IMG/VR virus record: IMGVR_UViG_3300046330_000071
Span: 1-27,942 of that record
Strand: one strand, 5' to 3'
DNA: 27,942 bases
Source of the DNA: a virus
Shown: piece after piece, positions 1 through 27,942 of the stretch
Position numbering within the stretch: position 1 is the stretch's first letter
Layout: the number at the start of each line of letters is the position of its first letter
Position numbers and translations under genes: made by a program
Notes under the pieces: generated by a model
The model's database searches: none
Told to the model about the DNA's origin: nothing
The model's input: the letters and a program-made list of their open reading frames with translations, nothing else

Positions 1-86
1 TGGACTTTGAAACGAACAACGACACGCAATACATCGCTGGCAAGTTACGCCGACTAATCTTGGCTTATGTAAACGGGGGTAACTAA
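1..86 (+). CDS. 3' end of a hypothetical phage protein (5' cut by window edge)
   Basis: An open frame runs from base 3 to a TAA at 84-86 and gives 27 residues ending in LILAYVNGGN. The start lies outside the window. The stop overlaps the next ATG by one base (TAATG), the same junction as in the following genes, so it is probably the end of a real gene in the same operon. The fragment is too short to assign to a family. Confidence 0.5.
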   Translation, partial: DFETNNDTQYIAGKLRRLILAYVNGGN

Positions 87-259
87 TGCTTGCCTATGTT
101 TTGCCCGAAGATAAGTTTGACTATTGCATCTCTTGCAACTATCTAGAGGAAGTTGTAGCCGTTGTTTGGCTTGACTCTTCCGATGCCGAAGAACCCCTAT
201 GCAAAGAATGCGCGGAAACTATTCCATGCGAATACCTAGCCGAAACGGAAACCCCCTAA
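86..259 (+). CDS. Small zinc-ribbon-like protein (57 aa)
   Basis: ATG at 86 overlaps the preceding stop by one base and the frame ends at TAA 257-259, giving 57 residues. Two cysteine pairs are visible, CISC near residue 14 and CKEC near residue 40. That spacing is typical of a small treble-clef or zinc-ribbon fold, so zinc binding is inferred. The protein is acidic apart from that. It is translationally coupled to both neighbours by TAATG junctions. Function is unknown; tiny zinc-binding proteins like this are common in early regions of actinophages and may act on host transcription or translation factors, but nothing here shows that. Confidence 0.6.
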   Translation: MLAYVLPEDKFDYCISCNYLEEVVAVVWLDSSDAEEPLCKECAETIPCEYLAETETP

Positions 260-360
260 TGAAACGTCCCGACTCTAAGCGAACAGTCACGGCAAAAGCC
301 CGTTCTATCGTCCTAAGAAACGCTAGGCGAACCAAACAACTAACAGGAAGAGGAATCTAA
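259..360 (+). CDS. Very small basic protein (33 aa)
   Basis: ATG 259 to TAA 358-360 encodes 33 residues rich in Arg and Lys (begins MKRPDSKRT). It sits between two cysteine-pair proteins and shares one base with each neighbour through TAATG junctions, which supports it being translated. No domain is recognisable. The strong positive charge would fit nucleic-acid or acidic-partner binding, but this is only inference. A spurious short frame remains possible. Confidence 0.45.
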   Translation: MKRPDSKRTVTAKARSIVLRNARRTKQLTGRGI

Positions 361-464
361 TGCTATGCAGACTTTGCCAATGGCAAGCACTCAACACTCA
401 CGACCTAAGTTTCTGCCCGGATTGTGGCGCGGAATCAAACTACCTAATCGAACTAGAGGACTAA
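360..464 (+). CDS. Mini zinc-ribbon protein (34 aa)
   Basis: ATG 360 to TAA 462-464 encodes 34 residues with CRLC at residues 3-6 and CPDCG at about residues 19-23, a minimal CxxC-x12-CxxC zinc ribbon. It begins in a TAATG overlap with the previous gene and ends three bases before the next ATG. The cysteine pattern and the coupled junctions show this frame, rather than the longer competing frame 365-577, is the coding one. The role is unknown. Confidence 0.55.
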   Translation: MLCRLCQWQALNTHDLSFCPDCGAESNYLIELED

Positions 465-467
465 CTA

Positions 468-1010
468 ATGCACGACTATCTGAACGAACATCTCACCCTA
501 GAAATCTCACCGACCGAGCGCGTAGCCGTTTACATCGAACAAGACTATTTCCCCGTGGAAGATTTTGTAGGCGATGAGCTTGGAATCTTCACCTTGCACA
601 AAGACCGTTCACTCTCGAACATCGAACGCGGTGAACATTCACCGGCGTTATACGAACTACTCAACCGCGTAAACCGTGACCAAGAGGAATCGGCAATCGG
701 GAAATACCTATCACTTCATAACCTGCACTATAAGTTCGTTACCCTTCGCGGTTACAGCCAGTCCGATTGGGCAGACGTTGTGATTTATGCAGACGACCCT
801 GCAATCCTGGACTCAGACGAATCTTTGAAATCTTGGTTTCGCGGTGACGTATTCATGCTATGCCACGAGCAACTAATAACCTTTACAAGTTCCGACTCAG
901 ACCGAGTAATCGAACAATGGGAAACCCTAGACTCAATCGGCGCGGTTATTCTCGACACGCCCGAGGATGTAATAGATTTTGCAAAAGTAGACTTTGGCAT
1001 TACGCTATAA
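468..1010 (+). CDS. Conserved-type hypothetical phage protein (180 aa)
   Basis: ATG 468 to TAA 1008-1010, 180 residues, acidic, with no signal peptide or membrane segment. It starts three bases after the previous stop and is the largest gene of this early block. No catalytic motif is recognisable. Its composition (many Asp and Glu, scattered Trp and Tyr) resembles other small cytoplasmic early proteins in this window. Function unknown. Confidence 0.75.
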   Translation: MHDYLNEHLTLEISPTERVAVYIEQDYFPVEDFVGDELGIFTLHKDRSLSNIERGEHSPALYELLNRVNRDQEESAIGKYLSLHNLHYKFVTLRGYSQSDWADVVIYADDPAILDSDESLKSWFRGDVFMLCHEQLITFTSSDSDRVIEQWETLDSIGAVILDTPEDVIDFAKVDFGITL

Positions 1011-1057
1011 ACAAGAGATAACAAACACTCACTTCACCTAATCAGAAAGGCAACACA

Positions 1058-1300
1058 ATGGAAACCAAACTAGCAATCATCGAACGAGCAAAAGCCGAAA
1101 TCCGCGAGGACGTTATGGCAGGGGTTGTCCCCGGTAACACCTACGACTTTGAAAAGCTGCACGAATACGTAGACGCTAACGAATACGGCGGATTCACCGA
1201 AGACAACTTCACGACCGATTGGGATTTTGTTGTGGACGTGCAGAACATTCTTGACGCATGGATGAAAAAGACTGGCATCGACCTAGAGGAAGAGAACTAA
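1058..1300 (+). CDS. Small acidic hypothetical protein (80 aa)
   Basis: ATG 1058 preceded by AGAAAGG about eight bases upstream; stop TAA 1298-1300. The protein is mostly helical in appearance and acidic, ending in a Glu-rich tail (DLEEEN). It follows a 47-base gap after the previous gene and overlaps the next ATG by one base. No domain recognised. Proteins of this size and acidity are typical of phage early regions; some mimic DNA, but nothing specific supports that here. Confidence 0.7.
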   Translation: METKLAIIERAKAEIREDVMAGVVPGNTYDFEKLHEYVDANEYGGFTEDNFTTDWDFVVDVQNILDAWMKKTGIDLEEEN

Positions 1301-1416
1301 TGGAATACACCGACCTAACCGATGGCGAAGTTCTAGACGCAACCTGGAAACTACTCACCGAGGAAAACGCAACCGCCGAGGAAGTAATCGCCTACCTACG
1401 AAAGACAGGATTCTAA
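1300..1416 (+). CDS. Very small acidic protein (38 aa)
   Basis: ATG 1300, overlapping the previous TAA by one base, to TAA 1414-1416; 38 residues that read as a helical acidic peptide (begins MEYTDLTDGE, ends YLRKTGF). The frame lies between two well-supported genes with a three-base gap to the next ATG, leaving no unexplained spacer. Function unknown. Confidence 0.5.
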   Translation: MEYTDLTDGEVLDATWKLLTEENATAEEVIAYLRKTGF

Positions 1417-1419
1417 ATC

Positions 1420-1710
1420 ATGCTAACGAGCTTTCAATCCATAAAATCAGAACTAGCCGATTCGTTTGATTGGCTAACCGAAGACAACCTATACGAATAC
1501 GTAGACGGATTTGTCCCGGTTTACACCAATGAGATAATCGCCGAGTGGACAATCATGCCGAACGAATACGACAATACCTGGCAGGAACTAGGACTATCAG
1601 ACAAGGCGACAATCACCGACCGAATGAGTGCCGACCTATACAACTATTACCGCGACCAAGTTCAAGCTGCATACGAAGAACTAGTGGCCGAGAACGAAGA
1701 AACCGACTAG
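1420..1710 (+). CDS. Acidic hypothetical protein (96 aa)
   Basis: ATG 1420 to TAG 1708-1710, 96 residues, strongly acidic with many Tyr and Trp and a Glu-rich C-terminus. It is the last gene of this early block: the stop is followed within three bases by a perfect DnaA box and the non-coding origin-like region. No domain recognised. Confidence 0.7.
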   Translation: MLTSFQSIKSELADSFDWLTEDNLYEYVDGFVPVYTNEIIAEWTIMPNEYDNTWQELGLSDKATITDRMSADLYNYYRDQVQAAYEELVAENEETD

Positions 1711-1712
1711 GT

Positions 1713-1721
1713 TGTGGATAA
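1713..1721 (-). promoter_or_regulatory. Perfect DnaA box (minus orientation)
   Basis: The plus strand reads TGTGGATAA, the complement of the consensus TTATCCACA with no mismatch. It lies three bases after a stop codon at the left edge of the non-coding region and faces the matching box at 2010-2018. Confidence 0.6.
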
Positions 1722-1867
1722 CTTTTATTCCGCGCCTTACCCTATCGCCTATAAATACGTGATAATATAATAAATATATATATAAAGTATTAGGTAATAA
1801 TCAAAAAGCTGCTATATAAATCATATGCGTTGCAATCCTGCAACATATCCGATTACAATCGAACCGC

Positions 1868-1889
1868 CCGTTACCAAACCGTTACCAAA
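1868..1889 (+). repeat. Perfect 11-bp tandem repeat (iteron-like)
   Basis: CCGTTACCAAA occurs twice head to tail with no spacer (1868-1878 and 1879-1889). The period is about one helical turn, so a protein could bind both copies on the same face of the DNA. It lies between the hairpin at 1829-1844 and the ACTTTTCAC repeats, inside the origin-like region. Confidence 0.8.
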
Positions 1890-1942
1890 TAGTGTTATGT
1901 TTTATGTCTACGACCTATTAGAATGAAGATATCAGATATAAC

Positions 1943-1981
1943 ACTTTTCACCCTGGAAAAAGCCACTCACAGACTTTTCAC
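1943..1981 (+). repeat. 9-base direct repeat spaced by 30 bases
   Basis: ACTTTTCAC occurs at 1943-1951 and 1973-1981. The 30-base period is close to three helical turns. The second copy continues into CACAGG and loosely resembles a DnaA box, but it has three mismatches and is not called as one. Confidence 0.5.
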
Positions 1982-2009
1982 AGGATTCACCTAAAACTAA
2001 AGCTGCAAG

Positions 2010-2018
2010 TTATCCACA
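2010..2018 (+). promoter_or_regulatory. Perfect DnaA box (plus orientation)
   Basis: TTATCCACA matches the DnaA consensus exactly. Its final base is the first base of the AGGAGG ribosome binding site (2018-2023) of the gene at 2029, so DnaA binding could also affect expression of that operon. Confidence 0.6.
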
Positions 2019-2028
2019 GGAGGAAACG

Positions 2029-2220
2029 ATGATTTACAAGATTGAAACCAAGCAAGGATTTATCGAATACGAGTTCGCCGATATGCAATCTGCCAAAGAT
2101 TACGTGATGGCCTTCCTGTCCTGGTCCGGGACCAAGTATCGAATCGTCAAAGCCCGCCAGACCGTAGCAACCGCTAACCTAGTTTCAACCAAGGACTTTT
2201 ATCAGGAGGTAAACGCCTAA
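2029..2220 (+). CDS. Small hypothetical protein (63 aa), first gene after the origin-like region
   Basis: ATG 2029 has a strong AGGAGG site at 2018-2023, and the frame ends at TAA 2218-2220. The 63 residues start MIYKIETKQGFIEYEF and look like a small alpha/beta domain. The gene is coupled to the next by a TAATG overlap. Transcription probably starts in the preceding non-coding region. No family recognised. Confidence 0.7.
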   Translation: MIYKIETKQGFIEYEFADMQSAKDYVMAFLSWSGTKYRIVKARQTVATANLVSTKDFYQEVNA

Positions 2221-2510
2221 TGCCACACCCGACACTAACTCAAGCTGCAACCAAGCACTACCGCCTAAACGCTTATGCCGATGGCTTTGGTAACTGGCAT
2301 TGTGAAATCATGTTTGCCGTCCCGATGGGCAACACCAACCAAGCACACTCAATCTTGGTGAACTCTATCCGCCACGCGAAGAAGACAATCCGCGAGGAAA
2401 TGTCAATCCGCTACAACAACCTAAAGCCTAAGTTGCGCTACGAGGTTACAGCCAATAGACTTACACCACAGAACCAAATCACCTACTTGCGCGTATCAGA
2501 GATTGGATAA
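2220..2510 (+). CDS. Hypothetical phage protein (96 aa)
   Basis: ATG 2220 overlaps the previous stop by one base; stop TAA 2508-2510. The protein is basic, with strand-like N-terminal sequence (HYRLNAYADGFGNWHCEI) and a basic helix (RHAKKTIREEM). It might bind nucleic acid, but no known domain is visible. It lies five bases upstream of the next gene. Confidence 0.7.
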   Translation: MPHPTLTQAATKHYRLNAYADGFGNWHCEIMFAVPMGNTNQAHSILVNSIRHAKKTIREEMSIRYNNLKPKLRYEVTANRLTPQNQITYLRVSEIG

Positions 2511-2515
2511 CTAAA

Positions 2516-3049
2516 ATGAAGAAGAATGAACTTACCGTTGGCAACTACTACGCATATAACCGTAGCCGTGACACCCTGCCGTCTTACGTGACCAAGGCGA
2601 AACTTGTCGGCCTGGATTCAGAGAAGGGGTATCGCGCTAAGTCTGGCACGGTTGCCGTTGAGTTCGCACACACCAGAGGATTGGGCGATAACCGCGAGGA
2701 ATACAAGAGCGTTCAGTATGTGCAGCTTTACACCCTAAAGGGTGATTACGAAACCATCGCCAACAAGATTGAACTACGCAAGAAGGATATCCAAATCAAC
2801 AACTTGCAGAATCAGATTGAGAAGAACCGCCGTATTGGCGTTATGAACCAACACAAGGGCGCGTTCATCGAGTTCGGTATCCGGCCATATGCATTCAGTG
2901 ACTACCGCCCAGACTTTACCATCGCGTTCACCGAGGCACAGTTCGTGACCGTATCCAAGTTACTTGCAACCTACAACAAAGACCTAGCCGAGGCGCAGGC
3001 CGATGCTAGAGAATCACAGCAACTATCTCATATGATTGGGAGTAACTAA
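2516..3049 (+). CDS. Hypothetical protein with central coiled coil (177 aa)
   Basis: ATG 2516 to TAA 3047-3049. The N-terminal 70 residues look like a beta-rich domain (VGNYYAYNRSRDTLPSYVTK, then AVEFAHTRG). Residues about 80-107 are a charged helix rich in Lys, Asn and Gln, likely a coiled coil, and the C-terminal third is helical. It is coupled to the next gene by a TAATG overlap. Function unknown; family-level assignment is not possible from sequence alone. Confidence 0.7.
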   Translation: MKKNELTVGNYYAYNRSRDTLPSYVTKAKLVGLDSEKGYRAKSGTVAVEFAHTRGLGDNREEYKSVQYVQLYTLKGDYETIANKIELRKKDIQINNLQNQIEKNRRIGVMNQHKGAFIEFGIRPYAFSDYRPDFTIAFTEAQFVTVSKLLATYNKDLAEAQADARESQQLSHMIGSN

Positions 3050-3261
3050 TGGCGACCTGGACCGTAGAACAAAAAGTAGAAGTTTGGTATAGCACAACCG
3101 TTGAGGCCGACACCCTAGAGGAGGCTATCAAAGCTGCAGACGAGAGTAGCGATTGGAATATCCAACCGGCCACCCGAGAGTTTTGCGATGAGTATTGGGC
3201 GATGAACGAGGACACCACAGACCAGTATTCAGTCCTAAACGGATTGGTAATCAAGGAGTAA
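3049..3261 (+). CDS. Small acidic hypothetical protein (70 aa)
   Basis: ATG 3049 overlaps the previous stop; TAA at 3259-3261. The protein opens with a beta strand (TWTVEQKVEVWYSTTVEA), followed by an acidic helix. Small alpha/beta phage proteins with this look (a wing-like strand plus a helix containing DTLEEAIKAA) are common in actinophages and uncharacterised. The stop is followed three bases later by the next ATG. Confidence 0.65.
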   Translation: MATWTVEQKVEVWYSTTVEADTLEEAIKAADESSDWNIQPATREFCDEYWAMNEDTTDQYSVLNGLVIKE

Positions 3262-3263
3262 TA

Positions 3264-3452
3264 ATGTTCGTTGGAACTATTGAGACAAGCAACTACACGC
3301 TAAACGCATATGCAACCACAGCGGAGGCCGTTCACGATTTGCTAGTCGAAGCCTGGGGGAAACACGCAGAGGATACCGGGGCTTGGCTATCCTTCGATGA
3401 GATGGATGCAAACATCCGTGAGATTGAGGCCGGAAAAGTTTATTGGGAATAA
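3264..3452 (+). CDS. Small hypothetical protein (62 aa)
   Basis: The chosen start is ATG 3264, five bases after an AAGGAG site (3253-3258). The frame is open further upstream to 3195, but that extension overlaps the previous gene and has no ribosome binding site. The 62-residue product begins MFVGTIETSNYTLNAYATTA and ends EAGKVYWE, an alpha/beta pattern. It is the last gene before the HNH insertion. Function unknown. Confidence 0.65.
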   Translation: MFVGTIETSNYTLNAYATTAEAVHDLLVEAWGKHAEDTGAWLSFDEMDANIREIEAGKVYWE

Positions 3453-3467
3453 GTATGGGATTTAGTA

Positions 3468-3476
3468 TGGTATAAT
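3468..3476 (+). promoter_or_regulatory. Extended -10 promoter (TGG-TATAAT) giving a leaderless HNH transcript
   Basis: TATAAT at 3471-3476 is a perfect -10 hexamer and is preceded by TG at 3468-3469, the extended -10 form, which needs little or no -35. The ATG of the HNH gene begins six bases after the hexamer, so transcription would start at or next to the start codon. No Shine-Dalgarno sequence precedes this ATG, which agrees with leaderless translation, a common mode in actinobacteria. Confidence 0.6.
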
Positions 3477-3482
3477 ATAACT

Positions 3483-3878
3483 ATGAAAATCCCAGAGAAC
3501 TACCTAAAAAAAGTAATAAAGACTGATTCATGTTGGCTATGGAACGGACATATAAACAATAGTGGATATGGAAGATTCAACGCCAAGGATATGCCAGACA
3601 GATATGTTCATAGAGCTATGTTCTATTGGGCTAATGGCTATCTACCTGCAAGACCAAACGTTGTTGGACATAGTTGCGATGTTAGAAGCTGCGTAAATCC
3701 AGGGCATCTATCGGAACAGACTCAGCAAGAAAACGTTAGACAGTATTCACAACGTATCACGAGTTGCCCTAGTGGCCACGAATATGATATAAATAATACA
3801 TACATTAGGAAAGGTGGCTCTCGCAAGTGTCGAGAGTGCAATCGCCTAAGTGAACAAAGGAGATTATCATCGGGTTAG
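3483..3878 (+). CDS. Free-standing HNH homing endonuclease with C-terminal zinc finger
   Basis: 131 residues. An HNH_3-type domain spans about residues 15-88: CWLWNG near 17, VHRAMFYWANG near 42, then the core with H63, C65, C70, N72 and H75 (GHSCDVRSCVNPGHL) and QENVRQ near 82. Residues 95-119 form a second metal site, C95-x3-H99-x16-C116-x2-C119, probably a DNA-binding zinc finger. The residue before H63 is Gly where most relatives have Asp. The enzyme would nick or cut a specific site and promote spread of its own gene. It interrupts a run of closely spaced genes, has its own leaderless promoter and ends two bases before the next gene. AT-rich codon use differs from its neighbours, suggesting recent arrival. 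Confidence 0.9.
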   Translation: MKIPENYLKKVIKTDSCWLWNGHINNSGYGRFNAKDMPDRYVHRAMFYWANGYLPARPNVVGHSCDVRSCVNPGHLSEQTQQENVRQYSQRITSCPSGHEYDINNTYIRKGGSRKCRECNRLSEQRRLSSG

Positions 3879-3880
3879 AC

Positions 3881-4375
3881 ATGTATCTATCCGCACGTAA
3901 ATATGTAAGCGACTACGCCTACGAAAACGGCAAGGGCAGCTTCGAGATTGGCAACATCCTAGAGAGCGTCGGCCTGGACCGTAGTGACCTATCAGAAGAA
4001 TGTCCGTCTGCAACCGTGAGTATCAACATCGCTTACTGGCGCAAGGCTAACGCGATTCACAACTGGTTCATCGAGAACGTGGCAGACGGCTTGGACGATT
4101 GCCAGCCAGTTGAAGTATCACGCGAAGAGCTGCAGGATTTGTGCTATGACATCAAGGAGGTTCTAAAGGTTCGTGACATGCAGGAAGCCAACCCGGACGA
4201 GGCCTTGCCTACGCCAGAAGACATCCTGCCAACCGCTAGTGGATTCTTCTTTGGTGGCACAGAGTATGACGAATACTACTGGGAGTATCTAGAAAGCACT
4301 CTAGACCGTCTACGTTCAATCCTTGGCAACCCTACGTTCGAGGACTTTGATTTCGAGTATCGGGCTTCCTGGTAA
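3881..4375 (+). CDS. Conserved phage protein of unknown function (164 aa)
   Basis: ATG 3881 to TAA 4373-4375. The protein matches my memory of a widespread phage family of unknown function: MYLS at the N-terminus, ITYWRKANAIH-W-like sequence (here IAYWRKANAIHNWF, about residues 50-63), VSREELQDL near residue 80, and a C-terminal GFFFGGTEYDEYYWEYL segment (about 121-137). This family is found in phages of very different hosts. The nearest AGGAG site is at 3858-3862 inside the HNH gene, 18 bases from the ATG, unusually far. Either translation is coupled to the HNH stop or the HNH insertion disturbed the original site. Confidence 0.85.
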   Translation: MYLSARKYVSDYAYENGKGSFEIGNILESVGLDRSDLSEECPSATVSINIAYWRKANAIHNWFIENVADGLDDCQPVEVSREELQDLCYDIKEVLKVRDMQEANPDEALPTPEDILPTASGFFFGGTEYDEYYWEYLESTLDRLRSILGNPTFEDFDFEYRASW

Positions 4376-4395
4376 GCCAACAACAAGGAGAGAAA

Positions 4396-4734
4396 ATGAT
4401 TACATCAAGTTATGACCTAAACATCTATTGCGATGGCGAGAAGGTTAGTGCAGCTCTGTATCAGTTACGATATGACGCAGCTTTCCAGACCTACGAAACC
4501 AACTCAAGTAAGTATGTAACCATCAGTTACGATATGTCGAACGAGGAGGACTTCAATGCTATCGCCTTCCTATTGCGCGACTTTGCTTGGGATTACGACA
4601 AGGCAATGTATACCGACTATGATACTTGGGAGGACATAGTTGAGTTTATGCGACACGCACCAAACGAGATAGAGAACTTCATCAAGAACTACACCATTGA
4701 ATACGATTGTGAGGAATACAATGTCAGCGAATAA
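4396..4734 (+). CDS. Acidic hypothetical protein (112 aa)
   Basis: ATG 4396 follows an AAGGAGAG site with good spacing; TAA at 4732-4734. The protein is very acidic and aromatic-rich (many Tyr, Trp, Asp) with no recognisable domain. It overlaps the next gene by 14 bases. Its composition resembles the acidic protein at 1420. A role as a DNA mimic or inhibitor is conceivable but unsupported. Confidence 0.7.
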   Translation: MITSSYDLNIYCDGEKVSAALYQLRYDAAFQTYETNSSKYVTISYDMSNEEDFNAIAFLLRDFAWDYDKAMYTDYDTWEDIVEFMRHAPNEIENFIKNYTIEYDCEEYNVSE

Positions 4735-4897
4735 TGATTTCTACTTTGCACAGGACGGCAGCTTTGGCAGTGCAGAGGAACTAACCATCTTTGATACTAC
4801 CGATTGGACAGACGAGGACTGGGAACTGATTGAGTTCTCAACCGACATGGAACGCTCAGATGTAGCACAGAAGATATGGGCGAAATACAATGATTAG
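4721..4897 (+). CDS. Small acidic protein (58 aa)
   Basis: ATG 4721 is preceded by GAGGAA at 4711-4716 and is preferred over an upstream TTG at 4697. Stop TAG at 4895-4897. The 58 residues are strongly acidic with three Trp and end KIWAKYND. It overlaps the genes on both sides by 8-14 bases, which is usual in this block. No domain recognised. Confidence 0.6.
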   Translation: MSANNDFYFAQDGSFGSAEELTIFDTTDWTDEDWELIEFSTDMERSDVAQKIWAKYND

Positions 4898-5054
4898 TAT
4901 CGACATTCAACAGAAGGACGTGGAGATAATCATGTCGGCCTTGAAGACCGCCGAGTCTGCATATACTACCAACGGGCAGTGGGTAGCCAGTAAGACAATC
5001 AGCAAGATAAATCAGGCATTACACAAACAGATTTATGGATTCGTGAAGGGATAG
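4890..5054 (+). CDS. Small hypothetical protein (54 aa)
   Basis: ATG 4890, overlapping the previous gene by eight bases, to TAG 5052-5054; 54 residues beginning MISIDIQQKDVEII. The middle (ALKTAESAYTTNGQWVASKT) and the basic C-terminus look like a small helical protein. The frame fills the gap between two well-supported genes exactly: its stop is one base before the next ATG. Function unknown. Confidence 0.55.
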   Translation: MISIDIQQKDVEIIMSALKTAESAYTTNGQWVASKTISKINQALHKQIYGFVKG

Positions 5055-5055
5055 T

Positions 5056-5547
5056 ATGGCAGACAAGAAAGATATTGACGCGGTAAAAGCTGCAATCAAG
5101 ACAGCCCGCGCGACCGAGAAGAACGCTATCAGCAACGCAAAGCGTAAACTTGCAGACCTGGTAGACGAGATGGTTTCTCACGAGCACGCGAATGTAGTAG
5201 ATGCAATAAGACGTGCGCTAGTGTTGCAGATGTCATCACGTAAGATTGGCGAGGCGTATGGTTCATCAGACCCACACACAATCAAGCGACTAATCAACGA
5301 GGCTGTAGCCGGAGTTACCAGTAACGATGGCGGAGTTCACCCAGAGTGGAAACTCACTCGCAACATGGACGGCACGTTCACCATCACGGCCTTCGGCCTG
5401 GGTGATGCCAAGTTGAGTGGCTCAGGCGTGTTCTCTATTGACGAGGATGGCGAGAACTTCTCGCTAGTGGACGGCGATGCTTTTATCGCGGTGCAGCTTT
5501 ACAAACTAGGACAAAAAGATATCGTATTGGAGGAAGCACGTGGCTAA
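5056..5547 (+). CDS. HTH-containing hypothetical protein (163 aa)
   Basis: ATG 5056 to TAG-type end at 5547. The N-terminal 45 residues are a basic helix; residues about 53-82 (ALVLQMSSRKIGEAYG, then SDPHTIKRLINEA) look like a helix-turn-helix, with the recognition helix at HTIKRLI. The C-terminal half is beta-rich with regular Gly turns (GTFTITAFGLGDAKLSGSG). It probably binds DNA and could be an early regulator; the target is unknown. It overlaps the GTG start of the next gene by eight bases. Confidence 0.75.
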   Translation: MADKKDIDAVKAAIKTARATEKNAISNAKRKLADLVDEMVSHEHANVVDAIRRALVLQMSSRKIGEAYGSSDPHTIKRLINEAVAGVTSNDGGVHPEWKLTRNMDGTFTITAFGLGDAKLSGSGVFSIDEDGENFSLVDGDAFIAVQLYKLGQKDIVLEEARG

Positions 5548-5785
5548 TGAGGACTACTATGAACTTACTGAAACTCTTGGTGAACTATCTAACTATTACT
5601 CTGACACTATTGGGCGCGATATTCGTATGGGGTCTGATATTGATGGTGATGTTTGGCTATCTAGTAACCGCACAAACGGCAAAGAATATTTCGACTCGAT
5701 TGAAGAGGCAGAACGCCGAGTAAAGTTGTTGTATAACGACCTGCTACCAGACGAAGATGAGATTGACCCGCTAGAAGGCTTTTAG
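5540..5785 (+). CDS. Small acidic hypothetical protein (81 aa), GTG start
   Basis: GTG 5540 is preceded by GGAGGAA at 5529-5535, which fixes this start; TAG at 5783-5785. The product is acidic, begins MANEDYYELTETLGE and includes a strand pair (DIDGDVWLSS) followed by a helix with SIEEAERRVKLL. It looks like a single small alpha/beta domain. Function unknown. Confidence 0.65.
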   Translation: MANEDYYELTETLGELSNYYSDTIGRDIRMGSDIDGDVWLSSNRTNGKEYFDSIEEAERRVKLLYNDLLPDEDEIDPLEGF

Positions 5786-6036
5786 TGATTGGGGTTGTAG
5801 CCATTGTGCTATTCACCCTTTGGTATTTGAACCATAAGAAGGAGATAAATGAGCAGAGAACAACTGAGTCCACTGACATTGGAACAGCGTCAGATGAAGG
5901 CAGTCGAGAAGATTATCTCAGAGCCTACCAAGGCAGCTCTCAACGCTTCCCTTATGGGAACGGGGAAGACGCTTATGGGCGTGGAGGTAGCGAAGCACCT
6001 TGGCAGTCAGACCATACTAATCGTTGGACCACTTAA
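5785..6036 (+). CDS. Possible small single-pass membrane protein overlapping the helicase gene
   Basis: GTG 5785 overlaps the previous TAG by one base. The first residues (MIGVVAIVLFTLWYLNHKK) form one hydrophobic segment followed by Lys-Lys, a standard inner-membrane anchor. The frame then runs 188 bases into the helicase gene in another frame and becomes polar and low in complexity. Without this gene the 63 bases before the helicase would be empty. The membrane segment and the coupled start argue that translation does begin here; the long overlapping tail could be coincidental read-through. Uncertain. Confidence 0.4.
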   Translation: MIGVVAIVLFTLWYLNHKKEINEQRTTESTDIGTASDEGSREDYLRAYQGSSQRFPYGNGEDAYGRGGSEAPWQSDHTNRWTT

Positions 6037-7198
6037 CACTTACTGGGGTTGGTGGGATACCATCCAGCGACAGACCGGCTACAAGAGCGTCATTCGCAAG
6101 ATTGACAGTAGCAAGTCTGGCAAGGAGGCCATGCAGTTATTGATTGCTAAGGAACCTGGGTGGTATTTCATCGGCCGTGAGTATTTCAGAACGCAGGTCT
6201 GGGATAAGATTGTGCCAGATATTGCTATGGTTGATGAGTGCCACTTCGCACAGAACCGCAACAGTAAGTCATTCAAGTCGCTTATGAAGTTGAAGTCTGG
6301 CTTTAAGTTGTCAATGTCGGGAACGCCATACGGCAATAAGTTTGAGGGCTTCTGGGCAGTAACGCGATGGCTATGGCCTAGCGTTGTGCCTAAGAGTTTC
6401 TGGTCTTGGGTGTATGACTACTGTCGGACTGGGTATTCACCATTCAGTAAGATGGATATCCTTGGCGAGTTGGAACCTGGTAAGTTTGCCAAGTCCCTTC
6501 CGTGCTATATCCGTCTTGAGCCTAACCATAATCTAGAAGTCGTAGAAGAGACTAGATTCGTAGACCTTGTGCCAGCACAGCGCAAGATTTATGAGAAGTT
6601 CGAGAAAGACTTGGTTGTGTGGCTAAAGGATAACCCGATGATTGCAGAAGTTCCAATTGCAGCTCGCATTCGCCTACGTCAGATTACCCTTGCAGTGCCA
6701 AGTATCAACGAAGCCAACGAGGTTGTCTTCGAGGCAGACGCGGTAAGCACTAAGTATCGTGCGCTTCAGGAAATCATTGAGGATAATCCGAATGAACCTA
6801 TGTTGCTCTTGACTGATAGCCAGAAGTATGCTAACCTTATTGCAACACGACTTGGCGATTCCGCATTCGAGTGGAGCGGCCAAGCTAATCAAGCAAAGCG
6901 TGAAGCTGCCAAGCAGGAGTTCCTAAAGGGCAAACTAAAGTATATCGTTGCAGTTATTCCAGCGATTGCCGAGGGCGTAGACGGATTACAGGATGTATGT
7001 TCTACAATCGTCTGGCTATCACATAGCGACAGTAACCTAATGAATCAGCAGGTTATCGACCGCATTCGCAGACGTGGCCAGAAGAACATTGTAAAGATTT
7101 ATGACATCGTGGCACGTGATACCTATGATGAAGGCCAGTTGTCTTCGCTTGTAGAAACGCAGCTTGCTATGAACGCAAGCCTTAGGGAGGAAAAGTAA
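5849..7198 (+). CDS. SNF2-family DEAD/DEAH-like helicase or translocase
   Basis: ATG 5849 has AAGAAGGAG just upstream. The 449 residues show superfamily 2 motifs in order: Q-motif-like LTLEQRQMKAV (about 9-19), Walker A MGTGKT (36-41), motif Ia ILIVGPLNT (56-64), motif II DECH (129-132), motif III SGTP (157-160) and motif VI IDRIRRRGQ (403-411). The RRRGQ form of motif VI is typical of SNF2/Rad54-type proteins. It is compact, with no accessory domain. It would use ATP to move along double-stranded DNA, perhaps remodelling DNA-protein complexes or recombination intermediates during phage replication. The next gene overlaps its stop by one base. Confidence 0.93.
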   Translation: MSREQLSPLTLEQRQMKAVEKIISEPTKAALNASLMGTGKTLMGVEVAKHLGSQTILIVGPLNTYWGWWDTIQRQTGYKSVIRKIDSSKSGKEAMQLLIAKEPGWYFIGREYFRTQVWDKIVPDIAMVDECHFAQNRNSKSFKSLMKLKSGFKLSMSGTPYGNKFEGFWAVTRWLWPSVVPKSFWSWVYDYCRTGYSPFSKMDILGELEPGKFAKSLPCYIRLEPNHNLEVVEETRFVDLVPAQRKIYEKFEKDLVVWLKDNPMIAEVPIAARIRLRQITLAVPSINEANEVVFEADAVSTKYRALQEIIEDNPNEPMLLLTDSQKYANLIATRLGDSAFEWSGQANQAKREAAKQEFLKGKLKYIVAVIPAIAEGVDGLQDVCSTIVWLSHSDSNLMNQQVIDRIRRRGQKNIVKIYDIVARDTYDEGQLSSLVETQLAMNASLREEK

Positions 7199-7389
7199 TG
7201 TCACTTATTGATGGACCAATCAATCAACCAGAACACGATTGCTGTGAGGCAGATGAATGTATAGAGCCAGACGAAGAGCAAAACATCGAATGCCGATGCG
7301 AGAAGCACTACTGCGACAGCTGTGGTTTACAGTGCAACTGCCGTTGCGACAGCGACTACGACAACTGGAAGGATAGCCAATATGACTAA
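7198..7389 (+). CDS. Cysteine-rich small protein (63 aa)
   Basis: ATG 7198, in a TAATG overlap with the helicase, to TAA 7387-7389. The protein has eleven or so cysteines, with the cluster CRCEKHYCDSCGLQCNCRC at about residues 32-50, and is otherwise acidic. Multiple zinc sites, or a ring-like cross-brace, are inferred from the spacing (CxC, HxxC, CxxC, CxC). Phage proteins of this type are known from actinophages, but no function is established to my knowledge. Confidence 0.7.
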   Translation: MSLIDGPINQPEHDCCEADECIEPDEEQNIECRCEKHYCDSCGLQCNCRCDSDYDNWKDSQYD

Positions 7390-7561
7390 TGAGACACCAA
7401 TCTACAATCAGATGCAGAAGCACTATGCGATGATGAGAGAGACTATTCGGATAGAACAGCGTATTGAACTCGTAAAGCAACTAAAGGCAATCAAGAAGCC
7501 AGTCAAGCAAGTTCAGGATTTGATTAAGGAGTATGAGAATGCCGAGATTAAAAACACCTAA
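7382..7561 (+). CDS. Small basic helical protein (59 aa)
   Basis: The preferred start is ATG 7382; the frame is open upstream but overlaps the Cys-rich gene. The product starts MTNETPIYNQMQKHYAMM and continues as one long charged helix (RIEQRIELVKQLKAIKKP), probably a coiled coil. It overlaps the preceding gene by eight bases and the following gene by about 20. Function unknown. Confidence 0.6.
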   Translation: MTNETPIYNQMQKHYAMMRETIRIEQRIELVKQLKAIKKPVKQVQDLIKEYENAEIKNT

Positions 7562-7904
7562 GCCACCATGCTCTGTAAATGACTGCAAGAACCAGAGCTG
7601 GCGACTTTATGAGTACTGCCGAATGCACCAAGCCAGGGTAATGAGAACTGGCACAGTGGATGGTATCGCTAGACTTCGCGCAATCAACAAAGAAGCGAAG
7701 CAAGAGCGGGCTAAGTTCTGTAAGGAAGAAGGATGCCAAGATAAGGTAGTCCAACGCTTCCGTTGCGAGTGGCACTATGACGACTTGATTGAGCGGATGC
7801 GGATACGCAACCAGCAGAACTATGAACTAATGCAAGAGTACGAAGACATCGACTACGATGACTTCTGGGAATGGGTAAAGAAGGAGTTGAAGTTAGATGC
7901 CTGA
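7539..7904 (+). CDS. Protein with two tandem C-C-C-H zinc-finger motifs (121 aa)
   Basis: ATG 7539 is chosen because AAGGAG at 7526-7531 lies seven bases upstream; an ATG at 7533 is too close to that site. Two copies of a similar motif are visible: CSVNDC followed by YCRMH (about residues 11-30) and CKEEGC followed by RCEWH (about 61-79). Each has the pattern C-x4-C-x9-12-C-x2-H, consistent with an internal duplication of a zinc finger. The C-terminus is a very acidic helix ending in a basic tail. Nucleic-acid binding is likely; the role is unknown. Confidence 0.75.
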   Translation: MPRLKTPKPPCSVNDCKNQSWRLYEYCRMHQARVMRTGTVDGIARLRAINKEAKQERAKFCKEEGCQDKVVQRFRCEWHYDDLIERMRIRNQQNYELMQEYEDIDYDDFWEWVKKELKLDA

Positions 7905-7998
7905 ATTTTTGCAGGGTATTTGCATTGGCTACTTTCTATATCCAACAGTAAACAATATAGTTACTGGCCTTATCGCCCTTATCAAAGGAGAGAAGTAA
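7897..7998 (+). CDS. Very small membrane protein (33 aa)
   Basis: ATG 7897 with AAGGAG at 7880-7885 upstream; TAA at 7996-7998, adjoining the next ATG. The 33 residues are mostly hydrophobic (FLQGICIGYFLYPTVNNIVT, then GLIALIKGEK), consistent with one or two short membrane-spanning segments and a cytoplasmic Lys-Gly-Glu-Lys tail. It may be a small membrane effector, but nothing defines its target. Confidence 0.55.
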   Translation: MPEFLQGICIGYFLYPTVNNIVTGLIALIKGEK

Positions 7999-8229
7999 AT
8001 GAAGCGTTTTATTTTTTATGCACTAGACCAATACACTATCAAGGTTTTATGCCGTAAAGAGTGGGAGGCTGGTGTTCAGCATGGGATTGTTTGCGAGCAG
8101 CAGCGCATTATCAAGTTGCTAGATGCGCATATTGGATTAGGTCATTGCGACTTCTGTAATTACGACATGGAAGGGTGCGAAGTCGCTGGTCTTACCTCTC
8201 TCATAAAGGGAGGAATAAATGGGCGATAA
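7999..8229 (+). CDS. Small Cys/His-containing hypothetical protein (76 aa)
   Basis: ATG 7999 follows AAAGGAGAG with normal spacing; stop at 8227-8229. The N-terminal two thirds form an amphipathic helix (EWEAGVQHGIVCEQQRI), and the C-terminal part has HCDFCNYDMEGCEVAG, a possible small metal site (H-C-x2-C-x6-C). It overlaps the next gene by 11 bases. Similar proteins with a helical tail and CxxC end occur in phages without known function. Confidence 0.65.
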   Translation: MKRFIFYALDQYTIKVLCRKEWEAGVQHGIVCEQQRIIKLLDAHIGLGHCDFCNYDMEGCEVAGLTSLIKGGINGR

Positions 8230-8422
8230 CGTTCCAATTACTGCAGCTGAGTTAATTGAAAAACTAAAGCAAATTCCGCCAGACACTAAGATTATTGTTG
8301 CTGAGTATGATTCAGAGTACATGGGAACGCACTACAATCATGTATATGGCGTTAGCCCTAGCGGCTTTATTGGATATGGTCTTTGTAAAGAGGACTGGTA
8401 CGAGGAGGAAAATTATGAGTAA
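8219..8422 (+). CDS. Small hypothetical protein (67 aa)
   Basis: ATG 8219 has GGGAGG just upstream; TAA 8420-8422. The sequence ITAAELIEKLKQIPPDTKII is typical of a small phage family in which a helix carrying the L-x2-L-x2-P-P-D pattern is followed by beta strands (IVAEYDSEYMG). Members of that family are uncharacterised. Coupled by short overlap to the neighbours. Confidence 0.7.
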   Translation: MGDNVPITAAELIEKLKQIPPDTKIIVAEYDSEYMGTHYNHVYGVSPSGFIGYGLCKEDWYEEENYE

Positions 8423-8483
8423 GATGAACGAACAATGGTTACAAGAAAACTATCCACAGCAACAGGAGGAAGCCGATGAATAA
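8415..8483 (+). CDS. Possible micro-protein (22 aa)
   Basis: ATG 8415 has a strong GAGGAGG at 8402-8408 but encodes only 22 residues before TAA 8481-8483, mostly Gln and Glu. It overlaps the genes on either side. The good ribosome binding site is the only support. It could instead be a translational coupling device linking 8219 and 8476. Confidence 0.3.
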   Translation: MSKMNEQWLQENYPQQQEEADE

Positions 8484-8757
8484 AGCGGAGATGGTAACAG
8501 AGTATCTAGAGTGGCGAAACAATAAGGCCAATCAGTTTCGATACTCAGGTGAAGATGAGTTCTCACCGGAAGCATGGATTCAGGAAACCTTAATGTCCGA
8601 TGCTCTTGTTAGAATCAATCTGATTAAGGATGTTCTGGAGAGAACAGACCCGGACCCGATTGAGTTTGCAGGTATCATTCACGCCCTGGTTTACGACGAC
8701 CTAAGCAAGCCAATCGTAATTGATGACTCTTACCAGGATGAAGAAGAATTGGAATAA
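8476..8757 (+). CDS. Acidic helical hypothetical protein (93 aa)
   Basis: ATG 8476 with AGGAGG at 8464-8469; TAA 8755-8757, adjoining the WhiB gene. The 93 residues are helical and acidic and end in a run of Asp and Glu. No domain recognised. Its position immediately upstream of the WhiB-like regulator with no gap suggests co-expression. Confidence 0.65.
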   Translation: MNKAEMVTEYLEWRNNKANQFRYSGEDEFSPEAWIQETLMSDALVRINLIKDVLERTDPDPIEFAGIIHALVYDDLSKPIVIDDSYQDEEELE

Positions 8758-9276
8758 ATGAGCGAATACCAGTGGGAGCAAGCGGATAAGAATAATCCGT
8801 GGGGTAAGAAGAGAGCCAGGGGAAGTCACTGCTCTAAGGGGCATGAGTTCACCGAGGAGAATACTTTTATTCGCCCACTTGATAACGCCCGCGTGTGTCG
8901 ACAGTGCCGTAAAGAATATGCCAAGATGAAGTATCAGGAAAAGAAGATACAGAACAACGGCGTGGCACGAACTAAGAAAGAAAAGATTCAGGTATTTGAA
9001 CTATCTGAATCAGTTCCACTACTTGACAAAGCAATCCCATTCTGGGATAATCTACAACAGGGGTTACGAGAAACAGACGTAGCCTGCACTGATGACCCAA
9101 GAGCTTGGGTTGATTACTCAACTAAGATGTCGTGGCAAGAAGCCGAAGAGATGTGCCATATGTGCCCACTCATAAAGGCCTGTTATGACTTCGCGGTTGC
9201 GCAAGAAGTAAACGCTGGTATCTGGGGCGGTATTCACTTTGATGAGGAAGAGGGTGGCTTGTTTGACATTGACTGA
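8758..9276 (+). CDS. WhiB-family regulator with an N-terminal zinc finger
   Basis: 172 residues. The C-terminal half is a WhiB domain: the four cluster cysteines are C110, C133, C136 and C142 (CHMCPLIKAC at 133-142), followed by the GIWGG turn at 154-158. WhiB proteins bind a 4Fe-4S cluster and usually act with the primary sigma factor; phage versions can silence or redirect host genes. The N-terminal half has a separate metal site, C25-x3-H29-x17-C47-x2-C50, followed by a basic helix (KEYAKMKYQEKK). That module is very like the C-terminal finger of the HNH enzyme at 3483. WhiB proteins normally lack such an N-terminal finger, so this is an unusual fusion. The basic tail usually found after GIWGG is replaced by an acidic one. 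The family points to an actinobacterial host. Confidence 0.9.
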   Translation: MSEYQWEQADKNNPWGKKRARGSHCSKGHEFTEENTFIRPLDNARVCRQCRKEYAKMKYQEKKIQNNGVARTKKEKIQVFELSESVPLLDKAIPFWDNLQQGLRETDVACTDDPRAWVDYSTKMSWQEAEEMCHMCPLIKACYDFAVAQEVNAGIWGGIHFDEEEGGLFDID

Positions 9277-9964
9277 TGCACAGGTAAAAGAGATGACTGT
9301 TGGTTTATTCCTTCAGGAATCAGAACGAGACAAGCAGCACAAGGTTGGAGCATCACAGATATCTGACCCTTGTACTAGGCATCTGGCTCACGCGCTTGTG
9401 CGTACAGAACAAGAAGTACAAAAGTACTGGATGGGAGGCAAGATTGGTACAGCTATTCACGGATTTATTGAGCGTGCTATTGCCGATAGCGATAATGTTC
9501 TTTTCGACGGCGCTCTTGTCGAACAAAAAATCGGACTTGGTATTCTTGACGGGTATGGTTCTATATCTAGCAAGCCTGACTTGGTTCTGGTACGTAGCAA
9601 CCACCTAATCGACTGGAAGACCACATCACGCACCAAGATTAAAAAGCTGCAGAACTTTGTGGCGGGATTAAAGCATGACTCAGCATCAGAGTATACGCTT
9701 CGCAAGTATGTTGGCCAAGCGCAATTGTATGCTTGGGGATTAAACCAAGGAGGCATCAAGATTGATAAAGTTACTTTGGTATTTATTAATCGTGATGGTA
9801 CTTATGACAATGACATCTGGACTTTCAGTGTGGACTACGATTCACAGTTTGCACTAGAGTTGTGGGCGAGGCTAGAAGCGCTTTGGTCTGAGCTGCAAGA
9901 CGGGGCTCACCCAGAATCGTATGCGCCACACCCTGATTGCTACAAATGCTCTACGGGTATTTAA
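9263..9964 (+). CDS. Cas4/RecB-like PD-(D/E)XK exonuclease
   Basis: The TTG at 9263 is chosen because GAGGAAGAGGG lies just upstream and the product begins close to the conserved part; ATG 9242 or ATG 9293 are alternatives. The protein is about 233 residues. Nuclease motifs: GTAIHGFIE (62-70), KPDLVL (104-109), DWKT (117-120) and the RecB-type motif GQAQLYAWGL (151-160). Cysteines C37, C226 and C229 are in the places where Cas4-type enzymes hold an iron-sulphur cluster, but the usual fourth cysteine is absent because the protein ends six residues after C226. It would resect DNA ends to give single strands for recombination. It precedes the Sak4-like ATPase and the ssDNA-binding protein. Confidence 0.88.
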   Translation: MTLTDAQVKEMTVGLFLQESERDKQHKVGASQISDPCTRHLAHALVRTEQEVQKYWMGGKIGTAIHGFIERAIADSDNVLFDGALVEQKIGLGILDGYGSISSKPDLVLVRSNHLIDWKTTSRTKIKKLQNFVAGLKHDSASEYTLRKYVGQAQLYAWGLNQGGIKIDKVTLVFINRDGTYDNDIWTFSVDYDSQFALELWARLEALWSELQDGAHPESYAPHPDCYKCSTGI

Positions 9965-10008
9965 CGACACGCTGATAGAAGTCTCTACTAGGTTTCTAGA
10001 ATCATATG

Positions 10009-10017
10009 TGTTATACT
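10009..10017 (+). promoter_or_regulatory. Extended -10 promoter before the recombination module
   Basis: TG at 10009-10010 then TATACT at 10012-10017 form an extended -10 (TGN-TATACT) in the 81-base gap after the nuclease gene. No clear -35 is present. Transcription would begin near 10024 and give a short leader before the AAGGAGG and ATG at 10046. Confidence 0.5.
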
Positions 10018-10045
10018 GTACAAACAAGAAACAAGGAGGAAACAA

Positions 10046-10780
10046 ATGAGTGAAGCAACAAAGGCACCACAGCCAGCATTTCTAAAGATGATTCACAAGG
10101 CTGAGACACTGAACCGACCTAAGTCAATGTTGTTCTACGGAGACGCAGGACGCGGAAAGACTTGGCTTGCAGCTTCGATTTCAGAAGTAGCAGAGTTCGG
10201 CCCGGTTCTGCTAATCGATGCAGAGGGTGGCTCATCAGCAATCGCCCGTGACTTCAAGACCGTAGATGTTATTCAGGTTGAGAAGCACGAGCAGTTCCAA
10301 GCGGTCTACGACTGGCTAATGGAAGGCGACCACAAGTACCAGACAATTATCATCGACACCATCGGCGTTGTGATGGACCGAGCTGAGAAGTTCTTCGGCG
10401 AAAAGCCAGAGAACAAGGGCAACAAGTTCGGTAAGTGGGGCGACCTAAAGAACTGGGCGAATGAAATCTTCCGCACGTTCCACACCGCCCCATTTGTGAG
10501 CATACTTATTGCTCACGCCTTCGATGACAAGGACGAGAACAGCGGTGCTATCAAGACCACTGCGATGCTTCCTGGTTCGTTCAAGGCAACCCTTCCATCC
10601 ATCCCAGACATCGTTGGTTACATGACCATCGAGGCGCAGGAAGATGGCCCACCACAGCGAGTCCTAGTAGTTGGACAGTCGGACCGATTGGTTACCAAGA
10701 ACCGCTTTGGTTTGCCGGCTAAAATCTACGACCCATCCATGAAGTCAATCATGGAACTTATCAATAAAGGAGGAAAGTAA
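10046..10780 (+). CDS. Sak4-like RecA-fold ATPase
   Basis: ATG 10046 with AAGGAGGAAACAA upstream; 244 residues. Walker A is GDAGRGKT (32-39) and Walker B is IIID (101-104), with LLIDAEGG near 55-62. The overall layout matches the AAA_24/Sak4 group of phage single-strand annealing or RecA-like recombinases. These act with a phage ssDNA-binding protein, here probably the product of 10991, and an exonuclease, here the Cas4-like enzyme just upstream. It is the first gene after a probable promoter and overlaps the next start by one base. Confidence 0.9.
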   Translation: MSEATKAPQPAFLKMIHKAETLNRPKSMLFYGDAGRGKTWLAASISEVAEFGPVLLIDAEGGSSAIARDFKTVDVIQVEKHEQFQAVYDWLMEGDHKYQTIIIDTIGVVMDRAEKFFGEKPENKGNKFGKWGDLKNWANEIFRTFHTAPFVSILIAHAFDDKDENSGAIKTTAMLPGSFKATLPSIPDIVGYMTIEAQEDGPPQRVLVVGQSDRLVTKNRFGLPAKIYDPSMKSIMELINKGGK

Positions 10781-10989
10781 TGGCTAAGAAAACAAAGGTA
10801 GAACCTAAGGTTCACCGCACACCGGAAGAGATTGCACCAGCACTATTGCAGGCGCACATCGAAATCGAATTGGCAAGCAAGGTAACTGGCGCAGCTCTAG
10901 ATGCCCAGCGTCACGCAGAACGTGCACTTGCTCAGATTCATGCAGAAATCAAAGAAGCCCTAGAGGCAGCACAACAGGAGGTAAAGTAA
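10780..10989 (+). CDS. Small Ala-rich coiled-coil protein (69 aa)
   Basis: ATG 10780 with AAAGGAGG upstream; TAA 10987-10989. After a basic N-terminus (MAKKTKVEPKVHR) the rest is one long Ala- and Glu-rich helix with a heptad-like pattern, so a coiled coil is likely. It lies between the Sak4-like ATPase and the ssDNA-binding protein, so an accessory role in recombination is inferred from place only. Confidence 0.7.
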   Translation: MAKKTKVEPKVHRTPEEIAPALLQAHIEIELASKVTGAALDAQRHAERALAQIHAEIKEALEAAQQEVK

Positions 10990-10990
10990 T

Positions 10991-11461
10991 ATGTCAGCAA
11001 TTAAACTAAACATCACTCAGGATGCACTCGACTCAACCACAGGCGGAGATTACACGCCAGTGCCAGAGGGCTCATACAACGCAACAATCTTTGACGTAAA
11101 GTCGGATGAAGTAAAGTCAGGCGACAACGCCGGCAAGCCACGCTTCAACATTCAGTTCCGACTATCGGGCCCAGGCGTTGACAACCGCCGCGTCTTTAGT
11201 TACGTTCCACTATACGTAGCCAAGGACTTCTGGAAGACCAAGGCCTTCTTCTCGGCGCTTGGTATTGACATGGAGGTTGGCTCATTCACCGTGCCAACCC
11301 CAGACGAGCTTGCCGGTAAGGCCATTGGCGTTCGCGTCAAGATTGGCACCGACATGGAAGGTAAGCCTCGCAACGAGGTAGGTGGCTTTGATAAGCCAAC
11401 TTCAGACGCAGCTTCATTGCTTGCAGCTTCAGGCGCAAAGCCAGTTGGCGATGTCTGGTAA
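10991..11461 (+). CDS. DUF669-type single-strand DNA-binding protein
   Basis: ATG 10991 with AGGAGGT close upstream; 156 residues. The pattern YTPVPEGSYNATIFDV (about 21-36), then KPRFNIQFRLSG and a central aromatic-rich stretch followed by GKAIGVRVKIGTD, resembles phage DUF669/DUF2815-type proteins that have an OB-like fold and coat ssDNA. The C-terminus ends in GDVW; SSB proteins often end with acidic or aromatic residues that bind partners. It completes the exonuclease, Sak4-like ATPase and SSB set. The RNA island follows its stop. Confidence 0.82.
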   Translation: MSAIKLNITQDALDSTTGGDYTPVPEGSYNATIFDVKSDEVKSGDNAGKPRFNIQFRLSGPGVDNRRVFSYVPLYVAKDFWKTKAFFSALGIDMEVGSFTVPTPDELAGKAIGVRVKIGTDMEGKPRNEVGGFDKPTSDAASLLAASGAKPVGDVW

Positions 11462-11479
11462 TACCTAAATGGGCAGTCC

Positions 11480-11504
11480 TGAGACATGACTTAAAACTGT
11501 CTCA
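11480..11504 (+). other. Short hairpin at the start of the RNA island
   Basis: TGAGAC (11480-11485) and GTCTCA (11499-11504) can form a 6-bp stem with a 13-base loop. It lies 19 bases after the SSB-like gene. No U-tract follows, so it is not a standard terminator. It may protect the mRNA 3' end or serve as a processing site for the downstream tRNAs. Confidence 0.4.
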
Positions 11505-11507
11505 CAA

Positions 11508-11584
11508 GCCCCCGCTGGCGCTATACGCTTTCTATCTCTCCCTCCTTTGTGCGTATAACTCTGGTTCGATTCCAGGTCGGGGCA
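11508..11584 (+). ncRNA. tRNA-like element with no normal D-arm and a 22-base anticodon loop
   Basis: The 3' half is convincing tRNA: a T-arm at 11560-11576 with the canonical loop TTCGATT, then TCGGGGC and an A as discriminator. The 5' end GCCCCCG pairs with TCGGGGC in five or six of seven positions. In place of D- and anticodon arms there is a 7-bp stem, TATACGC (11522-11528) with GCGTATA (11551-11557), closing a 22-base pyrimidine-rich loop. A tRNA-Arg(TCT)-like reading of the loop is possible only if 15 bases are ignored. It may be a decayed tRNA, one with an insertion, or a tRNA mimic. Strand is given by the T-arm. Confidence 0.4.
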
Positions 11585-11586
11585 CG

Positions 11587-11657
11587 GATAGATGATGCGC
11601 AAGAGTATGGGATACTCAGAGCACTGGGCAAATAGCCTCCCAACGCCTCTCTCTATC
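11587..11657 (+). other. tRNA-sized stem-closed segment of unknown nature
   Basis: GATAGA (11587-11592) pairs with TCTATC (11652-11657), closing 71 bases. Inside is a perfect 6-bp hairpin, GAGTAT-GGG-ATACTC (11603-11617), and a second small hairpin near 11625-11642. There is no recognisable T-loop, so it is not called a tRNA. Size and position match the tRNAs around it. Confidence 0.3.
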
Positions 11658-11661
11658 AAGT

Positions 11662-11726
11662 AACAAGAATTGAAGGCTGCTGGAGCAATGCGCACTGGCT
11701 ACTTGCAAGGACTGGATAAACTTGTT
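11662..11726 (+). other. Second tRNA-sized stem-closed segment
   Basis: AACAAG (11662-11667) pairs with CTTGTT (11721-11726), closing 65 bases just upstream of tRNA-Asn. The internal structure is unclear and no T-loop consensus is present. It may be spacer RNA, a processing structure or a decayed tRNA. Confidence 0.25.
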
Positions 11727-11731
11727 GCGAT

Positions 11732-11803
11732 TGCCCCCTAGCTCAATGGCAGAGCAGGAAGCTGTTAACTTCAAGGTTGCTGGTTCGAGTCCAGCGGGGG
11801 CAG
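11732..11803 (+). tRNA. tRNA-Asn (anticodon GTT)
   Basis: A full cloverleaf can be drawn: acceptor TGCCCCC with GGGGGCA (7 bp), D stem GCTC/GAGC, anticodon loop CTGTTAA (11762-11768) with anticodon GTT, T-arm GCTGG-TTCGAGT-CCAGC, discriminator G. The anticodon stem has four pairs plus one G-A mismatch. CCA is not encoded. A 5' U and discriminator G agree with bacterial tRNA-Asn. It would help decode Asn codons during infection. Confidence 0.93.
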
Positions 11804-11807
11804 CAAA

Positions 11808-11890
11808 CAGTAACAACGGTCAGTTAGCCTAGCGTAAACTAACCCCCGCCTGTACTTTCATGTCTGGTGCTAGGATGTTAGTTGTTACTG
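11808..11890 (+). repeat. Perfect 10-bp inverted repeat enclosing an 83-base structured segment
   Basis: CAGTAACAAC (11808-11817) and GTTGTTACTG (11881-11890) are exact reverse complements. A nested 6-bp stem, CCTAGC (11828-11833) with GCTAGG (11869-11874), gives a long hairpin-like RNA; GTTAG (11823) with CTAAC (11839) is an alternative inner hairpin. It lies between tRNA-Asn and tRNA-Thr and has no T-loop. A structured RNA or processing element is inferred. Confidence 0.5.
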
Positions 11891-11912
11891 GGTAGGTTCT
11901 GCAGGACCTGCC
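11891..11912 (+). other. Tight hairpin between structured segment and tRNA-Thr
   Basis: Bases 11891-11912 form a near-perfect palindrome (GGTAGGTTCT with GGACCTGCC) with up to nine pairs, including two or three G-T wobbles, and a minimal loop. It follows the 10-bp inverted repeat directly and ends five bases before tRNA-Thr. No poly-T follows, so it is not a simple terminator; a 5'-leader or processing structure is possible. Confidence 0.4.
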
Positions 11913-11917
11913 AATTT

Positions 11918-11993
11918 GCCTCAATAGCTCAGTTGGTAGAGCGCCATACTTGTAATATGGATGTCGCGGGTTCAATTCCTGCTTGGGGCTCCA
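11918..11993 (+). tRNA. tRNA-Thr (anticodon TGT), CCA encoded
   Basis: Acceptor GCCTCAA pairs with TTGGGGC (one T-G wobble). The D-arm AGCTCAGTTGGTAGAGC is canonical; the anticodon stem CCATA/TATGG closes the loop CTTGTAA (11949-11955) with anticodon TGT. T-arm GCGGG-TTCAATT-CCTGC; discriminator T, then an encoded CCA (11991-11993). It is the only tRNA of the three with an encoded CCA. Confidence 0.95.
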
Positions 11994-12039
11994 ACAGGCA
12001 GAGAAACTGTCTCGGAGGCATCTGAGATAAGTCAAACCT

Positions 12040-12120
12040 GGAACTATAGTACAATGGCAGTACGCAGAGGTCTGAATGCAGGACATAATCTGAAATCTTG
12101 GTTCAAATCCAAGTAGTTCA
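12040..12120 (+). tRNA. tRNA-like gene with an 18-base anticodon loop (possible Gln-CTG; may be defective)
   Basis: Acceptor GAACTA (12041-12046) pairs with TAGTTC (12114-12119); the outermost G-A does not pair. D stem GTAC/GTAC (12049-12063) and T-arm CTTGG-TTCAAAT-CCAAG (12097-12113) are canonical. Between them there are 33 bases, about ten too many for a normal class I tRNA. The best anticodon stem is CAGA (12065-12068) with TCTG (12089-12092), which leaves a normal 4-base variable loop but a loop of about 18-20 bases. The loop begins GTCTGAA, which would give anticodon CTG with U33 and A37, followed by 11 extra bases. It may be inactive, an intron-like insertion or a mimic. Isotype uncertain. 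Confidence 0.5.
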
Positions 12121-12125
12121 TTTAA

Positions 12126-12196
12126 GGGTTCTAAGTGTTACGGTAGCACAACGGTCTCCAACACCGTTAGCGAAGGTTCGACTCCTTCAGAATCTG
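12126..12196 (+). tRNA. tRNA-Trp (anticodon CCA)
   Basis: Acceptor GGGTTCT pairs with AGAATCT (two G-T wobbles), discriminator G. D stem GTGT/GCAC; anticodon stem ACGGT/ACCGT closing loop CTCCAAC (12156-12162) with anticodon CCA and U33; T-arm GAAGG-TTCGACT-CCTTC. CCA end is not encoded. Last RNA gene of the island, 32 bases before the primase gene. Confidence 0.92.
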
Positions 12197-12228
12197 CGGA
12201 GAGTAAATAATCAATCAAAGGAGGATAT

Positions 12229-14430
12229 ATGCAGACAGGCGATTTTCTAGCCTCCGTCTATGGCGATGCCAAAGGTCTAGCGACCATCGTAACCAAGGGT
12301 GCGACTGGTGAGCTGACCGAGCAGAAGTTCTTTGAGTACCCAGCACAGGCTGAAGACATGGTGAACTACTGCCTTGCTCGCAACACTGAAGACGTATACT
12401 ATTCACCAATCCTATTCAATGCACCACGCCGAATCAAGGAGAACGCTAAGACCGTTCACGTCATCTATGCAGACGCTGACGCTTGTGGCCCAGAGAACTT
12501 CCTTGTCGAGCCGTCTATCTCAGTTCAGACTTCAGATGACCGCTGGCACACATACTGGATGCTTGATTCAGAAGTGGACCCGCAGGTTGCAGCTCTTCTA
12601 TCTAAGAAGATTGCCTACGCTCACAAGCACCAAGGTTGCGACCTGTCGGGTTGGAACACAACCAAACTTCTTCGCATCCCTAACACTATGAACTGCAAGC
12701 CGGGCAAGAACGTGCCTGTTACTGCAACTACTAATGGTGCAATCTATTCTATCGATGACCTAGAGCTGCACTACGGGGATGTAGAAGTAGAGCCAATCCG
12801 CGAACTTTCGCTTGAGGCACTACCTGAGTCATGGCCTAACCTAATGAAGACTATGGCCAAGATTCAGAGTAACCCTGAAATCATCGGGCTGTACATGGAG
12901 GAACCCTCTGCGAGCGCAGACATGTCTAAGCTTCTTTGGAAGTTGGAGATTGCACTCTACAAGCAGGGTCTCACCGCCGAAGAAGTCTTCGTCATTGTTC
13001 GCAACGCTAAGTGCAACAAGTACCACTCACCACTACGCCCTAAGCGTTTGGATGCAGACGGCGACTTGTGGCGTGAAGTTCAGCGAGCCGGTGGTTCATT
13101 CCGCGAAGACGTTGCAGCTCCAATGCCAATCGACCTGACTGACATTGAGAAGCCGGTTGAAATCAGCAACATCAAGCCTCACTTCCTAACCGAATCAGAG
13201 CGCATGACCGTTATGGAGCACCGCAACTTCATCGATATCTACCGCGACTGGGCTACCAGCAAGACCGATGGTGCTATTGCCTATCAGAACGCATCTGCCT
13301 GGACACTGCTATCCTGCGTCTTCTCTGACGTTGGCTACGCTGTGCCGAAGTTCGGCAAGATGGGCTTGAACCTTTGGTTCATGGTCTTGGGTGAAACGAC
13401 CTTGACCCGTAAGTCAACCTCTAGAAACCTCATGCTCCGTGCTGTGCGCCAGTACGAGAAGTTCTCTGGATACCAGATTGACATTGGTTCGGATGCAACA
13501 CCTGAAGGCTTGACGGCCATCCTAGCGGAGCGAGACAAGCAGACTTCATTGCTTCACCGCGATGAGGTTCAGGGTATGTTCAAGGACTTTATCAACAAGA
13601 CCTACATGGCCTCAGCTGCGGAGCGCTTTACCGAACTCTACGATGGACACGTACCTGTGACTATCCGTTCAGCAAAGGGCAAGACCCAGACGGAACGTGC
13701 TGAAACTAACTTCATCATGTACCTAATGGGTATCACTAGCAAGACCGCAGACGTGCTAACGACTGAGTATTTCCGTTCGGGATTCTTGGCTCGTTTCATC
13801 TACGTAACCGCACCAACACCACCTCGCACAAAAGAGTCTGAAGATATTCAACAGGCCGATGAGTACGAAGTCAACGTCCGAGACGAGACTCTTGAGTCGA
13901 TGATGAAGGGCTTATCTGAAAGCGTTATGTGGTGGCAGAAGAAGAGTGCTAACGGGCCTCGCCCAGTACGTCTTAGCCAGCCAGCGCTTGAGCGATTCAA
14001 TCAGTTCAAGTGGGAGATGGGTAACTTCTCAGAGGCACACCCAGAGAAGGAATCTATTGAGCCTTCACGCCAGCGCCTAGCGTTGTCGGTCTGGAAGTGT
14101 GCGGTTCTGCTTGCCATGTACGACAAGTACGAAGAAGTGCAACTTCGCCACTTGCTAACTGCAATCATGTACTCAGAAGAGTGGTTCTGGAACTTGACTC
14201 AGATGGCCGGAGCAATCTCTGCTTCAGAGTGGCAACGAGATGTTGACCGTCTTGAAACTCTTATCACTGACAAGGGTGGCAAAATTCGATACGAAGAGGC
14301 TTACAAGAAGTTCAGCGACAAGCGCAAGCGTGAGTTCGATGAAATGGTCCAGGCTCTTCACTCTCAGGCACGTGCGCAGTTGGTAGTAGAAGGTCAGAAA
14401 ACTTATTTGGAGGTGGTTGTAAATGGATAG
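12229..14430 (+). CDS. Primase-polymerase/ATPase fusion (replication primase-helicase)
   Basis: ATG 12229 with AAAGGAGG upstream; 733 residues. The N-terminal 190 residues look like an archaeo-eukaryotic primase (PrimPol): DAD at 82-84 in a VIYADAD context for metals, HTYW at 107-110 and RIPNTMNCK at 149-157, the motif that binds the incoming nucleotide. A helical linker region (about 200-320) follows. The C-terminal half resembles a DUF3987-type P-loop ATPase: GETTLTRKST at 388-397 in the Walker A place and RDE at 444-446 in the Walker B place. Walker A has Arg394 where a Gly normally precedes the Lys. The protein would prime DNA synthesis and perhaps unwind the fork. No separate DnaB-like helicase is in the window. 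It overlaps the next gene by eight bases. Confidence 0.88.
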   Translation: MQTGDFLASVYGDAKGLATIVTKGATGELTEQKFFEYPAQAEDMVNYCLARNTEDVYYSPILFNAPRRIKENAKTVHVIYADADACGPENFLVEPSISVQTSDDRWHTYWMLDSEVDPQVAALLSKKIAYAHKHQGCDLSGWNTTKLLRIPNTMNCKPGKNVPVTATTNGAIYSIDDLELHYGDVEVEPIRELSLEALPESWPNLMKTMAKIQSNPEIIGLYMEEPSASADMSKLLWKLEIALYKQGLTAEEVFVIVRNAKCNKYHSPLRPKRLDADGDLWREVQRAGGSFREDVAAPMPIDLTDIEKPVEISNIKPHFLTESERMTVMEHRNFIDIYRDWATSKTDGAIAYQNASAWTLLSCVFSDVGYAVPKFGKMGLNLWFMVLGETTLTRKSTSRNLMLRAVRQYEKFSGYQIDIGSDATPEGLTAILAERDKQTSLLHRDEVQGMFKDFINKTYMASAAERFTELYDGHVPVTIRSAKGKTQTERAETNFIMYLMGITSKTADVLTTEYFRSGFLARFIYVTAPTPPRTKESEDIQQADEYEVNVRDETLESMMKGLSESVMWWQKKSANGPRPVRLSQPALERFNQFKWEMGNFSEAHPEKESIEPSRQRLALSVWKCAVLLAMYDKYEEVQLRHLLTAIMYSEEWFWNLTQMAGAISASEWQRDVDRLETLITDKGGKIRYEEAYKKFSDKRKREFDEMVQALHSQARAQLVVEGQKTYLEVVVNG

Positions 14431-14836
14431 AGCAAAAGAGATGCAGGTTGCAGCTGCTCTAAATAAGGCAATCTGGCTTCGTGAAGCAGTCGATAAGTTA
14501 GACCGCGATGAACTGCTTACACACATTGTAGACATTGCTCGCTACGAGATATTCTCTAGCCGGCAATTGTCTGCGATTGTGGATGGAAAGATTCATCACT
14601 CGACAATTAGCAAGCTAATCAATAAAACAGATAGGACTGGAGGCAATCTAAATGTTGGCACTTTATATATACTTAGGAATGTACTTTACAGTCGTGCTAA
14701 TCATAGTACCGATTACGGCCTTATTGCTGAGGCTGTGGGAATGGGAACTTCTCAAGGTATGGTATCAAAACTCACTGGCATCAATCAAGGAACGATTAGC
14801 AAAAAGATAAGGGGACTTGCACATGAAAATCGGTAG
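14423..14836 (+). CDS. Protein with two helix-turn-helix motifs (137 aa)
   Basis: ATG 14423 with GGAGGT upstream, overlapping the primase end. Two HTH-like units are visible: SSRQLSAIVDGKIHHSTISK (45-64) and MGTSQGMVSKLTGINQGTIS (107-126), both with a serine-rich turn and a recognition helix containing STISK or GTISK. The N-terminus (1-40) is a helix that could mediate dimerisation. A DNA-binding regulator or origin/packaging protein is likely, but the target is unknown. It overlaps the methyltransferase start by 14 bases, so both are probably made together. Confidence 0.8.
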   Translation: MDRAKEMQVAAALNKAIWLREAVDKLDRDELLTHIVDIARYEIFSSRQLSAIVDGKIHHSTISKLINKTDRTGGNLNVGTLYILRNVLYSRANHSTDYGLIAEAVGMGTSQGMVSKLTGINQGTISKKIRGLAHENR

Positions 14837-15392
14837 TCTCTTTTCGGGAACTGGAGCGCTTGACACTGCGGTGCAGGCAAACTTTCCAGATGCTGAAGTT
14901 GCATGGCACGTAGAGTGGGCCGAGGCACCGAGCAAGGTACTTGCTCACCGCTATCCAGATACGCCTAACTACAAAGATATTTCTAAGGTAGACTGGGAGT
15001 CGGTAGAGCCAGTGGATATCTTGACTGGCGGATTCCCGTGTCAGGACCTGAGCCATGCTGGAGCCCGCAAGGGCCTGAAGAATGGAACTCGCTCCGGCTT
15101 GTGGTCCGAGTACCACAAGGCAATCAATATCTTGAAACCAAAATACATCATCATCGAAAACGTAAGGGGATTGCTCAGTGCTAAAGCTAGTGGCGACATG
15201 GAATACTGCAAGACGTGTATGGGAGACAGCCCAGAAAATGTCATGCGAGCACTATCAGTCGTTCTCGCAGACTTGGCCGAGTCGGGGTATGATGCAGTCT
15301 GGCAAGATTTACGGGCTTCCGAAGTCGGAGCACCACACCAGCGACAGCGAATATTCATTGTTGCCTACGCCAGCAGTAGCCCACGTCCGTAA
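14823..15392 (+). CDS. C5-cytosine DNA methyltransferase, N-terminal catalytic part
   Basis: ATG 14823 with AAGGGGA (14809-14815) seven bases upstream; 189 residues. Motif I SLFSGTG (5-11) binds AdoMet; the catalytic motif IV is PCQ with Cys73 (GGFPCQDLS); motif VI is ENV (112-114); motif VIII is QRQRIFIV (173-180). The frame stops 12 residues later, before the target-recognition domain and motifs IX-X. Those lie in the +1 frame in the overlapping gene at 15238. The two parts together cover a complete enzyme, as in known split C5 methyltransferases. It probably protects phage DNA from host restriction. Confidence 0.9.
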   Translation: MKIGSLFSGTGALDTAVQANFPDAEVAWHVEWAEAPSKVLAHRYPDTPNYKDISKVDWESVEPVDILTGGFPCQDLSHAGARKGLKNGTRSGLWSEYHKAINILKPKYIIIENVRGLLSAKASGDMEYCKTCMGDSPENVMRALSVVLADLAESGYDAVWQDLRASEVGAPHQRQRIFIVAYASSSPRP

Positions 15393-15936
15393 CCATGATG
15401 AACCGCTAGAGAACTATCTCCAGCGCCGTCAGGACTACACAGACGGCAAGACCAAGGGAATGCCTGGTGCAAGCCTAGGCGTTGCGATTCGTCTCGCTGT
15501 CGAGGGCCGTGGCGTTGATGGCAAGCCGATGCAACTACTGCCAACTCCGGCAGCTCGTGACTACAAGGATGGCACTGCAGCTCATTATCGAGATGGCGTT
15601 GTGCAAACAGACACTGTGGCTAGAGCGGTATTCAACAGCGGCGAAGTAGACGGTCGTTATCTTGGCAAGTATCAAGAAGCGGTAGACCGATGGATTAAAA
15701 TCATTGGCCAGAATTATCCAGACCCAGTTGTAAACGATGGCAAGGATGGGGGCCCTAGACTCAATGTTGATTTCGTAGCATGGATGATGGGCCTCCCAGA
15801 GAATTTCCTCAACGTAGAGGGAGTATCACGCAAAGAGAAAATGATGATGTGCGGAAACGGCGTGGTTGCACAGCAGGCAGAAGTAGCGATTAGTCAGTTG
15901 CTCAAAATAGTAGAGGAGCAAAATGGCAGTAGATAA
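15238..15936 (+). CDS. C5-cytosine DNA methyltransferase, C-terminal part (motifs IX-X), overlapping frame
   Basis: The frame is +1 to the catalytic part. ATG 15238 is the most likely start (MSCEHYQSFSQTWPSRGMMQ); the frame is open further upstream to a GTG at 15178. 232 residues: WPSRGMMQSGKIYGLP (13-28) and two LLPTP repeats (41-45, 100-104) are features of actinophage C5 methyltransferases downstream of motif VIII; RLNVDFVAWMMGLP (174-187) matches motif IX and CGNGVVAQQA (205-214) motif X. In usual full-length enzymes these follow motif VIII in one chain. Here the first 155 bases overlap the catalytic gene, and both frames carry family motifs. Either two subunits assemble, or a +1 frameshift joins them. 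Confidence 0.85.
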   Translation: MSCEHYQSFSQTWPSRGMMQSGKIYGLPKSEHHTSDSEYSLLPTPAVAHVRNHDEPLENYLQRRQDYTDGKTKGMPGASLGVAIRLAVEGRGVDGKPMQLLPTPAARDYKDGTAAHYRDGVVQTDTVARAVFNSGEVDGRYLGKYQEAVDRWIKIIGQNYPDPVVNDGKDGGPRLNVDFVAWMMGLPENFLNVEGVSRKEKMMMCGNGVVAQQAEVAISQLLKIVEEQNGSR

Positions 15937-16123
15937 TATGAGCATGAGAGCAAAGTTTGAGGATGTCAAGTACGACATCAAAGCACTTGAGTTTCATGCA
16001 CAGAAGTTCGTATCAGGTTCTACCTACATTCTAGCGAAGCAGTGCTATCAGCACTGGGCGCTACAGCAGGCAAGGACAACCTATGAAGTATTCAAGGAGG
16101 AAACTAATGTCGACAATTCTTAG
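15923..16123 (+). CDS. Small hypothetical protein (66 aa)
   Basis: ATG 15923 with GAGGAG about five bases upstream; stop at 16121-16123. The product is helical (FEDVKYDIKALEFHAQKF, then a Trp-containing second helix) with no recognisable domain. It overlaps the ends of the methyltransferase and the start of the RuvC-like gene, so it is translated in the same operon. Function unknown. Confidence 0.65.
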   Translation: MAVDNMSMRAKFEDVKYDIKALEFHAQKFVSGSTYILAKQCYQHWALQQARTTYEVFKEETNVDNS

Positions 16124-16550
16124 TCTAGACCCAGGTGGCACTACAGGTTACGCAATCTTCGATGTGCAACAAGATGAGTTCCCAGAACTTATTATGCGCG
16201 GGCAGATTGCCGGTAGCCTTAAAGGCTTTATCGACTTCGTAGATGATGTCCTAAGCGACATCGCTATCGATGCCATCGTGTGTGAATCATTCACTTTGCG
16301 CGAAGGAGTTTACGGTGCAGACCTATCGCCGGTTTACATTATTGGCGCACTAGAAGGTATGTATGGTAAGCTAATACCAATCAAGTACCAAGAACCAAAG
16401 ATTAAGCCTCTATGTGATGACAACCGTCTAAAGAAGATGGGCCTTCACATACCAGGTAAGCCTCACGCGAATGATGCGGTCAGGCACTTCGTCATCTCGA
16501 TGAGGAACTCTAAACACATGCCGACTCTTGAAGCCGGTTGGAAAGACTAA
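16107..16550 (+). CDS. RuvC-like Holliday junction resolvase (RNase H fold)
   Basis: ATG 16107 is preceded by AAGGAGG (16094-16100), which decides the start over an in-frame upstream ATG at 16083. 147 residues. The N-terminal strand ILSLDPGGTTGYA carries the first catalytic Asp (D8); IVCESFTLR has the Glu; a C-terminal HANDAVRH has the final Asp. This is the layout of phage RuvC-type resolvases, which cut four-way junctions formed during recombination-dependent replication so that DNA can be packaged. It lies beside a DnaQ-like exonuclease. Confidence 0.87.
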   Translation: MSTILSLDPGGTTGYAIFDVQQDEFPELIMRGQIAGSLKGFIDFVDDVLSDIAIDAIVCESFTLREGVYGADLSPVYIIGALEGMYGKLIPIKYQEPKIKPLCDDNRLKKMGLHIPGKPHANDAVRHFVISMRNSKHMPTLEAGWKD

Positions 16551-16555
16551 GGCGC

Positions 16556-17290
16556 ATGAAAGTACTATTTCTAGACCTAGAGACACGACCTAACCTTGCT
16601 TACGTGTGGGGGCTATGGGACCAGAATGTTGGTATCAATCAGATGGTTTCATCTACCGAAGTAATCTGTTTCGGTGCACGATGGGATGGCCAGAAGAAGG
16701 TCATCTTTAAGTCGGTTCACCACGATGGAAAGAAGGCAATGCTTGACGAACTCCACGCTCTTATGGAAGAGGCTGATGTGCTTGTTGGCTGGAACTCACA
16801 AGCCTTTGACAGTAAGCATATCAAGCGAGAATTTGTGGAAAACGGATACCTACCTCCATCACCATACAAAGAGCTTGACCTTATGCGAGTGGTACGGTCA
16901 CAATTTAAGTTCCCCTCGAATAAGTTGGACTACGTATCGCAGAAACTAGGCGTAGGTAAAAAGGTTCAGCACTCTGGCTTCGACCTTTGGATTCGCTGCA
17001 TGGCAGACGAGAAGAAGGCCTGGAAGGAGATGAAGGAATATCAGATTCAGGATGTAAACCTGCTGATTGACCTTTACAAGATTCTTCAGCCGTGGATTAA
17101 GCACCACCCACACCGCGCGTTGCACGATGAAATCGAAGGCGGATGTCCTAACTGTGCGTCCACTGACCTACAGCGCCGTGGAATTGCAAGAACCACGACC
17201 TCGACATACCAGCGCTTCCAGTGCAATAAGTGTGGCAAGTGGATGCGAGGTGCGAAGAGTGTTGAAGGCAGCACTACTCGCCCTATTTAG
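16556..17290 (+). CDS. DnaQ-like 3'-5' exonuclease with C-terminal zinc ribbon
   Basis: ATG 16556 is preferred over an in-frame TTG at 16538. 244 residues. DEDD-type exonuclease motifs: FLDLET with D7 and E9, VGWNSQAFDSKHI with D85, and YQIQD with D166 preceded by Tyr162. The C-terminal 50 residues carry CPNC (197-200) and CNKC (223-226), a zinc ribbon, probably for DNA binding. It may proofread or degrade host or recombination intermediates. No DNA polymerase is in the window, so it is a separate exonuclease here. The next gene overlaps its end by about 30 bases in another frame. Confidence 0.88.
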   Translation: MKVLFLDLETRPNLAYVWGLWDQNVGINQMVSSTEVICFGARWDGQKKVIFKSVHHDGKKAMLDELHALMEEADVLVGWNSQAFDSKHIKREFVENGYLPPSPYKELDLMRVVRSQFKFPSNKLDYVSQKLGVGKKVQHSGFDLWIRCMADEKKAWKEMKEYQIQDVNLLIDLYKILQPWIKHHPHRALHDEIEGGCPNCASTDLQRRGIARTTTSTYQRFQCNKCGKWMRGAKSVEGSTTRPI

Positions 17291-17540
17291 TCGCAACAAG
17301 AGGGGGTCTAGGAAACTAGACCCTTTCCTTGCGTCTAAGGAGCAGTTCATAGAGACCGTCTACAACGAAGAAGACGGGACAACAATCACAATCAAGTTCG
17401 CTTGCTCATGTGGTACAACGGTTCGTAGGCTTGAAGATGGATTCTTTGCCTGCGGTCACTGCGAGCGACCGTGCTTTGCCGGCAACTGCAAGGCTTGTAA
17501 GACACTTCATTCACTAGACCTATGGGCGGATACTGAATAA
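17259..17540 (+). CDS. Small zinc-finger protein (93 aa)
   Basis: The GTG at 17259, eight bases after GAGG (17247-17250), is the preferred start; TTG 17262 is close. The frame is open further upstream, but that part is antisense-like and overlaps the exonuclease. The C-terminal half has CSCG, CGHCERPC and CKAC motifs, enough for two metal sites. A hydrophobic N-terminus (LKAALLALFSRNKRG) precedes basic residues. Function unknown; such proteins often bind nucleic acid. Confidence 0.6.
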   Translation: MLKAALLALFSRNKRGSRKLDPFLASKEQFIETVYNEEDGTTITIKFACSCGTTVRRLEDGFFACGHCERPCFAGNCKACKTLHSLDLWADTE

Positions 17541-17564
17541 TGCCAACTACAGACCTAAGTGGTG

Positions 17565-17570
17565 TATAAT
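17565..17570 (+). promoter_or_regulatory. -10 promoter (TATAAT) for a leaderless HNH gene
   Basis: TATAAT at 17565-17570 ends six bases before the ATG at 17577, with no Shine-Dalgarno sequence. The spacing is the same as at 3471 and 21516. There is no good -35, and TG directly adjoins the hexamer rather than standing one base away. Confidence 0.55.
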
Positions 17571-17576
17571 GTCACT

Positions 17577-18032
17577 ATGGAAGAAAAAGTTTGCAATAAG
17601 TGCAATAAGGCAAAGCCAGCGAATACTAGATATTTTTATCAATACAAGTCTAAGGGCGGTGCACTTCGTGGGATATGCAAAGAGTGCACTAGCCCGGGGC
17701 CTGTAAAGAGAAATAAAAAAGAAGATGTATTCAATAGGTATGTAGTTGATAAAAACAACTGTTGGCTATATACATACTCTAAGGATGGGTTGGGTTATGG
17801 TGTGTTCTATTACCAGCATACAGCCTACAAGGCGCACAGGATTGCGTATGAGTTGACTAATGGCGGAATACCAAGTGGTCTAGTAATTGACCATCTATGC
17901 AGAACTAGGCACTGCATTAACCCAGACCACCTAGAGGCAGTCACGCAAAAGGAAAATGTGCGCAGAATATATCTAGCACCTCACTGCGCTACGTGCACAT
18001 GCGAGAAGGAGATTCACAATTCCGACCTATGA
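17577..18032 (+). CDS. Free-standing HNH endonuclease with N-terminal zinc ribbon
   Basis: ATG 17577, six bases after TATAAT; the frame is open from a GTG at 17559, but that would include the promoter. 151 residues. An N-terminal ribbon (C6, C9, C34, C37) is followed by the HNH_3 domain: NCWLYTYSKDGLGYG (61-75), AHRIAYELTNG, then D105-H106-x-C108, C113, N115, H118 (IDHLCRTRHCINPDHL) and QKENVRR. The metal-finger order is reversed relative to the HNH enzyme at 3483, where the finger is C-terminal. It would cut specific DNA sites to spread. Its end overlaps the FmdB-type gene by 14 bases, so the insertion lies exactly against that gene's start. Confidence 0.9.
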   Translation: MEEKVCNKCNKAKPANTRYFYQYKSKGGALRGICKECTSPGPVKRNKKEDVFNRYVVDKNNCWLYTYSKDGLGYGVFYYQHTAYKAHRIAYELTNGGIPSGLVIDHLCRTRHCINPDHLEAVTQKENVRRIYLAPHCATCTCEKEIHNSDL

Positions 18033-18201
18033 ATATAAATGTCCAGCGTGTGACATCATTTATACCGAGATTCGTGGTATGATGGAGCTTCAGCAGAAGA
18101 AGGAGTGCGACAAGTGCCCCTCTCTGCTGGTCAGGGTTTACAACGCACCAACCGTTACGTTTAACGGCAGTGGCTTTTATGCTACCGATAAAAAGAAATA
18201 A
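18019..18201 (+). CDS. FmdB-type zinc-ribbon protein with an apparent ATT start
   Basis: The product, read from 18019, starts PTYEYKCPACDIIYTEIRGM after the initiator and ends GSGFYATDKKK; cysteines C8, C11, C30 and C33 form the ribbon. This is the FmdB family pattern (usually MPTYEY-C-C ... C-x2-C ... GSGFY-TD). No ATG, GTG or TTG exists in this frame before the conserved start; the frame is closed upstream by a TAG at 17974. An ATT (18019) sits exactly where the family has its ATG, seven bases after AAGGAG (18006-18011). A rare ATT start is therefore proposed. 60 residues. Function in phages is unknown; the family is thought to regulate transcription. Confidence 0.75.
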   Translation: MPTYEYKCPACDIIYTEIRGMMELQQKKECDKCPSLLVRVYNAPTVTFNGSGFYATDKKK

Positions 18202-18210
18202 GGAGGAAAC

Positions 18211-18726
18211 ATGCCATACTACATTAGTAACACTCAAGAGAAGTGCAAGGGTGGATGGGCTGTAATTAGCTCAGACAAGAAGATTCACGGATGCCACCCG
18301 AACAAGCAGGCTGCAATCGCGCAGATGGTGGCAATCTCGCTGGCTGAAGACGTGGAGCCAGGCGGAACTTGGCCTAGTGACAAGAAGAAGCAGGAAGCAA
18401 TCATGGCCGAGGCTGAAACCTACAGCCCGCCAGAGGGCGTTCAGAACGCTGCGAAGCGAGCACTCAAGTGGATTGCGGATGGCAAGGCCGGAAGCGGATT
18501 CACTGACGTAGGTCGTAGGCGAGCAAGTCAGTTGGCATCTGGCTCGCCAGTAAGCCGAGAGGTTATTGGCCGGATGCGTTCTTACTTTGCTCGACACGAG
18601 GTAGACAAGAAGGCGACCGGCTTCAGCTCTGGCGAAGATGGTTTTCCTAGTGCCGGCCGGGTGGCTTGGGACGCTTGGGGCGGAGACGCTGGCAAGAGCT
18701 GGGCAAACGGAATTAAAATAGACTAA
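18211..18726 (+). CDS. Conserved actinophage protein of two small domains (171 aa)
   Basis: ATG 18211 with AAGGAGG upstream. The N-terminal domain (about 1-45) has CKGGWAVISSDKKIHGCH and resembles a small domain found in phage structural or protease fusions. The C-terminal part (about 75-170) has QNAAKRALKWIADGKAGSG, DVGRRRASQLASG, MRSYFARHEVD and GRVAWDAWGGDAG, a domain of unknown function that I know from actinophage proteins, often fused to head proteins. Here it stands alone in the replication arm. Function unknown. Confidence 0.8.
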   Translation: MPYYISNTQEKCKGGWAVISSDKKIHGCHPNKQAAIAQMVAISLAEDVEPGGTWPSDKKKQEAIMAEAETYSPPEGVQNAAKRALKWIADGKAGSGFTDVGRRRASQLASGSPVSREVIGRMRSYFARHEVDKKATGFSSGEDGFPSAGRVAWDAWGGDAGKSWANGIKID

Positions 18727-18736
18727 GGAGGAGCAC

Positions 18737-18958
18737 TTGGCAATACCGGAAATTGACGCGGTAAACCACCCATCGCACTATACCTCGGACCCGTCTGGGG
18801 TTGAGTGCATTCAGATTACCAGGCACCGAAACTTTAACATTGGCAACGCTATCAAGTATTTGTGGCGAGCCGGATTGAAGCAGTACAATATTGATGTCCA
18901 AGACTTGCGTAAAGCAATCTGGTATATTGAAGATGAAATTAAGCGATTGGAGGGCTAA
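18737..18958 (+). CDS. DUF3310 protein (SaV/T7 gp1.7-like), TTG start
   Basis: TTG 18737 is five bases after AAGGAGG (18725-18731), which supports this start. 73 residues. The pattern D-x-VNHPSHYTS, then ECIQITRHRNFNIGNAIKYL and RKAIWYIEDEI is that of DUF3310, a family that includes T7 gp1.7, a nucleotide kinase-like protein. A role in nucleotide metabolism fits its place directly before ThyX and NrdH. It overlaps the thyX start by one base. Confidence 0.88.
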   Translation: MAIPEIDAVNHPSHYTSDPSGVECIQITRHRNFNIGNAIKYLWRAGLKQYNIDVQDLRKAIWYIEDEIKRLEG

Positions 18959-19656
18959 TGACAAACAATATTACATTTAGAACCGATGTCACTGTAGACC
19001 TCGTACAGGCGATGGCAAGCGATGATGCAGTAGTTATGGCAGCTCGTGTTTCAAGCGGCTCAGAGAACGATTCTGACCGCAATGCGGGCCTAATTAACTA
19101 CCTGATGCGAGACCGACATGGCTCGCCGTTCGAGCACAACGCATTTACATTCAGAATCGAAGCACCCATCTTTGTGTTCCGCGAGTTCATGCGTCACCGT
19201 ATCGCTTCGTACAACGAGGAGTCGGGCCGCTACAAGCAGCTGGACCCGGTGTTCTACGTTCCGGCGCAGGAACGCAACCTTGTGCAGATTGGTAAGGTCG
19301 GCGCTTATGAGTTCGTACCTGGTGATGCAAGCCAGACGGTTCGCGCACAGAGGGCAATGATGGCCAATGCCGAGGATGCGTACGGCAAGTACCTAATGAT
19401 GATGGATAATGGAATCGCCCGCGAGGTTGCTCGCATGGTTCTCCCTGTGAATATCTACTCAAGTATGTATGTTACAATGAATGCCCGCAGCTTGATGAAC
19501 TTCCTGAGTCTTCGCACAAAAGACGAGACAAGCGCATATCCTTCATTCCCTCAGCGAGAGATTGAAATGGTTGCGGAAAAGATGGAAGAGTTCTTTGCCA
19601 AGAAGATGCCATTGACCTATGAATCATTTAAGAAGAACGGTAGAGTAGCACCATGA
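18958..19656 (+). CDS. thyX: Flavin-dependent thymidylate synthase ThyX
   Basis: ATG 18958, coupled to the previous gene by TAATG. 232 residues, the usual length. The ThyX signature RHRIASYNEESGRY spans 79-92 (family RHRxxSxNExSxRY). An SLRT segment near residue 180 and the flanking helices also fit the fold. The enzyme makes dTMP from dUMP using methylene-tetrahydrofolate, FAD and NADPH, supplying thymidine for phage DNA. Phages of actinobacteria often carry thyX. It is followed by a glutaredoxin-like NrdH with a four-base overlap. Confidence 0.96.
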   Translation: MTNNITFRTDVTVDLVQAMASDDAVVMAARVSSGSENDSDRNAGLINYLMRDRHGSPFEHNAFTFRIEAPIFVFREFMRHRIASYNEESGRYKQLDPVFYVPAQERNLVQIGKVGAYEFVPGDASQTVRAQRAMMANAEDAYGKYLMMMDNGIAREVARMVLPVNIYSSMYVTMNARSLMNFLSLRTKDETSAYPSFPQREIEMVAEKMEEFFAKKMPLTYESFKKNGRVAP

Positions 19657-19886
19657 CACAGCCCAAAGTAACGGTATACACAAAACCAGCATGCGTTCAA
19701 TGCGACCAGACAAAGAAGTATCTGGACAAGCACAGTATCGTTTATGAAACAATCGATGTAAGCCTTGATGCTGAGGCGCTCGAATTCATTACATCGCTTG
19801 GCTACATGGCTGCACCGGTAGTAACGTTTGGCGATAATAGCTGGTCAGGTTTCCGGCTTGATAAACTAGCGTCAATTCACAATTAA
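19653..19886 (+). CDS. nrdH: NrdH-like glutaredoxin
   Basis: ATG 19653, overlapping thyX by four bases. 77 residues with the thioredoxin-fold redox site CVQC at 14-17, the cis-Pro region GYMAAPVV (about 50-57) and a C-terminal SGFRLDKL segment, as in NrdH. It would pass electrons to a class Ib ribonucleotide reductase, probably the host enzyme since none is in the window. It is the last gene of the plus-strand operon and lies ten bases before the terminator stem. Confidence 0.93.
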   Translation: MTQPKVTVYTKPACVQCDQTKKYLDKHSIVYETIDVSLDAEALEFITSLGYMAAPVVTFGDNSWSGFRLDKLASIHN

Positions 19887-19896
19887 ATAGATAAAG

Positions 19897-19932
19897 CAAA
19901 ACCCCCGAGTCACCTCTAGCTCGGGGGTTTTG
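19897..19932. terminator. Strong bidirectional intrinsic terminator
   Basis: CAAAACCCCCGAG (19897-19909) and CTCGGGGGTTTTG (19920-19932) form a perfect 13-bp stem with a 10-base loop. Runs of A on one side and T on the other let it act on both strands. It lies between the convergent nrdH gene and the minus-strand lysis genes. Confidence 0.93.
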
Positions 19933-19960
19933 TCTTGTGTTTTACCTTGTCGGGATAAAC

Positions 19961-20209
19961 CTACGGCATTAGCATTATTGCAACGCCAAGCGCCGAAATA
20001 ACTACAGAGAAAGCGGCAATAATGATAGCAATCTTGTTGCTCTTGTCATCACGCTGCGTCTTGAGCTGGTGAACATCTAGTTCAATCTCATTGATACGAA
20101 GGTCTTGAGCGTCAAATTTCTTTTCCATACGGTCTTGCGATTCACGCATGTTGCGAACGCTCTCCTCAATTCTTCCGAGAGTTACATAGAGTTCCGGTGA
20201 TTCTGACAT
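19961..20209 (-). CDS. Holin-like/XhlA-like protein with coiled coil and one C-terminal membrane segment
   Basis: 82 residues on the minus strand. Residues about 1-57 are charged and helical (a coiled coil with IEESVRNMRESQDRMEKKF), and 59-80 are one hydrophobic membrane segment (IAIIIAAFSVVISALGVAIM). This layout is like XhlA or other lysis accessory proteins. It is the last gene of the minus-strand operon, next to the second holin-like protein and the endolysin. Confidence 0.78.
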   Translation of the reverse strand: MSESPELYVTLGRIEESVRNMRESQDRMEKKFDAQDLRINEIELDVHQLKTQRDDKSNKIAIIIAAFSVVISALGVAIMLMP

Positions 20210-20464
20210 TTACTTCTGCTTGTCGGCTTCGTCTTGCAACTTAGCGAATGAAGAGTTCAATTCTTCAACCGATACTGCGCCATCGTTTAGGTAAGCGCGA
20301 GAGATTTCCTCCGCGATTTCCATTACGCCAGTGAAGGCAGCCATGATAGCGGACTGCCAGAATGCTAGGCCAATAGCCGAGCCACCAACAAACGCGCCAC
20401 TAATCTTTAGGATTATGTACGCAATAGTACGACCTGACAGGTCTTTTACGACACTTCTGTCCAT
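20210..20464 (-). CDS. Holin-like membrane protein (84 aa; possible dual start)
   Basis: The minus-strand ATG at 20464 has GGAG five bases upstream and is preferred. An in-frame ATG at 20488 adds eight residues (MGANIGEK) and has no ribosome binding site, but a TATAAC lies about seven bases ahead of it. Two hydrophobic segments (about residues 13-35 and 37-50) are followed by an acidic, soluble C-terminus. This suits a small holin; two starts eight residues apart recall the lambda holin/antiholin arrangement, although the spacing differs. It lies between the XhlA-like gene and the endolysin. Confidence 0.72.
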   Translation of the reverse strand: MDRSVVKDLSGRTIAYIILKISGAFVGGSAIGLAFWQSAIMAAFTGVMEIAEEISRAYLNDGAVSVEELNSSFAKLQDEADKQK

Positions 20465-20516
20465 TTTTTCTCCAATGTTAGCGCCCATTGGTTAAGTTAT
20501 ATCTATTGTATCTGTA

Positions 20517-21128
20517 TTAGACGGCCTTAGCGGCTGCCTTTTTAGCCTGGTATTCGGCCGCAACCGCTTCTGCCTGAGCCTCATTGTGCTCTGGGGCTGG
20601 TGCAATAAGCGCCTCTTCTGGAGTGGCAATAGGAGCAGACGCAATGGCCTTCTCCTTGGCAATCAATGCCTTGAAGAATGCAATCGGCTCAATGTAGTTC
20701 TTGCCAGCAGCGTCCCAGATGTGAGACTTGCCGAGGCGAAGTTCCCAGTGAAGGTGCTTACCGGTTGACATGCCGGTGGTGCCCATCTTGCCAAGAGGCA
20801 TACCAGCAGTTACCTTCTGGCCCTTCTTGACCTTGATGGTGCCATCCTGCATATGAGCGTAAAGAGTGGTGTAGAACTTGCCGTCAATCTTGTGAAGAAT
20901 AATTACGAAGTTACCAAAGCCACCGCCTGCAGCGGTAGACTTGCGAGCTTCAATAACCTTGCCGTCGTAAGGTGCTTCAATCCAGCATGGTTCGTGGTGC
21001 GACCAGATGTCGGTTCCGTTGTGGTGCTTCTTGGTCTTCTGCACAGGGTGGATACGCCAGCCCATTAGCGAAGTAATCTTAAAGTCTTTGCCTAGTTTTC
21101 CATCAATTGGAAATTGCGCCTTAGCCAT
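20517..21128 (-). CDS. Endolysin, M23 (LytM) peptidase
   Basis: ATG at 21128 on the minus strand with AAGGAT upstream; 203 residues. The zinc site of M23 endopeptidases is visible: H36 and D40 (HHNGTDI), and HLHWEL (125-130) with H125/H127; AHMQDG near 91 is also conserved. It would cut peptidoglycan cross-bridges. The C-terminal third (about 160-203) is Ala-, Pro- and Glu-rich and low in complexity, with no recognisable wall-binding domain. There is no signal peptide, so it should depend on the neighbouring holin. Confidence 0.92.
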   Translation of the reverse strand: MAKAQFPIDGKLGKDFKITSLMGWRIHPVQKTKKHHNGTDIWSHHEPCWIEAPYDGKVIEARKSTAAGGGFGNFVIILHKIDGKFYTTLYAHMQDGTIKVKKGQKVTAGMPLGKMGTTGMSTGKHLHWELRLGKSHIWDAAGKNYIEPIAFFKALIAKEKAIASAPIATPEEALIAPAPEHNEAQAEAVAAEYQAKKAAAKAV

Positions 21129-21137
21129 TATTTATCC

Positions 21138-21509
21138 TTAGATTGCAGAGTAGGTGCTTGCCATCCAGACAAGCTTTAGGTTTGTTTCAGCAGTACTGCC
21201 AGCCAAGCGGTGAACGCGGGCCGTAAATGCGGTAGTAGTAGGTGCGCCGAGAATAGTTGCAGAATATGGGCTTGCTGTAGAGCTGCCTTGCACCGTGGCC
21301 ACAACGAATGGTGCAGCAGATAGCGTGTCATTAAACGGCACAGCGATGTCCACATACCCGCCAGTTGCCGCTGGTCCGGTAAACGACTCAGCGCCACCAA
21401 TTACACCAACGTTGTCGGCAGTGTTTGCTAGGTTTGCAAAGTGAGTTTCAAGTGGTGCGATGTTATCGCTTGAGGTTGGGTAAGTTACGCCCTTATTAGT
21501 AATAGCCAT
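21138..21509 (-). CDS. Small tail/receptor-binding protein with H-type-lectin-like domain
   Basis: 123 residues on the minus strand. The N-terminus is short (MAITNKGVTYPTSSDNIAP) and typical of phage fibre proteins; the rest is a beta-rich domain with FNDTLSAAPFVVATVQGS and TTTAFTARVHRLAG, like the H-type-lectin folds found in fibre tips. It may help bind the host surface. A TATAAT lies six bases before the ATG on the minus strand and no ribosome binding site is seen. It lies between the S74 fibre and the endolysin. Confidence 0.75.
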   Translation of the reverse strand: MAITNKGVTYPTSSDNIAPLETHFANLANTADNVGVIGGAESFTGPAATGGYVDIAVPFNDTLSAAPFVVATVQGSSTASPYSATILGAPTTTAFTARVHRLAGSTAETNLKLVWMASTYSAI

Positions 21510-21515
21510 ATACTT

Positions 21516-21521
21516 ATTATA
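21516..21521 (-). promoter_or_regulatory. -10 promoter (TATAAT) before a tail gene, leaderless arrangement
   Basis: On the minus strand TATAAT at 21521-21516 is followed by AAGTAT and the ATG at 21509, so N6 spacing, as before the two HNH genes. It overlaps the stop codon of the upstream fibre gene (GTA TAA T), so the match may be partly due to that stop. No -35 is apparent. Confidence 0.4.
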
Positions 21522-22638
21522 CCTTGCTTTCCAGCGCTTCGATGCGAGCCGTCAGCGACTTGATAATGCCGTCTTGGTGCTTGACTGCCGATACCAGCGC
21601 TGCGGTCAACTCGGCGTAGCGAACGCCATCTGGGCGTTTTGTACCATCAGGCATTGGCTGGTATGACACAAAAGCATCTAGCGCCGTGCCCGCAATTTCT
21701 TCCGCAATAAAACCAGGGTAGAAAATTGCATTTTCATTTAGCTCCGCTTCTTCCTTTAGTCGGAATAACTTAGGCTGAAGCGCAATAACAGCATCGTAGT
21801 CAAACTCTGCATTGCTTATGTCTTGCTTGTATCGAGCGGATGATGAGGTGCGAATAAACGTACCAGTATCGTTGACGGATGCAGTTGTTGTTCCACCGCC
21901 AATATAGGCTGTTCTTTGAAGGCCACCAGCAGTTGAAATTGTTCCAGTAGATGAAATACCGCCATTATTTGTAATGCCAGTTGTATTTATTCCTGAAGTA
22001 AACTCAACCAAGTTTGCAAATAAAGCATTTCCAAGGACAGTAGTTCTAGTGTTTGAAACTGTAATGTCATTTGCGCCGCTTGAGATAGACGCACCAGTTC
22101 CATCTATGTCAATAGAGCCGTTAATCCCGGCGAGGAAAAAGCTGCTACCGCTTCCGTACAAAGTTGCCACAGTGCCGCTACCGCCATCGACGGTAAGCGA
22201 GGTGCCAGAAACTTCAACACGAGCACCAGATGCCGCACTCTTAATGGTGTTACCAATTATGTTGATACCGGTAATCGTGCCACCTTGGATGTTGCTTGCG
22301 TTTACAATGGTGCTACTGCCTGGAGTGCCGAGGCTAGTAATAGCGTTGATAGCATTATTCGCAGTGGTTGCTGCGCTGTTTGCTGTAGCAGCAGCGGCTG
22401 CGGCATCATCTGCTGCATCTTGGGCCTGCTGAGTTGCGATTACAATAGCAGCATCGGCAACAATCAAATCATTTACAGTCTTGTCAATGCGCTTGTAGTT
22501 GTTCTCAAGCTGGACATCGCGGGCTGTGTTGTTGATGCCGTTGGCCTTGATGTTTGATTCTACTGTTTCGATACGCTTCTGCACGTCACGGGCCCACGGC
22601 TGTGCCGTAGACGGAAGGTTGCTATTTGGAAATACCAT
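21517..22638 (-). CDS. Tail fibre with C-terminal S74 intramolecular chaperone domain
   Basis: 373 residues on the minus strand. An N-terminal coiled-coil region (about 18-100) leads to an Ala-rich helix, then beta-rich repeats with many Ser, Thr and Gly (100-260), and a C-terminal Peptidase_S74 domain from about residue 265: SSSARYKQDISN at the usual self-cleavage junction, FYPGFIAEEIAGTAL and VRYAELTAALVSAVKHQ. The chaperone would help fold the trimeric fibre and cut itself off at the Ser. It overlaps the next gene start by one base. Confidence 0.9.
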   Translation of the reverse strand: MVFPNSNLPSTAQPWARDVQKRIETVESNIKANGINNTARDVQLENNYKRIDKTVNDLIVADAAIVIATQQAQDAADDAAAAAATANSAATTANNAINAITSLGTPGSSTIVNASNIQGGTITGINIIGNTIKSAASGARVEVSGTSLTVDGGSGTVATLYGSGSSFFLAGINGSIDIDGTGASISSGANDITVSNTRTTVLGNALFANLVEFTSGINTTGITNNGGISSTGTISTAGGLQRTAYIGGGTTTASVNDTGTFIRTSSSARYKQDISNAEFDYDAVIALQPKLFRLKEEAELNENAIFYPGFIAEEIAGTALDAFVSYQPMPDGTKRPDGVRYAELTAALVSAVKHQDGIIKSLTARIEALESKV

Positions 22639-24221
22639 TACACGCTCTTCATAAGTGGGATAATTGTAAACTCGTTAAACTTAAGTGTATCACTAAAGTA
22701 TACATCAGGGTCTAGCGCGGTTGATTTAAAGTTCGCAAAGGTCTTACCCAACCAAACTGAGTTGAAGTCAGAGATGCTCGCTGATGCGTTCGCTGTAATT
22801 GAAGTGCCTTCGGCAGAGTACTGAGCGGCCGTGATTCTGAAGCGGTTGCTGTCAACGGTTCTCATGGTTCCAGGTGTCGAACCAAACGGCAACTGCTTTA
22901 CAACGGTCTCTGATAGTTGTACAGATGGACCACAAACCTTCTGGGCTGCAGCAACTCCGCGAATCGCTAGGTCGCTCCTCTTAGTGATAAATGGATTATC
23001 GATTGCCGATACCTCTGACTTGGATGTCAGTGAAGACGATGCACCGGTCTTGAATGTAACATTTTTCTTGTCGAAGAATACGCCAGTACCGGTAATGTAA
23101 AACGCTGGATATTCCGAGCCATCCGCCTCTTCAATACCAATCTTATAAGGCGCTAGGCCTTGGCCGCCAGCAGCCTTCTCGATGGACGAAACTGGAGGAG
23201 CTGTAACGGTAACTTCAATCTCTGTGGGATTTTCAGTAAGCTTGACCTCTACCTTTCCACCAAGAGAGTTCCACTGGGTTGGGCTGATAGGCAAGTTGTC
23301 CGTGCCAACGACTACGTACTGGCCAGTAATGCCAGTGTATGGGTATGGTGTAATGGTGCTAACGCAGACTGGCTGATTTACAGAATCAAGCGATGCATTT
23401 ACGCTGAATCGCTTAGTGATTGTGTCTCCAGCCTCTACCTGCATTGAGTCGGCAATCGAAACATTCTTAGGGTTGTAGCCCATGACTTCAACTGTATCTG
23501 AGATATCTCGCACAATGCCATTAGTCTTGTAGCTCGTGTTGTAGTTCGAGATTGTGACTTCTTCTGCCGCTTCGTAAGCATTTACATTTAGTGAGGCTGT
23601 TTCAATCTCTTGGTCGTAGGTGGCATCTGACTGCTTTGCCTTGCGGAAAACAAGTTCGTCAACATCTACATACATCTCTAGGCCGATGTTATCGGTTTCG
23701 CTTAGGCTAACTCCGGCACAGAGCATCTTAAGGTGTTCCCAGACGTTGCCATTCCAGCCGATAAAGTTAACCGGAATTGCCTGCAGCTCAGTTGACAGCG
23801 GTCCATCGATTACCGGTGTAACACCAACAAGTTCGCAGTAATATTGAATTGCGGTCAGCAGGTTGCCGGTGTCCCCGCCGTGCATCTTAGCGGTGCGCTC
23901 CACGTTCAGGCGAGACTGCAGGGTGTCTCCGGTTACAGAAATAAATCCATCAGTGTTTGATGTTTGCTTTACCTGAAAGCGGATTGACCCACGAGCGTCA
24001 TCGGTAAGAGTCATAGTGTTGTTGATTAGCAGATTGCTATTTGGGTGAGTGTTACCAAGCTTGTCCTCTGACCTAGCGGGCGCAATAAAGTTTACTTGGC
24101 CAGTTCCGCCAGAGATTTCCGATGGGTCTAGGGAGGTAACATCTTCAGCGTATGAGTACGACTCTATGCTTTTTGTTGCTACAGCTCCGCTGCCAGTGTC
24201 GTTAGTAACTGAAGGATACAT
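22638..24221 (-). CDS. Minor tail protein, probable baseplate hub or Tal-like (527 aa)
   Basis: 527 residues on the minus strand. Strand-rich domains continue through most of the length. Segments such as NLLTAIQYYCELVGVTPVID (about 145-165) and VNFIGWNGNVWEHLKMLC (about 175-192) resemble actinophage minor tail proteins that follow the distal tail protein. It is coupled by one-base overlaps to both neighbours. It would form part of the tail tip; a hub role is inferred from order. Confidence 0.82.
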   Translation of the reverse strand: MYPSVTNDTGSGAVATKSIESYSYAEDVTSLDPSEISGGTGQVNFIAPARSEDKLGNTHPNSNLLINNTMTLTDDARGSIRFQVKQTSNTDGFISVTGDTLQSRLNVERTAKMHGGDTGNLLTAIQYYCELVGVTPVIDGPLSTELQAIPVNFIGWNGNVWEHLKMLCAGVSLSETDNIGLEMYVDVDELVFRKAKQSDATYDQEIETASLNVNAYEAAEEVTISNYNTSYKTNGIVRDISDTVEVMGYNPKNVSIADSMQVEAGDTITKRFSVNASLDSVNQPVCVSTITPYPYTGITGQYVVVGTDNLPISPTQWNSLGGKVEVKLTENPTEIEVTVTAPPVSSIEKAAGGQGLAPYKIGIEEADGSEYPAFYITGTGVFFDKKNVTFKTGASSSLTSKSEVSAIDNPFITKRSDLAIRGVAAAQKVCGPSVQLSETVVKQLPFGSTPGTMRTVDSNRFRITAAQYSAEGTSITANASASISDFNSVWLGKTFANFKSTALDPDVYFSDTLKFNEFTIIPLMKSV

Positions 24222-25090
24222 TATACCTCTACTAGGCTAGTCGACATGCCGATTCTGCCGTTGCCAATCGCAGACGAGTAGTACTCCATCTGGGGTGCAG
24301 CAGCAAATTCTAGGCCGGTAGTTCCACGGCCAGTAATAAAGTCCCCAGTTGCCACAGCAGCAGTCTCTGGAAGAATCTGTGCAATCATTCCAGTAATCTT
24401 TACACCGGTTGTTGCGCTGGTGGTGGCTACGAAAATCTTTACATGAGAATAAGTGTCGCCAAGAATCTTGGTATTGGTTCTGATTGAACCACCGGCAGTA
24501 ATCTTTGCTGGATTGATTGCAGTAGCAGCCTCGCCAGTAGAGCGTAGATATGGGACAATGCGGATGCCTGTCGAAGCGCCATCTGCTGGTCCATGCCAAC
24601 CAAAGTTTAGGGCGTAGTCCTTAGGGATGATGAGGGTAAGCTGCTCTTCAGACTCGTAGTTAGCAGCGGTGTCAAACTCAAGGTACTTGCTAGGGAAGTT
24701 CTTTGCAACGGCCTCTGGTACAAAATATTGTACCAGACTAGGGACAATCTCTGGCCACTGTGACTCGGCCAACATAGGCACAGCCCAGTGAGGTGGCAGG
24801 ATGTTGCTGTCCACGGCGTATGGGTCATTCCAGTAGAATGGGCCATCGCCATAAACGCCATCATGGAAATCTTTGATTGTGTTTAGGTTCTGCTCGATGT
24901 AAGAGTCATTCATTTCGCCAAGCCATGACATGTCAAAGCGGCGGTGAGAAGCCTTAGAGCGGCGCACGAAGGCCCGACCATTGAGAAGCTGAGATTCCTT
25001 AGACCAGTTCTTCGCATCGCCCTTCATGCCAGTGCTAGGGGCTTTAATCCAAGTCTGCTTTGTCTCGTTGCCAAAGTAAACCTTACCCAT
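24221..25090 (-). CDS. Minor tail protein, probable distal tail (Dit-like) protein (289 aa)
   Basis: 289 residues on the minus strand. The N-terminal part (GKVYFGNETKQTWIKAPSTG, then RFDMSW and FYWNDPYA) resembles Dit-type tail proteins; the rest is beta-rich with a jelly-roll look. It directly follows the tape measure gene, the usual place for Dit. Start and stop overlap the neighbouring genes by one base. Confidence 0.82.
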   Translation of the reverse strand: MGKVYFGNETKQTWIKAPSTGMKGDAKNWSKESQLLNGRAFVRRSKASHRRFDMSWLGEMNDSYIEQNLNTIKDFHDGVYGDGPFYWNDPYAVDSNILPPHWAVPMLAESQWPEIVPSLVQYFVPEAVAKNFPSKYLEFDTAANYESEEQLTLIIPKDYALNFGWHGPADGASTGIRIVPYLRSTGEAATAINPAKITAGGSIRTNTKILGDTYSHVKIFVATTSATTGVKITGMIAQILPETAAVATGDFITGRGTTGLEFAAAPQMEYYSSAIGNGRIGMSTSLVEV

Positions 25091-27942
25091 TAGTTGCTTC
25101 CTCTCTGCGCCAAGACTGCATTTCCAGAATTGGTTGACTGAGCGATTTTCTTATCATCGCTGTATAGTGTAATCGGACGGCTTGTAGCGGCGCGAAGCAG
25201 CTGGCGGTCCTCTGGGCTCAAGTATACTACAGAAGACTGCTGGGAAGCCATTGTCGGACCAAATCCAGAGTTACCCTGCTGCACCTGCATGCGGTTTAGC
25301 GCATTCATAAAGTCCGTACCGTAGTGCTGCACAGCATTGGCTTGAATTACATACTCGCCGTTAGACAGTCTGGCTGGGATTGAGTCGCTTGTTGCTGACC
25401 CTGGTCCGGACACGTATCCACCGGTAGCATAGGCGTTCATGTAGGTTGGGCCCGTTACGTGGTCTAGCCACTGTGGCCCATAGGTTGACTTGAACGCAGC
25501 AATATCAACACGCAACTTCTGGACTTCTTGGTGCACGAAGTTATAGCGGCGAGGGTTGAAGAATGCAGTCCAGCCGTTGTCTTCTTTTAGAAGCGACTCT
25601 AGTTCGTTTACCTTTTTAACGGTAGACATAATAAGCGACTGGGATGGAGTCCTTGAGGCGTTAGCCTTCGCCTGAGCCGTTGCTGCCGCGCTTGGCTCCT
25701 TGCTAACTACTGCAGCCGGAGCCTTTGGGGTAGTAGGCCCACTAGGGTTGCCACTTCCAGCATTGTTTACAATGCCAGTATTAATCTTGATGTCTGGAAC
25801 TACAATCTTTGCAAGTTCCGCATTGGTGTAGCCAACAAAGTCCTTGACTGCCTGCAGCGCAGGGTCAGTAAAAACGCTGATTGTGATATCCTTTGGAACG
25901 CCGTTGATTACAGTGGTGAAGTCAGACTTGAAGTAGCCTACATACTTTGTGAGTTCATCCTTAGCGAAGCCAAGCTGAGTTCCTTGGTCCATAAACTCGT
26001 CTGCAAGTTCTGCAGCCTCATCCTTCAGAGTCTGAGATGATGCACCTGTGCGGGCAAGCGATAAGAGGTACTCGTTACCAGCCGAAACCAAACCAAGAAT
26101 TCTTGCTCGGTTATCAATTGCGCTCTGGCTCTTACCCTCTAGAGACATGCTTGCAGCGTCAGTGGCCTCAGCCTGCTTCTTTTCCTGCTCGGCAATGTCT
26201 GTGTTAATCTTGTCAAGCTTCGCCTGAATCGAGTTTGCACGAAGGGTGTCTCCGTACTTGATTGCGACACCAAGCTGGTACTGCAGGACTCCCTTGTCAG
26301 CCTTTAGTGCTGCAATAGAATCAGTGGCATCCTTGACGGCCTTTGCGGCGCTGTCTGCAGATTCCTTGATTGAGTTGAAGGCAGAGGTGATTGAGTCGCG
26401 TGATGTCTGCACACCGTAGCGGTTCTCGAATGCATCCTTAAGAACCTTTGATAGGTCGGATACATAGTCGCCAATCTTCCTGATGTTCTTGGCTTGCTCG
26501 GTAGCGATACCGTTGCTAATGCTGTTGTAGACTGCCGCAATTTCCTTGGCGCTAGTCTTGCCCTTGGTCTTTGTTGCCTTGATGGCTTCATCGATGAGGT
26601 TGAATGCGATGCCACCAGTTACGCCAGCCCTTGTAAGGGCTGCACGAAGTGCGGCTAGGTTGCCGGTGAATACCTTTAGGTCGCCACCAGAGCCCTCTTT
26701 GAAGGCTGTGATTGTGTCCTTGATTGACTGAAGGTTCTCTCGCATGCCCTTCGAGGTGTAGCCAACAGACTTGCCGTTGGTTGCGAGCGACTGACCTAGA
26801 GAGTCTAGGGCATCCTGGATTCCAGAGCGAACATCATACTTGCGGAAGACCTTCTGAAGAATTTCATCAAGCTTCTCAAGGGCGGTCTTTGCGCGACCAG
26901 CACTTGATGAGGTGTCATTAAGGCCAGCTATGACTGACTGAATATCAAATGTAGCATCGGCAGCAGTTGCACCAGTTGCAGCAATTGCATTAGCAATCAT
27001 CTGCATTGCAACGACAGAGTTGATACCAGCGGCAATCATGCTCTTAGCAAGTGCGTTCAGGTTATTAGCAAGAACCTGCTGGTCACCGTTTGCGGCCTGA
27101 GTCACAGCGGCGATTACGCCACCTAGGTTGGCAATGTTTGTGCGCCCAGACTCGCTGTAGACGCTAAAGTCGTTCTTGCCCTTTTGCAGGCCCTTGCCAA
27201 GTTTGAATAGAGCCTCTTCAATAGAAGAGCTTGCATTGATTGTACGCTGCGACTCATCGACCATGCCGGCGAGTTCATCACGCAGCATAGCAAATTCACG
27301 AGCGGTTTCGATGCTCTTCTTCTTGACGGCATCAAGCGGTGTCACGGTCTCGCTAGACGCATCCTGCGCATTTACAAAGCCTTCGACAACTAGGCCGATG
27401 ATTGTAACAAGAGCGCCAATACCAGTCGAGATTAGCAATCCTCGGATTGCGGTCTTTAGAACATTTACGCCAGCGGATGCGGTAACTGCGGCCACGCCAA
27501 CACCGGCCTCAGCAACCGTCAAGCCTCGCATTGCAGCAGAGGCAGCGACCGTGGCAGGTGACACTCCGATAAGTGCACGGAGGAAGCCCATAATGCCGGT
27601 AGTTGTACCACCGTTTACGATGCTGAAGTTGATAAATGCAGTCCTAAGCGCAAGCATGCCACCAGCACCGGCAAGTGCTACGGTTGCAATCGAGGCCAAT
27701 GCGCCAATTGCAGCAATAAGGCCAACCGTAATGCCGGCGATTGCAGACATGAAGTCGCTCTTGTTGAACATAGTGGTAAGTGCATTGTTTACATTCGTAA
27801 TGGCATCTAGCACACCACCAATTACGCCGACAAAAGCATCGTTGCTTCCCATTGAGGCCATTAGGTTTTGGAATGAGTTCTGAAGCATAGTCAACTTAGA
27901 GGCAAGGTCTTCAATAATCTTGCCGGACGCTTCATCCAGGAA
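25090..27942 (-). CDS. Tail tape measure protein (5' end outside window)
   Basis: The minus-strand frame is open to the window edge: 16 further codons precede an internal TTG at 27894, and no start is visible, so the gene is cut at its 5' end. 950 residues are visible. There are hydrophobic segments near the visible N-terminus (SAIAGITVGLIAAIGALASI, and later GALVTIIGLVVEGF), long Ala/Lys/Asp-rich helices with coiled-coil character (about 500-600), a low-complexity linker, and the C-terminal GGYVSGPG, SDSIPARLSNGEYVI motif typical of tape measure proteins. It sets tail length and may help DNA entry. It is followed by the Dit-like gene. Confidence 0.95.
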   Translation of the reverse strand, partial: FLDEASGKIIEDLASKLTMLQNSFQNLMASMGSNDAFVGVIGGVLDAITNVNNALTTMFNKSDFMSAIAGITVGLIAAIGALASIATVALAGAGGMLALRTAFINFSIVNGGTTTGIMGFLRALIGVSPATVAASAAMRGLTVAEAGVGVAAVTASAGVNVLKTAIRGLLISTGIGALVTIIGLVVEGFVNAQDASSETVTPLDAVKKKSIETAREFAMLRDELAGMVDESQRTINASSSIEEALFKLGKGLQKGKNDFSVYSESGRTNIANLGGVIAAVTQAANGDQQVLANNLNALAKSMIAAGINSVVAMQMIANAIAATGATAADATFDIQSVIAGLNDTSSSAGRAKTALEKLDEILQKVFRKYDVRSGIQDALDSLGQSLATNGKSVGYTSKGMRENLQSIKDTITAFKEGSGGDLKVFTGNLAALRAALTRAGVTGGIAFNLIDEAIKATKTKGKTSAKEIAAVYNSISNGIATEQAKNIRKIGDYVSDLSKVLKDAFENRYGVQTSRDSITSAFNSIKESADSAAKAVKDATDSIAALKADKGVLQYQLGVAIKYGDTLRANSIQAKLDKINTDIAEQEKKQAEATDAASMSLEGKSQSAIDNRARILGLVSAGNEYLLSLARTGASSQTLKDEAAELADEFMDQGTQLGFAKDELTKYVGYFKSDFTTVINGVPKDITISVFTDPALQAVKDFVGYTNAELAKIVVPDIKINTGIVNNAGSGNPSGPTTPKAPAAVVSKEPSAAATAQAKANASRTPSQSLIMSTVKKVNELESLLKEDNGWTAFFNPRRYNFVHQEVQKLRVDIAAFKSTYGPQWLDHVTGPTYMNAYATGGYVSGPGSATSDSIPARLSNGEYVIQANAVQHYGTDFMNALNRMQVQQGNSGFGPTMASQQSSVVYLSPEDRQLLRAATSRPITLYSDDKKIAQSTNSGNAVLAQRGSN

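Follow-up and report, generated by a model that had tools for sequence, protein, structure and literature searches.

An actinophage WhiB-like regulator joined at its front to an HNH-type finger

WhiB-type regulators are normally built around an iron-sulphur cluster. Many of them carry no clear DNA-binding motif, which leaves open how most of them choose their promoters. An open reading frame at positions 8758 to 9276 (plus strand) of IMG/VR virus record IMGVR_UViG_3300046330_000071 raises this question in a particular form: what does a finger of the kind that accompanies HNH endonucleases do in front of a WhiB domain? The source virus is an actinophage. Its record is linear and probably a fragment, and the 27,942 bases that it comprises are the whole stretch of DNA analysed here (the window). 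Tail genes lie on the minus strand of the window and a replication and recombination module on the plus strand.

The predicted protein has 172 amino acids and, as the original prediction described, combines a Cys3His finger with a WhiB domain. The finger (residues 25-50, positions 8830 to 8907) has the ligands C25, H29, C47 and C50 in the spacing C25-x3-H29-x17-C47-x2-C50, and is recognised by its sequence pattern, by its invariance among relatives and in the structural model. Behind it comes a basic helix and linker, RKEYAKMKYQEKKIQNNGVARTKKE (residues 51-75, positions 8908 to 8982). The WhiB domain (residues 109-163, positions 9082 to 9246) holds the cysteines C110, C133, C136 and C142 and a GIWGG turn with W156, and matches PF02467 at 2.2e-10, with 41.4 bits against a curated cut-off of 23.6. 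A short acidic C-terminal end (positions 9247 to 9273) is found where a basic or AT-hook tail is usual. All four finger ligands are invariant among 17 aligned fusions, and the WhiB cysteines are so in 45 of 45 fusions, as is the G[IV]WGG beta-turn with W156.

An hmmscan of the fusion protein returned, over residues 17-75, two families of HNH endonucleases, PHROG 1492 (6.5e-12) and PHROG 826 (1.7e-10). Since these matches are significant, the likeness is more than chance, and the special kinship with HNH fingers that had been proposed is borne out: as judged from sequence, this finger and those that accompany HNH enzymes are truly related. The Pfam search of the same protein returned WhiB alone, with no HNH (beta-beta-alpha metal) catalytic domain. 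The combination of WhiB and an HNH-type finger can be regarded as a secure finding, a real and conserved architecture. It is apparently undescribed so far, as no description of a finger-WhiB fusion was found in the open-subset literature of PubMed Central.

The window also encodes an HNH endonuclease (positions 3483 to 3878, plus strand; HNH_3 1.1e-8, PHROG 826 2.4e-37) with a finger of the same type at its C-terminal end (positions 3765 to 3839). The spacing of this finger, C95-x3-H99-x16-C116-x2-C119, is the one originally reported. The N-T-[FY]-I-R stretch does occur at the same place in both fingers, but it lies inside the finger, between C-x3-H and C-x2-C, and not after it, as the original wording might be taken to mean. 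The further suggestion that an endonuclease module had been domesticated holds broadly, in the sense of an HNH-type finger without its nuclease; the phage's own HNH enzyme is nevertheless an improbable donor, because its finger is dissimilar (when 50 were ranked by similarity, a sample which the search seed had biased, it came third from last), and because HNH_3 genes occur in only two of 17 fusion records. Other features seen in the window are two weak matches, one at 7533-7904 to HNH endonuclease families (PHROG 5351, 3.1e-5) and one at 1420-1710 to an ocr-like family of anti-restriction proteins (PHROG 2568, 1.5e-4), and four clustered tRNA genes (Asn, Thr, Gln, Trp) at 11732-12197.

The whole fusion is encoded by 59 IMG/VR contigs. 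It is absent from the records of the phage collection, where nothing reaches a coverage of 80% of the query; the matches obtained there concern the finger part and fall mostly on genes annotated as HNH endonuclease. Because the first distribution searches used finger seeds, the search was repeated with the WhiB half only. Fusions accounted for 43 of the 80 loci recovered in this way, two loci counted as finger-free in this set (L191 and L216) being fusions truncated by the contig end, and the remaining loci form a sister group of finger-free WhiB genes. Fusion and finger-free genes share one slot, in which the order is SNF2-type helicase ... WhiB, exonuclease, Sak4 and primase. In the window this exonuclease is a PD-(D/E)XK (Cas4-like) enzyme at 9267 to 9964 (plus strand, start approximate; PF12705 8.6e-5, PHROG 1674 8.3e-27), a downstream neighbour conserved by synteny. 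Tandem WhiB genes were noted at this locus in the finger-free L195, L199, L203, L209 and their relatives, the second often having a basic or GRP-containing tail. The common position between the SNF2-type helicase and the exonuclease series makes the fusion and finger-free WhiBs orthologues by position, and since finger-free orthologues occupy the same slot, the finger is no general trait of WhiB proteins in phages. A single origin of the fusion is compatible with the WhiB-part tree (AU p 0.415), a weak test with 83 columns. Exactly one WhiB is encoded in 15 of 17 fusion records and two in just two of the 17, against a tandem pair in seven of eight finger-free records; this pattern, a correlation across related phages only, would agree with a division of labour.

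No part of the fusion protein is as well conserved as the finger. Among 18 fusions, mean pairwise identity reaches 80% in the finger (residues 17-63), compared with 50% in the WhiB part (residues 105-160) and 33% in the linker. In the WhiB-seeded set the finger, with a mean identity of 81%, exceeds even the CxxC-GWGG core, the most conserved part of WhiB (69%). Synonymous codons at identical residues agree in 47% of cases in the finger and 43% in the WhiB part of the 18 fusions. A higher identity of the finger combined with a similar codon agreement points to constraint at the protein level and not to recent exchange of fingers. In one pair of loci, L008 and L009, the WhiB half is identical at 55 of 56 residues and the finger half at 36 of 47, and DNA identity rises from about 60-80% to 88-95% within the linker, a step which reads as recombination between the finger and WhiB modules.

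AlphaFold2 gave a first model with a pLDDT of 65 and a second, with 89 rows, of 74. The finger is modelled, with pLDDT values of 77-90, as short strands followed by a helix at residues 48-65. Comparison of its fold with the PDB gave no clear match to a solved structure, and a profile search returned nothing beyond uS14, with E values no better than 0.12. The modelled WhiB part matches WhiB1 and WhiB3 (VIA Z about 6). Sigma binding by these two proteins requires adjacent aromatics (F17/F18 in WhiB1) together with a beta-turn tryptophan (W60 of WhiB1) (PMC10245118). The equivalent of the latter is W156, present in 45 of 45 fusions, and the first contact aromatic is retained as W, Y or F in 44 of the 45; the second is not conserved, its position being taken by V, A, I, T, G or a gap. 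Because this second aromatic is replaced, and because no W3-like N-terminal tryptophan was seen on reading the sequence, sigma docking is no more than putative for the fusion subfamily. WhiB7 binds DNA by a C-terminal AT-hook and WhiB3 by an arginine-rich motif aided by a basic tail, and the C-terminal tail of WhiB1 has basic residues, as has that of WhiB3 (PMC10245118). The acidic C-terminal end of the fusion protein contains no AT-hook (RGRP), and the net charge after GWGG is -6 in the 8758-9276 protein; of 32 distinct tails of fusions, 31 have a net charge of zero or below. The acidic tail and the basic helix behind the finger together suggest that the finger has taken over the contact with DNA.

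The best explanation, in which we place moderate confidence, is an actinophage WhiB-like regulator that docks on sigma and whose front-joined HNH-type finger contacts DNA instead of a basic tail. The WhiB part would bind a [4Fe-4S] cluster and use GIWGG to dock on the host's primary sigma factor at region 4, while the finger and the basic helix would touch promoter DNA near -35. The finger would stand in for the missing basic DNA-binding tail, and RNA polymerase would be steered to phage or host promoters. Cluster, sigma docking and finger-DNA contact are the parts of this explanation that we infer; the finger could instead bind RNA or protein.

A role in protein contact is the alternative that survives best, and we consider it rather unlikely. 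Here the finger would be a structural module, or one for contact with RNA polymerase, with a WhiA-like host partner or with a second WhiB, and specificity would come from sigma and the partners. Streptomyces WhiB, which binds no DNA alone and acts with WhiA (PMC10245118), offers a precedent; a near-invariant finger would also suit a conserved protein partner, and no associated DNA site was provable from the element search presented below. The relatives of the finger, however, sit on DNA-cutting enzymes, and the helix behind it is basic, both of which favour contact with DNA.

Less probable again is that the fusion is a dominant-negative interferer with host WhiBs, like the WhiB of phage TM4, with a finger that acts only as a DNA tether. 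TM4 WhiB is cited as an inhibitor of host WhiB2 (Rybniker 2010, cited in PMC10202952 and PMC8612146), and the acidic tail and the missing sigma-contact aromatic would agree with such a function. Yet conservation is stronger in the finger than in the WhiB half, which would be needless for a mere tether, and the gene sits in the replication module.

A third alternative concerns a promoter element of 16 bp, GTTAY-N6-GTTAY (consensus GTTAYCAAATTGTTAY), which emerged from motif discovery in the genomes of fusion phages. After removal of near-duplicates, 43 elements were counted in 13 fusion genomes, against 3.2 in shuffles. A -35 box lies exactly 5 nt off on the other strand at 17 of them (0 in shuffles) and 9 nt off on the same strand at six (0.05 in shuffles), and the element is at chance level in six finger-free genomes. 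A blind scan of all viral contigs yielded 44 stretches with the 11-bp spacing and zero with a 13-bp spacing. Twelve of the 44 element records encode the fusion, two come from new phages with a two-fingered WhiB, and some of the others evidently represent pieces of phages of the fusion type. Such regularities would be expected if the finger-WhiB of fusion phages read this element at set distances from -35 boxes, but several observations make this improbable. The element is also present in records that encode a finger-free WhiB (G028, G044 and G060) and in G027, whose WhiB is joined to an HTH domain, and fusion and finger-free phages differ by many genes. Moreover, GTTAYCAAATTGTTAY agrees with two published sites, the MtrA consensus of Streptomyces (GTnACC-n5-GTnAcn) and the box of GlnR (GTnAC-n6-GTnAC) (PMC5650626, PMC13189361, PMC10704036). 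Because of the MtrA/GlnR match and the finger-free element records, the element was dropped as first choice for the site of the finger. From its sequence it is most likely a box of the host's MtrA/GlnR type that phage promoters use, with the finger-WhiB as a weaker candidate reader. It seems equally improbable that the finger makes WhiB a site-specific, sigma-docked activator of the phage's own regulon, reading 11-bp-spaced GTTAY beside -35.

The window itself holds one copy of the element (1870-1885), upstream of the reading frame at 2029; any -35 that follows the element, nine bases on, is degenerate at best. In fusion phages (L247-L264, L283-L300) the elements are sometimes arrayed about 60-70 bp apart. 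A phage HTH_17 (BldC/Xis-like) protein was considered as a reader of the element and rejected, as no fusion-phage record searched has an HTH_17 match; one was found only in G027 among the other element-bearing records, below cut-off, and only in G018 among the finger-free records, over cut-off. An HTH-like protein of unassigned family (window 5056-5547), present in nine of nine fusion genomes and, at 26-32% identity, in six of six finger-free ones, is a candidate further regulator, though the gene-content screen for such proteins did not single it out. An acidic-residue-rich protein without family match (window 468-1010) has homologues in many element-holding contigs; none were found in the six finger-free genomes. 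Finally, homing HNH elements are known to insert into phage genes (PMC11855218), but a functionless leftover of such an invasion of whiB is very hard to reconcile with invariant ligands in a finger that divergent phages keep better than any other part of the protein, and we give this reading almost no weight.

The finger-WhiB fusion can be set beside similar joins in other records. G034 and G047 carry WhiBs with two N-terminal fingers (L346/L347), and L346 matches HNH PHROG 826 at 3e-8. In L064 a WhiB carries two fingers at its C-terminus, of which one is clearly of HNH type (8.8e-13). WhiBs of the Beephvirinae type are present in 29 Streptomyces phage records; all six that were aligned have a C-terminal CQRGH...GGRCxxC motif, and for each of the six the annotated neighbourhood shows a Cas4-type exonuclease gene downstream of WhiB. 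In G027, a single reading frame (L367:8788-9744, minus strand) contains WhiB and an HTH_17-like domain, the HTH match falling below the Pfam cut-off. These joins indicate that modules have been attached to WhiB more than once and at either end. A second WhiB in one fusion phage (L032:2755-3399) has a possible C-terminal HTH, with AsnC/WhiA-type matches below cut-off. If, improbably, the finger did read the GTTAY element as part of a sigma-docked activator, the actinophage WhiB would be a general sigma adaptor taking different DNA readers, be it an HNH finger at either end or an HTH. Because the finger occurs in only some of the orthologues of one slot, the family allows a test of whether WhiB can act as an adaptor to sigma whose DNA reader is exchangeable; it also presents an accessory finger of nucleases in a regulator.

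Among known systems, mycobacteriophage TM4 WhiB is likewise a phage-encoded WhiB regulator; compared by its description, it differs in that the sources consulted mention no finger in it. The Beephvirinae WhiBs (Zeigle gp65, FlowerPower gp63; PHROG 1333) resemble the fusion in combining WhiB with a CxxxH/CxxC motif upstream of a Cas4-type exonuclease. Unlike that of the fusion, their finger is C-terminal and shorter, and it has no HNH PHROG match, so that its kinship is suggested by the motif alone. With WhiB1, WhiB3, WhiB7 and Streptomyces WhiB the fusion shares the four-cysteine pattern, the G[IV]WGG turn, the fold and PF02467; it differs from them in its N-terminal HNH-type finger, and from known Wbl proteins in an acidic end without AT-hook and in the replaced second sigma-contact aromatic. 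Lastly, the finger itself is like that of the actinophage HNH endonucleases of PHROG 826 and PHROG 1492, with C-x3-H ... C-x2-C and NT[FY]. In those enzymes the finger is C-terminal, whereas in the fusion it is N-terminal, joined to WhiB and free of an HNH domain.
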